A DNA stretch of 64,000 nucleotides, taken from NCBI RefSeq assembly GCF_002744755.1, contig NZ_KZ319294.1:1-64000 (forward strand). Direction: 5' to 3'. Positions 1 through 64,000 of the stretch are shown here, piece after piece. This DNA is from Leeuwenhoekiella nanhaiensis (GTDB lineage: Bacteria > Bacteroidota > Bacteroidia > Flavobacteriales > Flavobacteriaceae). Position 1 is the stretch's first letter, and every line of letters begins with the position of its first letter. The translations under genes were made by a program, and so were the position numbers. A model generated the notes under the pieces. The model was not told the DNA's origin. It worked only from the letters and a program-made list of their open reading frames with translations, and did no database searches.

Positions 1-1690
1 CTACTGTTACCGCTACTGGCTCGGTGATCGTATATGTTTCGGTAAACGAACAATCACTATCTGAAGTAATGGTTACCGTATAAGTACCTGCTTCCAATCC
101 ACTTAAATCTTCAGTGGCAGCAATAACCGCGTTAGAAGAATCCTTCCATTCAAATACATAAGTACCACTTCCACCCGAAACGGTAAGATCAATAGCACCA
201 TTCGACTCCTCAAAACAAGCTACATTCGTTATACTTTCGGTGACCACTAAAGCTGAAGCAATCTGGATACTTACGGGCACACGCTCACTTTCACAAGATC
301 CTGCTTTACTTTGACTTACATAAACGATATACAAGCCTACAGACTCAGAGTCTGTATTCACAGTTGGAACTGTTGTTAAAGGGCTGGCTATCGGATCGTT
401 TGAAGCGTAATAATTAAGAGTATATCCAGGAGTAGCAGTAACATTGTAATTTTTTACACCGGTATTTTTACAGAAATTCTCATCAATAGTTGTGGGTACA
501 GGTGAAGTATCAGGGATGACAACTGTTGTAGTAACACTCTTAGGACAAGTTCCGGTTGTGAAGCTATAGGTAACTGTGTAGGTTCCCGGAGAACTGGAAT
601 CTACATCTATTTCTCCGGTTGAAGAATTAATAGCAAGTCCAGAAGGTGAAGCGCTGAAAGTTCCACCTTCAACACCTAGAAGATTTACACTTGCCGATGG
701 TGAACAAAAATCTGCATCTGCATAATCAATTTCAGCCGTACCTAAATTTAACCGAACCGGAATCGGAGCAACCACGTCATCTAACGCAGCTGTGTCAGCA
801 TCTGAAGATTTGGTTTTCACTAAAATTGTTCCAATAGTTAAACCATCACAAGGATCACCTGTTTCGAAAAAGGCGCTTATATTTATTGCTGCTTCTACAA
901 ACTGATTGGCGGTATACTGATTTACGCCATAAGCCCCAATATTTGTGGGAACTGTCCCTATGTTGCTAGCACCAAAGCGCGTGGGTTGAGGCGTTGTATT
1001 CTCAATATAGTTAAAGCCCAGAGCTGAAGTTGCGTCAACTTCCCATTCATAATATCTTACTGTCGCAAGCGACCCTCCATTAGTATAAGAAACTGAGATA
1101 AGAATGTCTCCCAATGTTCTTCCTCCGTCCTGACCTTGAGTTATAAAACCTGTTGTACTATTGTTATAGGTTAATGGCTTTTGTAAAAATTCAAAATCTA
1201 TGTAGCTCGTTCCAGTAGTAACTAAGCGATCACTCGCTACAATTACCCATTGATCGCCAGTATCATCCTGGCCGACATGGAGTAGAACATTATTTATATC
1301 TCCTTTACCTCCAGACTTAGCGTTAGGGTTAACTTTCCATGTAGACGGGTCGTCAGTGTACTTACCCCCACCCTGAAATATATCATCATTGCCGTCATAG
1401 GCGTCAATGACCCGAAATGTAGAGACGGCAGTAACGGGGCTAGCACGTAATGCATCTCCCAGTGGAAAAGCCGGGTAAATATCAAATACAAAGCTATTGG
1501 AGCGAGTACCCAGCCAGTCTCCGGTAGAACCATCCGAATCCAGGTTTCCGTCAATATTAAAGCCCCCGTCCGGAAAAAGCACAGGTGCTACCTGGGAAAA
1601 TGAGACCGTGGAAATAAAAAGCATCAGCGCCAAGATGGTCTGATTTAAAAAGGTATTCCCAGATGTTAAAAAAGTAGTTTCTTGTTTCAT
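1..1690 (-). CDS. Secreted SprB-repeat surface protein, 5' part only
   Basis: Open reading frame of 563 visible codons that starts at the ATG at 1690 and runs off the left edge without a stop. Residues 1-33 form a signal peptide ending in VSFSQ. The next 250 or so residues are a beta-rich region with many G, D and T. From about residue 320 there are Ig-like/gliding-associated modules with C-P-K and S-G-T-Y-x-V-T patterns, and at about 485-555 a clear SprB repeat (VACFEESNGAIDLTVSGG, then YTVTITSDSDC). Such proteins are large, cell-surface, and usually end in a type IX secretion signal, which would lie outside the window. SprB itself is a gliding adhesin of Flavobacterium; this is a relative, not a demonstrated adhesin. 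The frame and signal peptide are seen; function is inferred. Confidence 0.85.
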   Translation of the reverse strand, partial: MKQETTFLTSGNTFLNQTILALMLFISTVSFSQVAPVLFPDGGFNIDGNLDSDGSTGDWLGTRSNSFVFDIYPAFPLGDALRASPVTAVSTFRVIDAYDGNDDIFQGGGKYTDDPSTWKVNPNAKSGGKGDINNVLLHVGQDDTGDQWVIVASDRLVTTGTSYIDFEFLQKPLTYNNSTTGFITQGQDGGRTLGDILISVSYTNGGSLATVRYYEWEVDATSALGFNYIENTTPQPTRFGASNIGTVPTNIGAYGVNQYTANQFVEAAINISAFFETGDPCDGLTIGTILVKTKSSDADTAALDDVVAPIPVRLNLGTAEIDYADADFCSPSASVNLLGVEGGTFSASPSGLAINSSTGEIDVDSSSPGTYTVTYSFTTGTCPKSVTTTVVIPDTSPVPTTIDENFCKNTGVKNYNVTATPGYTLNYYASNDPIASPLTTVPTVNTDSESVGLYIVYVSQSKAGSCESERVPVSIQIASALVVTESITNVACFEESNGAIDLTVSGGSGTYVFEWKDSSNAVIAATEDLSGLEAGTYTVTITSDSDCSFTETYTITEPVAVTV

Positions 1691-1915
1691 ACTAACATTT
1701 TTGTAAATGACACGAAATCATAGCGTTGTTTATCAAAGACCATAGGCCTCTGCTTTTGGAACGAAATAATGAGAAGGGAAAGGTCGAGAAGAACTTCTCG
1801 ATAAATCTTACATATAATTGTCCCATATTCATAAGAATGACCTTTAACAGCACAGTTACTTCATCAGGGGCTTGAAGCATCGCACTTATTGAAATTTGTT
1901 AAAGTTGGGATAGTC

Positions 1916-1951
1916 CAAATATAGAGTGAGTTCAGGCCTGTTTTTTAACAA
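1916..1951 (-). promoter_or_regulatory. Possible promoter of the SprB-repeat gene
   Basis: On the minus strand TATATTTG (1923-1916) matches the Bacteroidota -7 element TAnnTTTG. A TTG lies at 1951-1949, 25 bases upstream, a little further than usual. The resulting leader would be about 220 bases. The -7 match is good and the spacing is poor, so this is tentative. Confidence 0.4.
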
Positions 1952-2084
1952 TATCTTAGCTTTTGGATATAACCAGTTTTTAATTAGCCAAAAAACACTT
2001 TTGCAGAATACTCTATTTCAGAGAGTTGCGTTTTGGCTATTTTTTTTAACACTTTAACAGTAGTTAAACCCTTTCACCTACAAA

Positions 2085-2117
2085 TTGAATTTTATAAATG
2101 TGTATATAGTATATTTG
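2085..2117 (+). promoter_or_regulatory. Promoter of prfC
   Basis: TTG at 2085-2087, 22 bases, then TATATTTG at 2110-2117, a full match to the Bacteroidota -33/-7 consensus. Transcription would start near 2122-2125, 13-16 bases before the ATG at 2138. This excludes the upstream in-frame start at 2033, which would lie before the promoter. Confidence 0.7.
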
Positions 2118-2137
2118 CGAGCCTTAAAAAGAACACG

Positions 2138-3724
2138 ATGAATGTCAAAAAAGAAATAGCTCGCAGACGTACCTTCGGAATTGTATCACATCCTGATGCC
2201 GGTAAAACTACACTGACCGAAAAGTTACTTCTGTTTGGAGGGGCTATACAAGAAGCAGGAGCCGTAAAGTCCAATAAAATCAAGAAAGGAGCAACGAGCG
2301 ACTTTATGGAAATTGAGCGTCAGCGTGGTATCTCAGTTGCTACTTCAGTCCTGGCATTTGAATATAATGGCACAAAAATCAACATTCTCGATACTCCGGG
2401 ACACAAGGATTTTGCTGAAGACACTTTTAGAACATTAACTGCAGTAGATAGCGTAATCGTGGTGGTTGATGTGGCAAAAGGTGTAGAAGAGCAGACCGAA
2501 AAGCTCGTAGAAGTGTGTAGGATGCGCAAAATCCCCATGATCGTATTTATTAATAAATTAGATCGTGAAGGAAAAGACGCGTTTGAATTGCTTGATGAAA
2601 TTGAGCAGAAGCTCAACCTGACAGTTACCCCATTGAGCTTCCCAATAGGTATGGGTTACGATTTCAAAGGCATTTATAACATTTGGGAGAAAAATGTAAA
2701 TCTATTTAGCGGAGATAGTCGCAAGAATATTGAAGAAACTGTAGAAATTGAAGACCTGAACTCTGCAGAATTAGATCAACTAATAGGCAAGAAGTCTGCA
2801 GATAATTTAAGAGATGAACTGGAGTTGGTGACGGGTGTATATCCTGATTTTGACCGTAATGCCTATCTGCAAGCTGAGCAACAACCCGTATTCTTTGGTT
2901 CTGCACTTAACAATTTTGGAGTGCGCGAACTATTAGACTGTTTTATCAGCATCGCTCCCCCACCACGTCCTAAAGAAAGTGAAGAACGTATCGTAAAGCC
3001 TGAAGAAAAAGATTTCACGGGTTTTGTTTTTAAAATTCACGCAAATATGGATCCCAAACACCGGGATCGTTTGGCTTTTGTGAAGATAGTTTCAGGCGTT
3101 TTTGAACGGAATACTCCTTATTTACACGTTAGAAACGGTAAAAAAATGAAGTTTTCGAGTCCGAATGCTTTTTTCGCAGAGCGGAAAGAAATCGTGGATA
3201 TTTCCTATCCCGGGGATATTGTTGGACTACACGATACCGGAAATTTTAAAATAGGTGATACCCTGACTGAAGGAGAAGAAATTCATTACAGAGGAATCCC
3301 TGCATTCTCACCAGAGCATTTTAGGTACATCAACAATGCAGACCCTATGAAATCCAAGCAATTGGAGAAAGGCATTGACCAGTTGATGGATGAAGGGGTT
3401 GCTCAGCTTTTTACGCTTGAATTGAACGGTAGAAAGGTAATTGGAACCGTTGGCGCCCTTCAATACGAAGTTATTCAATACCGGTTAGAACACGAATACG
3501 GAGCCAAATGTACCTATGAGCCCCTGAGCGTTCATAAAGCCTGCTGGGTAGAACCAAAAGACCCTAAAAGTGAAGAATTCAAAGAATTCTTACGTGTAAA
3601 GCAGCGTTTTATGGCTAAAGATAAACGCGGCCAACTGGTATTTTTTGCGGATTCTCCGTTTACCTTACAGATGACTCAGCAAAAATATCCTAATGTCAAA
3701 TTGCACTTCGTTTCTGAGTTTTAG
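2138..3724 (+). CDS. prfC: Peptide chain release factor 3
   Basis: Encodes a 528-residue translational GTPase that recycles RF1/RF2 from the ribosome after termination; the E. coli protein is 529 residues. The start MNVKKEIARRRTFGIVSHPD is chosen because the frame's 35-codon upstream extension contains the promoter and is unlike the family. The P-loop HPDAGKTT is at about residues 16-23, the G3 motif DTPGH follows at about 87-91, and NKLD (G4) at about 141-144. Downstream are the RF3-typical domains ending in KLHFVSEF. It stands alone, transcribed away from the surface-protein gene and towards the DUF3467 gene, with a bidirectional terminator between them. Identity is secure. Confidence 0.97.
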   Translation: MNVKKEIARRRTFGIVSHPDAGKTTLTEKLLLFGGAIQEAGAVKSNKIKKGATSDFMEIERQRGISVATSVLAFEYNGTKINILDTPGHKDFAEDTFRTLTAVDSVIVVVDVAKGVEEQTEKLVEVCRMRKIPMIVFINKLDREGKDAFELLDEIEQKLNLTVTPLSFPIGMGYDFKGIYNIWEKNVNLFSGDSRKNIEETVEIEDLNSAELDQLIGKKSADNLRDELELVTGVYPDFDRNAYLQAEQQPVFFGSALNNFGVRELLDCFISIAPPPRPKESEERIVKPEEKDFTGFVFKIHANMDPKHRDRLAFVKIVSGVFERNTPYLHVRNGKKMKFSSPNAFFAERKEIVDISYPGDIVGLHDTGNFKIGDTLTEGEEIHYRGIPAFSPEHFRYINNADPMKSKQLEKGIDQLMDEGVAQLFTLELNGRKVIGTVGALQYEVIQYRLEHEYGAKCTYEPLSVHKACWVEPKDPKSEEFKEFLRVKQRFMAKDKRGQLVFFADSPFTLQMTQQKYPNVKLHFVSEF

Positions 3725-3783
3725 TTAAAATAAAGCCTAATTAACGATCTAAATATTTTAAACACACAAGAAGTCGTAAAAAC

Positions 3784-3825
3784 AAAAAAGAGGCTTTAAA
3801 TCACGTGATTTAAAGCCTCTTTTTT
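3784..3825. terminator. Bidirectional terminator between prfC and the DUF3467 gene
   Basis: A perfect 42-base palindrome centred on CACGTG: six A, a stem GAGGCTTTAAATCA and its complement, six T. It can end transcripts from both convergent genes. Confidence 0.9.
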
Positions 3826-3918
3826 GATGGGTATAATTAAAATTTATCAATACGTAAACCCTCAATAAGATTTAAGAATAATCTGCGCTGTAAGATAAAA
3901 TTCAGTCTAACCCAAAGT

Positions 3919-4233
3919 TTAAGCCTGACCCGTTGGACCAAAATTCAAAGGAATGGGTTGCTTTTCATAATCTTTGATTTCACCATGAGCCTGCTCAAAA
4001 CGCTTCACATTTTCCTGAAGTGCCTTTGCCAAACGCTTGGCATGTTGTGGCGTCAAAATTATTCGTGACTTTACCTTACTCTTAGGAGTACCCGGCATAA
4101 TATTTATAAAATCAACCACAAACTCTGAAATGGAATGATTAATTATCGCAAGATTTGAATATTGGCCCTGAGCAGTTGCTTCGTCCAGTTCTATATTCAA
4201 TTGCGGGTTTTGATTTTTATCTTCTTCAGCCAT
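3919..4233 (-). CDS. DUF3467 family protein
   Basis: A 104-residue soluble protein starting MAEEDKNQNPQLNIELDE and ending PIPLNFGPTGQA, both typical of the short DUF3467 proteins of Bacteroidota. The core has the IINHSISEFVVDF and KVKSRIILTP..A.RL segments. No biochemical function is established for the family. The frame can be read further upstream to 4269, but that ATG lies inside the terminator hairpin behind rpoC, so the start is at 4233 or the in-frame ATG at 4245. Its position just behind rpoC is common in this group, and read-through from rpoBC is possible despite the hairpin. Confidence 0.85.
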   Translation of the reverse strand: MAEEDKNQNPQLNIELDEATAQGQYSNLAIINHSISEFVVDFINIMPGTPKSKVKSRIILTPQHAKRLAKALQENVKRFEQAHGEIKDYEKQPIPLNFGPTGQA

Positions 4234-4256
4234 ATTATCTGACATTTGGGTATAAA

Positions 4257-4287
4257 AAAACAGCTTCATTAAAAATGAAGCTGTTTT
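4257..4287 (-). terminator. Terminator behind rpoC
   Basis: A 13-base perfect stem (4257-4269 with 4275-4287, AAAACAGCTTCAT and its complement) with a 5-base loop. On the minus strand it is followed by a T run, 12 bases after the rpoC stop. It overlaps the longest possible 5' extension of the DUF3467 gene. Confidence 0.85.
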
Positions 4288-4298
4288 CTATATAATTA

Positions 4299-7200
4299 TT
4301 AATTAAAGTTTACTTCTTCTCGAGCTGCATTGAGTTCTTCAAGCTCTTGCTTGCTACCTACGATAATCTTATCGTATCGTCTTAGACCGGTACCAGCAGG
4401 AATTCTATGACCTACAATTACATTCTCTTTCAGACCTTCAAGTTCATCTATCTTACCGCTTACCGCTGCTTCGTTAAGAACTTTTGTAGTCTCCTGGAAC
4501 GAAGCCGCAGAGATAAAGGACTTCGTTTGAAGCGAAGCTCTGGTAATTCCCTGAAGAACCGGAGTAGCCGTAGCAGCGACAACGTCGCGAGCTGTTGCCA
4601 GGGTCTTATCTTCTCTTCTTAAGATTGAGTTAGCATCTCTCAAGTCTCTTGGCGAAATGATTTGACCAGGCTTTAAGGTATCAGAGTCACCGGCATCTTC
4701 AATAACTTTCATACCGAAAATAGCGTCATTTTCTGCGATGAAGTCATCTTTGTGTACCAGTTGGTTCTCTAGGAAGATAGTATCACCCGGATCCTGAATA
4801 CGTACTTTACGCATCATTTGACGAACAACTACCTCAAAGTGCTTGTCATTAATCTTCACACCCTGTAAACGGTAAACTTCCTGAACTTCATTTACCAAGT
4901 ACTGTTGAACAGCAGATGGACCTTTAATTGCAAGAATATCTTCCGGAGTTACAGAACCATCAGACAACGGCATACCCGCTCTTACGAAGTCATTCTCCTG
5001 AACAAGGATCTGGTTCGAAAGTTTCACAAGGTATTTTTTAACCTCTCCAAGTTTAGATTCAACGATAATCTCACGGTTACCACGCTTAATTTTACCGAAA
5101 GAAACCACACCATCAATCTCACTTACTACAGCAGGGTTAGATGGATTACGTGCTTCAAACAATTCGGTTACACGTGGGAGACCACCGGTAATATCCCCTG
5201 CTTTTGCAGACTTACGTGGTATTTTAACCAGGATTTTACCAATTTTAATCTTCTCGTCATTATCTACCATCAAGTGAGCACCTACAGGTAAGTTGTATGA
5301 ACGAATTACTTCGTCTTTTTTACCCATAATGTGTAAGGTAGGAATCATACGTTTGTTACGTGATTCTGAAATAACTTTCTCCTGGAAACCGGTTTGTTCA
5401 TCGGTCTCAACCTGATACGTTACCCCTTGCTCGATATTTTCGTATTTGATCTTACCGGCAAATTCTGAAATGATCACACCGTTAAATGGATCCCAGGTAC
5501 AGATTACATCACCCTTAGAAACTTTGTCTCCATCTTTCATAAAGAGCTGAGAACCGTAAGGAATGTTGTTTGTACTAAGAAGAATTCCAGTTTTAGCGTC
5601 AACGATTTTAGCTTCTGAAGTACGTGAAATAACGATATTGGAAGTAGAACCATCTGGCGCCTCACCTTCAACAGTCTTAAGATCTTCAATCTCCAGACGA
5701 CCGTCAAATTTAGAAACAACCTTATTCTCTTCGGAAATGTTACCTGCAATACCACCCACGTGGAAGGTACGTAGTGTAAGCTGTGTACCCGGCTCACCAA
5801 TTGACTGAGCAGCCACAACACCTACAGCTTCACCCATCTGAACCATCTTATTGGTCGCAAGGTTTCTACCGTAACATTTAGCACAGATTCCTTTAGGAGC
5901 TTCACAAGTAAGTGGAGAACGTACTTCTACACTTTCAATAGGCGCTTTAGAAATCTCAGCTGCCAATTCTTCAGAAATTTCCTGGCCGGCAACAACTATT
6001 ACTTCCCCGTCTAATGGGTTGATTACATCATTAAGAGCAATACGACCTATTATACGCGCTTCAAGCGTTTCAACAATCTCTTCATTTTTCTTAAGTGCAG
6101 ATACTTCAACACCTCTTAAGGTATCGCAATCTTCACTGTTTACGATCACATCCTGAGAAACGTCCACAAGACGACGGGTTAAGTAACCCGCATCCGCAGT
6201 TTTAAGTGCGGTATCTGCAAGACCTTTACGTGCACCGTGAGTAGAGATAAAGTATTCAAGAATTGAAAGGCCTTCCTTAAAGTTAGAAAGAATCGGGTTT
6301 TCAATAATGGCTCCACCACCGTCGTTTGACTTTTTAGGCTTAGCCATCAAACCACGCATACCGGTTAACTGACGAATCTGTTCTTTAGATCCACGAGCCC
6401 CGGAGTCAAGCATCATAAATACCGAGTTAAATCCTTGTTGATCTTCACGGATACGCTTCATAGATAACTCAGTAAGCGACGCGTTAGTCGACGTCCATAC
6501 ATCAATTACCTGGTTGTAACGCTCAGAGTTGGTAATAAGACCCATGTTGTAGCTAGACATAATGCCGTCTACCTGCGTATTGGCCTCTTCAATCATCTCA
6601 TACTTTTCAGCAGGAATAATGATATCCCCTAATGAGAATGAAAGTCCACCTCTAAATGCGAATGTATATCCTAATGTTTTGATGCTATCTAAGAATTCTG
6701 CGGTACGCGGAACATTAGTAAGCTTCAAAATACGAGCGATTACATCACGTAACGACTTTTTGGTCAATACTTCGTTAATGTAACCGGCCTCTTCAGGTAC
6801 GCTTTCATTAAATAATACACGACCTACAGTAGTCTCAATAATTTGCGGAACTAATTCTCCGGCTTCATTGAAATCCTTGGTGCGTATTTTAATAATCGCG
6901 TTAATATTTACACGCTTCTGGTTGTGTGCGATAACCACTTCTTCAGGGCTGTAAAAGGTAATCCCTTCTCCTAAAATTGGATGCTCTGGAGTACTCTTAC
7001 GGGCTTTGGTCATATAATATAGACCCAATACCATATCCTGAGAAGGTACCGTAATAGGAGCACCGTTAGCAGGGTTAAGGATATTGTTTGAAGCAAGCAT
7101 TAACATCTGCGCTTCAAGAATAGCCTCAGGTCCTAATGGAAGGTGAACCGCCATCTGGTCACCATCAAAATCCGCGTTAAATGCGGTACAAACTAATGGG

Positions 7201-8600
7201 TGAAGCTGAATTGCCTTACCTTCAATTAATTTAGGCTGAAACGCCTGAATACCCAAACGGTGAAGCGTTGGAGCACGGTTTAGTAACACCGGATGTCCTT
7301 TAAGAACGTTTTCCAGGATGTCCCAAACTACAGGCTCTTTCTTATCAATAATCTTTTTAGCAGACTTTACGGTTTTTACAATACCACGCTCAATCAGTTT
7401 TCTGATTACGAAAGGTTTGTAAAGTTCAGCAGCCATATCTTTTGGCAAACCGCACTCGTAAAGTTTTAATTCTGGTCCTACAACAATTACTGAACGTGCA
7501 GAATAATCAACACGCTTACCAAGTAAGTTCTGACGGAAACGACCCTGCTTACCTTTAAGTGAGTCAGAAAGTGACTTCAAAGGTCTGTTAGAATCGGTTT
7601 TTACTGCTGAAGACTTACGGGTGTTATCAAATAATGAATCTACCGCTTCCTGAAGCATACGCTTCTCATTACGCAAGATTACCTCTGGAGCTTTGATTTC
7701 CATCAAACGCTTCAAACGGTTGTTACGAATGATCACACGACGGTATAAGTCATTTAAATCTGAAGTTGCAAAACGACCACCATCAAGTGGCACAAGCGGA
7801 CGCAATTCTGGTGGAATTACCGGGATTACTTTCATTATCATCCACTCCGGAAGATTTTCGCGATTCTTATTAGCATCACGTAAAGCTTCAACTACCTGAA
7901 GACGCTTTAAAGCTTCCGTTTTACGTTGTTTTGAAGTCTCATTGTTTGCTTTATGACGCAGGTCATAAGAAAGCTCGTTAAGATCTATACGTCTCAACAA
8001 TTCAATAAGACACTCAGCACCCATCTTAGCGATGAATTTGTTTGGATCTGTATCTTCCAGATACATATTTTCCTGTGGAATTGAATCCAAAACATTTAGG
8101 TATTCTTCTTCCGTAAGGAAATCCATTTTTTGTAATGGCTCTCCTTCTTCGTTGTTTGCAATACCCGGCTGAATAACTACATAGCGCTCATAATAGATAA
8201 TCATATCCAATTTCTTGGAAGGAAGACCTAAAAGATACCCTATTTTATTTGGCAAACTTCTAAAGTACCAGATGTGCGCAACAGGAACCACAAGATTGAT
8301 GTGTCCCACACGGTCTCTACGTACCTTCTTCTCAGTAACTTCTACCCCACAACGGTCACAAACAATGCCCTTGTAACGTATACGCTTATACTTACCACAA
8401 GCACACTCATAATCCTTAACAGGACCAAAGATACGCTCACAGAATAAACCGTCACGCTCTGGTTTGTGCGTACGGTAGTTTATAGTTTCTGGTTTTAACA
8501 CCTCACCGCGTGATTCAGCCAAAATCGCTTCGGGAGACGCAAGACCAATAGAGATTTTGTCAAATCTCTTTACTGCATTCTTATCATTATCTCTTGCCAT
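4299..8600 (-). CDS. rpoC: DNA-directed RNA polymerase subunit beta'
   Basis: Full-length 1433-residue catalytic subunit of RNA polymerase. The catalytic motif NADFDGDQM is at residues 475-483. The N-terminal zinc ribbon [20 protein letters not shown] is near residue 65 and a second Cys set ([15 protein letters not shown]) is near 900, followed by [20 protein letters not shown]. It lies 86 bases behind rpoB and is transcribed with it; a strong terminator follows. The start [20 protein letters not shown] agrees with Bacteroidota homologues. Nothing is missing. Confidence 0.99.
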
Positions 8601-8651
8601 AATACCTTATGTCGAAAATTATTCTTTTTGTTTTGTGATACTTTATAAAGA

Positions 8652-8677
8652 GGTTACGCTTCCGCGGAAGCGCAACC
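8652..8677 (-). repeat. 26-base palindromic hairpin between rpoB and rpoC
   Basis: CGCTTCCGCGGAAGCG (8657-8672) is a perfect 16-base palindrome, extended by GGTT/AACC across one mismatch to 8652-8677. It begins 10 bases behind the rpoB stop. No T run follows on the minus strand, so it is not an intrinsic terminator. It resembles the CGCTTTCGCGAAAGCG palindrome at 21615-21636. Confidence 0.75.
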
Positions 8678-8686
8678 CTTCAGTAT

Positions 8687-11600
8687 CTATTCTTCCAGAC
8701 GAATGTCTAGACCCAGACCTTTAAGTTCGTGCATCAATACGTTGAACGACTCAGGAAGACCCGGTTCTGGCATTGGCTCACCTTTTACGATACTTTCGTA
8801 TGTCTTGGCTCTACCAATCACATCATCAGACTTCACGGTAAGGATTTCTCTCAAGGTAGCCGAAGCTCCATAAGCCTCAAGAGCCCAAACCTCCATCTCA
8901 CCAAAACGCTGACCACCAAATTGTGCTTTACCACCTAATGGCTGTTGCGTAATCAAAGAGTAAGGTCCTATTGAACGTGCGTGCATCTTATCGTCAACCA
9001 TATGCCCTAGTTTAAGCATATAGATAACCCCGACGGTTGCAGGCTGATCAAAACGATCACCGGTACCACCGTCATACAGATAGGTGTGTCCAAATCTTGG
9101 GATACCTGCCTTATCAGTAAGTTCATTGATCTGGTCAAGAGTAGCACCGTCAAAAATTGGCGTTGCATACTTCTGTCCTAATTTCTGACCGGCCCATCCA
9201 AGAACCGTTTCATAAATCTGACCGATGTTCATACGAGAAGGTACACCCAGCGGGTTTAGTACGATATCTACAGGAGTACCATCTTCCAGGAATGGCATAT
9301 CCTCCTCACGTACGATACGCGCTACAATACCTTTGTTACCGTGACGACCTGCCATCTTATCTCCTACTTTCAGTTTACGTTTTTTAGCAACGTACACTTT
9401 AGCAAGTTTGATGATTCCCGCAGGAAGTTCATCTCCTACAGAGATGGTAAATTTCTCACGACGTAAGTTACCTTGAAGGTCATTTTCCTTAATGCGGTAG
9501 TTGTGTAACAAATCTGCAATCAACGCATTGGTTGCATCATCTGTAGTCCAGGTTCCCTGATTAAGGTGGGTATAGTCTTCAACGGCGTTAAGCATCTTAA
9601 GCGTGAACTTCTTACCTTTTGGCAATACTTCTTCCCCTAAATCATTCTTAACACCCTGAGCAGTCTTACCATTAACAAGCTGGAATAATTTGTCAACTAA
9701 AATGGCTTTAAGCTCATCAAACTTCTGATCGTATTCTGCCTCTAATGCAGAAATATCTTCTTTATCTTTTGCGCGCTTGCGCTTATCTTTTATTGCTCTA
9801 GCGAAAAGTTTCTTATCAATAACAACCCCTCTTAATGAAGGAGAAGCTTTTAACGAAGCATCTTTTACGTCACCAGCCTTATCACCGAAGATCGCGCGAA
9901 GTAGTTTTTCTTCCGGAGTTGGATCTGATTCTCCTTTAGGTGTAATCTTACCAATTAGAATATCTCCAGGCTTCACTTCGGCACCAATGCGAATCATACC
10001 GTTTTCGTCAAGGTCTTTAGTGGCCTCTTCAGAAACGTTAGGAATATCATTGGTCAATTCTTCGTTACCTAATTTGGTATCACGTACGTCTAATGAATAC
10101 TCATCTACATGAATTGAGGTAAAGATGTCATCACGAACCACTTTCTCAGAAATTACGATCGCATCCTCGAAGTTATACCCTTTCCAAGGCATAAAGGCTA
10201 CTTTCATGTTTCTACCCAAAGCCAGTTCACCTGCTTCAGTAGCGTATCCCTGACAAAGAACCTGTCCTTTCTTAACACGGTCGCCTCTTCTTACGATAGG
10301 CTTCAGGTTAATAGAAGTACTTTGGTTTGTCTTACGGAATTTGATCAACTGATAGGTTTTGCTATCGCCATCAAAGCTCACCATACGCTCTTCGTCGGTA
10401 CGGTCGTACTTGATTGTAATTTCGTTAGCATCAACATATTCTACCACACCTTCTCCTTCAGCGTTGATCAATACACGAGAATCTGAAGCAACCTGACGTT
10501 CAAGACCGGTACCTACGATAGGCGAATCAGCACGTAAAAGTGGAACCGCCTGACGCATCATGTTTGATCCCATCAACGCACGGTTCGCATCATCATGCTC
10601 CAGAAATGGAATTAATGAAGCCGAAATGGAAGCGATCTGGTTAGGAGAAACGTCAGCATAATGTACTGTGTTTGGCTCCACAACCGGGAAGTCACCTTCC
10701 ATACGTGCAATAACACGATCTTCTTCAATCTTACCGGAATCATCCATAGGGTTGTTTGCCTGAGCAATCAACATACCTTCTTCTTCTTCCGCGCTTAAAT
10801 ATTGTGGTTTGCTTTCTAAGTCAATCTTACCATCGGTTACCGTACGATATGGAGTTTCGATAAAGCCCATATTGTTTACTTTGGCATAAACAGCCAAAGA
10901 AGAGATCAGACCAATGTTTGGACCTTCAGGAGTTTCGATAGGACATAGACGCCCGTAGTGGGTATAGTGTACATCACGAACCTCAAAACCTGCACGCTCA
11001 CGAGAAAGACCACCGGGCCCTAGTGCTGAAAGACGACGCTTGTGCGTAATCTCCGCAAGTGGGTTGGTTTGATCCATAAACTGAGAAAGCTGGTTTGTAC
11101 CAAAGAATGAATTGATTACAGACGAAAGAGTTTTCGCATTAATCAAATCAATCGGAGTAAATACCTCATTGTCACGAACGTTCATACGCTCACGAATGGT
11201 ACGAGCCATACGAGCTAGACCAACACCAAACTGAGTTGATAACTGCTCACCCACAGTACGTACACGACGGTTAGAAAGGTGATCAATATCATCAATCTCT
11301 GCTTTTGAGTTGATCAACTCAATAAGATACTTAACGATGGTAATGATATCCTGCTTGGTAAGCACCTGCTTATCCATACCGATATCTAAACCTAATTTTT
11401 TGTTCATTCGGTAACGACCTACTTCACCTAAGTTGTAACGCTGGTCGCTAAAGAATAATTTGTCAATAATACCGCGTGCTGTTTCCTCATCTGGCGGCTC
11501 AGCATTACGCAATTGACGATATATATGCTCTACAGCCTCTTTTTCGGAGTTTGTAGGATCTTTTTGTAAGGTATTGTGGATGATGGCGTAATCTGCTAAC

Positions 11601-12499
11601 TGATTATCCTCTTTATGAAGAAGAATAGTTTTAGCACCTGCATCAAGAATCTCATCTACATGCTCTTTCTCAAGAACCGTATCACGATCCAATACAATCT
11701 CGTTACGCTCAATAGATACCACTTCACCGGTATCCTCATCTACGAAATCCTCGTGCCAGGTATTCAATACACGGGCAGCAAGTTTTCGTCCTAAATATTT
11801 TTTAAGTCCGGTTTTAGAAACCTTCACCTCTTCTGCAAGGTCAAATATTTCTAAAATGTCTTTATCGCGCTCAAAACCAATAGCACGGAAAAGAGTAGTT
11901 ACCGGTAACTTTTTCTTACGATCGATGTACGCATACATCACACTGTTAATATCGGTAGCAAATTCAATCCACGAACCTTTAAAAGGAATTACACGGGCTG
12001 AATACAATTTGGTACCGTTTGCGTGAAAGGACTGGCCGAAGAATACACCAGGAGAACGGTGAAGCTGAGATACTACAACGCGCTCTGCCCCGTTGATACA
12101 GAAAGTACCACTAGGTGTCATATAAGGTATAGTACCAAGATATACATCCTGAACTATGGTTTCAAAATCTTCGTGCTCTTCATCAGTACAGTAAAGTTTC
12201 AAACGCGCTTTAAGTGGAACACTATAAGTTAAGCCGCGCTCAATACATTCCTGAATAGAGTATCTTGGGGGATCTACAAAGTAATCTAAGAATTCTAGTA
12301 CGAAATTGTTACGGGTATCCGTAATTGGGAAGTTCTCTAGAAACGTGTTGTAAAGTCCTTCATTTCCTCTTTCTTCAGACTTGGTCTCCAATTGAAAGAA
12401 ATCCTGAAATGATTTTATCTGTATATCCAAAAAGTCGGGATATTCAGGTCTGTTCTTTACCGATGAGAAATTCAGTCTTTCAGCTTGTTTTGCTTGCAT
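8687..12499 (-). CDS. rpoB: DNA-directed RNA polymerase subunit beta
   Basis: A 1270-residue catalytic subunit of RNA polymerase. The rifampicin region [31 protein letters not shown] is present with sensitive-type residues (Q, D, H-to-K at the usual H position as KRR). The C-terminal active-site segment [12 protein letters not shown] and the [18 protein letters not shown] box are intact. The frame extends two codons upstream to a TTG, but the ATG at 12499 ([20 protein letters not shown]) fits homologues better. It lies between rplL, with a 190-base leader containing a hairpin, and rpoC. Confidence 0.98.
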
Positions 12500-12623
12500 C
12501 TTCAACGAACGGAATTTAATTAAAATAAATTGAGAATCTGACTATTCAGAGACTCAGAGATTTCTTAACATAAGAAATCAAAGGCAATAATGAGTCGTAA
12601 TTATAGGAAAACCTTATATACGA

Positions 12624-12670
12624 CAAATGGTTTAGGTCTATTTGCACTTGGCAAAAGACCTAAACCTTTG
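12624..12670 (-). promoter_or_regulatory. Long hairpin in the rplL-rpoB intergenic region
   Basis: GGTTTAGGTC (12629-12638) pairs perfectly with GACCTAAACC (12657-12666). The stem continues outwards as CAAA/TTTG across one bulged base, and inwards as TTGC/GCAA. It begins 19 bases behind the rplL stop. On the minus strand no T run follows, so a full intrinsic terminator is unlikely. In E. coli this same interval carries an attenuator and an RNase III site that set the rplL:rpoB ratio, and a similar role is plausible here. Confidence 0.65.
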
Positions 12671-12688
12671 TATTTATAGGAGTTAAGC

Positions 12689-13066
12689 TTACTTAAGCTC
12701 AACTTCAGCTCCAGCTTCTTCTAATTGAGCTTTGATAGCTTCTGCTTCGTCTTTAGCGATACCTTCTTTGATTGGGCTTGGTGCGTTATCCACCATCTCT
12801 TTTGCATCTTTAAGACCAGCTCCGGTTAATTCTTTTACAAGTTTTACAACTGCAAGTTTAGAACCACCAGCGGCTTTAAGGATTACATCAAATTCAGTTT
12901 GCTCTTCAGCAGCATCATCACCACCAGCAGCAGCGCCACCAGCAACAGCTACAGCAGCAGCTGCAGGCTCGATACCATACTCCTCTTTTAAAATGCTAGC
13001 TAACTCGTTTACTTCTTTTACAGTAAGGTTAACTAATTGTTCTGCGAAATCTTTTAAATCTGCCAT
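12689..13066 (-). CDS. rplL: 50S ribosomal protein L7/L12
   Basis: A 125-residue acidic stalk protein: N-terminal dimerisation helix ([20 protein letters not shown]), an Ala/Gly-rich hinge at about residues 36-52, then the factor-binding C-terminal domain with KTLAVVK-like [20 protein letters not shown]. It recruits translational GTPases to the ribosome. It follows rplJ by 57 bases. There is no Shine-Dalgarno before the ATG, as is usual here. Confidence 0.98.
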
Positions 13067-13123
13067 TTTTCTATCGTTTTAAAAAAAATTTTCTATATAA
13101 ATAATTAAGTGCGTACGTGTTTT

Positions 13124-13645
13124 TTAACCTTCTCGTTCCTGAAGGGTTTTTACAAGGCCTGCGATGGTTGAACCTCCAGATTTAAGAGCGCTAATAACGT
13201 TCTTAGCTGGTGATTGAAGAAGACCAACGATGTCTCCAATAAGTTCTTCTCTCGACTTGATATCTACAAGCGCATCCAGTTGGTTATCGCCAATATAGAT
13301 AGCCTCTTCAATAAATGCTCCTTTCAATAAAGGCTTGTCAGATTTCTTACGAAATTCTTTAATAACCTTAGCAGGCGCATTTCCGGTTTCAGAAAGCATA
13401 ATAGAAGTGTTGCCTTTTAAAGTTGTAGGCAACTCACCAAAATCCTTATCTGAGCTCTCCATTGCTTTTGCAAGCAAGGTGTTTTTAACCACGGCTAGCT
13501 TTACGTTTGCTTTAAAGCAAGCTCTTCTTAATTTTGAAGTATTCTCTGCATTTAAGCCAGAGATATCTGCTAAATAAATGTGAGCACTTTCAGCCAGCTG
13601 CGCAGTCAAATCTTCGATTACCTGTGATTTTTCTTCTCTTGTCAT
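13124..13645 (-). CDS. rplJ: 50S ribosomal protein L10
   Basis: A 173-residue protein that anchors the L7/L12 stalk to 23S rRNA. The N-terminal MTREEKSQVIEDLTAQLAES and KLAVVKNTLLAKAM segments and the C-terminal L12-binding helix are present. It starts only 10 bases behind rplA, so there is no room for an E. coli type L10 leader in front of it; any autoregulation must act elsewhere. Confidence 0.98.
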   Translation of the reverse strand: MTREEKSQVIEDLTAQLAESAHIYLADISGLNAENTSKLRRACFKANVKLAVVKNTLLAKAMESSDKDFGELPTTLKGNTSIMLSETGNAPAKVIKEFRKKSDKPLLKGAFIEEAIYIGDNQLDALVDIKSREELIGDIVGLLQSPAKNVISALKSGGSTIAGLVKTLQEREG

Positions 13646-13655
13646 AATTTAACTT

Positions 13656-14354
13656 TTACTGCTCAGCAAAACGTTTAGAATCTACAGCTACACTAGGACT
13701 CATAGTACTAGACATGTATATACTCTTAATATATACACCTTTAGCAGCGGTAGGCTTTAATTTTACTAATGTGGTTATCAATTCTCTTGCATTAGCCGCG
13801 ATCTTTTCAGCATCAAAGGATGCTTTTCCAATTGCAGCGTGTACAATACCTGTCTTATCAACTTTGAAGTCAATCTTACCAGACTTAACATCAGATACAG
13901 CTTTTGCCACATCCATAGTTACCGTACCGGTTTTAGGGTTCGGCATAAGACCACGAGGACCTAATACACGTCCTAAAGGACCTAATTTACCCATAACGCT
14001 AGGCATTGTGATGATTACATCAACATCTGTCCAGCCGTTTTTGATTTTCTCCAAATATTCATCAAGACCTACAAAGTCTGCTCCAGCTTCTTTAGCCTCA
14101 GCTTCTTTATCTGGAGTTACCAGAGCCAAAACTTTTACGTCTTTACCTGTTCCGTGAGGAAGGGTAACCACACCGCGAACCATTTGGTTTGCTTTACGTG
14201 GATCTACATTAAGACGTACAGCCAAGTCAACAGAAGGATCAAAATTAACTTTGCTTACTTCTTTAATTAAAGCAGAAGCTTCAGCTAATGTATAGGTTGC
14301 ATTCGCATCTACCTTAGCACGTGCCTCTTTTTGCTTTTTTGTTACTTTTGCCAT
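13656..14354 (-). CDS. rplA: 50S ribosomal protein L1
   Basis: A 232-residue protein of the L1 stalk, which moves deacylated tRNA out of the E site. The signature [16 protein letters not shown] is seen at about residues 130-147, and the C-terminus with [11 protein letters not shown] is typical. It is translated from the operon mRNA between rplK (21 bases upstream) and rplJ. Confidence 0.98.
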
Positions 14355-14375
14355 TTTAAATTGCTTTTTCGGATG

Positions 14376-14813
14376 TTAAAAAGGAGCCTGTCCTTTTACA
14401 GTTATTCCCATTGAACGGGCAGTTCCTGCAACCATTCTCATTGCACTTTCTACTGTAAATGCGTTAAGATCTGGCATTTTGTCTTCAGAGATCGCTCTAA
14501 TCTGATCCCAAGTTACACTAGCAACTTTTTTACGGTTAGGCTCACCAGAACCTCCTTTGATCTTCGCTGCTTCCATCAATTGGATGGCAGCAGGTGGTGT
14601 TTTAACCACAAAGTCAAAAGACTTGTCACCATAGACAGTAATTACTACAGGAAGTACTTTTCCGGCTTTATCCTGAGTTCTAGCATTAAACTGCTTACAA
14701 AACTCCATGATGTTAACACCGGCAGCACCTAAAGCTGGTCCAACAGGTGGAGACGGATTTGCCGCACCCCCCTTAACTTGCAACTTAACAACCTTACTTA
14801 CTTCTTTTGCCAT
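14376..14813 (-). CDS. rplK: 50S ribosomal protein L11
   Basis: A 145-residue protein of the GTPase-associated centre of the large subunit. The N-terminal domain has the proline-rich [21 protein letters not shown] helix and the C-terminal rRNA-binding domain ends with [14 protein letters not shown]. It follows nusG by 69 bases in the operon. Confidence 0.98.
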
Positions 14814-14882
14814 TTTTAAAAATTTAGTTTGATATGCTCTTTAGTGGAAGCAGAAGAACGATATCTGATATATGTGTAACAC

Positions 14883-15443
14883 TTATACTTTCTCAACTTG
14901 CATGTAACTCAATTCTAACGGAGTCTTTCTACCGAAGATTTTCACCATCACCTCAAGCTTACGCTTCTCTTCATTAATCTTCTCAACCGTACCGTTAAAA
15001 CCGTTGAATGGACCATCAATTACTTTTACAGTCTCACCCATTACAAAAGGTATAGCTACATTATCTGTTTTCACAGACAATTCATCAACCTTGCCTAACA
15101 TTCTATTAACCTCAGATGTTCTAAGAGGTACAGGATCTCCACCTTTGGTTTCACCGAGGAAACCAATAACCCCGTTAATAGATTTAATCATATGCGTTAC
15201 TTCACCACCCAGATTCGCGTGAATCATAATATAACCGGGGAAGTAAACGCGTTCTTTATTAATTTTTTTACCGTTGCGGATCTGAACTACTTTCTCAGTA
15301 GGAACAAGCACCTGCTCGATGTATTCTTCAAGATTAAAGCGAGCAATTTCCTGCTCAATATATCCTTTAACCTTGTTTTCCTGACCACTTACGGCCCTTA
15401 CCACGTACCAGTCTTTATCTTTGGTATTGTTTGTTATAGCCAT
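14883..15443 (-). CDS. nusG: Transcription termination/antitermination protein NusG
   Basis: A 186-residue RNA polymerase-binding factor. The N-terminal NGN domain begins DKDWYVVRAVSGQENKVKGY; the linker is followed by a KOW domain with VKVIDGPFNGFNGTVEKINEEKRKL near residues 130-155. It couples transcription to translation or Rho in characterised bacteria. It lies 10 bases behind secE, the conserved secE-nusG pair. Confidence 0.98.
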   Translation of the reverse strand: MAITNNTKDKDWYVVRAVSGQENKVKGYIEQEIARFNLEEYIEQVLVPTEKVVQIRNGKKINKERVYFPGYIMIHANLGGEVTHMIKSINGVIGFLGETKGGDPVPLRTSEVNRMLGKVDELSVKTDNVAIPFVMGETVKVIDGPFNGFNGTVEKINEEKRKLEVMVKIFGRKTPLELSYMQVEKV

Positions 15444-15453
15444 AGTGAATTTT

Positions 15454-15651
15454 TTAAGCTACTACCAGATTGAAATATGCTTTAATCGCTCTACTGAAAA
15501 CGGTGTCTACTCCCCAGATAGCTAGAGAAAAAACAATAGTAAATACTGCTACTACAACAGTAAGACGCTGAGCTTCTGAAAGCGGAGTCCAGGTAACATG
15601 ATTTTTCAACTCGTTATAAGACTCCTGAATGTAATTAATAAATCCGGCCAT
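15454..15651 (-). CDS. secE: Preprotein translocase subunit SecE
   Basis: A 65-residue single-span SecE of the short bacterial type: amphipathic helix YIQESYNELKNHVTWTP, then one membrane segment LTVVVAVFTIVFSLAIWGVD. It clamps SecY in the Sec translocon. The frame stays open upstream through the tRNA-Trp gene to 15795, but MAGFINYIQESYNEL at 15651 is the family start, so the upstream part is not coding. Confidence 0.96.
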   Translation of the reverse strand: MAGFINYIQESYNELKNHVTWTPLSEAQRLTVVVAVFTIVFSLAIWGVDTVFSRAIKAYFNLVVA

Positions 15652-15737
15652 AATTTTTTCTAGTTTTTCAAAAGACCGAAGCCTTTCAAATAAGATCACA
15701 TTTGTGATTATACATACACGACCTGTGTAATATATTG

Positions 15738-15810
15738 CACGGGTTGAGAGGCTCGAACTCCCGACACCTGGTTTTGGAGACCAGTGCTCTACCAACTGAG
15801 CTAAACCCGT
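15738..15810 (-). tRNA. tRNA-Trp(CCA)
   Basis: A 73-base cloverleaf on the minus strand: acceptor ACGGGTT/AACCCGT with discriminator G, anticodon stem CTGGT and ACCAG with loop CTCCAAA, giving anticodon CCA. CCA is not encoded. It lies between tuf and secE, where E. coli has no tRNA. Confidence 0.97.
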
Positions 15811-15908
15811 ATCAAGCCTTATCGGCTTTGGTAATTGATTATAAAAATCAAGGCATCCGTAGTCTTAACGGACGCCTTAATTTTATATACTTCGGTAATC
15901 CGTACTTA

Positions 15909-17096
15909 TTAGTCTAAGATTTCAGTAACCTGACCAGCACCTACGGTTCTACCACCTTCACGTATTGCGAAACGAAGACCTACGTTCATCGCGATTGAGT
16001 TAATCAACTCAACAGTGATCGTAAGGTTATCTCCCGGCATTACCATTTCTACTCCATCAGGAAGAGAGATGTTACCAGTTACGTCAGTTGTACGTACGTA
16101 GAACTGTGGACGGTAGTTATTGTGGAATGGAGTGTGACGACCACCTTCTTCTTTCTTAAGGATATAAACCTCAGCTTTGAATTTAGTGTGTGGCTTCACA
16201 GAACCCGGCTTAACGATTACCATACCACGAGAGATTTGAGTTTTCTCAATACCACGCAATAGGATACCTACGTTATCACCAGCCTCACCTCTATCTAATA
16301 TCTTACGGAACATTTCAACCCCAGTTATAGTAGAAGTAAGTTTTTCTGCACCCATACCAATGATCTCTACAGGATCTCCGGTGTTAGCAACACCAGTTTC
16401 AATACGACCAGTTGCAACAGTACCACGACCAGTAATAGAGAATACATCTTCGATAGGCATTAGGAATGGCTTATCAACGTCACGAGCAGGAAGTTCAATC
16501 CAGCTGTCAACAGCTTCCATAAGCTCAAGAACTTTTTGCTCCCACTTATCTTCACCATTAAGAGCACCTAAAGCAGAACCCTGAACAACAGGACCATTGT
16601 CTCCGTCATACTCATAGAAGCTAAGAAGATCTCTTACTTCCATCTCTACAAGCTCTAAAAGCTCCTCATCATCAACCATATCCACTTTGTTCATGAAAAC
16701 AACGATACGAGGAATACCTACCTGACGACCAAGAAGGATGTGCTCACGAGTTTGTGGCATAGGACCATCTGTTGCAGCAACAACAAGGATAGCTCCGTCC
16801 ATCTGAGCAGCACCAGTTACCATGTTTTTCACATAATCCGCGTGACCTGGACAATCAACGTGCGCATAGTGACGGTTAGCAGTTGAATACTCTACGTGAG
16901 AGGTGTTAATAGTAATACCTCTTTCTTTCTCCTCAGGAGCGTTATCAATAGAGTCAAAGCTTCTTAATTCAGAAAGACCTGCTCTTGCAAGTACAGTGGT
17001 GATAGCAGCAGTCAAGGTAGTTTTACCGTGGTCAACGTGCCCTATAGTACCAATATTTAAGTGAGGTTTGGAACGATCAAATGTTGCCTTTGCCAT
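15909..17096 (-). CDS. tuf: Elongation factor Tu
   Basis: A 395-residue GTPase that delivers aminoacyl-tRNA. GHVDHGKT is at residues 19-26, the DCPGH motif at about 81-85 and NKVD at about 136-139. Domains 2 and 3 are complete, ending [17 protein letters not shown]. It lies in the tRNA operon between tRNA-Thr(GGT) and tRNA-Trp. It is the only tuf in the window. Confidence 0.99.
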
Positions 17097-17237
17097 GATT
17101 TAAATAATTTTTAATCTTAGTTATTATTAGTGTTTAATTTTAAACGCACCTGATACGCCGGCCATGGTTTTACCCAAACGCAAAAAATTGAGCACACAAA
17201 GCACTCATTATTTCTTTACCAGCAGTTACTGCTATTG

Positions 17238-17309
17238 AGCCAACGACGGGATTTGAACCCGTGGCCTCTTCCTTACCAAGGAAACGCTCTACCCCTGAGC
17301 TACGTCGGC
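17238..17309 (-). tRNA. tRNA-Thr(GGT)
   Basis: A 72-base cloverleaf: acceptor GCCGACG/CGTTGGC, anticodon stem TTTCC/GGAAG with loop TTGGTAA, anticodon GGT, T loop TTCAAAT. It precedes tuf, as thrT does in E. coli. Confidence 0.96.
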
Positions 17310-17471
17310 TTAGAAACTTATACCCTTAATTGCGACCGAAGTCTGCATTACCCGGGCTGACCTCTTCAGCTAAAGGGCTTAATAGTTCATTACTATGAAC
17401 CGCAACCAAAGCCTATCAGATTTGGTTTAAGAATTCAATAAAAACGCTCTTAAAAAGAACATTTTATTTTG

Positions 17472-17544
17472 AGCGGGAGACCGGGTTCGAACCGGCGACA
17501 TTCAGCTTGGAAGGCTGACGCTCTACCAACTGAGCTACTCCCGC
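17472..17544 (-). tRNA. tRNA-Gly(TCC)
   Basis: A 73-base cloverleaf: acceptor GCGGGAG/CTCCCGC, anticodon stem TCAGC/GCTGA with loop CTTCCAA, anticodon TCC. Third gene of the tRNA cluster, about 160 bases before tRNA-Thr(GGT). Confidence 0.97.
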
Positions 17545-17591
17545 ATTGGGCGGCAAAATTATAAAAAAATTATAAGTTGCCAAAATAAAAG

Positions 17592-17674
17592 TGGGGAGAG
17601 CAGGATTCGAACCTGCGAAGTCTAATGACAACAGAGTTACAGTCTGTCCTCGTTGGCCGCTTGAGTATCTCCCC
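17592..17674 (-). tRNA. tRNA-Tyr(GTA)
   Basis: An 83-base class II tRNA with a long variable arm: acceptor GGGGAGA/TCTCCCC, discriminator A, anticodon stem ACAGA/TCTGT with loop CTGTAAC, anticodon GTA. Confidence 0.97.
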
Positions 17675-17769
17675 AATATTGGTATATTCAGTATTTCAAA
17701 AAACGCACAACCGTCGGCGTTTTGCGCAAGCTTAAAAATCCTAATCGATTTTAAAACTCTAAAATTATG

Positions 17770-17843
17770 AGCCGATGAAGGGACTCGAACCCCCGACCCC
17801 GAGATTACAAATCACGTGCTCTAGCCAGCTGAGCTACATCGGC
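17770..17843 (-). tRNA. tRNA-Thr(TGT)
   Basis: A 74-base cloverleaf: acceptor GCCGATG/CATCGGC, anticodon loop TTTGTAA, anticodon TGT. The anticodon stem CGTGA/TCTCG has a U-U mismatch at its third pair, and the T stem contains two G-U pairs. It is the first gene of the tRNA-tuf operon. Confidence 0.93.
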
Positions 17844-17865
17844 TTTTTATCACCTCTTCAGGCAT

Positions 17866-17892
17866 AAAAAAGTCCGCTATTTCTAACGGACT
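17866..17892 (-). terminator. Terminator behind hpf, overlapping the tRNA operon start
   Basis: On the minus strand AGTCCG, a 10-base loop, CGGACT and six T. It lies 49 bases behind the hpf stop. Its upstream arm sits at the expected start site of the tRNA operon promoter. Confidence 0.75.
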
Positions 17893-17893
17893 G

Positions 17894-17922
17894 CAAATGT
17901 AGAATAAATTTACAATTGACAA
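17894..17922 (-). promoter_or_regulatory. Promoter of the tRNA-tuf operon
   Basis: On the minus strand TTG (17922-17920), 18 bases, TACATTTG (17901-17894): a full Bacteroidota promoter. Transcription should start near 17888, about 45 bases before tRNA-Thr(TGT). Confidence 0.75.
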
Positions 17923-17940
17923 AAATATTTTCAACTTTTT

Positions 17941-18243
17941 TTAGGCGCTAGCCCTAATTTTTTGCTTCCGCTTAACCAGAAGTCGTTCTAAAGATTGCGC
18001 ACAACTATCAGCTCCTTCTTCAAATGATTTTGCTTGCTTTTTGACAATCAATTCGTTACCCGGAACACTCAGTAAAATTTCAACCACTTTGTTCTGTCGA
18101 TCACTGGTATTCTCCAATCTTAAAAAAACATCTGCATAAATTATGTGATCATAAAATTGTTCTAGCTTATCCATTTTTTTCTGAATGAAATTAATGAGCT
18201 TTTGGTCTGCTACAAAGTGTGGGGTTTGCACGCTTACTTTCAT
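17941..18243 (-). CDS. hpf: Ribosome hibernation promoting factor, short HPF/RaiA type
   Basis: A 100-residue HPF/RaiA-family protein starting MKVSVQTPHFVADQKL. The beta-alpha fold is recognisable from FIQKKMDKLEQFYDHIIYADVFLRL and the basic C-terminal KRLLVKRKQKIRA-like LERLLVKRKQKIRAS. Family members bind the decoding region of the 30S subunit and inactivate ribosomes in slow growth. It lacks the C-terminal dimerisation domain of long HPF. The frame extends to a GTG at 18279 but the ATG at 18243 fits homologues. Neighbours are a XerC-type recombinase and rpsU upstream and tRNA genes downstream. Confidence 0.92.
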   Translation of the reverse strand: MKVSVQTPHFVADQKLINFIQKKMDKLEQFYDHIIYADVFLRLENTSDRQNKVVEILLSVPGNELIVKKQAKSFEEGADSCAQSLERLLVKRKQKIRASA

Positions 18244-18360
18244 AGGTTCACATTTTAAGGTTACTATTTGGTTAGACACACTCCGTCAACCGGAGCATTT
18301 ATTATCAGTTTTTTGAATCTGACAATTCGATTTACCAACCCTACATTGAACGCAAACGTT

Positions 18361-19257
18361 TTAGTCGTCGCTGCGATTACGAGGGTGAGCATTGCGATAT
18401 ACCTTACTTAGCTCAGCCATACTCGTGTGTGTATACACCTGGGTAGATGCTAAACTGGCGTGTCCCAGCAATTCTTTGACTGCATTTAAATCTGCACCGT
18501 TATTGAGCAAATGAGTCGCGAAGGTGTGCCGCAACATATGCGGACTCGTCTTCGTTTTTTGAGACACCTCACTAAAGTAGCGATTTATTGTTCGGTAAAC
18601 AAACGTATCGTACAGATTTTCACCCTTATTTGTAAGCAAAAGGCTTCCACCCGTATCAGACCCAAAATTCTGATTTCGCTGATTGATGTATGTTTTTAAA
18701 ACATCAACCAACCAATCTATTAACGGTATTATACGCTCTTTGTTGCGCTTCCCTAAAACTTTCAAGGTCTTTTGAGCGAGGTTTACATCATCCAACTGAA
18801 GGTTGATCAGCTCACTTCTCCGCATTCCGGTGGCATAAAATAAAGCAACCATAGCCAAATCACGGCTGGAGGCAAAATCTGAAGCAGCACTCAATTCATT
18901 CAGCACAGCATCTATTTCATCTCCTGAAAAAGGAACCTGAATTTCTTTCTTAACTTTTAATGATTTGTGTTTAGCCAAAGGAGATTGTTCTATAACCTCT
19001 ATTTTCTGCAGAAATTTGAAATAGGCTTTTAAGGACGATACTTTTCGGTTTACCGAACGATTACCCACACCTTCATCAGCAAGTTTCACAATCCAGGAAC
19101 GAATAAGCGGATACGAAATTTCACGCTCCGGCATTTCGCCATACCGGTTTTCCAAAAAATCAAAAAAAGACTCAATATCACGGCTGTAAGCCGTTACCGT
19201 ATGCTTGCTGTACTTACGCTCGAGACTTAGATAATCTATAAATGAAGAAAGGGCCAA
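18361..19257 (-). CDS. xerC: Tyrosine recombinase, XerC type
   Basis: A 298-residue chromosomal tyrosine recombinase. The N-terminal SAM-like core-binding domain begins FIDYLSLERKYSKHTVTAYSRD. The catalytic set is visible: R146 (ATGMRRSEL), K170, H240 and R243 (HMLRHTFATH), H266 (LLGHAS) and Y275 (QVYTH). Length and position between rpsU and hpf match the housekeeping XerC of Bacteroidota, not a phage integrase. No ATG lies near the N-terminus; the start is a TTG at 19257 that yields the family N-terminus. XerC normally resolves chromosome dimers with XerD at dif; whether this copy does so is inferred. Confidence 0.9.
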   Translation of the reverse strand: MALSSFIDYLSLERKYSKHTVTAYSRDIESFFDFLENRYGEMPEREISYPLIRSWIVKLADEGVGNRSVNRKVSSLKAYFKFLQKIEVIEQSPLAKHKSLKVKKEIQVPFSGDEIDAVLNELSAASDFASSRDLAMVALFYATGMRRSELINLQLDDVNLAQKTLKVLGKRNKERIIPLIDWLVDVLKTYINQRNQNFGSDTGGSLLLTNKGENLYDTFVYRTINRYFSEVSQKTKTSPHMLRHTFATHLLNNGADLNAVKELLGHASLASTQVYTHTSMAELSKVYRNAHPRNRSDD

Positions 19258-19331
19258 TTTTAGCTTTTAATAGATGAATTCAAAAGATAGACATTAACCA
19301 CGAATTTACCACAACCCGAATTCGTGTAAAT

Positions 19332-19360
19332 AAAAAAACCGCCAGCAAAACTGACGGTTT
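19332..19360 (-). terminator. Terminator behind rpsU
   Basis: A 10-base stem (19336-19345 with 19351-19360, one G-U pair), loop of 5. On the minus strand it is followed by a run of seven T. It lies between rpsU and xerC. Confidence 0.75.
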
Positions 19361-19436
19361 AATTTATATTAATGGAAAGAGGATAAGTCTTTCTGTTAAT
19401 AATGCCAAGTAAAGTGTAAACCTTACTGACGGAATA

Positions 19437-19631
19437 TTAAATATTCTCCTGATCGCGAAGACCTTGAATGTATGAGGCTTTCTGAATTTCTCTTCTACGT
19501 TCTACAGAAGGTTTTGTGAATGCCTGACGATCACGCAGCTTACGCATAGTTCCCGTTCTATCAAATTTTCTCTTGAAACGCTTCAGCGCTCTATCGATAT
19601 TTTCTCCGTCTTTTACTGGTATAATTAACAT
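19437..19631 (-). CDS. rpsU: 30S ribosomal protein S21
   Basis: A 64-residue basic protein (MLIIPVKDGENIDRALKRFKRKF) matching bS21. In Flavobacteriia bS21, with bS6 and bS18, forms the pocket that hides the 3' end of 16S rRNA, which is why most mRNAs in the group lack SD sequences. This gene is the exception: it has a perfect SD (separate entry), as reported for rpsU in the group, which suggests translational feedback by free anti-SD on S21-deficient ribosomes. It has its own strong promoter and a terminator, so it is likely monocistronic. Confidence 0.97.
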   Translation of the reverse strand: MLIIPVKDGENIDRALKRFKRKFDRTGTMRKLRDRQAFTKPSVERRREIQKASYIQGLRDQENI

Positions 19632-19637
19632 AGTGGT

Positions 19638-19647
19638 ACCTCCTTTC
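19638..19647 (-). promoter_or_regulatory. Perfect Shine-Dalgarno of rpsU
   Basis: GAAAGGAGGT on the minus strand, 6 bases before the rpsU ATG, complementary to the 16S anti-SD. The other start codons examined in the window (tuf, rplL, rplJ, prfC, nusG) have AT-rich, SD-less leaders. Confidence 0.9.
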
Positions 19648-19675
19648 TTTAAAATTCTTATCTGTTTACAGGCTG

Positions 19676-19705
19676 CAAAGATAATTCAATGTTTAAAACT
19701 GGCAA
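19676..19705 (-). promoter_or_regulatory. Promoter of rpsU
   Basis: On the minus strand TTG (19705-19703), 19 bases, TATCTTTG (19683-19676): a perfect Bacteroidota promoter. Expected start near 19670, leaving a leader of about 40 bases that carries the SD. Confidence 0.8.
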
Positions 19706-19721
19706 TGCCAATTTCTATTTT

Positions 19722-20891
19722 TTATTTAGCTGCCGGCTTATACTCTTTTTTATCGATAACCATTTTGGCTATAATCTCCTTTAAAATCTCTGAAGTTCCG
19801 CCTCCTATGGGCCCCAGTCTGCTGTCCCTAAACATACGTGCCAGAGGATAATCTTCCATATAGCCGTAACCTCCCAGCATTTGCAAACACTTGTAAATGA
19901 CTTCATCTGCGATTTTAGTAGCCATCAATTTTGACATACTCGCCTCTTTGACCACATATTCTCCCTGGTCCAGACTTTTAGCAACATTGTAATTAAAGGT
20001 TTTTATCACCTCAACTTCGCTTGACATCTCGGCCACATCGTGACGTAAAGCCTGAAAACGATCTAAGGTTTTACCAAAAGCTTTTCGCTCTGCCATATAA
20101 TCTAGCGTATATTCTAATGCATACTCGGCACGGGCGTGAGCATTCACTCCCATAATAAGACGCTCTAAAGCAAAATGCTGCATAATATATTGAAAGCCCT
20201 TATTCTCCTCACCCATAAGGTTAGAAACCGGAATCTTCACATCACTAAATGCAATCTCGCCGGTATCTGAAGCACGCCAACCGAGTTTATTCAATTTTGT
20301 AGCAGAAATACCTTCGGTATTGCGATCTACTACAAAAATGCTCATACCCTTATTCCCCTTTTCAGGATCGGTTTTAGCGGCAACAACGAGATAATCGGAA
20401 TACACACCGTTTGTAATGAAGGTTTTTGACCCATTAAGCACGTAATGATCTCCTTCTAAAAGTGCGGTACTGCGCATCCCGGCAACATCAGAACCACCAA
20501 AAGGTTCGGTTATGCAAAGACAACCTATTTTCTCTCCGGTAATACTTGGAGCGAGATACTGCTCTTTTATTTTCTCAGAACCTTCGGCATTAAGGTGTGT
20601 CATTGCCAGGTAAGCGTGCGCCCACATTGCGGCAGCAAACCCCCCGCTGTTGATGCGTTGCAACTCTTCCAGAAAAATAACTGTATAAAAGGTATCTAGC
20701 TCGAGCCCTCCGTATTTCTCAGGATAGGTAAGACCAAAATAGCCCATCTCACCCATCTTAGACCAGATGAAGCGTTCAATGGTTCCACTCTCTTCCCATT
20801 TATCCAAATGAGGCACTACCTCTTTCTGTAAAAAATCTCTCAAACTTTCTCTGAAAAGCTGATGCTCTTCTGAAAAAAATGCGTTGTTCAT
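19722..20891 (-). CDS. Acyl-CoA dehydrogenase, long-chain/isovaleryl-like active site
   Basis: A 389-residue FAD-dependent acyl-CoA dehydrogenase that introduces the alpha-beta double bond into acyl-CoA. N-terminal helical domain, beta domain with CITEPFGGSDVAGM (126-139) and C-terminal domain with ERKAFGKTL (268-276) and MLGGYGYMEDYP (338-349) are all seen. The usual catalytic Glu before G-T (MCAD Glu376) is Gly364 here (PIGGGTSEI). Instead E243 in ALERLIMG sits where LCAD and IVD carry their base. The frame extends to an ATG at 20918; MNNAFFSEEHQLFRE at 20891 fits homologues better. Substrate chain length cannot be told from sequence. Confidence 0.9.
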   Translation of the reverse strand: MNNAFFSEEHQLFRESLRDFLQKEVVPHLDKWEESGTIERFIWSKMGEMGYFGLTYPEKYGGLELDTFYTVIFLEELQRINSGGFAAAMWAHAYLAMTHLNAEGSEKIKEQYLAPSITGEKIGCLCITEPFGGSDVAGMRSTALLEGDHYVLNGSKTFITNGVYSDYLVVAAKTDPEKGNKGMSIFVVDRNTEGISATKLNKLGWRASDTGEIAFSDVKIPVSNLMGEENKGFQYIMQHFALERLIMGVNAHARAEYALEYTLDYMAERKAFGKTLDRFQALRHDVAEMSSEVEVIKTFNYNVAKSLDQGEYVVKEASMSKLMATKIADEVIYKCLQMLGGYGYMEDYPLARMFRDSRLGPIGGGTSEILKEIIAKMVIDKKEYKPAAK

Positions 20892-21054
20892 GTATTTACT
20901 TTTTTCACCTACCGGCATGAAACCTGATTGTAATCCAGGCTACCGGAATATTAGAACTTAAATTATCATTCCCAAAACTATGGGACAGATATTAATTAGG
21001 TAATTGGAAAGGAAGTCTGTAAGTATAAACTTCAATATTCGTTAATACACCTAC

Positions 21055-21936
21055 TTAATTTTGGTTGGACGACAAATATAATTTAATTCGATCTAATTTA
21101 TACGGAGTAATTCCGTCAATTTTGAGAAGTTCATCCAGATCATTTATTTGGTTATGTAACAGCCGGTAATTGACTATTTCCCGAGCTATTTCAAACGTGA
21201 TGAAAGGCACGGTTGACAGGTCTGACGCGTTTGCCTTATTTACATCAATCCTTTTGATCTCTGGTTTGGAAAGCACCGTGTAATGGCTTTGAAGTTGTTT
21301 AACCTGATCTTTTGAAATGCCATACACATCATACAATTGGCGGTCATCAAGAAAACCTCCCAGCTTCCTGCGGTAATCTAGAATGCGCTTCGCTATAACC
21401 TGATCAACATCTTCAATCTTCATCAATTCTTCAAACGACACGGTGTTTAAGTCACTTTTTAAGCCGGGCGACTCCACCTCCTTTTGAACGAGCTTAGATT
21501 CGGTTTTGGGTTTATTTACCCATTCGGGGAATTTAAAATAGGGAGCAATTGAAGCCAGAAGTGAATCTGAAACTCCTGTTACCTGCTGAAAGTCTTCAGC
21601 CGAATTAATCCATTTTCCGCTTTCGCGAAAGCGGAATAACCGGTCTATTTCTTCAACATTCATCCCCAGCGTATATCCCTTATAATCGGTGATAAAATTT
21701 GGATTGAAAGGATAAATTTTTGGTTGATTAATACTATCCCGTAGCTTTTGAATGCTGTCGATTCTAGCTTCAAAGATTTTCATTTGATTCTCATTAACAG
21801 CCTTGGAGTACGAGTCATTTTGTGCCGGTTCAACTAAAAAATATAAGGCCCAGCAACCTATCACGAGCAGTACCAAAAGCAAAATCCCATTTCGCTGCCG
21901 GTTATCCAGTTCGAAATGGGATTTAAACTCTTTCAT
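21055..21936 (-). CDS. Membrane-anchored helix-hairpin-helix (ComEA-like) protein
   Basis: A 293-residue protein: short cytoplasmic N-terminus, one membrane segment (ILLLVLLVIGCWALYFLV, about 19-36), then three HhH modules. These include LNTVSFEELMKIEDVDQVIAKRI (about 159-181) and DVNKANASDLSTVPFITFEIA (about 228-248). HhH domains of ComEA bind DNA during uptake; here DNA binding is only inferred. It lies 13 bases behind the fused symporter gene and may be co-transcribed. A 22-base perfect palindrome lies inside the gene at 21615-21636 and encodes FRFRESG, which looks like an insert. Confidence 0.8.
   Translation of the reverse strand: MKEFKSHFELDNRQRNGILLLVLLVIGCWALYFLVEPAQNDSYSKAVNENQMKIFEARIDSIQKLRDSINQPKIYPFNPNFITDYKGYTLGMNVEEIDRLFRFRESGKWINSAEDFQQVTGVSDSLLASIAPYFKFPEWVNKPKTESKLVQKEVESPGLKSDLNTVSFEELMKIEDVDQVIAKRILDYRRKLGGFLDDRQLYDVYGISKDQVKQLQSHYTVLSKPEIKRIDVNKANASDLSTVPFITFEIAREIVNYRLLHNQINDLDELLKIDGITPYKLDRIKLYLSSNQN
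21615..21636. repeat. 22-base perfect palindrome inside the HhH gene
   Basis: The core CGCTTTCGCGAAAGCG is extended on each side by TTC/GAA. It is in frame and read as FRFRESG. It resembles the palindrome between rpoB and rpoC. Confidence 0.8.
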
Positions 21937-21949
21937 ATTTTGAAGCTAT

Positions 21950-24025
21950 TTATGCATTCTTTGCGGTTTCTTGTTTCTTAAACAATTCGCCGGCTTTTAA
22001 CTTTCTAAAGTATTCCCTCAAATCTGCACGAACTTCGCCGCTCATTATATACAGACCTATAATATTAGGGAAGGACATTGCCAGAATCATCATATCTGAG
22101 AAGTCTAATACAGCACCCAGACTTACTGATGCCCCTACCACTACAAAGAACAAGAATAAGATCTTATAAAGTAACTCTGATTTTTTGCTTTTTCCAAATA
22201 AATAAGTCCAGGCACGCATACCGTAGTAAGACCAGGAAATCATAGTAGAAAATGCAAATAAGAATACCGCTGCGGCAAGTACATACGGGAACCAGCTGAT
22301 CACACTACCAAAGGCGTCAGAAGTAAGGTCTGCACCTGCAACACCTGTCACCTCATGCATACCTGTAAAAATTAGCACCAAAGCAGTCAGGGTACATACC
22401 ACAACCGTATCAATAAAAGGCTCAAGAAGTGCCACAAAACCTTCAGATGGCGGATGGTTTGTCTTGGCCACACTGTGCGCAATTGCCGCAGAACCCACAC
22501 CAGCCTCGTTAGAGAATGCCGCACGTTGAAAACCTACGATAAGTACACCCAAGATACCTCCTTTAAGAGCACTTGGGCTAAATGCGCCATCAATAATTGC
22601 AGAAAATGCAGGGCCTATGTTTTCGATATTGATAAAAATAACGGTCAAGGCACCCAAGACGTAAACACCTGCCATTATAGGTACAATCTTTCCGGTAACT
22701 TTAGCGATACTGTTAATACCTCCAATAATTACAACACCTACCAATACGGCTACGGTTAGACCAAACCAGAAACCGTTACCTTCAAGCCAGTCAAACTGAC
22801 CGCTCAAAATTTCAAAAGACTGGTTAGCCTGGAACATGTTTCCACCCCCAAAAGAAGCACCAATGGCCAGGATTGCAAAGAAAGCGGCAAGTACTTTACC
22901 AAAGCCGCCCATATTTTGTTTTTGAAGACCGTATCTCAGGTAGTTCATAGGACCACCAAACACACGCCCGTCAGGAAGAATATCCCGGTATTTTACACCC
23001 AGTGTACATTCCACAAATTTTGAAGACATACCCAGAAGACCGGCAACGATCATCCAGAATGTTGCTCCGGCTCCACCCAAGGAGACCGCTACCGCAACAC
23101 CTGCAATATTACCCAAACCTACTGTAGCTGAAACCGCAGTAGCCAATGCCTGAAAGTGGGTTATACTACCCGGCGCGTCAGGATCATCATACTTACCTTT
23201 AGCCAGCTCCAGACTGTGCTTAAAGCCTCTAAGGTTGATAAAGCCCATACGCACCGTAAAGAAAGCAGCTCCAAAAATCAGCCACACCACAATAAACGGA
23301 ATCTGAGTAGTCTGCTTATCGCCGTTAGGATGTAATAAGGGCACAGGATCATCGTAAACGATTTCTGCAAATACATCGGCATTGGTCTCTATGACGTGCT
23401 GCGTATTATCGGGATTGTAAATAACGCTTCCGGCTTCATTAATATGTTGCAAGGTTCCGTTTGCCTCAGCTTCTACGGTAATTGATGTGTTATTACTCAG
23501 TTGAACGACAGCTATCGGATCACCTTTTTTTACTTTTCCTCCATCTGACACTAACCATTCTTTCAGGGTATACTTAAATGGTGTACCGGCTTCCCATCCC
23601 GGAACAGATATCATTTTTAAATCGGCATAGATCACAGGATCATAAAGGCCAACTGCCGCAAAAGGATCCCAGAAAAGTACAGATCCCAAACCGGCTACCG
23701 CAGGAGTCATCGTACCGTTGAAGACTTCTACGATTGATTCGGTTTCTATCTTGAATTCTTCAGTAACCTGATTACCGGCAGCATCAGAAACCACAACAGA
23801 ATGTGCAATACCTTCGGTTAGTCCCGTGGCAGAATTTGAAGAAAGAGGTGTGCTTTGATCACTCCATTTGTAGCTGTAGGGTGGAGTTCCCCCGGTGACC
23901 TGTAATTCTGCAACACCGTCGTTAATTTGAGTTGTAGGGTTTGAAACGTCTGCAGTTACTTTTAAGTCCTGTGCTAATACCGATAGGGGCAAAAGGACAG
24001 ACACAAGAAAAATAATTTTCTTCAT
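21950..24025 (-). CDS. AGCS-family sodium:alanine symporter with periplasmic SprB-like and lipoyl-like N-terminal domains
   Basis: 691 residues. Residues 1-19 are a signal peptide (LLPLSVLAQ), about 27-93 an SprB-like repeat (AELQVTGGTPPYSYKWS), and about 139-225 a region shaped like a biotinyl/lipoyl domain (VSDGGKVKKGDPIAVVQL, then TVEAEANGTLQHI) without the modified lysine. From about 243 on it is a complete AGCS symporter: TAVSATVGLGNIAGVAVAVSLGGAG, FVECTLGVKYRD, RAAFSNEAGVGSA. AGCS proteins import alanine or glycine with Na+. The upstream in-frame TTG at 24094 would put extra residues before the signal peptide, so ATG 24025 is preferred. It lies behind a paralogue and its terminator. Confidence 0.88.
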   Translation of the reverse strand: MKKIIFLVSVLLPLSVLAQDLKVTADVSNPTTQINDGVAELQVTGGTPPYSYKWSDQSTPLSSNSATGLTEGIAHSVVVSDAAGNQVTEEFKIETESIVEVFNGTMTPAVAGLGSVLFWDPFAAVGLYDPVIYADLKMISVPGWEAGTPFKYTLKEWLVSDGGKVKKGDPIAVVQLSNNTSITVEAEANGTLQHINEAGSVIYNPDNTQHVIETNADVFAEIVYDDPVPLLHPNGDKQTTQIPFIVVWLIFGAAFFTVRMGFINLRGFKHSLELAKGKYDDPDAPGSITHFQALATAVSATVGLGNIAGVAVAVSLGGAGATFWMIVAGLLGMSSKFVECTLGVKYRDILPDGRVFGGPMNYLRYGLQKQNMGGFGKVLAAFFAILAIGASFGGGNMFQANQSFEILSGQFDWLEGNGFWFGLTVAVLVGVVIIGGINSIAKVTGKIVPIMAGVYVLGALTVIFINIENIGPAFSAIIDGAFSPSALKGGILGVLIVGFQRAAFSNEAGVGSAAIAHSVAKTNHPPSEGFVALLEPFIDTVVVCTLTALVLIFTGMHEVTGVAGADLTSDAFGSVISWFPYVLAAAVFLFAFSTMISWSYYGMRAWTYLFGKSKKSELLYKILFLFFVVVGASVSLGAVLDFSDMMILAMSFPNIIGLYIMSGEVRADLREYFRKLKAGELFKKQETAKNA

Positions 24026-24208
24026 AAGATTTTTTTGGTTTAACACTTTTTTTCCTGGAAAGACGCAATATGCTAAAAAATTAGGCTTTTTCAAAGGTAA
24101 ACGCTTTTAAAAATCGAGTAGAATGCCCGTTTAGCGATGAATATTTCAACAATCCTCAAAATATAGCCAAAACTAATTTTCTTCCTGCAGTAGATTATTG
24201 CAAAACAA

Positions 24209-24238
24209 AAAACCCGCAGATTTTAAACTGCGGGTTTT
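24209..24238 (-). terminator. Terminator behind the first AGCS symporter
   Basis: An 11-base stem AAAACCCGCAG (24209-24219) with its complement at 24228-24238, loop of 8, 20 bases behind the stop codon at 24259. The T run faces both ways. Confidence 0.85.
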
Positions 24239-24258
24239 GTAATTCTAATTAAAAAGTA

Positions 24259-25941
24259 CTAGCTCAGGGCTTCCTTTTTCAATTTGATCGCATCGAGATA
24301 GCGTCTCAATTGTTTTTTCACAACCGGAAACAGGAAGAATAACCCAACCATATTCGGGAAGATCATAGCAAAAATCATAGCATCAGAGAATTGCCAGATC
24401 GAACCCATATTTGCCGCCGCACCAATAACGATGAAACTTAAAAAAAGAAGTTTGTAAACCAAATCTGCAACTTTACCCCTTCCGAAAAGAAACTTCCAGG
24501 ATTGAAGACCGTAATACGACCATGAAATCATCGTGGAAACTGCAAAAAGCACTACCGCGATAGTCAAAAACACATTTGAAAACGGAATGTACTCGTGAAA
24601 GGCTTTTGAGGTAATCCCGGCGCCTTCGTAAGACATTCCATCAATAATCACAGCACCGCTACCGTCTCCTCCGTATTCAAAAAAGCCCCCAAAATTAAAT
24701 ATGATGATTACTAAAGCCGTCATCGTACAGATCACCACTGTATCAATAAAAGGTTCTAATAAAGCAACAAGACCTTCACTCGCTGAATATTTGGTACGTA
24801 CGGCAGAGTGTGCGATAGAAGCAGAACCTGCCCCGGCCTCATTAGAAAAAGCTGCCCGTTTAAAACCAACCAATAGCACCCCGATAACACCCCCTACTCC
24901 AATTGCAGTAGGCTTAAAAGCTTCTTCCATAATTAAGGCAAACGCATCATCAATCAGGCTAAAGTTGATTCCTATGATATAAATACAGGCTGCGAGATAC
25001 ATAATCGCCATAAATGGAACCACCTTCTCAGTTACCTGAGCAATACGTTTGATTCCGCCTATAATGATTACTCCTACAAGGACTGCAATTACAACCCCAA
25101 TCCAGAATCCGGCTCCGGTACTTTCAAGGCTGAATAATTCCTTTAAAACAATCGTTGCCTGGTTGCTTTGCGCCGCATTACCGCCACCAAATGAACCCCC
25201 AATACAAAAAATAGCAAAGATCACCGCCGCGATCTTACCCAGAGTAGCAAAGCCTTTTTCCTTTAACCCTTTAGTCAGATAATACATGGGTCCGCCATAA
25301 ACAGTCCCGTCCTCTCCCACGTCGCGGTATTGCACCCCTAGAGTACACTCCACAAACTTGGTAGACATGCCCAGCAAGCCACAAACAATCATCCAGAAGG
25401 TTGCTCCCGGTCCGCCCAAAGCAATTGCAAGAGCTACACCGGCGATGTTTCCGTTACCTACCGTACCCGAAACCGCAGTGGCCAGCGCCTGAAAGTGACT
25501 TACTTCGCCCGCAGAAGACTCATCGCGTATGGTATCTACAATGTCATTATTTACAGCCAGATCATTGTCTAAACTCTCAATATGCTCTTCTATATCAACC
25601 TTATTTAAATCTACGCCGTTAGCAATCCCGTCTTCTCCGTATAGAACTTTAGCTCCGTGATTTTCGATATCTTCATACTTACCGCGTACAGTCTGTATGG
25701 CATTACCGAAATAACGGAAGTTTGGAAAACCAAAATAAATGGTAAAAAAGAATGCGCTAAATACGAGAAGTAACAACACAAAAGGGATCCCGAAAACATT
25801 GAAAAAAATAAGATTGAAGAAGAAATCTGAAATGGGAGCAAATGCCTGATCGATTTGCTGGTCAATTCCCATTTCGGTTTCCTGTGCTTTGGCTGTAAGT
25901 CCAAAAAACAACAGGAAAGCAGCTGTAAAAAAATGCTTCAT
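24259..25941 (-). CDS. AGCS-family sodium:alanine symporter
   Basis: A 560-residue multi-pass symporter. It has a signal-peptide-like N-terminus (MKHFFTAAFLLFFGLTAKAQ), a membrane segment at about 40-70, a roughly 70-residue acidic hydrophilic insert (DLNKVDIEEHIESLDNDLAV) where relatives have a short loop, then the AGCS core: TAVSGTVGNGNIAGVALAIALGGPGATFW, FVECTLGVQYRD and FKRAAFSNEAGAGSASIAHSA. It should import alanine, glycine or a similar small amino acid with Na+. It is a paralogue of the next gene downstream (21950-24025), but the two differ in their N-terminal parts. Confidence 0.93.
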   Translation of the reverse strand: MKHFFTAAFLLFFGLTAKAQETEMGIDQQIDQAFAPISDFFFNLIFFNVFGIPFVLLLLVFSAFFFTIYFGFPNFRYFGNAIQTVRGKYEDIENHGAKVLYGEDGIANGVDLNKVDIEEHIESLDNDLAVNNDIVDTIRDESSAGEVSHFQALATAVSGTVGNGNIAGVALAIALGGPGATFWMIVCGLLGMSTKFVECTLGVQYRDVGEDGTVYGGPMYYLTKGLKEKGFATLGKIAAVIFAIFCIGGSFGGGNAAQSNQATIVLKELFSLESTGAGFWIGVVIAVLVGVIIIGGIKRIAQVTEKVVPFMAIMYLAACIYIIGINFSLIDDAFALIMEEAFKPTAIGVGGVIGVLLVGFKRAAFSNEAGAGSASIAHSAVRTKYSASEGLVALLEPFIDTVVICTMTALVIIIFNFGGFFEYGGDGSGAVIIDGMSYEGAGITSKAFHEYIPFSNVFLTIAVVLFAVSTMISWSYYGLQSWKFLFGRGKVADLVYKLLFLSFIVIGAAANMGSIWQFSDAMIFAMIFPNMVGLFFLFPVVKKQLRRYLDAIKLKKEALS

Positions 25942-26031
25942 AAAATTTACGGTTAGATTAAAATCAGGAGCATTTTCCTTAAATAGGAATACATTTTTCA
26001 GCCTTAACTCCTAAACGCCGTAAACATACTA

Positions 26032-27039
26032 CTAAATCGCAAATTCCTTATGTAAATTTTCAATCTGCTCCGGCCTGCCAATTACGATAAGTTTAGAGTC
26101 TCGCTCCAGCAGCAGCGAAGCTTCGGGATTAATCACATAATCACCGGAAGGAGACTTGTAACCAATAATTGAACATCCGGTCTTGGCGCGCAGATCAATA
26201 TCTCGTATCGTGCGGGTTTGATTATCTGGGCAAACCGCCTCAAAAGTAATTTCCTGAACATTCACACGACCACCGGTTGTAACCTGCAGGTTGTCTAAAA
26301 ATTCAACCAAATCGGGAACCACAACTAAAGAAGCCATATGATCGCCTCCTATTTTATCGGGCATAATAACATTATCTGCCCCGGCAAATTTCAATTTTTG
26401 ATAGGTAGTCTCTTCTGAAGCGCGGCTGATGATGTGCAGATTCTTATTCATCTGACGGGCAGAAAGCACGACAAACAGGTTGTCAGAATCATTTGGCAAA
26501 GCCGAAATAAGCGTAGAAGCGCGGTCAACACCTGCTTTTAAAAGCACTTCATCTTCGTTTGCATTACCGGTAATAAAGAGCATCTCATCAGTCTGAAATT
26601 TATTTACAATCTCTTCACTGCGTTCTACAATTACAAACGGCTTCCCGTAGGTGGTAAGTTTTTGCACGGCCTGCTTGCCATTACGACCGTAACCCACCAC
26701 GATCACGTGATTCTCGAGTTCTTCAATTTTCTTCAACACGCGTCTTTCTTTTAAAAGTTCAAAATTACTTCGGCTTAAAATAAACTCGGTAATAACCGAA
26801 ATCGCGTAACCCACAACGGTCAAGCTCACTAAAATTAAAACAACCGTAAATATTTTGGCTACATCATTAAGCGGCTGTACTTCACCAAAACCTACGGTGC
26901 TTATGGTGATCACCGTCATGTAAACGGCATCAGTCCAGTTGTATTCTGCAAAAAACCGGTATCCCAGCACACCAAAAACCAGCATAGCCAGAATCAGACT
27001 CAGCGCAACATAAAAACGGTTTCTAAAAAGTTGAAGCAT
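26032..27039 (-). CDS. Potassium channel with RCK (TrkA-N/TrkA-C) domains
   Basis: A 335-residue two-span K+ channel of the MthK/Kch kind: membrane helix 10-30, pore loop with selectivity filter TVGFGE (48-53), second helix about 60-85. A cytoplasmic RCK follows with the nucleotide-binding loop VIVVGYGRNGKQ (about 112-123), and a TrkA-C domain lies at about 250-335. Ligands of RCK domains include NAD, Ca2+ and c-di-AMP; which acts here cannot be told. It is the last gene of the set DUF2851-PspC-channel, 2 bases behind the PspC gene. Confidence 0.92.
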   Translation of the reverse strand: MLQLFRNRFYVALSLILAMLVFGVLGYRFFAEYNWTDAVYMTVITISTVGFGEVQPLNDVAKIFTVVLILVSLTVVGYAISVITEFILSRSNFELLKERRVLKKIEELENHVIVVGYGRNGKQAVQKLTTYGKPFVIVERSEEIVNKFQTDEMLFITGNANEDEVLLKAGVDRASTLISALPNDSDNLFVVLSARQMNKNLHIISRASEETTYQKLKFAGADNVIMPDKIGGDHMASLVVVPDLVEFLDNLQVTTGGRVNVQEITFEAVCPDNQTRTIRDIDLRAKTGCSIIGYKSPSGDYVINPEASLLLERDSKLIVIGRPEQIENLHKEFAI

Positions 27040-27041
27040 AA

Positions 27042-27269
27042 TTATAAGTCAAAAACCGAACTCCTCTTGGTGTACACTAAATCTTTCAGCTTGAGCCAAA
27101 AAGCCAAAACCAGATATACGGCAAAGCCCAAACCCGCCGTGGCAAACGAAAGGTAAATAAAAAACAGGCGTACGTTTTTGGCACGAATTCCCATACGGTC
27201 TGCCAGGCGGGAAGACACGTAAAAGCCATTGCGTTCAAAGAAATTCCGTATTCTGGAAATGAAACTCAT
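27042..27269 (-). CDS. PspC-domain membrane protein
   Basis: A 75-residue protein with the PspC fold: basic amphipathic N-terminal segment NGFYVSSRLADRMGIRAKNVR and one or two membrane helices (LFFIYLSFATAGLGFAVYLV). In enterobacteria PspC senses envelope stress with PspB; stand-alone PspC domains in Bacteroidota have no proven role. It lies 44 bases behind the DUF2851 gene and 2 bases before the K+ channel, so these are probably one transcript. Confidence 0.85.
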   Translation of the reverse strand: MSFISRIRNFFERNGFYVSSRLADRMGIRAKNVRLFFIYLSFATAGLGFAVYLVLAFWLKLKDLVYTKRSSVFDL

Positions 27270-27313
27270 CAGGTGGGGTTTGTACGCAAATTACTAAATT
27301 TTATCGGGCAGGC

Positions 27314-28609
27314 TCAACTACTGCTCTTTCTTAGCAGAAAATTTCCTATTCCGCAGAGCAGGCAGCGATTGGGATCGCAGTAATTTTGTTTAAGCTGAAT
27401 TAAAGCCTGACTGTGCATCGCATCGCTTTCTAATTTCCGCAAGGCTTCAAAACCAGCTACCAGACTGTTCTGCTCCAACGGAATCTGGGTCAGTAAATTC
27501 AGTAATTCTTCTTCAACTTCGACGCCGCGATAGCGGGCATAGGCAAATTTTACAGGAATCAGCGTATTGATAAGCAGTATGTCTATAAAACCACCTGTAA
27601 GCCTTTTTACTTTTTTGGCGTGTGATTTACCAAAGGTGTAATGGGTTTCCCAATACGAAGATGCTTTTACGGCAAATAGCTTTTGAAAAACCGTTCGTTC
27701 TGAAGTCTGCATACAGATTTCAAAAAGATTGGGAGAATGCTCATAAAGAGCCGCAAGTTGGGAAAGGCGTAGCGTTGGGAAATTAGGCGGTCTCAGTTTA
27801 AAAAACTGCATCTGATGGTTGAGACCGGGCGAAAGATTGAACTTAGTCCTTGCAAATTCAAAATCCTGCTTCCATTTGCGCACTACTGCTTCCTGCGTTT
27901 CTTCGGGTAATAACCCGGCTACACCTAAATGCACAGGCTCAAGCAAACCCGGAGATGCGGCAAGCTTTCTTATTGTGGAAAAGGGAATCGTCTTAGCGAG
28001 CTCTTCAAATGCTTCGGCATTGACCAGCGTACCAAAACTACGCGCCAGTCTCACAAACAAGACCGCTTCCCAGTCCCCCTGAAGTTCGTCAAGCTGAGAT
28101 TCGACCTCAAGCACTTTGCGCTCCAGGCGTTCCAAATAAACCCGCTCAAGCCAGGGTTCAAAAACAGAAACCGGGATTTCTCCAAAATCGGTTTCGCAAT
28201 TTACAAACCGCACTTGACCCCTATTCATTAGATTTTGATAGGTGTGTATTAAAGACTTAGGCACTCGGCCGTTTAGAGCTAAAGTGGGAATAGGCTGATT
28301 GGTTTTATCAAAAACATCACAATCATCTTCCCATACCACATGTAAAATCACATTTGCGTAGGCCTCATCCTGCTCGTGATTGTGCAAATACCAGTCTGAA
28401 CTTTTGAGATGAACCTCAACATTGCCAGCCCAAAGCTGACCGTCTATCCTTAGCTGCGCATTGAAAAAATCAGGACCTGAAAGTTGGTTATGCATTCCCG
28501 GTTTAAGAATTTGTACATTTTGGCCGGTAGTGGTCAATAAGCCGGACTCTGAAGTGGCTTCTTCAAATTTTAAAAACTTCCAGAGATAATGTAAAAATGC
28601 CTCGCTCAT
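27314..28609 (-). CDS. DUF2851 family protein
   Basis: A 431-residue soluble protein of a family found mainly in Bacteroidota. The N-terminal part has GMHNQLSGPDFFNAQLRIDG and WAGNVEVHLKSSDW (about 38-71), followed by HNHEQDEAYANVILHVVWEDD; the pattern of E, H and D residues looks enzymatic but no activity is known. The C-terminus carries a compact Cys cluster CDPNRCLLCGIGNFLL, possibly a metal site. It heads the set with PspC and the K+ channel. Confidence 0.85.
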   Translation of the reverse strand: MSEAFLHYLWKFLKFEEATSESGLLTTTGQNVQILKPGMHNQLSGPDFFNAQLRIDGQLWAGNVEVHLKSSDWYLHNHEQDEAYANVILHVVWEDDCDVFDKTNQPIPTLALNGRVPKSLIHTYQNLMNRGQVRFVNCETDFGEIPVSVFEPWLERVYLERLERKVLEVESQLDELQGDWEAVLFVRLARSFGTLVNAEAFEELAKTIPFSTIRKLAASPGLLEPVHLGVAGLLPEETQEAVVRKWKQDFEFARTKFNLSPGLNHQMQFFKLRPPNFPTLRLSQLAALYEHSPNLFEICMQTSERTVFQKLFAVKASSYWETHYTFGKSHAKKVKRLTGGFIDILLINTLIPVKFAYARYRGVEVEEELLNLLTQIPLEQNSLVAGFEALRKLESDAMHSQALIQLKQNYCDPNRCLLCGIGNFLLRKSSS

Positions 28610-28691
28610 TAGGATAAAGTTAAAGCAATTTTAGCACAACCTTAATAGGCTTCAAGCCTCAGCTCCAATACCTTTAACAAAAATAATTTTT

Positions 28692-29213
28692 ATGAAAAAG
28701 TCAATCTTTACACTTCTCCTTGCTGCCGGAATTTTTACCGTATCCTGTGGAGATCGAAAAACAAACAGCGAAAACGAAATCCAGCTTGAAGAACGCGAAG
28801 GGCCTGTCGTGGAAGGCAAGGATATGATTCCTGCCGACGATAGCGATTCAGCTCAAAATAAAGCCGAAATTGTAAGTGCCAAGCAGGTAGTAAATAAATA
28901 CTTCTCCGCTCTTGACCGCGGCGATTTTACCGAAGCTTATGAGCAAATGTCACGCTCCAGTGACCGGGGAACATCTTCTGAATTTGCAGAAGAAAACGCT
29001 GGAATCGAAACCATAACGGTCAGTTTTACTCAGGACGCAACCGTAAATACCAATACTAATGGTACTGAAATAGAATTGCCTTTACGCTATACGGTCAAAA
29101 CCAAAAACGAAAATACAGAAACGTATTCAGGATCGGCTATCGTGCTGAAAGCAAGCGGTGAAGATTCAGATTATCAGATTTTAAAAATGAATGTAACCCG
29201 CGAAGACAGCTAA
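28692..29213 (+). CDS. Lipoprotein with NTF2-like domain, function unknown
   Basis: A 173-residue lipoprotein: signal peptide with lipobox FTVSC (Cys at 19), an acidic linker rich in E and D (about 25-55), then a domain beginning QVVNKYFSALDRGDFTEAYEQM that resembles NTF2/SnoaL or DUF4878 folds. No catalytic residues are recognisable. It converges on the PLP enzyme gene with only 2 bases between the stop codons, leaving no room for a terminator. Confidence 0.75.
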   Translation: MKKSIFTLLLAAGIFTVSCGDRKTNSENEIQLEEREGPVVEGKDMIPADDSDSAQNKAEIVSAKQVVNKYFSALDRGDFTEAYEQMSRSSDRGTSSEFAEENAGIETITVSFTQDATVNTNTNGTEIELPLRYTVKTKNENTETYSGSAIVLKASGEDSDYQILKMNVTREDS

Positions 29214-29215
29214 TT

Positions 29216-30196
29216 TTAGTCCAGGAAACCCTTTTCGCGCATCCAGGCGTCGTTATACATTTTGCCCACATAGCGGCTGCCGTGATCGTGAAAAAGAACT
29301 ACTACCACATCATCTTTGGTAAAATGTTTCTTAAGCTGAAGTAATCCTTTTATGGCTGCACCTGCCGAATTGCCTAGAAAAAAACCTTCTTCTTTGGCAA
29401 GCCGGCGGGTGTAAATTGCGGCGTCTTTATCGGTTACCTTGGTAAAGCCGTCAATCAAATCAAAATTTACATTGAGCGGAAGAATATCTTCGCCGATACC
29501 TTCGGTGATGTAGGGATAAATTTCGTTTTCATCAAAAATACCGGTCTCGTGGTATTTTTTGAAGACTGATCCGTAGGTATCAACACCCCAGACCTTGACG
29601 TTTGGGTTTTTCATTTTAAGATAGGCACCAACTCCTGAAATCGTCCCACCGGTACCAACCCCAACCACAAAATGAGTTACTTTACCATCTGTTTGATCCC
29701 AGATTTCCGGGCCGGTTGACTCAAAATGAGCCTTGCAGTTACTCGGGTTATCATATTGATTCACGTACCAGGAATTGGGCGTTTCTTCAGCCAGGCGGCG
29801 CGAGGTACTGTAATAAGACTGCGGATCATCGGGTGCCACATCAGTTGGGCAAACCACCACCTCACAACCTACAGCTTTAAGAATATCTATCTTCTCCTTG
29901 CTTTGTTTGTCTGAAATAACACAGACCATTTTGTAGCCTTTCACAATTGCAGCCAGCGCAAGCCCCATTCCGGTATTTCCCGAGGTACCTTCAATGATGG
30001 TTCCTCCCGGTTTTAAAATTCCGGCAGCTTCCGCATCTTCAACCATTTTTAAAGCCATTCGGTCTTTTACCGAATTCCCCGGATTGAAGGTCTCGTATTT
30101 AGCCAGCACCAGGCAGGGTAAATCTGCGGTAAGTCTGTTGATTTTAACCATCGGCGTGTTGCCTATAGTTTCCAGAATGTTTTCGGCATACTGCAT
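29216..30196 (-). CDS. PLP-dependent cysteine synthase / cystathionine beta-synthase type enzyme
   Basis: A 326-residue fold-type II PLP enzyme. PLP lysine K44 in NPGNSVKDRM, substrate loop EGTSGNTGMGLA (69-80), and phosphate-binding loop GVGTGGTISGVG are all seen. The sequence resembles cystathionine beta-synthase cores without heme or C-terminal CBS domains as closely as it does O-acetylserine sulfhydrylase, so it may make cysteine from O-acetylserine or cystathionine from serine and homocysteine. The frame extends to a TTG at 30220, but MQYAENILETIGNTPMV is the typical start. No other sulfur gene is adjacent. Confidence 0.88.
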   Translation of the reverse strand: MQYAENILETIGNTPMVKINRLTADLPCLVLAKYETFNPGNSVKDRMALKMVEDAEAAGILKPGGTIIEGTSGNTGMGLALAAIVKGYKMVCVISDKQSKEKIDILKAVGCEVVVCPTDVAPDDPQSYYSTSRRLAEETPNSWYVNQYDNPSNCKAHFESTGPEIWDQTDGKVTHFVVGVGTGGTISGVGAYLKMKNPNVKVWGVDTYGSVFKKYHETGIFDENEIYPYITEGIGEDILPLNVNFDLIDGFTKVTDKDAAIYTRRLAKEEGFFLGNSAGAAIKGLLQLKKHFTKDDVVVVLFHDHGSRYVGKMYNDAWMREKGFLD

Positions 30197-30310
30197 AAAC
30201 TGATTTTTAAAGGATCTCAAAATGAAAGCGGAATATACTTTCTATTTTAAGAAATCTAAGCCTTAAGAATAATTTTTATGCCGAATTAACAAGAATTAAC
30301 GCTCCGGTAA

Positions 30311-30988
30311 TTACTTCGAAAAGCTCGAGGATGCTCTTTGTAACGGGAGCTTCAGTTTTACGCCTTTCACCTTAAGAATCCAATAAATCGTTGCCGTATT
30401 GCCCACCACTGCCGGAAGAATCCAAACCGCAAGACCAGACAGATGGGTTCCTGCAACCAGAAAAGCGGTAACCGATGCGATATAAGCCCCAATAATCTTA
30501 CCGATGTGCTGTACCAGCCAGCCGGTTTTAGTTCTATGCGGATTTCGCAAAAATTTGAAATCCATCAAACACAGCACGAGACCAATTGCGCCAAAAAACA
30601 GAAATAACACCGCTAGCTCGCCCGATTTCAGCAATCCCGCGGCAAGCATCAACACCGAAATCAAGGCCATCAATCCCGAAATGCCCCAGTCTATTCTATT
30701 AGCAAGCGTTTTGCGCTTTTTAAAACGCAAAGACCGGTTACCTACTAGCACCATATAAATGGTAAATAAGCCAATCATCACCAAAAAGGGATTTTCGTGC
30801 CCCGGCATACTGGCAATGGGTACCGAAAGACCCGAACTCGCCAACATGCCGATTGTAAACCACTCTCCAGATTTTTTGTGGAGTTTGCTTCCTTTTTTGA
30901 CCATAAAACTAAGGCTTCCGGCTATAAGGCCGATGGCTCCAAAAAAAGCGTGAATGTAAATTGCGATCTTAATTGCGGTTTCCATCAT
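30311..30988 (-). CDS. Multi-pass membrane protein, function unknown
   Basis: A 225-residue protein with about seven hydrophobic segments, beginning METAIKIAIYIHAFFGAIGLIAG. The first segment has a His (IYIHAFFGA) followed by KKGSKLHKKSGEWF, and later HRTKTGWLVQHIGKIIGAY. Such H-containing segments occur in DUF2306-like proteins, to which it may belong. It lies alone, 90 bases behind the PLP enzyme start. Start at the first or second Met cannot be decided. Confidence 0.7.
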   Translation of the reverse strand: MMETAIKIAIYIHAFFGAIGLIAGSLSFMVKKGSKLHKKSGEWFTIGMLASSGLSVPIASMPGHENPFLVMIGLFTIYMVLVGNRSLRFKKRKTLANRIDWGISGLMALISVLMLAAGLLKSGELAVLFLFFGAIGLVLCLMDFKFLRNPHRTKTGWLVQHIGKIIGAYIASVTAFLVAGTHLSGLAVWILPAVVGNTATIYWILKVKGVKLKLPLQRASSSFSK

Positions 30989-31209
30989 AAAGGTTTTGAA
31001 TTACCCTTCAAAAATGGACATTGATCTGCGCGATAAGAAAAAGGCTTTACTCAACTGTAAAATTTGGGTACTCAGTTGTAACTGATTCGGTTTTGCTTTC
31101 GCCCCTGCGAGAAAACAAACTACATCAGTAAGCCCTTGAGATATGCAAAGGAAACATAGCCTTGATTTAGAGGCGGGTCCCGGAAACTCACACCTTTTGG
31201 CGGAGCCAA

Positions 31210-32439
31210 TTAGTCAAATTTAATAGTCTTAACCGGAGAAATACGGGTGATCACATAAGACGGAATGAGCAGCATCAGCGCACACAGCAGGAAGGTACCC
31301 ACGTTGAGCAACACGATATAATACCAATCAATATAAACGGGAGCTTCGCTTACGTAATACGTTTCAGGATTTAGCGTAATCAAACCAAAATACTTTTGAA
31401 TCAACAATAAACCAATACCGATAACATTACCCCAAAACAGCCCAACACCTACCAGATACAGCGCGTTGTACATAAAGATTTTACGGATGCTCCAGTCACT
31501 GGCGCCTAAAGCTTTGAGTATGCCTACCATCGGGGTACGCTCCAGAATAAGTACCAGTAAGGCCACAATCATATTGATCCCGGCAACGATGATCATCACC
31601 GCTATGATGAGTGCTATGTTAAAATCAAAGAGCGACAACCACTCAAATATGGAGTAATACTTCTGCTTAATAGTCATTGTATTCAGAAACGAATCGGTAT
31701 TCTTATAAATTTCGACCCCAATCTCATCGAGCTTATCAAAATCGTCTACAAAAACTTCAAAAGCCCCCACCTGATCCTCTTCCCATTTATTGAGCTTTTG
31801 AATATGCCTGATATCTGCAAACAAAAAAGTCTCATCAAACTCCTGAAAACCGCTATCGTAAATACCTACAATATCAAAGCGGCGGTTTAAAAAGCCTCCA
31901 TCTTCTTTAAGGAAGAACACGATCACCTTATCGCCGTTTTTAAAGCCAAGACGGTTTGCGAGATAGGTACTGATCAGTATTTCGGTATTGAGTTTATCGC
32001 TGTAGTCTGGCAAGCGTCCTTCCACCAGAAATTCCTGCATAAAATCCCAGCGGTAGTCTGCGCCCACGCCTTTTACAATAATGCCTTCAAAATCGGTTGG
32101 TGTACGTATCACGCCGGCTTTGGTAGCCGTAACCTGTACGTGACTCACCTCAGAAACGCTCTCAAAATCAGGGTAAAAATCCTGATTTTTGGGAATGGGA
32201 TTTAGCGTTATATCGCTGTTGTTGCCATCAAACTGGGAGACAATAACATCGCCATTAAAGGCCGAAACTTTTTCTTTTATTTTTTGCTGAAGTCCAATAC
32301 CTGTAGCGATGGTGATCATCATCATCACCATACCCAGCACAATTGCGATGATCGCAATTTTAATAATAGGGGTCGAAGCAGTACTTTTATACTGTTTGGC
32401 ACCAATTATGCGTTTAGCTGTAAAATATTCAAAATTCAA
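31210..32439 (-). CDS. FtsX-family ABC transporter permease, LolC/E-like
   Basis: A 409-residue permease with one N-terminal membrane helix (IIKIAIIAIVLGMVMMMITIATG), a large periplasmic MacB-like domain to about residue 260, and three C-terminal helices with the FtsX region containing ERTPMVGILKALGASDWSIRKIF. LolCDE-type permeases lift lipoproteins from the inner membrane. No ATG is available near the N-terminus; the TTG at 32439 gives the family start (M)NFEYFTAKRI. An alternative TTG at 32466 would make it overlap the divergent NamZ-type gene. The ATPase partner is not in the window. Confidence 0.85.
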   Translation of the reverse strand: MNFEYFTAKRIIGAKQYKSTASTPIIKIAIIAIVLGMVMMMITIATGIGLQQKIKEKVSAFNGDVIVSQFDGNNSDITLNPIPKNQDFYPDFESVSEVSHVQVTATKAGVIRTPTDFEGIIVKGVGADYRWDFMQEFLVEGRLPDYSDKLNTEILISTYLANRLGFKNGDKVIVFFLKEDGGFLNRRFDIVGIYDSGFQEFDETFLFADIRHIQKLNKWEEDQVGAFEVFVDDFDKLDEIGVEIYKNTDSFLNTMTIKQKYYSIFEWLSLFDFNIALIIAVMIIVAGINMIVALLVLILERTPMVGILKALGASDWSIRKIFMYNALYLVGVGLFWGNVIGIGLLLIQKYFGLITLNPETYYVSEAPVYIDWYYIVLLNVGTFLLCALMLLIPSYVITRISPVKTIKFD

Positions 32440-32446
32440 TCGTCCT

Positions 32447-33706
32447 ATGGCGTTTCGTTTGCTCAAAAGTAACTTTTTTTTAGTTGTTGTAATTGCGATT
32501 TCCTGCGGAAACCATCCCGGAAAACAAAAACAGGAAGCCGCTGCTGAAGCCTCACTAACTGATGCGCAAAATCAGGAAACCGAATTGGTTTTGGGCGCAA
32601 ACCGCACCGAAGCCTACCTCCCCTTGTTGAAAAACAAACGCGTGGCTGTGGTGGGAAACCCGAGTTCGCTAATTCTTAAACCCGAAAAAATAGAGGGTGA
32701 AAAACGCTATACCCATCTGGTCGATTCGCTTTTAAGCTTAAACGTAAATCTGGTAAAAGTCTTTTCTCCCGAACATGGTTTTAGAGGCACAGCCGATGCC
32801 GGCGAAGCGGTAAAAGACGGAAAAGACCCTAAAACCGGTTTGCCGGTGATTTCGCTTTATGGCAACAATAAAAAACCAAAACCCGGGCAGCTGGAAGGTC
32901 TGGACGTGATTGTTTTTGACATTCAGGATGTGGGTGTACGCTTTTATACCTATATCGCCACCTTACATTATGTGATGGAAGCAGCCGCAGATGCCGGAAT
33001 CCCCGTCCTTGTGCTCGATCGCCCCAACCCCAACGGAAGCTATGTAGACGGCCCGGTGATGGAAGCCGAACACACCAGTTTTTTAGGTATGCACGCCGGT
33101 GTTCCGCTGGTTCACGGGATGACCATTGGTGAATACGCGCAGATGATGGCCAAAGAAGGCTGGCTTCAATCACAAAAAGAAGTAGAACTTACCGTAATCC
33201 CAATGACGGGGTACCGGCACGATTTAGCCTATTCGCTACCGGTAAGGCCTTCGCCAAATTTACCCAACGACCAGTCGGTAATGCTGTATCCCAGCCTGGG
33301 TCTTTGCGAGGGCACGGCGCTTAACGCCGGTCGGGGTACCGAAATGCAGTTTCAGGTTATTGGCAGCCCGTTACTACCAGCAGCCGATTATCCGCTTACT
33401 TACACACCTCAGCCTAATTTTGGTTCCAAAAACCCAAAATTTAAAGGCGAAGTTTGCCACGGCCTTGATCTGCGCGACCTTGCCCCTCTTGACCGGGTAG
33501 ACCTGAGTTTTATCTACAACGCTTATCAAAACTATACCGATAAGGCTTCCTTTTTCAACACGACCAATTTCACTGCACACGCGGGCACCACACTTCTGCA
33601 AAAACAAATTGAGCAGGATTTGGGGCTTGATGCTATTTATGCTTCCTGGAAGCCGGGAATTGACCGGTTTAAGGCTTTGCGGTCCAGATATCTGATCTAT
33701 CCGTAA
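32447..33706 (+). CDS. NamZ-type (DUF1343) exo-beta-N-acetylmuramidase, lipoprotein
   Basis: A 419-residue lipoprotein: signal peptide NFFLVVVIAISC with lipobox Cys20, then the DUF1343 domain. The family motif SPEHGFRGTADAGE (107-120) holds the conserved Glu109-His110; LYGNNKKPKP, FDIQDVGVRFYTYI, LDRPNPNG and ERGTEMQFQ-like GRGTEMQFQVIGSP follow. Characterised members (Bacillus subtilis YbbC/NamZ, Tannerella homologue) release terminal MurNAc from peptidoglycan fragments. The ATG at 32447 lies 7 bases from the TTG start of the divergent permease; an in-frame TTG at 32459 is a possible alternative. It is followed by other exported hydrolases. Confidence 0.9.
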   Translation: MAFRLLKSNFFLVVVIAISCGNHPGKQKQEAAAEASLTDAQNQETELVLGANRTEAYLPLLKNKRVAVVGNPSSLILKPEKIEGEKRYTHLVDSLLSLNVNLVKVFSPEHGFRGTADAGEAVKDGKDPKTGLPVISLYGNNKKPKPGQLEGLDVIVFDIQDVGVRFYTYIATLHYVMEAAADAGIPVLVLDRPNPNGSYVDGPVMEAEHTSFLGMHAGVPLVHGMTIGEYAQMMAKEGWLQSQKEVELTVIPMTGYRHDLAYSLPVRPSPNLPNDQSVMLYPSLGLCEGTALNAGRGTEMQFQVIGSPLLPAADYPLTYTPQPNFGSKNPKFKGEVCHGLDLRDLAPLDRVDLSFIYNAYQNYTDKASFFNTTNFTAHAGTTLLQKQIEQDLGLDAIYASWKPGIDRFKALRSRYLIYP

Positions 33707-33831
33707 TTTTTTAAAAACAGGTTTAGATTACCCTAAAATTGTTGAAAATTAACAACAAGTATCTGCGTTTTTCCTATATTTAGGGTTCTACTTTATTAAA
33801 AATCAATCTTTCATAGCTAAACGCAGTTTTT

Positions 33832-34197
33832 ATGAAATTTCTTATCACGTTGACCCTTTTGCTTTTTTGCGGCGCCACACAAGCCCAGCGACTTCTGGGC
33901 ACAGTCACCGATGCTAAAACTCAGGAACCTATTACCGGAGTCAATGTGTTCATCAAGTCTATAAAAAAGGGGGTTACCACAAAGAAAGACGGCGTATTCT
34001 ACTTTGAGCAGGCAAACGGTCTGCAACCTCAGGACACCCTTTTATTTAATATGGTAGGCTACCGCACATTAAAATTAACTTTAGATCAGTTTCAAAAACT
34101 CGAGAAAAAAGTAAATCTTTACGAAGAAAACCTATCCAACCTGCGCTCTGATAAAGCGGTCAGGATCATCACCATCAGTGACGGAAACAGTAAATAA
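33832..34197 (+). CDS. Secreted CarboxypepD_reg-like domain protein
   Basis: A 121-residue exported protein: signal peptide ending ATQAQ, then a single CarboxypepD_reg-like domain (LLGTVTDAKTQEPITGVNVFI, TTKKDGVFYFE, LLFNMVGYRTLKL) and a short tail. This domain is normally the N-terminal part of SusC-type receptors; alone, it may be a periplasmic binding or structural module. It lies between the NamZ-type gene and the serine hydrolase gene, with 16 bases to the latter, so the two are probably co-transcribed. Confidence 0.8.
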   Translation: MKFLITLTLLLFCGATQAQRLLGTVTDAKTQEPITGVNVFIKSIKKGVTTKKDGVFYFEQANGLQPQDTLLFNMVGYRTLKLTLDQFQKLEKKVNLYEENLSNLRSDKAVRIITISDGNSK

Positions 34198-34213
34198 CCA
34201 ACGCCTAATCTTT

Positions 34214-35500
34214 ATGAAAAACACATTCCTGAAGCAATTCGTTTTAGGCTTATGCCTCTGCGGTTTTACCGCTTTCGCCCAGCAAAACACCTATGAATTA
34301 CCCCTTGCAAAGCCTGCCGATGCAGGAATGCGCACCTATCACCTCAGCTACATCGATTCACTGGCCAACGAGGCAATAACCGAAAAACAGGTGCCGGGCA
34401 TCGTGGCACTGGTGGTGCGTGATGGCAAGGTGGTTTATCATAAAGCTTTCGGTCAGGCTGATCCTTCGGGCAAAAAACTGCAAACATCCTCAATCTTTCG
34501 CATTGCTTCACAAACCAAAGCCATAACCTCTACCGCAGCGATGATTTTATGGGAGCGCGGTAAATTCCAGCTAGACGATCCTATTGCAAAGTATATTCCC
34601 GAGTTTAAAGACGCGCAGGTTCTTGACTCGCTCTTACCTGACGGAAGTTACACCTCACACCAGGCAGATAAACCCATTACCATTCGTCATTTACTAACCC
34701 ACACTTCGGGGATTGGCTATGGTGCGATAGATGGCGATGCTCGCTTTAGAAAACTATATGAAGATGCCGGAATCATCGACGGCTTTACAACCAAAAACAT
34801 AACCCTGGCCGAAAACGAACCCAAACTGGCCAAGATGCCCTTGCATCACAACCCAGGCGAACGTTTTACCTACAGTGAAGGGATCGATGTGGTAGGATAT
34901 CTGGTTGAACTGCTTTCAGGCAAAAAGCTGGATGTATTTATGCACGAAGAGATTTTTGAGCCTCTGGCGATGACCGACACCTATTTCTACATTCCAAAAG
35001 AAAAGCACGAGCGTCTGGTTGCCGTACAGGCTCTGGAAAACGGCAAGTGGACAGACGCCGGTTCTAATGCTTTTTATGCTGCAAACTATCCTATAAGCGG
35101 TGCTCAAACTTTCTTTTCGGGCGGGGCCGGACTCTCCAGTACTGCGCTTGATTACGCCCAGTTCTTGCAGATGTACGTCAACGGCGGGCAGCTTAACGGC
35201 AAACGCATTTTAAGTCCAACTACCGTCGACTTTATTTTGAGCAATCAAATAGGTGATATCTGGGCAGATCAAGGTGCCGGTCACGGTCTTGCTTTTAAAG
35301 TTGTGGGAGAAGGCGCTTCCGCGAAAGGTGGCCAGGGAAGTCCGGGCACTTTTGAGTGGGGAGGTTATTTCAACACGCAGTATTTCGCAGATCCAAAACA
35401 AAAACTCATTGGGATCATCCTGAAACAAACTCTTGGAGCCAATAACGATCAGACCGCCTGGAAGTTTCGCAACATCGTTTTTTCGTCTGTTGCAGAATAA
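34214..35500 (+). CDS. Exported serine hydrolase, class C beta-lactamase fold
   Basis: 428 residues with a signal peptide ending AFAQQ. The SxxK motif is S99-Q-T-K102 (RIASQTKAI), the second motif is Y220-S-E, and the third is the W-G-G type (FEWGGYFN) usual in family VIII esterases and D-aminopeptidase-like members. It may cleave D-amino acid peptides or esters; a true beta-lactamase is unlikely. In B. subtilis a beta-lactamase-fold protein (AmiE/YbbE) is encoded next to NamZ for muropeptide recycling, and the same pairing here suggests a similar role. The in-frame start at 34178 overlaps the previous gene, and the Met with the signal peptide at 34214 is preferred. Confidence 0.88.
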   Translation: MKNTFLKQFVLGLCLCGFTAFAQQNTYELPLAKPADAGMRTYHLSYIDSLANEAITEKQVPGIVALVVRDGKVVYHKAFGQADPSGKKLQTSSIFRIASQTKAITSTAAMILWERGKFQLDDPIAKYIPEFKDAQVLDSLLPDGSYTSHQADKPITIRHLLTHTSGIGYGAIDGDARFRKLYEDAGIIDGFTTKNITLAENEPKLAKMPLHHNPGERFTYSEGIDVVGYLVELLSGKKLDVFMHEEIFEPLAMTDTYFYIPKEKHERLVAVQALENGKWTDAGSNAFYAANYPISGAQTFFSGGAGLSSTALDYAQFLQMYVNGGQLNGKRILSPTTVDFILSNQIGDIWADQGAGHGLAFKVVGEGASAKGGQGSPGTFEWGGYFNTQYFADPKQKLIGIILKQTLGANNDQTAWKFRNIVFSSVAE

Positions 35501-35543
35501 AGAATTTTTAGGCTAAAAAAATAGAGCCTTATTAATTGTACAG

Positions 35544-35577
35544 GGAATCGGGCAGTTTTGTCCGATTCCTTTCATTT
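35544..35577 (+). terminator. Terminator behind the serine hydrolase gene
   Basis: Stem GGAATCGG (35544-35551) with CCGATTCC (35562-35569), followed by TTTCATTT, 44 bases behind the stop. The T run is interrupted, so termination may be partial. Confidence 0.6.
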
Positions 35578-35625
35578 AAATACCATCTGTAGGCTAACTT
35601 TAACCGGAAAACTAAATACAAATCC

Positions 35626-37176
35626 ATGAAAAAACAGCTTTTTGCTTTTGCGATCAGTTCGCTGCTAAGCGCCGGGTTATGCGCCCAAAGTCAGGAGGAA
35701 ACCATCAAGGCGGTGGTTACCGAAGCCACTGAAAATTCCCAGCTTAAATTACTCGCCCATCAATTGCTCGACGTGGTTGGACCCCGACTCGTAGGAAGTC
35801 CTGAAATGAAACAGGCACACGACTGGGCGGTTAAAACCTATACCGATTGGGGCATACCTGCAGAAAATCAGCAATGGGGAGTTTGGAAAGCCTGGGATCG
35901 CGGGATTACACATATTGATTTGGTGAGTCCACGCAGCGTAAGTCTGGAAGGCATGCAACTGGCGTGGAGCCCTTCAACTTCTGCGAAAGGTGTAGAAGCC
36001 GAGGTTGTGGTGTTACCGGAAGCTAAAGATTCACTGGCATTTCAAGATATGCTGAGCCAGGTCAAAGGTAAATTTGTTTTGATTTCTATGCCGCAACCTA
36101 CCGGAAGACCTGATGAAAACTGGGAAGAATGGGCAACTCCAGAATCATTTGAAAAGATGAAAACCGAGCGTGACGCGCTTAACGATGCCTGGAACGCCCG
36201 CATCAAAGCCACCGGATATTCTTCACGCGAATTGCCGAAAATTTTGGAAAAAGCCGGAGCTGTTGGGGTGATCACCAGCAACTGGTCACGCGGATTTGGC
36301 GTAAATAAAGTCTTTTCGGCCTACACCGATAAAATCCCGATGGTAGACATCGCTTTAGAAGATTACGGTCTGCTCTACCGCCTTGCGGATTATGGTGATA
36401 AACCGGTCATCAAGGTGGTGGCTCAATCTAAAGATCTGGGCGAAGCACCAACCTTCAATACCATTGCTCAGATTAAAGGGACCGAAAAACCGGACGAATA
36501 TGTGATTCTTTCTGCGCATTTTGATTCTTGGGACGGCGCTCAGGGCGCTACCGATAACGGCACCGGAACCCTCGTGATGATGGAAGCTATGCGTATTCTT
36601 AAAAAAGTATATCCCAATCCCAAACGCACCATCCTTGTAGGTCACTGGGGAAGTGAAGAACAGGGACTTAACGGTTCTCGTTCTTTTGTAAAAGACCATC
36701 CGGAAATCGTCGCCGGTGTACAGGCGGTATTCAATCAGGATAATGGTACCGGTCGCGTGGCAAACATCTCCGGAAACGGATTTTTACACGCTTACGATTA
36801 CCTGGGCAGCTGGTTAAGCGCAGTGCCCGATGAAGTAGCCGAAATCGAAACCAACTTCCCCGGGGCTCCCGGTCGTGGCGGTTCTGACTACGCCTCCTTT
36901 GTTGCCGCGGGTGCTCCTGCCTTCAATCTTAGTTCGCTAAGCTGGAATTACTGGAACTACACCTGGCATACCAACCGCGACACCTATGATAAAATCGTTT
37001 GGGATGATGTGCAAAACAACGTGATTCTTACGGCTGTATTAGCCTATATGGCTAGTGAAGATGAAGATAAAACCTCGCGTGAACAAATTGTTCTACCCGT
37101 AAGCTCAAGAACCGGTGAACAAATGACCTGGCCTGAGCCTCGTGACGGAACCCGTCGTGGTGGACTTGAAGATTAG
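35626..37176 (+). CDS. Exported M28-family metallopeptidase
   Basis: A 516-residue secreted aminopeptidase-type protein with a signal peptide ending GLCAQ. A PA-like domain (about 100-270) precedes the zinc peptidase core. The ligands are visible: H298 (LSAHFDSWD), D310 (GATDNGTG), E344/E345 (WGSEEQGL), D372 (FNQDNGTG) and a C-terminal His (YTWHTNRDTYD). M28 enzymes remove N-terminal amino acids or cleave dipeptides. It follows the serine hydrolase gene by 125 bases with a terminator-like hairpin between, and faces the DUF1028 gene. The ending is a polar PEPRDGTRRGG tail without a sorting domain. Confidence 0.92.
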   Translation: MKKQLFAFAISSLLSAGLCAQSQEETIKAVVTEATENSQLKLLAHQLLDVVGPRLVGSPEMKQAHDWAVKTYTDWGIPAENQQWGVWKAWDRGITHIDLVSPRSVSLEGMQLAWSPSTSAKGVEAEVVVLPEAKDSLAFQDMLSQVKGKFVLISMPQPTGRPDENWEEWATPESFEKMKTERDALNDAWNARIKATGYSSRELPKILEKAGAVGVITSNWSRGFGVNKVFSAYTDKIPMVDIALEDYGLLYRLADYGDKPVIKVVAQSKDLGEAPTFNTIAQIKGTEKPDEYVILSAHFDSWDGAQGATDNGTGTLVMMEAMRILKKVYPNPKRTILVGHWGSEEQGLNGSRSFVKDHPEIVAGVQAVFNQDNGTGRVANISGNGFLHAYDYLGSWLSAVPDEVAEIETNFPGAPGRGGSDYASFVAAGAPAFNLSSLSWNYWNYTWHTNRDTYDKIVWDDVQNNVILTAVLAYMASEDEDKTSREQIVLPVSSRTGEQMTWPEPRDGTRRGGLED

Positions 37177-37209
37177 ATTTGAGATATTAGACGCTAGATT
37201 TTAGATTTT

Positions 37210-37243
37210 AAAAAAAACCTGAGCAATTGCTCAGGTTTTTTTT
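37210..37243. terminator. Bidirectional terminator between the M28 and DUF1028 genes
   Basis: A perfect palindrome centred on AATT: A run, CCTGAGCAATTGCTCAGG, T run. It serves both convergent genes. Confidence 0.9.
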
Positions 37244-37259
37244 TGTTTTAAGTAAAGGA

Positions 37260-38246
37260 TTACAACTCCTGAATCTGCTTTACTTCTTCTTCACTAAGTG
37301 TCAATAATCCCGGTTTTACGAGACGGCCTATCATCTCGCGCCAGTTTTCGTCCTGCTCAAAAATGTTTTTAAAAATAGGCTTGGCTTCTTCTAGCTGCCC
37401 GTCGTTTGCCATCGCTACGGCTGCCCAGAATTGCATTTCCAGATTATCGGGAAACATACGTTCAGCGGTACCGTAAAGCTTTAAGGCTTCGGGCATATCG
37501 CCGGCCTCTACAGCCAGATCACCTCGATTCATGTAGTCATACGCACGGGCAACCTTCAGCAAACGATCTAATTCTTCAATGGGGTTTTCATGATCGTCAA
37601 CCCGCAAATTGATTCTATATTCTTCCCAGGAATTTTCAGCCAATTCAGGACCTACCACGATCAAGGCTGCGCTTTGCTTTCCGCGTATATCACCACCCGC
37701 ATCCTGAGCGGCTTTAAGCACAGCTACCATACGCTCTGCAAGCGGAAGATCGCTATGAGCTTCAAAAGCCTTTGCCATCGCAGGAACCGTTTGGTCGGTC
37801 AGCATCATATTGGCTTGTACCGAGAAATTATCACCCGTTATCTGACTGGCGTATACCACACATTTCTCACCGGTGTATGCGGCAGCATTTCCATTTACAT
37901 CTAAAAAAGCGACCTGGCGAAAGGCCTTGCCTTCATCTTCGGCTACCAGTTGATCTAAAGCTGCTTCTGCCGAAATACCTTCCTGCATAAGCGCCAAGCC
38001 TCTTGGCCCATATGCGGGATTTACAAAAGACTGAGTGGCCACCACCCCTACTCCGCTTTTTCCCCAGGAGACTAAAGAACCCACGCTAAACCAGTGACTC
38101 TGCACCGCAACCGCCATTTCGCCGGTATTGGCATCGCGTGCCACGATAGAAAAGGTGTGGGCAAACGCGCTTTTATCTGCATTAATGTTTTGAGCAAAGC
38201 AAGTTGCATTTGAGGCGATCAGTAATACGGTGAGTAATTTTTTCAT
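37260..38246 (-). CDS. Exported DUF1028 (Ntn-hydrolase-like) protein
   Basis: A 328-residue protein with signal peptide ending CFAQN. Residues about 29-230 form the DUF1028 domain (HTFSIVARDANTGEMAVAVQSHWFSVGS, VGVVATQSFVNPAYGPRGL), a family placed near the Ntn hydrolases, though no activity is established for this type. The C-terminal 90 residues form TPR-like helices (AYDYMNRGDLAVEAGDMPEALKLYGTAE). It ends at the M28 peptidase terminator and starts 2 bases behind the YkgJ gene. Its neighbours hint at peptide or cell-wall fragment breakdown; this is inference. Confidence 0.85.
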   Translation of the reverse strand: MKKLLTVLLIASNATCFAQNINADKSAFAHTFSIVARDANTGEMAVAVQSHWFSVGSLVSWGKSGVGVVATQSFVNPAYGPRGLALMQEGISAEAALDQLVAEDEGKAFRQVAFLDVNGNAAAYTGEKCVVYASQITGDNFSVQANMMLTDQTVPAMAKAFEAHSDLPLAERMVAVLKAAQDAGGDIRGKQSAALIVVGPELAENSWEEYRINLRVDDHENPIEELDRLLKVARAYDYMNRGDLAVEAGDMPEALKLYGTAERMFPDNLEMQFWAAVAMANDGQLEEAKPIFKNIFEQDENWREMIGRLVKPGLLTLSEEEVKQIQEL

Positions 38247-38248
38247 AC

Positions 38249-38746
38249 CTATTTCAATTTTATACGTTCTTTCATCTTTTCGACGATGTTATAGGCTGCG
38301 GGACAAATCGCAACGTTCTTCAGAGTAATATTGGTTATTTGCTGAAATTTCTTTCGGTCTGTGTGCGGAAACTCGGCACAGGCCTTGGGGCGCACATCGT
38401 AAATCATGCAATAATTGTCAGCTCCCAGAAAGGTACACGGCACCTCTTGCAACACATAATCCTTGTCTTCATCAATACGCAAATAGGTATCAATAAACTG
38501 TGCATCTTTCATTCTGAAATGCTTTGCAATACGGCTGATGTCACGGTCTGTAAACAACGGCCCGGTGGTCTTGCAACAATTGGCACACTCCAGACAATCA
38601 GTCTGCGCAAATTCCTCATCGTGCAATTCCTGCATCTGGTAATCCAGATCTTTGGGCGGTTTGCGCTTCAGCTTTTTAAAATAGGCAGCAGTTTCTTTAT
38701 GCTTATCTTTGGCCAGATTGGGCAGCTGCTCAATAAATTCATCCAT
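38249..38746 (-). CDS. YkgJ-family cysteine cluster protein
   Basis: A 165-residue cytoplasmic protein of the putative zinc/iron-chelating family: CLECANCCKTTGP (about 51-63), CTFLGADNYCMIYDVRPKACAEFP (about 104-127) and a last Cys in AICPA. Eight Cys in this spacing probably bind metal. The -7-like TATTTTTG on the minus strand (38758-38751) lies so close to the ATG that the mRNA may have almost no leader. It precedes the DUF1028 gene by 2 bases. Confidence 0.88.
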   Translation of the reverse strand: MDEFIEQLPNLAKDKHKETAAYFKKLKRKPPKDLDYQMQELHDEEFAQTDCLECANCCKTTGPLFTDRDISRIAKHFRMKDAQFIDTYLRIDEDKDYVLQEVPCTFLGADNYCMIYDVRPKACAEFPHTDRKKFQQITNITLKNVAICPAAYNIVEKMKERIKLK

Positions 38747-38781
38747 AGCGCAAAAATACGTAATTAAAGCAGCCTTAATTT

Positions 38782-39510
38782 ATGGCGAAAAAAGATTCTG
38801 TAAACCCCGATATTTTCGGCGCAGCCCTTCTTGATTTTTACCACGGAAGGCATACCGAAGACATCACAGTGATCTCTTCCCTTACCGAAGATGACGAAAT
38901 TCCCATTCCCTATCTCTTCCGGGATTTTGAAGAAATGCCCGAAATCGAACAGGAAGCCTTAAAGCTGGCGAAAGGCAAAATTCTGGACGTGGGCGCCTGC
39001 GCCGGAAGCCACAGTTTATACCTGCAAAAACAGGGTAAGGATGTGACTGCTTTGGATGTTTCAGGCGGGGCGATTGAAGTTTGCCAACTGCGCGGAATTG
39101 AAAAAACAATACAGGCAGATGTTTTTGAACTTACCGAAGCCTCTTACGACACGCTGCTTTTGCTGATGAACGGTACCGGTATTTTCAAAACCTTGAAAAA
39201 TACTCCAAACGCACTGAAACAGTTGGGCTCCCTGCTGAGCGAAAACGGACAGATTTTAGTTGATTCTTCAGACATCGCCTTTATGTATGAGGAAGAAGAT
39301 GGCAGCTACTGGCGCGATACCAGCAGGGATTATTATGGCGAAGTCACGTTTAAAATCAGGTATAAAAAGAAAACCTCTCAGGCTTTTGACTGGCTCTATC
39401 TCGATTTTGAAACTTTAAAGGCTGAAGCAGAGAAGTCGGGATTTAGCTGCACAAAAGTCCTTGACGGACCGCATCATGAATACCTGGCGCGACTGGTTAA
39501 AGCAGATTGA
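38782..39510 (+). CDS. Class I SAM-dependent methyltransferase
   Basis: A 242-residue Rossmann methyltransferase. Motif I is ILDVGACAGSHSLYL (about 72-86), and the acidic end of beta-2 is VTALDVSGGAIEV. The region LLLMNGTGIF corresponds to motif IV. The substrate is unknown. It diverges from the YkgJ gene across 35 bases. The 3' flank has no clear terminator. Confidence 0.88.
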   Translation: MAKKDSVNPDIFGAALLDFYHGRHTEDITVISSLTEDDEIPIPYLFRDFEEMPEIEQEALKLAKGKILDVGACAGSHSLYLQKQGKDVTALDVSGGAIEVCQLRGIEKTIQADVFELTEASYDTLLLLMNGTGIFKTLKNTPNALKQLGSLLSENGQILVDSSDIAFMYEEEDGSYWRDTSRDYYGEVTFKIRYKKKTSQAFDWLYLDFETLKAEAEKSGFSCTKVLDGPHHEYLARLVKAD

Positions 39511-39562
39511 AAAAACCGTAAAGCGCTTTAACTCGTAAATTTTAAAAAGAATTTAAACAAAC

Positions 39563-39607
39563 AACAAGTGCCGATGCCTCTCCGTTTAAGTATTTTTGGC
39601 ACTTGTT
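39563..39607. repeat. 10-base inverted repeat around a candidate promoter
   Basis: AACAAGTGCC (39563-39572) and GGCACTTGTT (39598-39607) are perfect complements, 25 bases apart. TATTTTTG (39591-39598), a good -7 element, abuts the right arm; no TTG lies at the usual -33 distance. It is 13 bases before the metalloprotease ATG. Confidence 0.55.
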
Positions 39608-39619
39608 AATATAAAACAG

Positions 39620-40405
39620 ATGAATAGTTTAAGAATTACCCCTTACCTCACCCTATTTTTTGCGCTTTTTGTACTTTCCTGTTCTAAAGACGAAACTACT
39701 GCGCCAGATCCTACGCTTGCCAATAAGCAAGCTCTTGGGACTTCTGCCCGCGATTTTTTAAGTGCCGATGAGTTTACCAGTCTGCGTGTAGAAATCGCTT
39801 ACGTGGCCGGTTTTAAACCCGCTACAGCAACACTTAATAACTTACGTAGCTTCTTTGAGCAACGCTTAAATAAACCAGACGGAATTACCTTTATAGAAAC
39901 TTTGGTGCCTGCGACGTCTGTAGGTTCTCTGGAGCGCGATGAATATGTAAAAATCGAAGCAGACAATCGTACCGCTTTTAATGCAGGCGATGAGTTAGCT
40001 GTATGGATCTTTTTTGCAGATCAAAACTCTGAAAAAGACACGGACACCAGCCGAATTCTAGGTACCGCTTACCGCAATACCTCGTGTATTATTTTTGAAA
40101 AGACCCTAAGAGATTTCAGCAACCGAATTGGCGGAGCGAGTCTCACCCAACTGGAGACGGTGACTACCGAGCACGAATTTGGACATTTATTTGGCTTGGT
40201 CAATTTGGGAACTGATATGGTACGCGATCACGAAGATGAACAGCCTAATGATGACGGTATAGATGCGCTAAATAAGCACTGTAATCAGGAAAATTGCCTG
40301 ATGTATTTTCAAACCGTTGCAGATGCAACCAGCTCTGCAATGACCGGCCTGCCGACTTTTGGAGAATTCTGCCTTGAGGATCTTCGGGCAAATGGCGGTA
40401 AATAA
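39620..40405 (+). CDS. Lipoprotein metalloprotease, metzincin-like
   Basis: A 261-residue lipoprotein: signal peptide with lipobox VLSC (Cys21), then a single protease domain. The zinc helix is H185-E-F-G-H189-L-F-G-L-V-N195, i.e. HExxHxxGxxN rather than the metzincin HExxHxxGxxH/D. A Met-turn-like CLMYF follows at about 226-230 with HCNQENC before it. It is probably anchored in the outer membrane and cleaves proteins there. The frame extends to a TTG at 39596, but ATG 39620 starts the signal peptide. Flanked by a methyltransferase gene and a shared terminator. Confidence 0.82.
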   Translation: MNSLRITPYLTLFFALFVLSCSKDETTAPDPTLANKQALGTSARDFLSADEFTSLRVEIAYVAGFKPATATLNNLRSFFEQRLNKPDGITFIETLVPATSVGSLERDEYVKIEADNRTAFNAGDELAVWIFFADQNSEKDTDTSRILGTAYRNTSCIIFEKTLRDFSNRIGGASLTQLETVTTEHEFGHLFGLVNLGTDMVRDHEDEQPNDDGIDALNKHCNQENCLMYFQTVADATSSAMTGLPTFGEFCLEDLRANGGK

Positions 40406-40425
40406 TCACGACAGGCTCTAAAAAC

Positions 40426-40456
40426 AAAAAGCTTCCGGCAAAACCGGAAGCTTTTT
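40426..40456. terminator. Bidirectional terminator
   Basis: Stem AAAAAGCTTCCGG (40426-40438) with its complement 40444-40456 and loop CAAAA, between the convergent metalloprotease and coiled-coil genes. Confidence 0.9.
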
Positions 40457-40476
40457 TATTTGCTTTAATGAAGTGC

Positions 40477-41361
40477 TTAATCGAGTACCAGGCTGGTCGT
40501 AGCGATCATTTTTCCACCATCAAAAATATTGATCTTGTATAAACCTTTTGCAAAATCTTCTCCGCGTGGAGCGATGTTTTCGCAGATATCAAGCGCTGTG
40601 TTCTCGTAGTAAAACTTAGAAATAGCGCTGTAAGTAACGGTTGTAATACTGTCGATTTTTACGGTCTTGTTAGCTCCCATAATGTTGTTTTGCGGGTCTA
40701 GCACCTGAACGTAAAGTTCTTTATCTCCGGCTTCAGCAATACGGTTTTGAGGCACGGTGTAACACGCTCTGATACGGTCAACACGACGGGCACGGTCATT
40801 TTCTACCAGTTTACCACTGTTGCGCACAATTACTCCGGTACCTACCAGTTTATTAGCAGCAAGGCTTGAACCTAAAGCTACTTTTTCGGCAAGTTCGTCT
40901 TTAATCGTCGCAAGGCTGTCACGCTTCATACGGCTTACTTCCAGTTCATAAGTAGTACTGTCTACGCGCATGGCGAGCATCTTGTTCATACCTTTAAGAC
41001 TGTCATTCTGAGCGAAAAGGTATTCACGTTCTTTCTTAAGTTTATAAACCTCATCGCGGTAGCGACGCAATACAGAAATAGAAGCTTCCATTTTTTGAAC
41101 CGAATCAATCAATACCTGAATACGGTCACGAGCCTGATTAAGCTCAGTATCTTTTAGGTTGTTTTCTTCGATTACCGCATCATACTTGCTTACCATCTGT
41201 TTAAGATCATTCAATACCAATTCTTTCTCTTCGGTAAGCTCTGCCTTGGTATTCTTTTCCTGGTTATACAGCTTTATCGCAAAAGCCCCGGCAACTACCA
41301 GTAAAACGGCAAGTATTCCCGTAATTACTTTCATTCCCGTATTCTTATTTTCATTCTCCAT
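40477..41361 (-). CDS. Membrane-anchored coiled-coil protein, function unknown
   Basis: 294 residues: N-terminal polar segment, one membrane helix (VITGILAVLLVVAGAFAI, about 12-29), a long coiled coil of about 35-165 (LTEEKELVLNDLKQMVSK..), then a beta-rich C-terminal domain (YVQVLDPQNNIMG, YKINIFDGGKMIATTSL). The build suggests a periplasmic stalk with a C-terminal binding domain. I do not recognise a named family. A small inverted repeat TGGGTT-GT-AACCCA (41384-41397) lies 22 bases before the start. Confidence 0.75.
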   Translation of the reverse strand: MENENKNTGMKVITGILAVLLVVAGAFAIKLYNQEKNTKAELTEEKELVLNDLKQMVSKYDAVIEENNLKDTELNQARDRIQVLIDSVQKMEASISVLRRYRDEVYKLKKEREYLFAQNDSLKGMNKMLAMRVDSTTYELEVSRMKRDSLATIKDELAEKVALGSSLAANKLVGTGVIVRNSGKLVENDRARRVDRIRACYTVPQNRIAEAGDKELYVQVLDPQNNIMGANKTVKIDSITTVTYSAISKFYYENTALDICENIAPRGEDFAKGLYKINIFDGGKMIATTSLVLD

Positions 41362-41651
41362 TTTTCTAAAATTTGATTAGTTATGGGTTGTAACCCAATT
41401 TTTTAGTAACGTTAATTATGTATCAAAAGTGTACAAATCTTTTAAATCTTCCTTAAAAATTTGCAGTTTTTAACGAAATGCTATCGCAATCGTTTTTTAT
41501 GAGCATTTAAGATGGAATTTTACCCGCCACGACCGATAAATTTGGGTTCCGTTTCCCTTTACAGAATATGGAAAGCTTCAAATTTTAATCATATTCATGC
41601 CGAATCATCAATTTGCTATGCCAGTCAGACGGATATCTGTATCTTTACGGG

Positions 41652-41816
41652 ATGAATAACGAACACAAACGCGCCGCAATCCTATTTGGAGTACTCGCAA
41701 TTATCGCTCTGGTCATCTGGATTTTTCACGCCAGCTTTGGCAAAGGCCTGCTTCTTGGTGTAGGGATCGCGATTCTGGTCTACATTTTACGCAGTTTTCT
41801 CCCCAGAAGAGGTTAA
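41652..41816 (+). CDS. Small membrane protein, function unknown
   Basis: A 54-residue protein beginning MNNEHKRAAILFGVLAII with two hydrophobic segments (about 9-23 and 31-45) and a basic end LRSFLPRRG. The longer frame from 41613 adds a non-hydrophobic stretch without homologue-like features, so the ATG at 41652 is preferred. Its stop overlaps the stop of the HAD gene by the four bases TTAA. Confidence 0.6.
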   Translation: MNNEHKRAAILFGVLAIIALVIWIFHASFGKGLLLGVGIAILVYILRSFLPRRG

Positions 41817-42505
41817 AAAAGTTTTAGCAAATCGCTCGCATTGGAAAGCGTTTTGAATTTAGAATGCGCGATTTCTTCATCTACCTGCTCGTGGCTCCAC
41901 GTGGTGTGAAACGGAATATGAATCGCGTAACCTCCCATCGCCAACACCGGAATGACATCAGATTTCAACGAGTTACCCACCATCAAAAACTCACCGGGTT
42001 CAATATCCAGATGTTTTACCAGTTTTTTATACTGCGTTTCCTTTTTATCTGAAACAATCTCTACGTGATGGAAATAGTCAATAAGACCACTCTTAACCAA
42101 TTTCCGTTCCTGATCGAGTAGATCACCTTTAGTTGCAACGACCAACTTGTGCGTTTTAGACAGTTTTTGCAAAACCTCTTCAATATGCGGAAGTACCTCA
42201 ACCGGCTCGGCTAGCATCTCCTTCCCTTTCTTCAAAATAAAATCGATGGTTTCGGCACTAAGTTTATCGCCCATTAGGCGATGCGCGGTTTCGAGCATTG
42301 AAAGGGTAAAGCCTTTAATCCCATAGCCGTAGGTGTCCAGATTGCGAATCTCGGTATCGAGAAGCTTTTCTACGATATCGTCCTCATCACCAAATTCACG
42401 CAGGTGTTTGGCAAAGGCAAGTTCGGCTTCTCTAAAAAAGGTTTCGTTAACCCAAAGGGTATCATCGGCGTCAAAAGCGATGACTTTTATGCTGCTTAAA
42501 TCCAA
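41813..42505 (-). CDS. HAD-family phosphatase
   Basis: A 230-residue haloacid dehalogenase-like hydrolase. Motif I is FDADDTLW near residue 9 (nucleophile and acid Asp), motif II is in VVATKGD and motif III/IV is LMVGNSLKSDVIPVLAMGG. The cap is helical, of the C1 type. No ATG exists upstream of motif I; a TTG at 42505 gives (M)DLSSIKVIAFDADD, matching homologues, while the frame remains open to 42547. Substrate unknown. Overlaps the small membrane protein gene tail to tail. Confidence 0.85.
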   Translation of the reverse strand: MDLSSIKVIAFDADDTLWVNETFFREAELAFAKHLREFGDEDDIVEKLLDTEIRNLDTYGYGIKGFTLSMLETAHRLMGDKLSAETIDFILKKGKEMLAEPVEVLPHIEEVLQKLSKTHKLVVATKGDLLDQERKLVKSGLIDYFHHVEIVSDKKETQYKKLVKHLDIEPGEFLMVGNSLKSDVIPVLAMGGYAIHIPFHTTWSHEQVDEEIAHSKFKTLSNASDLLKLF

Positions 42506-42665
42506 AAGCAAGTAGTTTTTGATGAATCGTAAAAATACACAACTCAATTTTAAGTAAAGTCAACCGGCCTCATTCTGTTTAAAACTCTGAAACAATAGCG
42601 GTAAACCGGGTTTTGAGATCAAATTGTTTCTTAACTTAAACGAAAATTGCTAAAAAAAGAAAACG

Positions 42666-42827
42666 ATGTTTGGACTATTTAAAAAGAAGACCGAAAAAGA
42701 AAAATTAGAGATCGAATACAAGAAGCTGATGAAGGAAGCTTTTGAACTTTCCAAGAGCAATCGCTCGGCCAGTGATGACAAGTATGCCGAAGCCGATCGT
42801 ATTCTGAAAAAGATTGAATCGCTTTAG
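42666..42827 (+). CDS. Lacal_2735 family small protein
   Basis: A 53-residue protein, MFGLFKKKTEKEKLEIEYKK, continuing with LMKEAFELSKSNRSASDDKY and ending RILKKIESL. It matches the short charged Lacal_2735 family of Flavobacteriia in length, N-terminal MFGLFKKK and the SNR..D.KY.EAD pattern. Two helices are likely; the function is unknown. It stands between the HAD gene and the PepSY gene and has its own downstream terminator. Confidence 0.85.
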   Translation: MFGLFKKKTEKEKLEIEYKKLMKEAFELSKSNRSASDDKYAEADRILKKIESL

Positions 42828-42849
42828 ATAATCAAACTTTATTTAAGTA

Positions 42850-42886
42850 AAAAAAGCATCGTAGTTTATCGCTGCGATGCTTTTTT
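42850..42886. terminator. Bidirectional terminator
   Basis: A 15-base stem (42850-42864 with 42872-42886) built on GCATCG/CGATGC with one G-U pair, flanked by A and T runs, between the convergent Lacal_2735 and PepSY genes. Confidence 0.85.
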
Positions 42887-42900
42887 ACAATGGTATCGTC

Positions 42901-44016
42901 TTACTTTTTCTTTTTCATTTTATTGATCCAGATGAGCGTTCCGGTAATGGGAAGACTCGTGGCTATCAGACAAGCCAAAAAGTAAATGATTTTTGAAAAC
43001 ATCCCAAAAACCTCTCCGGTGTGCAAAGGCTTTATAAGCGATGCAAACTGTACATTGAGCGGTTTATCTGCGAAAATATCTAATGCAAGCACTTCACCGT
43101 TTTTGGCAATGTAGGCACGATCTGCAGCTACGGGTGACCATCCTGAAGCGTTGTTCTTACGCAGACTGAAATAATCAGCACGATTTCCTGGCAAACTGAT
43201 ACTTAGATCTCCATCGAAGGGAAAAACACGTGCCGCGACTTCCTCAATTGCATCAAGATCAAGTGTCGTGGCTGTCTCGGGCACTTCAAATTCCGGGGAA
43301 GAGCGGTTAAAAACGGGTGTGCCAATTAAATTGCCAAGCCCTTCGCGATAGCCTTCAAAAGACCAGCATAAACCGGTAATGCCCATAATAACAATAAAGA
43401 TAAGCGCGTAAAACCCGAGCGTGTTGTGTAAATCGTGGTTGACGCGTTTCCAGTTGGCTTTGGTCTTGATCTTAAATCCGGCTTTAAAGTTTTTGCGTTT
43501 GAGTTTTCTGGGAAACCAAAGAACCAAACCGGTAATGGAAAGGATCAAAAAGATGATGGTTGCCACTCCAACAATAGGTCTGCCTATAGACGAATCAAAA
43601 AGCAACCAGCGGTGCATTCTAAAAAAGAAAAAGCAGAACCCATCTGCAGGATTAGGCCCTGCAATCAGCGTTTCTGCGGTATACGGATTCACCTGAAGAT
43701 TGGTTCCGCGGCGTTCTTCCGGATTTTCCTTGATGGTAAAAGTGTAGGGCGCAGATTCATCTGCCGGGATATTTACCGAAGTAAGGGTGCCGGCGTGATT
43801 CTGACGTATTTTAGTTTCGAGGGCTTTGAGACTAAGCATCTCCCCTTTTGGTTCTACTTTTAAATCTTCTTCAAAAAATGCTTTGATCTCGTGCTCAAAA
43901 GCCAGAATACTTCCGCTAAGGCAAACCAGAAAGAGGATGATCCCGCTCGCAAGACCCAGCCATAAATGCACATCGTTGATTAATTTCCGAAAACTAAAAG
44001 ACTTCTTTTTTTTCAT
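42901..44016 (-). CDS. PepSY-associated TM-helix protein, iron-reductase-like
   Basis: A 371-residue inner-membrane protein with four helices. Conserved His residues lie in DVHLWLGLASG, FRMHRWLLFD, NHDLHNTLGFYAL and KPLHTGEVFG, likely heme ligands. PepSY segments (about 60-115 and 245-310) lie between helix pairs. Relatives (FsrB/PiuB type) reduce ferric siderophores next to TonB receptors. No receptor gene is nearby here. The start is MKKKKSFSFRKL at 44016. Confidence 0.87.
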   Translation of the reverse strand: MKKKKSFSFRKLINDVHLWLGLASGIILFLVCLSGSILAFEHEIKAFFEEDLKVEPKGEMLSLKALETKIRQNHAGTLTSVNIPADESAPYTFTIKENPEERRGTNLQVNPYTAETLIAGPNPADGFCFFFFRMHRWLLFDSSIGRPIVGVATIIFLILSITGLVLWFPRKLKRKNFKAGFKIKTKANWKRVNHDLHNTLGFYALIFIVIMGITGLCWSFEGYREGLGNLIGTPVFNRSSPEFEVPETATTLDLDAIEEVAARVFPFDGDLSISLPGNRADYFSLRKNNASGWSPVAADRAYIAKNGEVLALDIFADKPLNVQFASLIKPLHTGEVFGMFSKIIYFLACLIATSLPITGTLIWINKMKKKK

Positions 44017-44079
44017 ATTTATTTTTCAAGAGTATTCCTAAGACACTCCAATTCCCCAAACGTTTAAATGTATCGGGTA

Positions 44080-44087
44080 CAAATATA
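44080..44087 (-). promoter_or_regulatory. Possible -7 element of the PepSY gene
   Basis: TATATTTG on the minus strand, 64 bases before the ATG. No TTG is found at the -33 distance, so regulation by an activator or a false match are both possible. Confidence 0.4.
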
Positions 44088-44149
44088 AAATTTCATCAGA
44101 ATTAAAACTATTTAGACTTAATTAAAATAATAATCTTCAGAGTTTATAA

Positions 44150-44178
44150 AAAAACCCGGCTCAAAGAACCGGGTTTAT
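44150..44178 (-). terminator. Terminator behind ettA
   Basis: Stem AAACCCGG (44152-44159) with CCGGGTTT (44169-44176), 9-base loop; a T run follows on the minus strand, 24 bases behind the ettA stop. Confidence 0.8.
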
Positions 44179-44199
44179 AAATAATGCGATTTGCTATTT

Positions 44200-45891
44200 T
44201 TAGCGCACCAACTTCTTGTACTTGATACGTTTTGGCATTAGATCGCCGCCTAAGCGCTTCTTTTTGTTTTCTTCGTAATCGGAGAAACCACCTTCAAAGA
44301 AATACACCTGGCTATCGCCTTCAAATGCCAAAATATGCGTACAAATTCGGTCTAAAAACCAACGGTCGTGAGAAATTACCACAGCACAACCGGCGAAATT
44401 CTCAAGACCTTCTTCAAGCGCCCGAAGCGTGTTTACATCCAGATCGTTTGTAGGCTCATCCAGCAGTAACACGTTGCCTTCTTCCTTAAGTGTCATAGCA
44501 AGGTGCAGACGGTTACGCTCCCCACCCGAAAGCATACTTACTTTTTTGTTTTGCTCGCTTCCGCTAAAGTTAAAGCGGCTCAAATACGCGCGGCTGTTTA
44601 CCTGACGGCCACCCATCATAATGAGTTCCTGCTTGTCGCTGAAGTTTTCCCAAATGGTTTTTTCGGGGTCAATATTGCTGTGCGACTGGTCTACATAGGC
44701 GATTTTGGCTGTGTCACCAACGGTAAATTCACCTTTATCAGGCTCTATTTCGCCCATAATCATTTTGAAAATGGTGGTTTTACCCGCACCGTTAGGACCT
44801 ATAACGCCCACAATACCGGCCTGAGGCAGCACAAAATTCAAATCTTCATACAAAAGCTTATCTCCAAAGGCCTTGCTCACCCCTTTTGCATCAATCACAT
44901 TCGTTCCCAAACGCGGACCGTTAGGGATGTAGATTTCAAGCTTTTCATCGGTTTGCTTCTGGTCTTGCGACATCAGTTTGTCGTAGTTATTCAAACGCGC
45001 TTTTTGCTTGGCCTGACGTCCTTTTGGCGCCATACGCACCCATTCGAGCTCGCGCTCCAAAGTTTTCTGACGTTTACTGGCTTGTTTTTGCTCCTGAGCC
45101 ATACGCTTGGACTTTTGGTCCAACCACGAAGAGTAATTTCCTTTCCACGGGATTCCTTCTCCACGGTCTAATTCTAAAATCCATCCCGCAACATTGTCGA
45201 GGAAATACCGGTCGTGCGTTACCGCGATCACGGTACCTTTATATTGTGCCAAATGATGTTCTAACCAGTGTACACTCTCTGCATCCAGGTGGTTAGTAGG
45301 TTCGTCAAGCAACAAAACATCGGGCTCCTGAAGAAGTAAACGGCATAAAGCCACACGACGACGCTCTCCACCGGAAAGCACTCCGATTTTTTGATCAGCC
45401 GGCGGGGTGCGTAAGGCATCCATCGCTACTTCTAGTTTGTTATCTAGTTCCCAGGCATTGCGGGCGTCAATCTCATCCTGCAAAACCGCCTGACGGTTCA
45501 TCAGCTTTTCCATCTTATCAGGATCGCTGTACACCTCTTCAAGACCAAACTGATCGTTGATGCTGTTATATTCGTCGAGAATAGCAACAGTCTCTGCTGC
45601 TCCTTCCCGCACTACTTCAAGAACCGTTTTATCGTCATCCAGTTGGGGTTCCTGCTCGAGGTAGCCTACTGAAAATTCCTTGTCTGAAGTCACATCGCCC
45701 TGATAGTTTTTCTCAACCCCGGCAATAATCTTAAGCAAGGTAGATTTACCCGAACCGTTAAGACCCAGAATACCAATTTTTGCCCCGTAGAAAAAACTCA
45801 GGTAAATATTCTTCAATACCGGCGTATTTGCCCCGGGATAGGTCTTACTGACTCCCGTCATTGAAAAAATAATCTTTTTATCGTCTGCCAT
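44200..45891 (-). CDS. ettA: Energy-dependent translational throttle protein EttA
   Basis: A 563-residue ABC-F ATPase with two nucleotide-binding domains. Walker A motifs are GLNGSGKST and GPNGAGKTT, signatures LSGGERRRVALC and LSGGERNRLHLA, Walker B LLLDEPTNHLD and LLLDEPTNDLD. The basic arm/linker lies between (KRMAQEQKQASKRQKTLERE, then WVRMAPKGRQAKQKARL). EttA enters the ribosomal E site and gates the first elongation cycle by ADP/ATP ratio. Closest in plan to EttA and not Uup. It diverges from the paoA-like gene. Confidence 0.94.
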   Translation of the reverse strand: MADDKKIIFSMTGVSKTYPGANTPVLKNIYLSFFYGAKIGILGLNGSGKSTLLKIIAGVEKNYQGDVTSDKEFSVGYLEQEPQLDDDKTVLEVVREGAAETVAILDEYNSINDQFGLEEVYSDPDKMEKLMNRQAVLQDEIDARNAWELDNKLEVAMDALRTPPADQKIGVLSGGERRRVALCRLLLQEPDVLLLDEPTNHLDAESVHWLEHHLAQYKGTVIAVTHDRYFLDNVAGWILELDRGEGIPWKGNYSSWLDQKSKRMAQEQKQASKRQKTLERELEWVRMAPKGRQAKQKARLNNYDKLMSQDQKQTDEKLEIYIPNGPRLGTNVIDAKGVSKAFGDKLLYEDLNFVLPQAGIVGVIGPNGAGKTTIFKMIMGEIEPDKGEFTVGDTAKIAYVDQSHSNIDPEKTIWENFSDKQELIMMGGRQVNSRAYLSRFNFSGSEQNKKVSMLSGGERNRLHLAMTLKEEGNVLLLDEPTNDLDVNTLRALEEGLENFAGCAVVISHDRWFLDRICTHILAFEGDSQVYFFEGGFSDYEENKKKRLGGDLMPKRIKYKKLVR

Positions 45892-46235
45892 AATATGTAG
45901 TTATTGTGTTATGCTGCTGCTTGAAAAGCTTCAAAAAACAGGGTGTAAAGGTATTATAATATTGTGGTATTGAAAATGACTGCACTCAGAATCCTTACGC
46001 CCAAATTGTTATCAAATTGCTCCACGCACTCCATTGTTTAACTTTAGTATAATTATAACAAATAGCGCCTTGTAATGCGCAGCTTTTTAGTCCATCTTTA
46101 AAGAAACCGAAGAATCGAAATTAATTTTCTAAATAATCACCAGATAATTTGGGAATTATTTGAAAAATCAAAAAATTCCAAAAGCGTTTCGCCGGCAACT
46201 GAATCGCTTTCGTATAACTAACACTAATAAAAGTT
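45892..46235. other. Divergent intergenic region between ettA and the paoA-like gene
   Basis: 344 bases, AT-rich, with no gene. On the minus strand TACCTTTA near 45950 is a one-mismatch -7 element for ettA. An imperfect inverted repeat occupies 46148-46183, 52 bases before the paoA-like ATG. No clear TAnnTTTG was found for the plus strand. Confidence 0.5.
46148..46183 (+). repeat. Imperfect inverted repeat upstream of the paoA-like gene
   Basis: TTTGGGAATTATTTGA and TCAAAAAATTCCAAAA pair at 14 of 16 positions around AAAA. Followed by no T run; it could be an operator or a leader hairpin. Confidence 0.5.
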
Positions 46236-47027
46236 ATGAAACCTTCTAACCAACCCTCCTCACAAGACCGAAAACTCGGGAAAGAAGAAGAACAACTGCT
46301 TGACGAACTGGGTATTTTTGGCCAGTCGCGGCGTACGTTTCTCAATCAAATGTCTGCTGCGGGAATAAGCCTTATGGCGGTCCCCTATTTTACATCAGAC
46401 GTGTTTGCCCAGGCACCTAAAGCTCCCGATCTGGACCCCGAAAGTTTACTCAATGCCCTTGAGGTGAACCTAAAAATAAATGGCGACACCTATCCTTTAC
46501 AGGTAGATTCGCGTATGACCTTACTGGATGCCCTGCGCGAACGCTTAAACCTTACCGGTTCTAAAAAAGGATGCGATCACGGTCAGTGCGGGGCGTGCAC
46601 CGTGCTTATTGACGGCAAGCGAAAACTATCCTGCCTTACCTTATCTGCGACCTGCAAAGACAAAGAGATTACCACAGTAGAGGGTCTTGCTCAGGGAACA
46701 GGTTTGCATCCCGTGCAGGCAGCTTTTCTCAAACACGATGGTTTTCAATGCGGGTATTGCACTCCGGGACAAATTTGCTCAGCAGTTTCCTTACTAGATG
46801 AAGCCAAACGTGGCGAGGTGAGTTATGTAACCGAAAATGTAAAAGACGAAGTGACCCAGCTGTCTGACAAAGAAATCAGAGAGCGTATGAGCGGTAACAT
46901 CTGCCGCTGCGGGGCTTACAACAATATTGTACAGGCCATTCAGGAAGTACATTCCGGCAAAGCCGAAATGCCACGCTGGGAATTTGCTACAGAACAAGAA
47001 CTAGAAGCCAGCAGGACTGCTGAATAA
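46236..47027 (+). CDS. Tat-exported 2Fe-2S subunit of aldehyde oxidoreductase, PaoA-like
   Basis: A 263-residue electron-transfer subunit. A twin-arginine signal S31-R-R-T-F-L36 precedes a hydrophobic stretch, so the complex is folded in the cytoplasm and exported. The plant-type 2Fe-2S domain has C113, C118, C121 and C133, and the second cluster has C172, C175, C223 and C225 (FQCGYC, NICRCGA). With the next two genes it forms the same three-subunit plan as E. coli PaoABC (YagTSR), a periplasmic molybdenum aldehyde oxidoreductase. A 30-residue segment before the last Cys pair (RGEVSYVTENVKDEVTQLS) matches the PaoA subtype. Confidence 0.9.
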   Translation: MKPSNQPSSQDRKLGKEEEQLLDELGIFGQSRRTFLNQMSAAGISLMAVPYFTSDVFAQAPKAPDLDPESLLNALEVNLKINGDTYPLQVDSRMTLLDALRERLNLTGSKKGCDHGQCGACTVLIDGKRKLSCLTLSATCKDKEITTVEGLAQGTGLHPVQAAFLKHDGFQCGYCTPGQICSAVSLLDEAKRGEVSYVTENVKDEVTQLSDKEIRERMSGNICRCGAYNNIVQAIQEVHSGKAEMPRWEFATEQELEASRTAE

Positions 47028-47042
47028 CCAAAAAATCAACTT

Positions 47043-48032
47043 ATGAGACCTTTTCAATTCCATAGTCCGTCAAACGCTGCTGAAGCCCTACAAAAACACT
47101 CGCGAGATCAGAAGACCCATTATCTGGGAGGTGGCACCAACCTCATCGATCTGATGAAAGAAGATGTGGAGCGACCTGATCATTTAATTGAGGTTGCAGA
47201 TCTTCCGTTTAAAGAAATTACCCAAACCGCAAACGGTGGCTTGATGCTGGGCGCTACCCTGAATAATACCGAAACTGCAAATCACAAACTGGTACGTAAA
47301 AACTACCCGCTTCTTACGATGGCGATGCTTTCCGCAGCTACTGAACAAATACGTAATATGGCTACCAATGGTGGCAATTTGCTGCAGCGTACGCGATGCC
47401 CTTACTATTTTGAAACCTCGATGCCCTGTAACAAACGCGAACCCGGTTCTGGTTGTGGAGCGTTGAACGGAGCAAACAGCAAGAGCGCCCTATTTGGCTG
47501 GAGTGAGTCTTGTGTGGCTACCCACCCTTCTGATATGTGTGTAGCTTTGGCCGCTCTTAATGCTAAAGTGCACGTGGGACAGGCAGATGGCAGCTCACGG
47601 GTGATCCCTTTTACCGAATTTCACCGCCTGCCGGGTGATCAACCTGAAAAAGATACGAATCTTGAAACCGGCGAACTCATCACCGGCATCGAGTTGCCAG
47701 AATCTGAATTTCCCGATCATTACTACTATTACAAAGTACGCGAGCGCAGCAGTTATGCTTTTGCGCTGGTCTCTGCGGCAGTAGGCTTACAAATGCAGGG
47801 AAATACGATTACCAAAGCCGGACTGGCTCTGGGTAAAGTAGCCCACAAACCCTGGAAACTCGAAAATGTGGAGCGCTATTTAGAAGGAAAAGAAGCAAGC
47901 CTTTCCACTTTTGAAGCAGCAGCTGACCTTGCTTTTGAAGATGCGCAGCCCCTTTCAAAAAACGAGTACAAAATAGAATTAGGTAAAAAAACATTGGTGC
48001 AGGCACTCGTACGTGCAGCGGCACGTAGTTAA
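47043..48032 (+). CDS. FAD-binding subunit of aldehyde oxidoreductase, PaoB-like
   Basis: A 329-residue FAD subunit of the xanthine dehydrogenase family. The FAD loop LGGGTNLIDLM is at about 28-38 and NMATNGGNLLQRTRCPYY at about 105-122. Four Cys, 119, 129, 138 and 157, lie in an insert like the one that binds an extra 4Fe-4S cluster in E. coli PaoB. It starts 15 bases behind the first gene and ends 9 bases before the large subunit. No export signal; it would be carried by the Tat signal of its partner. Confidence 0.9.
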   Translation: MRPFQFHSPSNAAEALQKHSRDQKTHYLGGGTNLIDLMKEDVERPDHLIEVADLPFKEITQTANGGLMLGATLNNTETANHKLVRKNYPLLTMAMLSAATEQIRNMATNGGNLLQRTRCPYYFETSMPCNKREPGSGCGALNGANSKSALFGWSESCVATHPSDMCVALAALNAKVHVGQADGSSRVIPFTEFHRLPGDQPEKDTNLETGELITGIELPESEFPDHYYYYKVRERSSYAFALVSAAVGLQMQGNTITKAGLALGKVAHKPWKLENVERYLEGKEASLSTFEAAADLAFEDAQPLSKNEYKIELGKKTLVQALVRAAARS

Positions 48033-48041
48033 ACATATAGT

Positions 48042-50213
48042 ATGGAAACGAAAACAAAAACCGGCATCGGAAATCCCATCAGCAGGCTTGAAGGCAATCT
48101 TAAAGTGATGGGCAAAGCCAAATACTCATCTGAATTCAGCTTTGAAAATCTGGCTTTCGCTCAGGGAATTCAAAGCACGATCGCTTCAGGAAGAATAACG
48201 GCGATTGATACATCTGAAGCTGAAAAACAAGAAGGGGTGCTTAAAATCATCACCTATCAAAATGCACTAGAACTCAAAGGCTATAATGGCCGGTTTGAGT
48301 CGCCCAGCACAAAGGGTATTTCCCCAAGTTTACAAACTCCGGAAGTTCACTTTTACGGGGAATACATAGGCGTTGTCGTTGCCGAAACCTTTGAGCAGGC
48401 ACGCTATGCGGCAAATCTCATCAAGGTAACCTACGCCGAAGACCAGCACCAAACCAACTTTGAAGAGCATTTAGATTCGACTTATAAACCCGATAAAGCA
48501 AACGGAAACCCTGCTGATACCAGCTGGGGCGATCTGGAGGCGGGACTCAACCAAGCTGCCGCGAAAATCGATGTTACCTACAACACCCCTATAGAACACC
48601 ATCATCCAATGGAGCTACACAATATTATTGCAGTTTGGGAAGGCGATAACGTGACTGCCTATGCTTCAACCCAAATGGTTGAAAATGCCGTGACCACCAT
48701 TGCCGAAACCTTCCAGATGCCCAAAGAAAATGTTCGGGTTATAACACCTTACGTGGGTGGCGGTTTTGGATCTAAACTGCAATTACGCGAGCACGCCACG
48801 CTGGGTATTATGGCTGCAAAAATGGTGGACTGCCCCGTACAACTTACGGTTACGCGCCACGAGATGTTTACCGCAATAGGTTTTAGACAGCACAACCGGC
48901 AGCGTATGCGTCTGGGAGCAGATCAAGACGGAAACCTCACGGCTGTGGGTCATGATACCACTTCGCACACCTCCTTTACCGAAGAATTTCAGGAAACCTG
49001 TGGTTTGATGACGCGTATGTTATACAAAACACCCAATTCGCTGGTGACGCACCGGTTGATGAAGTTAAATCTGCCGTCTCCCCGCTGGATGCGCGCGCCG
49101 GGAGAAGCACCGGGAAGTTTCGCTCTCGAGTCTGCAATGGATGAACTGGCACACGAACTCGGAATGGACCCCGCTGAATTGCGAATTCAAAACGATACGC
49201 AGGTTGATCCCAGCAACGACAAGCCCTTTTCCTCACGACAATTGGTAGAATGCATACGCATTGGGGCCAAAAAATTTGACTGGAAAAACAAATGGAATCC
49301 AAAACCCGGGCATACCCAAAAAGACAACTGGATGGTGGGTTACGGAATGAGCGCCTCCTCACGTGCCGCGCCCTATTTAAAAAGTTCGGCGGAAGTCACT
49401 TTAAAACGCGATGGAGATGCAGTCACAGCTGTATTGAAAACGGATGCCACAGACATTGGCACCGGAACCTATACCATTCTGGGACAAACCGTCGCCGAAA
49501 CGCTTAACCTCGACATCAAAGACGTGCAGGTAGAACTGGGAGATTCCAAATTTCCGGTGAGCCCCGGTTCTGGTGGTTCATGGGGAGCGGCATCTTTCGC
49601 AAACGGTACCCGCGAAGCCTGCATAAATGCGATTAACAACCTCAAAACGCTGGCCAGCACCGATGAAGATTTAACGGTTGCCGAACTAATGAAACAAGCC
49701 GAACTTAATGAGCTTACCGCAACAGGTACGGCCGCTCCTACCGAAGAGTTTGACGATTACTCGGTGTATTCTTTTGGAGCTAATTTTTGTGAAGTTTGGG
49801 TAGATAAAGACACGGGTATGGTGCGTCTGGAGCATTTTGTAAATGTGGCCTCGGCAGGTAAAATCCTCAATCCTAAAACCGCTTACGGGCAAATCATAGG
49901 CGGAATCACCTGGGGAGTAGGTCAGGCCCTTACTGAACATAGTGAGGTAGAACCCAATCACGGGAATTTCATCACCCGCTCGTTTGCAGATTACCATGTG
50001 CCGGTAAATCTGGATCTGGGCAAGATCGATGTGGTTTTTGTACCCGAAGAAGATTATATCGCAAACCCTATGGGCGTTAAAGGTATTGGCGAACTGGGCA
50101 TCACCAGTATTGCTGCAGCCATTGGCAATGCCGTTTTTAATGCTACGGGCAGACGCGTGCGGGATTTACCCATCACCCCGCAAAAAGTAATCACCACTCC
50201 CGTGACTGCTTAA
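48042..50213 (+). CDS. Molybdenum-binding subunit of aldehyde oxidoreductase, PaoC-like
   Basis: A 723-residue catalytic subunit of the xanthine oxidase family. The N-terminal a/b hammerhead begins GNPISRLEGNLKVMGKAKY; YVGGGFGSKL (about 236-245), WMRAPGEAPGSFALES (about 347-362), and the C-terminal GVKGIGELGITSIAAAIGNA with the catalytic Glu in GELG are present. It oxidises aldehydes or N-heterocycles with water; the substrate is unknown. No XdhC/PaoD-like maturation protein or cofactor gene is in the window. Confidence 0.92.
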   Translation: METKTKTGIGNPISRLEGNLKVMGKAKYSSEFSFENLAFAQGIQSTIASGRITAIDTSEAEKQEGVLKIITYQNALELKGYNGRFESPSTKGISPSLQTPEVHFYGEYIGVVVAETFEQARYAANLIKVTYAEDQHQTNFEEHLDSTYKPDKANGNPADTSWGDLEAGLNQAAAKIDVTYNTPIEHHHPMELHNIIAVWEGDNVTAYASTQMVENAVTTIAETFQMPKENVRVITPYVGGGFGSKLQLREHATLGIMAAKMVDCPVQLTVTRHEMFTAIGFRQHNRQRMRLGADQDGNLTAVGHDTTSHTSFTEEFQETCGLMTRMLYKTPNSLVTHRLMKLNLPSPRWMRAPGEAPGSFALESAMDELAHELGMDPAELRIQNDTQVDPSNDKPFSSRQLVECIRIGAKKFDWKNKWNPKPGHTQKDNWMVGYGMSASSRAAPYLKSSAEVTLKRDGDAVTAVLKTDATDIGTGTYTILGQTVAETLNLDIKDVQVELGDSKFPVSPGSGGSWGAASFANGTREACINAINNLKTLASTDEDLTVAELMKQAELNELTATGTAAPTEEFDDYSVYSFGANFCEVWVDKDTGMVRLEHFVNVASAGKILNPKTAYGQIIGGITWGVGQALTEHSEVEPNHGNFITRSFADYHVPVNLDLGKIDVVFVPEEDYIANPMGVKGIGELGITSIAAAIGNAVFNATGRRVRDLPITPQKVITTPVTA

Positions 50214-50230
50214 ACGACAGTTTTCAACTA

Positions 50231-50267
50231 AAAAAAATCCTTTGAATGTGCTTCAAAGGATTTTTTT
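50231..50267. terminator. Bidirectional terminator behind the pao-like operon
   Basis: A perfect 16-base stem (50231-50246 with 50252-50267) with loop TGTGC and A/T runs, shared with the convergent DinB gene. Confidence 0.92.
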
Positions 50268-50286
50268 ATTAGATGCTTTTTTTTAA

Positions 50287-50757
50287 TCAATGCAGGCCCA
50301 GCAGGCGTGCGATTATAACCAGTTGCCCCAGATGATAGGCATTGTGTTCTATAGCCAGCATCAATTCGCGTAAAATTTGTTGTTTTTCGCCGTGTTTGGC
50401 AATGCCGAGCAAATCGGTTTCCGGGTTTTCTATAAAGGCTATTAGGGCGTTTCGGTCTTTAAAAAAGTCCTGTTTTAAGGCCTGCCAGTCTTCTTTGGTC
50501 TCAGCTGTTTTTTCAGAAGGCCAGTAATCTTTTGGCCAGGAAGGTGTTTTGTAGCTGTCTGCAGTGCAAAAATCAAGCAAATCGCGCTGTGCATAGAACA
50601 TATGGTAAAACACCTCGTAAAACGAATACGGTAATCCCACAGGACGCTCGCCTATTCGCTTGTATTTTATTTTTTCAAGCAGATCTTCAACCGGCATAAA
50701 AGCTTCACCCCCTTTCAGGTGTTTCAGCAATTGTGCCTTAATTGCTGCGGCCTGCAT
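50287..50757 (-). CDS. DinB-like metal-binding protein
   Basis: A 156-residue four-helix DinB/YfiT-type protein. Probable metal ligands are His in VFYHMFYAQRD (about 50-60) and in LAIEHNAYHLGQLV (about 134-147). DinB-family members include thiol transferases that use bacillithiol or similar thiols; no substrate is evident. Its ATG overlaps the stop of the upstream small gene as TAATG, so both are translated from one mRNA. Confidence 0.87.
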   Translation of the reverse strand: MQAAAIKAQLLKHLKGGEAFMPVEDLLEKIKYKRIGERPVGLPYSFYEVFYHMFYAQRDLLDFCTADSYKTPSWPKDYWPSEKTAETKEDWQALKQDFFKDRNALIAFIENPETDLLGIAKHGEKQQILRELMLAIEHNAYHLGQLVIIARLLGLH

Positions 50758-50933
50758 TAGACCCTTCCTTTTAAGGCATTAAACACCCAGGCGATTGCAA
50801 AAAAGCCCAGGCCTACCGAGGCAAATCCCCAGCCGGCAATCTCATTGTATCTAAAGGCTCCCAAAGCAATCAGGGCCAGCCCTTCCACAATCATAATAAA
50901 TGTGGCCCAGCCTAATACCGTATTTTTATTCAT
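50757..50933 (-). CDS. Small two-span membrane protein, function unknown
   Basis: A 58-residue protein, MNKNTVLGWATFIMIVEGLA, with two hydrophobic segments (about 6-26 and 35-52) and a basic end ALKGRV. A second ATG precedes the first by one codon (50936). Its stop overlaps the DinB start codon (TAATG), which supports translation and co-expression with DinB. Confidence 0.72.
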   Translation of the reverse strand: MNKNTVLGWATFIMIVEGLALIALGAFRYNEIAGWGFASVGLGFFAIAWVFNALKGRV

Positions 50934-50953
50934 CATTTTAAGTTCAATTTTGT

Positions 50954-51085
50954 GGGCGTATCACCCCGCGCCAAGCTCGGGTGACCGGGCTATACGCTGT
51001 ATCTTTTTTAAAAGGCTCAATATACCAAACTTTATAGAAACGCAAACTGCCTTTTAAAAAAGGATGCCGCTGCTATCCCTTACGC
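50954..51085 (-). repeat. Structured intergenic element, copy A
   Basis: A 132-base element read on the minus strand: GCGTAAGGGATAGCAGCGG, hairpin 1 (14 perfect pairs, 51049-51062 with 51003-51016, 32-base loop), AGCGTATAGCCCG, hairpin 2 (TCACCC 50979-50984 with 50961-50966 as GGGTGA), ACGCCC. The same skeleton with other stem sequences recurs at 51263-51345. The skeleton resembles a dispersed element of Flavobacteriia genomes that may be the Flavo-1 RNA motif; I could not check this. Confidence 0.7.
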
Positions 51086-51262
51086 TCAACAATCTGCTGC
51101 TCCAGACTTGTATAACTGCTTATAATGCAGGTATTTATTTGAGTAATTTAAGCAAAACCAAACTAAAGTGCACCATAGGGTGTCAATTTTAAAGACTTCT
51201 TAACCAAATTAGCACACGGGATAACGGCAACGTTTTCGTATTTTCGTCAATCTTATAATCCC

Positions 51263-51345
51263 GCGTTAGGGATCAAAGCAAGTTACCCGCCCTCAGGCGG
51301 GTAACGCTGCGAGCCCGACCCGCACCTCAAGTGCGGGTAACGCCC
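51263..51345 (+). repeat. Structured intergenic element, copy B
   Basis: An 83-base element on the plus strand: GCGTTAGGGATCAAAGCAAG, hairpin 1 (TTACCCGCC 51283-51291 with GGCGGGTAA 51296-51304), CGCTGCGAGCCCG, hairpin 2 (ACCCGCAC 51318-51325 with GTGCGGGT 51331-51338), AACGCCC. It ends 11 bases before the carboxylase ATG, so if transcribed it lies in that mRNA's leader. It is inverted relative to copy A. Confidence 0.75.
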
Positions 51346-51356
51346 AAAACATACGA

Positions 51357-52985
51357 ATGGACATCAAATTCAATAAAAACGAGGACCACAATAAATTGCT
51401 GGTTTCTGACCTTAAAAGACGTTTTGCTCAGGTTAAACTGGGAGGCGGCGAAAAGCGCATCGCTAAACAACACGCCAACGGGAAACTTACCGCCCGCGAA
51501 CGCATCGATTTTTTACTGGATGATCCTGAAGAGGCCCTTGAGATTGGTGCTTTTGCCGGGGAGGGTATGTATGAAGAACACGGCGGTTGCCCCAGTGCCG
51601 GGGTGGTGGTCAAAATAGGTCACGTGAGTGGAAAGCAATGTATCGTAGTGGCTAATGACGCTACGGTAAAGGCCGGTGCTTGGTTTCCCATCACGGCCAA
51701 AAAGAACCTGCGCGCTCAGGAAATCAGTATTGAAAACCGTTTGCCCATTATTTATTTGGTAGACAGCGCGGGCGTATACCTGCCGATGCAGGATGAGATT
51801 TTCCCCGATAAGGAGCACTTTGGGCGCATATTTAGAAACAATGCCGTGATGAGCAGTATGGGCATCACGCAGATTAGCGCAGTAATGGGCAGCTGTGTGG
51901 CCGGCGGGGCGTACCTGCCTATTATGAGCGACGAGGCGATGATTGTAGATAAGACCGGAAGCATCTTTCTTGCCGGAAGTTATCTGGTTAAAGCCGCGAT
52001 AGGTGAAAGCATTGACAACGAGACTCTGGGCGGCGCAACCACGCATTGCGAGATCAGCGGCGTAACCGACTACAAAGCCGAAGACGATAAAGACGCACTC
52101 TCTAAAATCAAAAACATTATGTCAAAAATCGGGGATTTTGACAAGGCCGGTTTTAACCGCGTCAAGACAGCCAAGCCTAAAGAAGACCCCCAGGATATTT
52201 ACGGATTGCTCCCCCACAAACGCAGCGATCAGTACGATATGACCGAAATTATTAAACGTCTGGTTGACGGTTCGGAATACGAAGAATACAAAGCAGGCTA
52301 CGGCCAGACCATCATTACCGCTTATGCCCGTATTGACGGCTGGGCGGTAGGTATTGTCGCCAACCAGCGTAAGATTGTGAAGACTAAAAAAGGGGAGATG
52401 CAGTTTGGTGGCGTGATCTACAGTGACAGCGCCGACAAGGCTACCCGCTTTATTGCCAATTGCAATCAGAAGAAAATTCCGCTGGTGTTTTTACAGGATG
52501 TTACCGGCTTTATGGTAGGCAGTAAAAGTGAGCATGGCGGCATTATAAAAGACGGGGCAAAAATGGTGAATGCGGTAAGTAATAGTGTTGTGCCCAAGTT
52601 TACGGTGGTCATAGGCAACTCGTACGGCGCCGGTAATTATGCGATGTGCGGCAAGGCTTACGACCCCAGGCTCATCGTCGCCTGGCCTTCCGCAGAACTC
52701 GCGGTAATGAGCGGTAACAGTGCGGCTAAGGTATTGCTGCAGATCGAGACCGCTTCACTTAAAAAACAGGGTAAAACAATTACTCCTGAAGTAGAACAGG
52801 AGCTTTATGATAAAATCAAAGCCCGTTATGATGAGCAGGTTTCGCCGTATTATGCGGCTTCCCGCCTCTGGACCGATGCTATCATTGATCCGTTGGAAAC
52901 CCGAAGCTGGATCTCTGGAGGTATTGAGGCTGCCAACCACGCTCCTATTGAAAAAAAGTTTAATTTGGGGGTGATACAGGTCTAA
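51357..52985 (+). CDS. Acyl-CoA carboxylase carboxyltransferase (beta) subunit
   Basis: A 542-residue biotin-dependent carboxyltransferase of the propionyl/methylcrotonyl-CoA carboxylase type. The crotonase-like halves are seen: YLVDSAGVYLPMQDEIFPDKEHFGR and GSCVAGGAYLPIMSDE in the first, FLQDVTGFMVGSKSEHGGIIKDGAKM and GNSYGAGNYAMCGKAYDPR in the second. The YLPMQ.E.F.D form points towards the methylcrotonyl- or geranyl-CoA type used in leucine or isoprenoid breakdown. The biotin carboxylase/BCCP subunit is not adjacent. The start at 51357 lies immediately behind structured element B. Confidence 0.92.
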   Translation: MDIKFNKNEDHNKLLVSDLKRRFAQVKLGGGEKRIAKQHANGKLTARERIDFLLDDPEEALEIGAFAGEGMYEEHGGCPSAGVVVKIGHVSGKQCIVVANDATVKAGAWFPITAKKNLRAQEISIENRLPIIYLVDSAGVYLPMQDEIFPDKEHFGRIFRNNAVMSSMGITQISAVMGSCVAGGAYLPIMSDEAMIVDKTGSIFLAGSYLVKAAIGESIDNETLGGATTHCEISGVTDYKAEDDKDALSKIKNIMSKIGDFDKAGFNRVKTAKPKEDPQDIYGLLPHKRSDQYDMTEIIKRLVDGSEYEEYKAGYGQTIITAYARIDGWAVGIVANQRKIVKTKKGEMQFGGVIYSDSADKATRFIANCNQKKIPLVFLQDVTGFMVGSKSEHGGIIKDGAKMVNAVSNSVVPKFTVVIGNSYGAGNYAMCGKAYDPRLIVAWPSAELAVMSGNSAAKVLLQIETASLKKQGKTITPEVEQELYDKIKARYDEQVSPYYAASRLWTDAIIDPLETRSWISGGIEAANHAPIEKKFNLGVIQV

Positions 52986-53082
52986 CGGTATTTTGTATAT
53001 TACCAATCAAGAACTTACCCCCTTCACCTACTAAGCCCTTCCCCTGAGAGCTTAAAACTAATAAGCGCCAAATCAAACTTAG

Positions 53083-53505
53083 ATGGCAACTAAAAAAAAC
53101 CTGGCCGTAGGCATCGTTACCTCACTTGTTGTGGGATTCCTTAGTTATTATGTTGTGCGGCATTTCGTATTTAACGAAAACCTTCAGGAAGAGCTCCATG
53201 AAGCCGCCACCCAACTCAATGCAAAAACCCCGATGCAGCTGGATGAAGAAACCACACTGGATAGCGCTGCGGTTACCGGTGAGCGTAATTTTGATTATTA
53301 CTATACCCTGATTTATAAGTCTACCGAAGTCAATAAAGACACGGTAGAAAAATATGTAAAACCGATGCTCGTTGAGCGGGTCAAGGCCAGCTCAGAGATG
53401 AATTCCCTAAAGGAAAAGGAAGTCATTTTCACCTATAACTACTACGGTTATGATGGACTTCCCGCAGTAAGCATAGAAATAACCCCTAAATTGTACAACC
53501 AATGA
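53083..53505 (+). CDS. Single-span membrane protein, function unknown
   Basis: A 140-residue protein beginning MATKKNLAVGIVTSLVVGFLS, with one membrane helix (about 8-26) and an exported or cytoplasmic domain rich in E, K and Y, including DYYYTLIYKSTEVNKDTVEKY and YNYYGYDGLPAVSIEITP. I do not recognise the family. It ends 8 bases before the histidine kinase gene and is probably co-transcribed with it. Confidence 0.65.
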   Translation: MATKKNLAVGIVTSLVVGFLSYYVVRHFVFNENLQEELHEAATQLNAKTPMQLDEETTLDSAAVTGERNFDYYYTLIYKSTEVNKDTVEKYVKPMLVERVKASSEMNSLKEKEVIFTYNYYGYDGLPAVSIEITPKLYNQ

Positions 53506-53513
53506 TGCGATAA

Positions 53514-54614
53514 ATGACCCTCCAACACCATCAAAACTTACCCAAAAAAGCCTATAATCTGGAGTTCTTCTTTGAACTTTCGCCAGATTTTATGTGTATC
53601 GCAGGCTTTGACGGCTTTTTTAAAAAAATTAATGCGGCGGTCATTGATACCCTAGGTTACTCTGAAAAAGAACTCTTTGAGAAGCCCATCGTTGAATTTA
53701 TACATCCCGATGATCGTGATCTCACAGTTCAAAAGCGTAGTTCACTTTTAAAATCATTGATTCTTACGCAGTTTGAAAACAGGTATGTTCATAAAAACGG
53801 AAATGTAGTTTGGTTGCAATGGTCTTCTATCGCTTTAGAAAAAGAAGAAGTCGTTTACGCGATTGCAAAAAACATAACTGCCAAAAAAAATGTTGAACTA
53901 CAGCGTAACGCGCTGCTTCAAAATTTGAGCGAAGACAACAAAAAACTTAAATTTTTCAATTACAGTACTTCTCACGATTTACGCTCTCCCTTAAGTAATT
54001 TGACCGCGCTGCATCAGTTGATTGAAACCAAAGAAATTGAAGATCCTGAGCTCAAAGAGTATATTCAATTACTCAAACTGGCTACTCAAAACCTGAATGA
54101 GATCATCTGTACCAATATGGACGACTGGATCAAAAAAGATCAAAGCAGTATAGAGGTCAAAAAAATTCAGCTAAAAGATGCAGTCTCCCACACCTGCAGC
54201 TCAATTGAGCAATTGCTGCGGCAAGATCAGGCACACATACACACCGATTTTGAGGAAGCTCCTGAGGTTTATTTTTCTGCCAATTACCTGCACAGCATTT
54301 TACTCAACCTGTTTACCAATTCGATCAAATATGCTAAACCCGGTGTACCGGCTGTAATCCGTCTAAAATCGGAAAAAAGAGCGGGTAAAATAATACTTAC
54401 CTATTCAGATAACGGGGTGGGCATAGATATGGAAAAGGCTCAGGATCGCATTTTTAAACTCCATCAGCGTTTTCAGGAACCTTCTGAAAACAGTAAAGGC
54501 ATTGGCCTGTATCTCATACACAACCATCTCACCAGTCTGGGTGGCTCTATTTCCGTTAGCAGCGTGCCCAATGAAGGCACCACATTTGTGCTTGAATTTA
54601 AAGACGCAGATTAA
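53514..54614 (+). CDS. PAS-domain sensor histidine kinase, soluble
   Basis: 366 residues without membrane segments. A PAS domain occupies about 14-125 (FFFELSPDFMCIAGFDGFFKKIN, HPDDRD). The H box is TSHDLRSPL with H154; N box LLNLFTNSIKYAKP, G1 YSDNGVGID and G2 GIGLYLIHNH complete the HATPase. It should autophosphorylate on a cytoplasmic signal. No response regulator is adjacent, so the partner is unknown. The preceding membrane protein might provide the signal; this is inference. Confidence 0.9.
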   Translation: MTLQHHQNLPKKAYNLEFFFELSPDFMCIAGFDGFFKKINAAVIDTLGYSEKELFEKPIVEFIHPDDRDLTVQKRSSLLKSLILTQFENRYVHKNGNVVWLQWSSIALEKEEVVYAIAKNITAKKNVELQRNALLQNLSEDNKKLKFFNYSTSHDLRSPLSNLTALHQLIETKEIEDPELKEYIQLLKLATQNLNEIICTNMDDWIKKDQSSIEVKKIQLKDAVSHTCSSIEQLLRQDQAHIHTDFEEAPEVYFSANYLHSILLNLFTNSIKYAKPGVPAVIRLKSEKRAGKIILTYSDNGVGIDMEKAQDRIFKLHQRFQEPSENSKGIGLYLIHNHLTSLGGSISVSSVPNEGTTFVLEFKDAD

Positions 54615-54719
54615 AATCAGACATCCCCTGGTTCCGACCTCTAAAAATGCCTCATGAACGCACTTAATTTGGTATCAAAACCGGTTAAAAAACAACAGCT
54701 CAAAACGTATTTACTGTTC

Positions 54720-54727
54720 TATATTTG
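54720..54727 (+). promoter_or_regulatory. Possible -7 element of the MFS gene
   Basis: TATATTTG, 51 bases before the MFS ATG at 54779. No TTG lies at the usual distance upstream. Confidence 0.45.
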
Positions 54728-54778
54728 CAAATCAATCTTTCGATATAAGATTGAAGAGTTAAATTAAAACATAATTTT

Positions 54779-55963
54779 ATGTTAAAGAAAAGTCTTATTG
54801 CTCTGGCTGTTGGAGGTTTCGGTATCGGAATGACCGAATTTGTGATGATGGGTATTCTGCCTGATGTAGCTAAAGACCTCAGCGTGACCATCCCCCAGGC
54901 CGGGCATTTTATATCGGCTTACGCCCTCGGCGTAGTGATTGGCGCACCCATACTTGTGGGTATTGCCGGTAATTATTCGCCTAAGAAAATACTTTTAGCC
55001 TTAATGGCAGCCTTTACCATCTTCAACGGACTCTCTGTTTTTGCAGGAAGCTATGGCTTTATGCTTATTTCGCGCTTGCTTTCGGGCCTGCCACACGGAG
55101 CCTATTTTGGTGTGGGTGCTGTGGTAGCCAGCAGACTGGCTGAAAAAGGCAAAGCGGCCAGTGCCGTAGCCGTTATGTTTAGCGGACTTACAGTAGCCAA
55201 TGTTATCGGGATTCCTTTAGGTACTTACGTGGGGCACACCATCTCCTGGCGCTATACCTTTATGATCGTGGTGGCTATTGGATTACTCACTATGGTGTCC
55301 ATCTACTTTTGGCTTCCCAAAATCGAGAAATCAACTCCCATCCCTATAACTCACGCACTTAAAATCTTTAAACGCACCGAATTGTGGCTCATTCTGGCGA
55401 TTACCGGTATTGGTACGGGTGGGTTCTTTTGCTGGTACAGCTACATCACGCCCCTGCTCACTGACGTAAGTGGTTTTGCAGACGGTATGGTGATTTTTAT
55501 TTTGATGCTCGCCGGGCTTGGGATGACTTTTGGTAATATTTTAGGAGGAAAATTGGCCGACCGCGTATCGCCCATTAAAGCGACGGCATTTTTACTTACC
55601 GCAATGGCCTTGTGCCTGCTCACCATTTTCTTTATTGCACCCGTACAGTGGATGATGCTCACCATGGTTTTTGTTACCGGAGCCTTTGCTTTTGCAACAG
55701 CACCCTCTATACAAATGCTGATGATCAAATCGGCTAAAGAGTCTGAAATGCTGGCTTCATCGGTAAACCAGGCTGCCTTTAATATCGCCAATGCTCTGGG
55801 TGCTTTTTTAGGTGGCTTGCCTATAGCAGCAGGTTACGGCTACACCTCACCCGAACTAGTAGGTGCAGGTCTTGCTGTTTGTGGTGTGGGCTTTAGCCTA
55901 AGTGTTATTCTGCTTCGGAAAAAACGCAAAAAAGCCGGCTATTACCGTTTGCAACAGGCCTAG
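54779..55963 (+). CDS. MFS transporter, AraJ/arabinose-efflux type
   Basis: A 394-residue 12-helix major facilitator. The N-terminal FGIGMTEFVMMGILPDVAKDL (about 14-34) is typical of the DHA1 AraJ/YdhP type, followed by RLLSGLPHGAYFGVGAVVASRLA. Relatives export sugars or drugs (chloramphenicol-resistance-like); the substrate is unknown. Its stop codon overlaps that of the M24 peptidase gene in the palindrome CTAG. Confidence 0.9.
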   Translation: MLKKSLIALAVGGFGIGMTEFVMMGILPDVAKDLSVTIPQAGHFISAYALGVVIGAPILVGIAGNYSPKKILLALMAAFTIFNGLSVFAGSYGFMLISRLLSGLPHGAYFGVGAVVASRLAEKGKAASAVAVMFSGLTVANVIGIPLGTYVGHTISWRYTFMIVVAIGLLTMVSIYFWLPKIEKSTPIPITHALKIFKRTELWLILAITGIGTGGFFCWYSYITPLLTDVSGFADGMVIFILMLAGLGMTFGNILGGKLADRVSPIKATAFLLTAMALCLLTIFFIAPVQWMMLTMVFVTGAFAFATAPSIQMLMIKSAKESEMLASSVNQAAFNIANALGAFLGGLPIAAGYGYTSPELVGAGLAVCGVGFSLSVILLRKKRKKAGYYRLQQA

Positions 55964-57279
55964 TCAATAAGAATCAGTTTTTCCTGTCTTTCGTTTACAT
56001 AGCGGAAGCCTTCAGGGCCCCAAAAACCGGCTTCCTCGAGCATAATGCGAATGTCTTTATTCCATTCCGGAATAGTAACGGTAGTGTTCAGCTCGATGGC
56101 GTAGGCGGTATTTTCGTAAAGCAAATAATCGCCGCTTCCGGGAACACCTTCCTGAGCATCCCACATCCCGATGGTAGGACCGGCCGAATGCCCATAAAGC
56201 CCCAGCGGATGGGTATAGATAGATGGGCGTAAACCTTCCGCTTTAGCTTCGGTTAAAGACTCCAGTAAAATTTCATTCCCTGATTTTCCGGTTTCAAAAT
56301 TAGCGGTGAAAATATCCTGCACCCGGTTTCCTTTCGCGAAGGCGTCAACCAAAAATTGCGGTGCCTCGGTCTCCCCTTCTTTTAAAACATAAGCGTGCTG
56401 CTGGCAGTCTGTATTCAGTCTTAAGTAGGAAATACCAAAGTCACAATGCAGCAGATCGCCGGGCTGAATAACTTTACCATCTGGCGTATTGCTAAAGGCC
56501 GTGATATGACTTTCCAGCTCCTCATCTGTCCGCTGAATATCTACCGTGGGATGAAACCAGGTGTCGTAACCCAGATCGGTCACTTTTTGTCTTAAAAACC
56601 AGACCACATCTTCGGTAGTGGTTTCGCCCGGAGTAATAACAGCATTACTGAAGGCTTCTGCAATCACCTCGTGCGTAGTAGCTACGAGTTTTTCAAAGAT
56701 TTCCATTTCAAGCTCCGTTCGGGTTTCGATCCAACCTACAGCCAGTGGCTCTGCAGAAACGATACGCTCTTTATATTTTGAAGGAAGGGCATTCATCAGG
56801 CCTTCATAATCGGTTTTGGTAATCCCGTCGGCGATACCATAATCTTCAGAAAAATTAATCCCGATGCTTTGGGGGTCACGGGCTTCAATGAGTTCAGCCA
56901 GCGCCTGCCATTGATTAGGTTGTTGCTCTTTATCCCAAACGGACTGAATGTTTTCGCCAAAATTATAACGGGCGACAGCCATACGCTCTACCTCGTTGGT
57001 TTCTGGATTTCGGCTAAAAACCAAAATCGTTCTGCGTCTTGCATTAAGCCAGGTCGCCGGAAGCATGGTACGCACTACCGGGTCTTCATTGTACTCGCGT
57101 GTAATTAGCACCCACATATCAATCCCGGCACGCTCCATAATCATAGGCATAACGCTTTCAAAACGCTGCTTTAAAATCGCATCTACTTTTTGAGCGCGTT
57201 CCCGCTCAGGCAGTGCCTGTGCAAGAATGGACATTGAAAAACTGAAAAACAAACTGATACTGAGTACAACTAAACGCAT
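55960..57279 (-). CDS. Exported M24-family metallopeptidase
   Basis: A 439-residue pita-bread-fold peptidase with a signal peptide ending SILAQ. The N-terminal creatinase-like domain is at about 25-185. Metal ligands follow in order: D in LLHCDFGISY, D in NTDCQQH, H in GLYGHSAGPT, E in AIELNTTV and E in IMLEEAGFWG. It may be an Xaa-Pro aminopeptidase or a relative with lost proline specificity. Overlaps the MFS gene by 4 bases tail to tail. Confidence 0.9.
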   Translation of the reverse strand: MRLVVLSISLFFSFSMSILAQALPERERAQKVDAILKQRFESVMPMIMERAGIDMWVLITREYNEDPVVRTMLPATWLNARRRTILVFSRNPETNEVERMAVARYNFGENIQSVWDKEQQPNQWQALAELIEARDPQSIGINFSEDYGIADGITKTDYEGLMNALPSKYKERIVSAEPLAVGWIETRTELEMEIFEKLVATTHEVIAEAFSNAVITPGETTTEDVVWFLRQKVTDLGYDTWFHPTVDIQRTDEELESHITAFSNTPDGKVIQPGDLLHCDFGISYLRLNTDCQQHAYVLKEGETEAPQFLVDAFAKGNRVQDIFTANFETGKSGNEILLESLTEAKAEGLRPSIYTHPLGLYGHSAGPTIGMWDAQEGVPGSGDYLLYENTAYAIELNTTVTIPEWNKDIRIMLEEAGFWGPEGFRYVNERQEKLILID

Positions 57280-57324
57280 ACATTAGATTTTAGAATTTTT
57301 AAATTTAAGAGATACCCACAACTA

Positions 57325-57351
57325 AAAAAAGGTGCTTGAAGCACCTTTTTT
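57325..57351 (-). terminator. Terminator behind the Gly/Tyr-rich protein gene
   Basis: Stem AAAAAAGGTGC (57325-57335) with GCACCTTTTTT (57341-57351), loop of 5. It begins directly behind the stop codon at 57353. Confidence 0.85.
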
Positions 57352-57352
57352 G

Positions 57353-57811
57353 TTAATTGTCCCGTTCCTTTTTCCGTTTTCGTACGGCCGACTGTGAAAA
57401 ATCCATCGTAATGAGTTTTTCTACCTCTTCTTCCGTAAGAATCGATTTCAGGTTTGATTTAAAATCGTTTTGCATACGCTCAAAATCCTTGCGCATCGTC
57501 TCTGCATCTTTTCCTTTTTCTTTCTGAAGCGCCATCACTTTATTGAAATGCTCTTCCAGGTAGGTACGTAAAACTTCGGTCTCAAAAGGATCGAGTTTAA
57601 ACTCTGCTACATATTCGGGTAAACGTTCGTCTGCAATTTCTGCTGCAGTAGGAGGCTCTTCCGTAGGCCCGGAAGGTCCTGTTTGTCCCATCATACTGCT
57701 TCCCATTCGGCTACGACCGTAACCTCCATAACCCCTGCCATAACCGTATTGTGCCGATGCTTCATAAACACCCAGTACAATTAGTATTACGACCATTACT
57801 GCTGTTCTCAT
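57353..57811 (-). CDS. Small secreted protein with Gly/Tyr-rich N-terminus
   Basis: 152 residues: signal peptide ending ASAQ, a stretch YGYGRGYGGYGRSRMGSSMM (22-41), a P/T linker, then a helical part (about 60-152) rich in E and K with ERMQNDFKSNLKSILTEEEVEK and a very basic end RKRKKERDN. The helical part recalls DUF4890 or Spy-like periplasmic proteins. It is monocistronic with its own terminator. Confidence 0.72.
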   Translation of the reverse strand: MRTAVMVVILIVLGVYEASAQYGYGRGYGGYGRSRMGSSMMGQTGPSGPTEEPPTAAEIADERLPEYVAEFKLDPFETEVLRTYLEEHFNKVMALQKEKGKDAETMRKDFERMQNDFKSNLKSILTEEEVEKLITMDFSQSAVRKRKKERDN

Positions 57812-57935
57812 ACTTCAAAATTTTCAGTTAACGTATTATATTTCATCCCAATAAGCTTCCAAACATTGGCGTAAAAATACCATTTTGAGAAAATTATCAA
57901 AATGTTCAGGTCTCATTTATCGAGCAAAACTACTA

Positions 57936-59780
57936 TTAATTAGCGGCTTTAACCAATCTTATAAATTCGGCGCGGAAACCTTCTGCATCAGCAGACCTTC
58001 CTTTTTCGGCCAGATTGAGCGTTACTGCCCGGTCTGCGTCATTTTTAAAGGGAGAATCGCGCAACTGCATCCCGAAGAGTGCCACGCCCGCCATAAAATT
58101 AAAATCTGCCGAAGCCTCTTCGATAGTTTTAAACGTATTGGCTACCGGTTGCTCAACCAGCATACTGCGATCTCCATCCGGTTTTTTATAGCGCACTTTT
58201 ACCAGCATGAGTTCGTTAGCATCAGCCTCACCGGAAGGTATATTGGTGCTGTATTTTAAATCGTCAACCGGCTTTAAAAAAGGAGTTTGTACTCCTTCCG
58301 GAACCACTTCGTAGAGCGCAGTCACGGTATGCCCGCTACCGATCTCGCCGGCATCCTTGGTATCATCCCGAAAATCTTCGGCATTCAGCATTCGGTTTTC
58401 ATAACCTATGAGGCGATAGCCCTGTACTAAAGCAGGATTGAATTCCACCTGAATTTTGACATCCTTTGCGATGGTATACAATGTACCGCCAAACTCGGTA
58501 CCTAAAACTTTTCTGGCTTCCTGCATTGTGTCGATATAGGCATAGTTCCCGTTGCCTTTATCGGCCAGGGTTTCGAGCTTTGAATCTTTATAATTGCCCA
58601 TTCCGAAGCCCAGAGCGGTAAAAAAGATACCCGATTTTCTTTTTTCGGTAATCAGATCTTCCATCGCACTGTCGCTGCTAAGCCCCACGTTAAAATCTCC
58701 GTCTGTAGCGAGAATGATACGATTATTGCCACCGTCTATAAATTGTTCTTCCGCCAGTTTATAAGCCAGTTCAAGTCCTGCGCCACCGGCAGTGCTGCCT
58801 CCCGCTTCCAGTTTATCAAGCGCGTTAAGGATTTCGCTTTTGTTCGATCCGTTTGTAGGTTCTAAAACGGTTCCTGCCGCGCCGGCATAAACCACAATGG
58901 ACACTTTATCTTCCTCACGCAATTGATTGACCAAAATCTTGAAAGCCGATTTCAGAAGCGGAAGTTTATTAGCCGCACCCATAGAACCCGAAACATCAAG
59001 TAGAAAAACCAGATTGGAAGGCGGTAAATTCTCCAGCGGAATCTCCTTCCCCTGAATACCTATTTTTACAAGGCGGGTATCTTTATTCCATGGAGTTTGA
59101 ACCACTTCGGTATCTATACAAAAAGGTTCATCTCCATCAGGTTTTGGGTAATCGTAGTTGAAATAATTGATCATCTCCTCAATACGCACCGCATCTGCCG
59201 GGATATCCTGACCGTTATTGATCATACGGCGAATGTTGCTGTATGCCGCACGGTCTACATCAATAGAAAACGTAGAAAGCGGCTGGGCTTTTACATGATT
59301 AAATTCATTTTCTTCAAGCTTCGCATAACTCTCTGAATTTTGCTGATGATATGATGAGTTGTGTATGGAAACACCGGAAGCCATCCCACGAATCATTACC
59401 GCCTGTGTAGTTGGTGGCGGTGGGGAATTCATATCCATTTTATCTTCTGCCACTTCTAAAAAAATAACTTCTTCTAAAACAGCCTGAGAGGGATTTAAAA
59501 CTACTTTTAAGGGTTTGGTATTCTTGACTTTTACCTTTTCGGTCTTATATCCCACAAAACTAAACTCAAGCACATCTCCCACATAGGTTTGTAATTCAAA
59601 ATTGCCATCGTAATCTGTTACTGTTTTTTTCTTGGTTTTGGCACTTACAACATTGGTGCCGGGCAGTCCCCTGGTTCCATCGGTGACCGTGCCCTTAAGT
59701 GTAAAAAGTTCCTGTGCGTTTGTGGGTAATGCGAGTGCTGTGCAGAGGAGAACCCACAGCAAAAGTGTAGTTTTTTTCAT
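57936..59780 (-). CDS. VWA-domain protein with N-terminal CarboxypepD_reg-like domain
   Basis: A 614-residue exported protein: signal peptide ending TNAQE, CarboxypepD_reg-like domain about 27-95 (LKGTVTDGTRGLPGTNVV), linker with PPPPTTQAVMIRG, a von Willebrand factor domain (about 165-190), VWA MIDAS D262-V-S264-G-S266 and a C-terminal DUF3520-like domain. It resembles E. coli YfbK-type proteins with the Bacteroidota N-terminal extension. The upstream extension to 59831 begins before the signal peptide, so ATG 59780 is preferred. The ligand is unknown; MIDAS proteins bind partners through a divalent cation. Confidence 0.87.
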   Translation of the reverse strand: MKKTTLLLWVLLCTALALPTNAQELFTLKGTVTDGTRGLPGTNVVSAKTKKKTVTDYDGNFELQTYVGDVLEFSFVGYKTEKVKVKNTKPLKVVLNPSQAVLEEVIFLEVAEDKMDMNSPPPPTTQAVMIRGMASGVSIHNSSYHQQNSESYAKLEENEFNHVKAQPLSTFSIDVDRAAYSNIRRMINNGQDIPADAVRIEEMINYFNYDYPKPDGDEPFCIDTEVVQTPWNKDTRLVKIGIQGKEIPLENLPPSNLVFLLDVSGSMGAANKLPLLKSAFKILVNQLREEDKVSIVVYAGAAGTVLEPTNGSNKSEILNALDKLEAGGSTAGGAGLELAYKLAEEQFIDGGNNRIILATDGDFNVGLSSDSAMEDLITEKRKSGIFFTALGFGMGNYKDSKLETLADKGNGNYAYIDTMQEARKVLGTEFGGTLYTIAKDVKIQVEFNPALVQGYRLIGYENRMLNAEDFRDDTKDAGEIGSGHTVTALYEVVPEGVQTPFLKPVDDLKYSTNIPSGEADANELMLVKVRYKKPDGDRSMLVEQPVANTFKTIEEASADFNFMAGVALFGMQLRDSPFKNDADRAVTLNLAEKGRSADAEGFRAEFIRLVKAAN

Positions 59781-59875
59781 CGGACTTATTTTAAGATTAC
59801 CTGAAACGGGTATCAAGTATCCTGCCAACAATTTGAAAACGAAAAGTCTAGAATAAAAATAGAAAGGAGAAATCT

Positions 59876-60952
59876 CTATATCCTCGAATCCGCATCAAGC
59901 GCGGTAAGGATGTCGCTGCGCTTTATTTTTCCGTTAGGTGTGCGGGCAAATGTGGGTATGCAATAGATTTCTTTGGGCACCTCGTACTTATCTAAAACTT
60001 CAAAATCAAGACGCGACGCATCAAAACTGTCGCACTCCATAACCAGTACCAGGCGCTCGCCTAATTTCTCATCAGGCTCCCCACCTACAATAAACGGAAC
60101 ATCGATCTGATGAGCCAGTTTTTTCTCGATACTTTCAGGAAACAATTTGATTCCCCCGCTGTTTACCACATTATCCAGGCGGCCTAACCAGTGAAATTTT
60201 TTGTAGCTAATGAGTTTTACAAGATCGTTAGTTACGATAGGATCTGAAGTTACTTTTGGTGCTTTCACCACTAGACAACCCCGTTCATCCTGACTTACGG
60301 TAACCTTACTCAGGGTTTTAAACGGCTGCTCAGACTCCTGACTCTTTTTTGAATTGACCCGGCGCACCGCAATATGTGTGATGGTCTCGGTCATCCCGTA
60401 GGTTTCATAAATCTTGGTGGGGCTATCCTGTACCAAATCTTTCAGGCTTTGTGAAAAGGCGCCGCCGCCTATAATGAGCTTACCCAGTAGATGCAAACGG
60501 GCAATGCTGTTATCGAGCTGAAAAGGCGTCATCGCCGAAAAATCATAGCGTTTAAAAACCTGATCAAGCGGATTGGATTTGGGTGGTACAACATCAAGCT
60601 TCCAGCCCAAAATGGCTGCGCGTACAAACATCATTTTACCGGCAATAAAACGGGTAGGCAGGCAATGTAAAGAGGTCGTGCCGGGATCCAGTTTAAAGCG
60701 CTTGGCAGTGGCTTTTGCGCTGTTGATCATATGCTTTTTAAGGATCTTGATGCTCTTGGGATCGCCGGTAGAGCCAGATGTATTGACGTAAACATAATCC
60801 TTGTCGTTCAGCCAATCCAGGATGAATGTGCCCAGTTCCTGCTCGTAAAGTTCTCCTGTTTCCTGAAATTCAACAGCCAGTTCTCGCAATGCGGGAGCTT
60901 TAAGTGAAGTGCCATTGAGTTGAAAATCTGGGTGTACAGGATACTTTGACAT
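59876..60952 (-). CDS. menE: o-Succinylbenzoate-CoA ligase
   Basis: A 358-residue AMP-binding enzyme, shorter than the usual MenE. The P-loop YVNTSGSTGDPKSI is near residue 55-68, the A5 motif YETYGMTETITHI near 187-199, and the terminal lysine is in TPNGKIKRSDIL. It activates o-succinylbenzoate for menaquinone synthesis. Position in the menA-menC operon supports the call. The frame could start one codon earlier at a GTG (60955). Confidence 0.92.
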   Translation of the reverse strand: MSKYPVHPDFQLNGTSLKAPALRELAVEFQETGELYEQELGTFILDWLNDKDYVYVNTSGSTGDPKSIKILKKHMINSAKATAKRFKLDPGTTSLHCLPTRFIAGKMMFVRAAILGWKLDVVPPKSNPLDQVFKRYDFSAMTPFQLDNSIARLHLLGKLIIGGGAFSQSLKDLVQDSPTKIYETYGMTETITHIAVRRVNSKKSQESEQPFKTLSKVTVSQDERGCLVVKAPKVTSDPIVTNDLVKLISYKKFHWLGRLDNVVNSGGIKLFPESIEKKLAHQIDVPFIVGGEPDEKLGERLVLVMECDSFDASRLDFEVLDKYEVPKEIYCIPTFARTPNGKIKRSDILTALDADSRI

Positions 60953-60967
60953 CACATAAGATTTAGG

Positions 60968-61921
60968 TTAATCTGCCGCCAGGTGGTCTTCAAGCGAAGG
61001 CTCCTGCGGTGGTTCTACAGGACCAAATAATTTTTCCTTCCAGCCCGTCCATTTATACTTGTAGGCTAAAATCCCTAAAAAGATAGGATAAATTATGAAA
61101 ACCGGAAGCACATCAAACAAATCTGCTTTCGGGTCTGAAATATCTTTAAAAATCGAATCGGTTTGAAACGCGGTCCAGTCGGCAGTTACTAATAAGGCAG
61201 TGATCAGATTATTACCGGCATGAAAGCCAAGAGCAAGCTCCATTCCTTCATCCATTAGCGTCATAATACCCAGCAGAAAACCGGTTCCAAAATAAAATAC
61301 CATCACAATCTCTCCCATTGCGCCAATCTCCGGGTTGAAGTAATGCATTCCACCAAAAATCAGCGAGGTCATCACCAGCGGAAACCAGCGGTTTTTGGCT
61401 AAAATTCCAAAACCTTGCATAAGATATCCTCTAAAAACAAATTCTTCAACACTGGTCTGAATGGGAACAAAAAGGACTGCAATTACAACAAGTATCGCAA
61501 AAGGAACAGGATCAAAAGTAAGCAGCAAGTCTTCCGGACTGTAGAAATAAGCCGCGAGCGTCATTACTACGGTGTAAACAGTAACCAGACCGAAAGCAAA
61601 CCAGGCGCGACTCCAGTCAAATTTTGGCCGGGTCGTGACCATATCTTTAAACTTTTGCTGATGCAAAAACTTTACGGCAAATAAAATTCCGCCAAGGGCG
61701 AAAACAAAAGAAATCAGTATTAAGAAGAACGTAAGGTTTTTATTGAGCGTTGTAAAAAGGTCTGATTCATCCATTCCCTGCATTAATTCAGGTCCTTTTT
61801 TGATGAAGAGAGCAACAACCAGAGGTATTTGACCAATACCCGATGCTATAAAAATAATGAGTGAACCTACGAGGTATCGCCAGAATCCGTTTTGCGCTTT
61901 ATACGCCTGTGCTATAAACAT
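60968..61921 (-). CDS. CPBP-family intramembrane glutamic protease
   Basis: A 317-residue, eight-helix membrane protein with the CPBP/Abi motifs: E159-E160-F-V-F-R (EExxxR), SLIFGGMHYF with a conserved His, and LGFHAGNN. The active site resembles that of Rce1. Such genes occur between menC and menE in other Bacteroidota, but no role in menaquinone synthesis is known. It starts 3 bases behind menC and ends 15 bases before menE, so all three should be translated from one mRNA. Confidence 0.88.
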   Translation of the reverse strand: MFIAQAYKAQNGFWRYLVGSLIIFIASGIGQIPLVVALFIKKGPELMQGMDESDLFTTLNKNLTFFLILISFVFALGGILFAVKFLHQQKFKDMVTTRPKFDWSRAWFAFGLVTVYTVVMTLAAYFYSPEDLLLTFDPVPFAILVVIAVLFVPIQTSVEEFVFRGYLMQGFGILAKNRWFPLVMTSLIFGGMHYFNPEIGAMGEIVMVFYFGTGFLLGIMTLMDEGMELALGFHAGNNLITALLVTADWTAFQTDSIFKDISDPKADLFDVLPVFIIYPIFLGILAYKYKWTGWKEKLFGPVEPPQEPSLEDHLAAD

Positions 61922-61924
61922 AAA

Positions 61925-62959
61925 TTAAAATTGAAAGCTCCAGTTTTGTTGGGCATCGTACCACAACTCCCCGTGCCTGATATCAAGTGGGGAAGATACA
62001 TTATTTGTATATAATGCGCCAGTACCCAGACCCTGAGGGATGGTGGTCTTTTTTTCAAAAGTGTATTGCGCAATGGCATTAAGACCTATGTTACTTTCGA
62101 GGGCTGAAGTAATCCACCAGTCGATCCCTTGCTCTTCGGCCAGTTGAATCCAGGTATCGCTGCCGCGAAAACCCCCTACCAGACTGGGTTTTAAGATGAT
62201 GTACTGGGGTTTTATGTCCTGAAGTAATTCTTTCTGCCGGGCATAGCCAAAAACGCCGATTAACTCTTCATCAAGTGCGATAGGAAGCGGAGTTTGCTTA
62301 CACAATTGAGCCATCGCCTGCTCCTGTCCCTGCCGTATGGGTTGCTCAATAGAATGCAGGTCAAGCGCGGCAAGACGGGTAAGTTTATCAAGTGCTTCTT
62401 CAGGTTTGAAAGCTCCATTAGCATCTACCCGAAGCGTTATTTCTTCAGCGGAATAGCGTTTGCGGATGCCTTCCAGAAGTTTAATTTCGGTATCAAAATC
62501 AATCGCACCTATTTTCATCTTGATGCAGTCAAAACCGGCTTCCAGCTTTTCGGCGATCTGCTCCTGCATAAACGAAGCTTCACCCATCCAGATCAGGCCG
62601 TTAATTGCGATGCCTTTTTCGCCCTGCGTAAATGCCGAAGGAAATAATTCAAAGGGATTTTCAGCCTTTAAAGACCTGAAAGCCATTTCAATCCCAAACT
62701 GAATACTGGGAAAACCTTCAAGGCTGTCATAAAGTTTTTGTTCCCCGAGATGAATGTTTTCACAAGCCCATTTCAATGTTTCCTCATAATCAGGCCGGTC
62801 GTCTATGCTGAGTCCGCGAAGGATTCCGCATTCACCGTAGCCTACCCTCCCGGCTTCTTCGATTTTAATAAACCAGGTTTCCTTGGTATTAAGAACGCCC
62901 CGCGAAGTACCGCTGGGGCGTTTAAATTCTAAAATGTGTTTTTTATAGGTCGCCTGCAC
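61925..62959 (-). CDS. menC: o-Succinylbenzoate synthase
   Basis: A 344-residue enolase-superfamily enzyme: K147-x-K149 (CIKMKIG), metal ligands D179 (RVDANG), E205 (SIEQP) and D230 (ALDEE), then KPSLVGG with the second catalytic Lys. It dehydrates SHCHC to o-succinylbenzoate in menaquinone synthesis. It lies 11 bases behind the MBL-fold gene. Confidence 0.94.
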   Translation of the reverse strand: MQATYKKHILEFKRPSGTSRGVLNTKETWFIKIEEAGRVGYGECGILRGLSIDDRPDYEETLKWACENIHLGEQKLYDSLEGFPSIQFGIEMAFRSLKAENPFELFPSAFTQGEKGIAINGLIWMGEASFMQEQIAEKLEAGFDCIKMKIGAIDFDTEIKLLEGIRKRYSAEEITLRVDANGAFKPEEALDKLTRLAALDLHSIEQPIRQGQEQAMAQLCKQTPLPIALDEELIGVFGYARQKELLQDIKPQYIILKPSLVGGFRGSDTWIQLAEEQGIDWWITSALESNIGLNAIAQYTFEKKTTIPQGLGTGALYTNNVSSPLDIRHGELWYDAQQNWSFQF

Positions 62960-62970
62960 GCGCTTGTGAT

Positions 62971-63651
62971 TTAAAGAGTCATCGAATTGCCAATCTCTAA
63001 CAGCGTCAAATCTTTTTCGACTGCCTTGAAGGCCTTTTTAGCTTCCTCGTGATCGATCTCAATATAGCCAAAGGTATCGTAATGGCATCCTAAGATTTTA
63101 TCGCACTCGATAAAGTCGCTGGCGCGAACAGCGTCTGCAATTCCCATGGTGAAATTATCGCCTATGGGCAAAATCGCCAGATCGAGATCAAATTCCATCG
63201 GGATCAATTTCATATCCATCGTAAGTGCTGTATCTCCTGCCATATAAATTGTTTTTCCGGCCATCGAAAAAATAAAACCGCCGGGTTGGCCGCCATAGCT
63301 TCCGTCAGGAAATGAACTGGTATGAATGGCATTAACATATTTTACTTTCCCAAATGGAAATGCCCAGCTACCGCCGTGATTCATCGGGTGCACTTCAATG
63401 CCTTTCGCCTCGTAGTGATTGGCGATCTCAAAATTACTTACAATAGTAGCGCCGCTTTGTTTTGCAATGGCTTCGGCATCTAGAGTATGATCCTGATGCG
63501 CGTGGGTTAAAAATATATAATCGGGATTTAAGGTTTTGATATCCACTTTATCTTTGGCCAGGTCGTTTCCGGTGATAAAGGGGTCTGTGAGTATTCTTAC
63601 GTCTTCGGTTTCTATGGCAAAACAGTTTTGCCCGTAAAATGTGATTTTCAT
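62971..63651 (-). CDS. Metallo-beta-lactamase-fold hydrolase, UPF0173 type
   Basis: A 226-residue MBL-fold protein. The metal motif H50-A-H52-Q-D54-H55 is complete, followed by HTSSFPDGSYGGQPGGFIF, MAGDTALTMDMKLI and GCHYDTFG. Substrate unknown; the same gene commonly stands between menA and menC in Flavobacteriia, so a thioesterase or accessory step in menaquinone synthesis is possible but unproven. Confidence 0.9.
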   Translation of the reverse strand: MKITFYGQNCFAIETEDVRILTDPFITGNDLAKDKVDIKTLNPDYIFLTHAHQDHTLDAEAIAKQSGATIVSNFEIANHYEAKGIEVHPMNHGGSWAFPFGKVKYVNAIHTSSFPDGSYGGQPGGFIFSMAGKTIYMAGDTALTMDMKLIPMEFDLDLAILPIGDNFTMGIADAVRASDFIECDKILGCHYDTFGYIEIDHEEAKKAFKAVEKDLTLLEIGNSMTL

Positions 63652-63821
63652 CTGTTTTAGTTTATTGTTATTATATCGTCAGATGCAATTCGCCAATTAA
63701 GACCCCTTGAAAACATCGGGATTTATAAATGGCTCATTTCATAATTCTTTTTTTAATCTTTTAAATTTCGCCAAGCGAAAGCAGATCAAAAAATCCTGTA
63801 CGATAAGTTTTCGTTAAAATG

Positions 63822-64000
63822 CTAAAACAAAAACCCCAGAGCGAATAAAATCGAAAAGAAAAAGGTAGAAAGCGCAACTTTTTTAAGTTCGGGATCCAAT
63901 AGCGCCGGACTCACATTGCGCATCACGTAGACCAAATGCTTAATCAGAATAGCAAACACTAGCAAGGCAACTGAAGACCATTTCCAGGTATTGGTAAGGT
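63822..64000 (-). CDS. menA: 1,4-Dihydroxy-2-naphthoate prenyltransferase, C-terminal part
   Basis: The last 58 codons of a membrane protein that enters from the right edge. Two hydrophobic segments (SSVALLVFAILIKHLVYV and LSTFFFSILFALGFLF) flank NVSPALLDPELKKVA, the typical end of flavobacterial MenA. It would prenylate DHNA in the inner membrane. 170 bases without a clear terminator separate it from the MBL gene. Confidence 0.75.
   Translation of the reverse strand, partial: LTNTWKWSSVALLVFAILIKHLVYVMRNVSPALLDPELKKVALSTFFFSILFALGFLF

What the first reader, a model, noticed from the sequence alone, without database searches (positions are those of the whole stretch)
50954..51345. Two inverted copies of a structured element with covarying stems
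Copy A (minus, 51085-50954) and copy B (plus, 51263-51345) share the skeleton GCGTnAGGGATnnnAGC, hairpin 1, nnGCGnnnAGCCCG, hairpin 2, ACGCCC. Stem sequences differ completely (14-pair A/T stem versus 9-pair G/C stem) while pairing is kept, the mark of a structured RNA. They are placed head to head in one intergenic region. This may be the Flavo-1 RNA motif or a REP-like family.
Basis: partly seen in the sequence, partly recalled or inferred. Interest (0 to 1): 0.7.

Follow-up and report, generated by a model that had tools for sequence, protein, structure and literature searches.

The report
Folded Flavo-1 repeats, perhaps DNA signals
Two copies of a known but unexplained bacterial folded element turn out to belong to a larger family that also sits on conjugative plasmids and single-stranded DNA phages, which suggests that it may work as folded single-stranded DNA rather than as an RNA.

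Summary
Copy A matches Rfam Flavo-1 (RF01705) above its threshold; copy B is missed by Rfam but has the same architecture. The unit is larger than the Rfam model: a three-way junction of a 5-bp closing helix P1, the Flavo-1 hairpin P2 and a second hairpin P3, followed by CC. P1 covaries: its fifth pair is Watson-Crick in 86 of 87 elements (37.6 expected). Orthologues in Leeuwenhoekiella keep core and pairing while the stems of the more distant ones are rewritten.

A core pattern hits Bacteroidota, Spirochaetes, Alphaproteobacteria and viral contigs. By blastn, one alphaproteobacterial copy matches 2538 of 72,556 plasmids, most at 60-80% identity. In the five plasmid stretches examined all 20 places lie on the strand inferred to enter the recipient as single-stranded DNA. 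Three Microviridae contigs and an inovirus carry it too. A strict core descriptor has one hit in phiX174, on the hairpin taken to be its PriA assembly site, and none in G4, alpha3 or ColE1.

Best reading: a single-stranded DNA initiation signal (0.4). Main rival: a 5'-leader role for A and B (0.3). No wet-lab evidence exists here, and a covariance model of the family does not detect the phiX174 site.

The parts
50954..51085 (-). copy A, whole element (P1, P2 with Flavo-1 core, P3, CC)
51081..51085 (-). copy A P1 5' strand GCGTA
   Evidence: complement TACGC at 50956-50960
50987..51079 (-). copy A P2 domain GGGAT ... AGCCC (Flavo-1 core)
   Evidence: model R1 hit 24.4 bits, E 0.00088; Rfam RF01705 50979-51090
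50961..50986 (-). copy A P3 region with hairpin 2; Rfam's match overlaps only its first bases and does not model it
   Evidence: folds; Rfam alignment
50956..50960 (-). copy A P1 3' strand TACGC, followed by CC at 50954-50955
51263..51345 (+). copy B, whole element (compact P2)
51263..51267 (+). copy B P1 5' strand GCGTT
51269..51316 (+). copy B P2 domain GGGATC ... GAGCCC
   Evidence: one search lists 51268-51316; found once per genome in 6 of 13 genus genomes
51318..51338 (+). copy B P3 hairpin ACCCGCACCTCAAGTGCGGGT
51339..51343 (+). copy B P1 3' strand AACGC, followed by CC at 51344-51345
51239..51246 (+). TATTTTCG, promoter -7-like box; TTTCGTATTTTCG is present upstream of the gene in all 13 genus genomes
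   Evidence: the TAnnTTTG consensus is quoted in PMC9723704; that it is a promoter here is inference
51357..52985 (+). carboxyltransferase gene (acyl-CoA carboxylase type); its ATG lies 13 nt after copy B's P1
   Evidence: PF01039 E 4.5e-146
50757..50936 (-). 59-aa small protein gene; its start lies 19 nt after copy A's P1
   Evidence: no Pfam family

Best explanation
Copies A and B belong to Flavo-1, whose full unit is a three-way junction (P1, P2, P3, CC). Flavo-1 is the Bacteroidota part of a cross-phylum family of elements that also occur on conjugative plasmids and phages. The most likely mechanism is a single-stranded DNA signal. When the strand that carries the element is exposed (conjugal entry, ssDNA phage infection, a stalled fork), it folds, and a host replication protein recognises the P2 internal loop and starts complementary-strand synthesis there. 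The best candidate is the PriA primosome, as at the phiX174 n' site. Shown here: the fold and its covariation, the family's spread, and the one-strand placement on the plasmids examined. Inferred: that this strand is the entering one, that the active form is single-stranded DNA, and that PriA or another priming enzyme reads it. For the chromosomal copies in the window a replication role is only an extension by analogy.
For: Fold: P1 complement found for 13 of 18 distinct 5-mers (control mean 1.0, highest 4 in 500 shuffles), followed by CC in 11 of 18 (control mean 0.2, highest 2). Among 97 distinct genome contigs elements 87 have ACGCC within 100 nt (3 in the 100 nt upstream of the matches, as control); the P1 fifth pair is Watson-Crick in 86 of 87 (37.6 expected) and the P2 second pair in 94 of 97 (40.4 expected). 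Spread. Strand: all 20 places in five plasmid stretches lie on one strand per plasmid, the inferred T-strand. In the IncF plasmid both copies lie in 93%-identical repeated modules with a large stem-loop, one upstream of ssb, which fits the published Frpo1 and Frpo2. ssDNA phages: three Microviridae contigs by PF02305 and the inovirus Dulem virus 63. phiX174: the strict core descriptor has one hit, 2308-2351 plus strand; 0 in G4, alpha3 and ColE1; 0 of 400 first-order Markov resamplings of phiX174. Against RNA: PMC9723704 (passages read) reports Flavo-1 hits indistinctly sense or antisense to transcribed regions, many in none.
Against: Model R1, trained on Bacteroidota and Spirochaete elements, does not find the phiX174 site, so that likeness is of architecture and not of sequence, and the descriptor was finalised after I had seen the phiX174 sequence. 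The strict descriptor misses the IncF copies; a relaxed form hits once each in phiX174, G4 and ColE1. ColE1, said to have PriA sites (recalled), has no strict hit. One of three Microviridae carries the element on the strand opposite to its capsid gene. On the G007 chromosome there is no replichore strand bias: 28 of 48 loci, p 0.31, with the turning point guessed from sampled GC skew. The IncN element does not fold well alone as DNA (z +0.46) and the IncF one only weakly (z -1.6); complementary strands of A and B also fold. R1 finds the IncN and IncF copies only weakly, E 0.03-0.09, and does not find copy B at E up to 1. In alignment A1 six of seven P2 pairs never vary. Most plasmid matches are at 60-80% identity, many at E about 0.002. 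A and B look like 5'-leader elements.
Confidence: 0.4

Rival explanations
1. At this locus A and B are cis-acting RNA elements in 5' leaders. They are transcribed, fold just upstream of the start codon, and tune stability or translation of the carboxyltransferase mRNA (B) and the small-protein mRNA (A).
For: B lies between a box kept in all 13 genomes and the start codon, in sense, and its P1 ends exactly 13 nt before the ATG in all 6 genomes that have it, although spacer letters and, in the distant species, stems differ. The compact B pattern occurs once per genome, only there, in 6 of 13 genus genomes. A is in sense and ends 15-19 nt before its gene's start in 6 of 6. PMC9723704 reports that several structured 5' transcribed regions coincide with Flavo-1 hits.
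Against: The family as a whole is not in 5' leaders: in G007 34 of 56 counted copies lie between convergent genes and 2 between divergent ones; elsewhere 33 of 78 are antisense to both neighbours, and most of the 15 divergent cases are this locus counted in several species. B is absent in 7 of 13 genus genomes.
Confidence: 0.3
2. REP-like selfish repeats: mobile structured DNA with no host function, spread by an unknown recombinase and by tandem duplication.
For: 102 distinct copies, many near-identical and in tandem arrays with steps of 113 to about 310 nt, in G007; match counts from 1 to 81 within one genus; preference for convergent intergenic regions in G007.
Against: No transposase partner found: none of 30 Y1 loci carries the core, and G007, G015, G017 and G025 have no Y1 gene over the cut-off, though G028 and G018 do. 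Orthologous A and B copies persist across the genus with pairing intact while stems are rewritten, which suggests selection.
Confidence: 0.2
3. A trans-acting small RNA, as Rfam's type 'Gene; sRNA' implies.
For: Rfam classification.
Against: Many copies per genome with unrelated loops and in both orientations; PMC9723704 finds many hits outside transcribed regions.
Confidence: 0.05
4. A folded recombination site comparable to an integron attC.
For: Terminal GCGTTAGG and AACGCC resemble attC boxes (recalled); arrays exist.
Against: P1 letters vary as long as they pair; the G007 arrays that I printed hold repeated spacers, not different cassettes.
Confidence: 0.03

Closest known systems
Flavo-1 RNA motif, RF01705 (Weinberg et al. 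2010, PMC2864571; only its table row seen)
   Same: Copy A passes the gathering score; the same P2 core and internal-loop pattern.
   Different: The Rfam model covers P2 and a few flanking bases; P1, P3 and the trailing CC are outside it. Copy B is missed. Of 16 loci with the core pattern 3 pass (L217 Spirochaetaceae, L223, L224); the five alphaproteobacterial ones (L260, L263, L269, L307, L329) do not.
phiX174 n' primosome assembly site (PriA hairpin)
   Same: 3 bp, one purine-purine mismatch, 2 bp, tandem GA/GA, then AGC-type stem; the only strict descriptor hit in phiX174.
   Different: Pair letters differ, no P1-closed P3 was seen, not detected by model R1.
Frpo/ssi single-strand promoters of the F leading region (PMC9849209, PMC11541004; passages)
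   Same: Single-strand signals on the entering strand; the IncF copies lie in repeated modules that fit Frpo1 and Frpo2.
   Different: The element is a separate GC-rich fold at the far end of the module; no -35/-10 boxes seen by eye. Whether it lies inside the published 328-bp Frpo was not determined.
IncN leading-region CUP sequences (Delver and Belogurov 1997, cited in PMC6289460; passages)
   Same: Repeated in the IncN leading region.
   Different: CUP sequences are described as ArdK binding sites; overlap with the element was not tested.
REP/BIME elements with RAYT
   Same: Multi-copy intergenic palindromic repeats.
   Different: No RAYT partner found; larger fold.

Membership tests
Flavo-1 (RF01705) | cmscan score at or above gathering (42 bits) | tested here: met
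   Copy A 49.5 bits. Copy B gives no hit up to E 1, so B is filed by architecture only
Flavo-1 (RF01705) | occurs in Bacteroidota genomes in multiple copies | tested here: met
   18 matches in the own genome; 26 of 40 genomes have a match
cross-phylum three-way-junction family | P1 complementarity and trailing CC outside the search pattern | tested here: met
   both A and B pair. Of 7 non-Bacteroidota loci in the scan 3 pair exactly, 3 with one G-T wobble, 1 (Devosia L263) not (names)
phiX174-type primosome assembly site | core architecture of the phiX174 hairpin | tested here: inconclusive
   Strict descriptor hit, but R1 misses it and copy B itself has AA/GC in place of GA/GA
phiX174-type primosome assembly site | PriA binding and primosome assembly on the single strand | not testable with these tools
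   needs protein biochemistry
REP/RAYT | associated Y1 transposase | tested here: not met
   0 of 30 fetched Y1 loci carry the core; four copy-rich genomes lack a Y1 gene over the cut-off
Frpo ssDNA promoter | hairpin that rebuilds -35 and -10 boxes | not tested
   no promoter scan was run; only inspected by eye
5'-leader cis-regulatory RNA | transcribed as part of the leader of the downstream gene | not testable with these tools
   position and the conserved 13-nt spacing fit; no RNA data held

The most novel reading that the evidence does not exclude
Flavo-1 is not an RNA family. It is the chromosomal, multi-copy arm of a bacterial class of folded single-stranded DNA initiation signals, related in design to the phiX174 primosome assembly site, shared by conjugative plasmids, ssDNA phages and chromosomes of Bacteroidota, Spirochaetes and Proteobacteria.
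Probability: 0.28. Interest if true: 0.9.

Novelty: new variant of a known kind. Interest (0 to 1): 0.7.

Why it matters
Flavo-1 has been a computational motif without a function since 2010 in the papers that I could find. Extending it to a three-way junction and joining it to leading-region plasmid elements and ssDNA phages gives a concrete, testable function, would explain why expression data gave no clue, and would give bioinformatic access to priming signals on incoming single-stranded DNA across phyla.

Tried and rejected
RAYT-type mobilisation: Y1 transposases searched in 40 genomes, 30 loci scanned with three motifs, no link. An autonomous parent with the element at both ends in G007: of 96 3' arms 23 have no 5' arm within 70 nt, and 5 of 79 5' arms have no 3' arm. 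I fetched most of these regions but did not analyse them for larger inserts, so one is not excluded. Direct blastn of copy B and of a Flavobacterium-like copy against plasmids: no match; the bridge to plasmids runs through the alphaproteobacterial copy. Model R1 on phiX174: no hit at the site. Replichore strand bias: none; in 48 clustered loci 28 fit one rule, p 0.31 (p 0.25 and 0.46 with other clustering distances; an earlier hand count of 30 of 51, p 0.26, is). AAGCGG as a shared PriA word (recalled): dropped, because the family keeps GAAGC but not CGG. Terminase link in dsDNA phages: one of five proteins has a PHROG terminase hit (E 5.5e-6), none a Pfam hit, so it is only noted.

Context counts used a home-made gene caller, and orthologous copies count several times. 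In one search the five 5-mers without a complement were CTAGC, TTAGC and ATAGC (a second Flavo-1 type whose closing helix differs) and ACGTT and GAGTT. In one search, 36 of 63 viral matches had the exact P1 complement; 17 of the 27 others lie inside open frames of 200 residues or more. Control for the viral pattern: the reversed pattern, one base less specific, gave 2 contigs against 14, 17 and 34 for three forward patterns. Massilia H6 has 5 places in its record; only the one in the first 45 kb was examined.

Papers: passages only for PMC9723704, PMC2864571, PMC9029176, PMC11541004, PMC9849209, PMC7690428, PMC4129139, PMC5703833, PMC7290993, PMC4132743 and PMC6289460; search listings for the rest. 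Searches that turned up no functional study of Flavo-1 in the library held: (two of the papers listed were not opened). That phiX174 2308-2351 is the n' site rests on recall for the coordinates; PMC7290993 states that PriA binds an ssDNA hairpin in phiX174 called n'-PAS. The ColE1 PriA sites, the AAGCGG consensus, the attC boxes and the direction of T-strand entry in F are recalled or inferred.

Full report
What is there. Copy A (minus, 51085-50954) and copy B (plus, 51263-51345) are as described. Rfam Flavo-1 hits A above its gathering score and not B. Both fold into a three-way junction: P1 (GCGTA/TACGC in A, GCGTT/AACGC in B), an unpaired A, P2 (GGG, one mismatch, 2 bp, internal loop, stem, hairpin 1), then P3 (hairpin 2), closed by P1 and followed by CC. 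The Rfam model covers P2 and a few flanking bases. The complementary strands fold nearly as well, so energy does not choose the strand.

Is the fold real? Two tests used positions that the searches did not fix. Among 134 elements gathered by core patterns from fetched loci of the genus and relatives, the P1 5' five-mers came in 18 kinds. For 13 of 18 an exact complement lay within 75 nt downstream (control with swapped elements: mean 1.0, highest 4 in 500), and in 11 of 18 it was followed by CC (control mean 0.2, highest 2). Among 97 distinct elements from the 117 stretches of the genome-contig scan, 87 had ACGCC within 100 nt downstream (the 100 nt upstream held it in 3 matches); the base before it paired with the fifth P1 base in 86 of 87 (37.6 expected from the margins), and the second variable pair of P2 was Watson-Crick in 94 of 97 (40.4 expected). 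In viral contigs 36 of 63 matches had an exact P1 complement, with kinds such as GGCTC/GAGCC, GTGTT/AACAC and GCGGC/GCCGC. The other P2 pairs hardly vary: six of seven never do in alignment A1.

The locus in the genus. A named record, Leeuwenhoekiella parthenopeia (L251), carries copy B with the letters of relative G004, so the window is from Leeuwenhoekiella or very near it (inference). In 13 genus genomes A is present upstream of the carboxyltransferase gene in 6 and B in 6, judged by eye on the printed 188-426 nt; in one of the 13 (G006) the upstream neighbour looks different. On a tree of the carboxyltransferase gene both elements occur in both main clades, so they are probably ancestral and lost several times (midpoint root). 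G005 has a short junction where its close kin G009 and G003 have A. Between near species (G000, G002, G004) stems are alike; in G001, G009/G003 and G007/G012 they are almost wholly different while core and pairing stay. B ends 13 nt before the ATG in all 6, downstream of a TATTTTCG box kept in all 13. The compact B pattern occurs once in each of 6 of 13 genomes and nowhere else in them. This is the strongest evidence for a leader function of B.

The family in genomes. The own genome has 18 Flavo-1 matches at E<=0.001, and 26 of 40 genomes searched have at least one. G007 has 79 matches to the 5' arm and 96 to the 3' arm, 102 distinct copies, many in tandem arrays whose spacers are repeated too. 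In G007 34 of 56 counted copies lie between convergent genes and 2 between divergent genes; in other genomes 33 of 78 are antisense to both neighbours (home-made gene caller; orthologues counted several times). A model of P2 built from 38 Bacteroidota and Spirochaete elements hits 100 of 295 genomes of the class, 51 of 156 genera. It finds copy A (E 0.0009) and not copy B.

Beyond Bacteroidota. Of the 117 stretches, 7 are from other phyla: Spirochaetaceae, Treponema, Brucella, Devosia, Nitratireductor, Xanthobacter and a Rhizobium plasmid. Three of the 7 have an exact P1, three pair with one wobble, Devosia does not pair. The Brucella-genus copy, as a 102-nt blastn query, matches 2538 of 72,556 plasmids, 2466 over at least 80% of its length; the best place is at 60-80% identity in 2412 of the records, many at E about 0.002; 1834 of the records are typed conjugative. 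In an IncN plasmid of Salmonella there are 7 places, in an IncN plasmid of E. coli 5 (one only 25 nt long), in an IncF plasmid 2, in two Massilia plasmid stretches 5 and 1; within each plasmid all are on one strand. That strand is inferred to be the one entering first as single-stranded DNA: in the E. coli IncN and the Massilia plasmids from the relaxase and mostly uniform leading-gene orientation, in the IncF plasmid from leading genes alone, in the unannotated Salmonella record by likeness to the other IncN plasmid. No oriT was mapped. In the IncF plasmid the two copies lie in two modules 93% identical over 624 columns, about 5.5 kb apart, one upstream of ssb, each with a very large stem-loop in the module (one of the two was folded). 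PMC9849209 describes Frpo1 and Frpo2 as 92% identical, about 5 kb apart, Frpo2 upstream of ssb. The element is a separate fold at the far end of the module.

Phages. Four pattern scans of IMG/VR gave 6, 14, 17 and 34 contigs, with overlap; a reversed control gave 2. Three small contigs are Microviridae by PF02305; the element is on the capsid-sense strand in two and opposite in one. In the phage collection 2 records match, both Dulem viruses; Dulem virus 63 is an inovirus and carries the 3' half on its plus strand. In eight contigs (two of them the same virus) the far end of the element lies 60-94 nt from the end of one large gene and on the opposite strand; one further contig with such a gene has the element 5.9 kb away. 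The gene looks like a terminase but is weakly supported.

The phiX174 comparison. From the family I wrote a descriptor: 3 bp, purine-purine mismatch, 2 bp, GAAGC, loop, GC, 1-2 nt, GA, matching pairs. It finds 11 of the 12 IncN places, the one Massilia copy tried, neither IncF copy, and exactly one site in phiX174, 2308-2351 on the viral strand; none in G4 or alpha3 and none in 400 Markov resamplings of phiX174, and a slightly wider form none in ColE1. A relaxed form hits once each in phiX174, G4 and ColE1. The phiX174 site is, from memory, the 44-nt n' hairpin bound by PriA; PMC7290993 confirms that PriA binds a phiX174 ssDNA hairpin called n'-PAS without giving coordinates in the passages read. 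The descriptor was completed after I had seen the phiX174 sequence, and model R1 misses the site. I take it as a strong lead, not as homology.

Reading. Covariation shows a folded single strand but not whether it is RNA or DNA. The one-strand placement on plasmids, the ssDNA phages, the antisense or convergent placement of many copies, and the published remark that Flavo-1 hits are indistinctly sense or antisense to transcripts favour DNA. The 13-nt spacing of B favours RNA at this one locus. Both may be true if a resident DNA element was taken over as a leader. I put the single-stranded DNA initiation signal at 0.4 and the leader RNA at 0.3.

Noticed in passing
L062 (G007:C2 about 1943540-1943620): One copy has its hairpin-1 loop inverted relative to its near-identical siblings, as if the loop had flipped between the stem arms.
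   Followed up: no
L351, L352/L354, L355, L372, L377, L380, L384: In these phage contigs the element sits just beyond the end of one large gene (terminase-like in one of five tested by PHROG) and antisense to it.
   Followed up: partly
L051-L059, L347 (G007): Tandem arrays of the element with spacers that are themselves repeated in those printed, steps of 113 to about 310 nt.
   Followed up: partly
L057 1999, L067 1741, L070 1223: A variant of the G007 element in which part of the 5' arm is replaced by another sequence.
   Followed up: no
window 15738-17843: Cluster of five tRNA genes on the minus strand.
   Followed up: no
window 46236-50213: Three plus-strand genes that read like iron-sulfur, FAD and molybdopterin subunits of a xanthine-dehydrogenase type oxidase (from the translations; not searched).
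   Followed up: no
L366, L368: Small 2.5-kb MOBV plasmids of Citrobacter and Klebsiella carry relatives of the phiX174 hairpin with a compensated CC/GG to CT/AG change beside the GA loop.
   Followed up: partly
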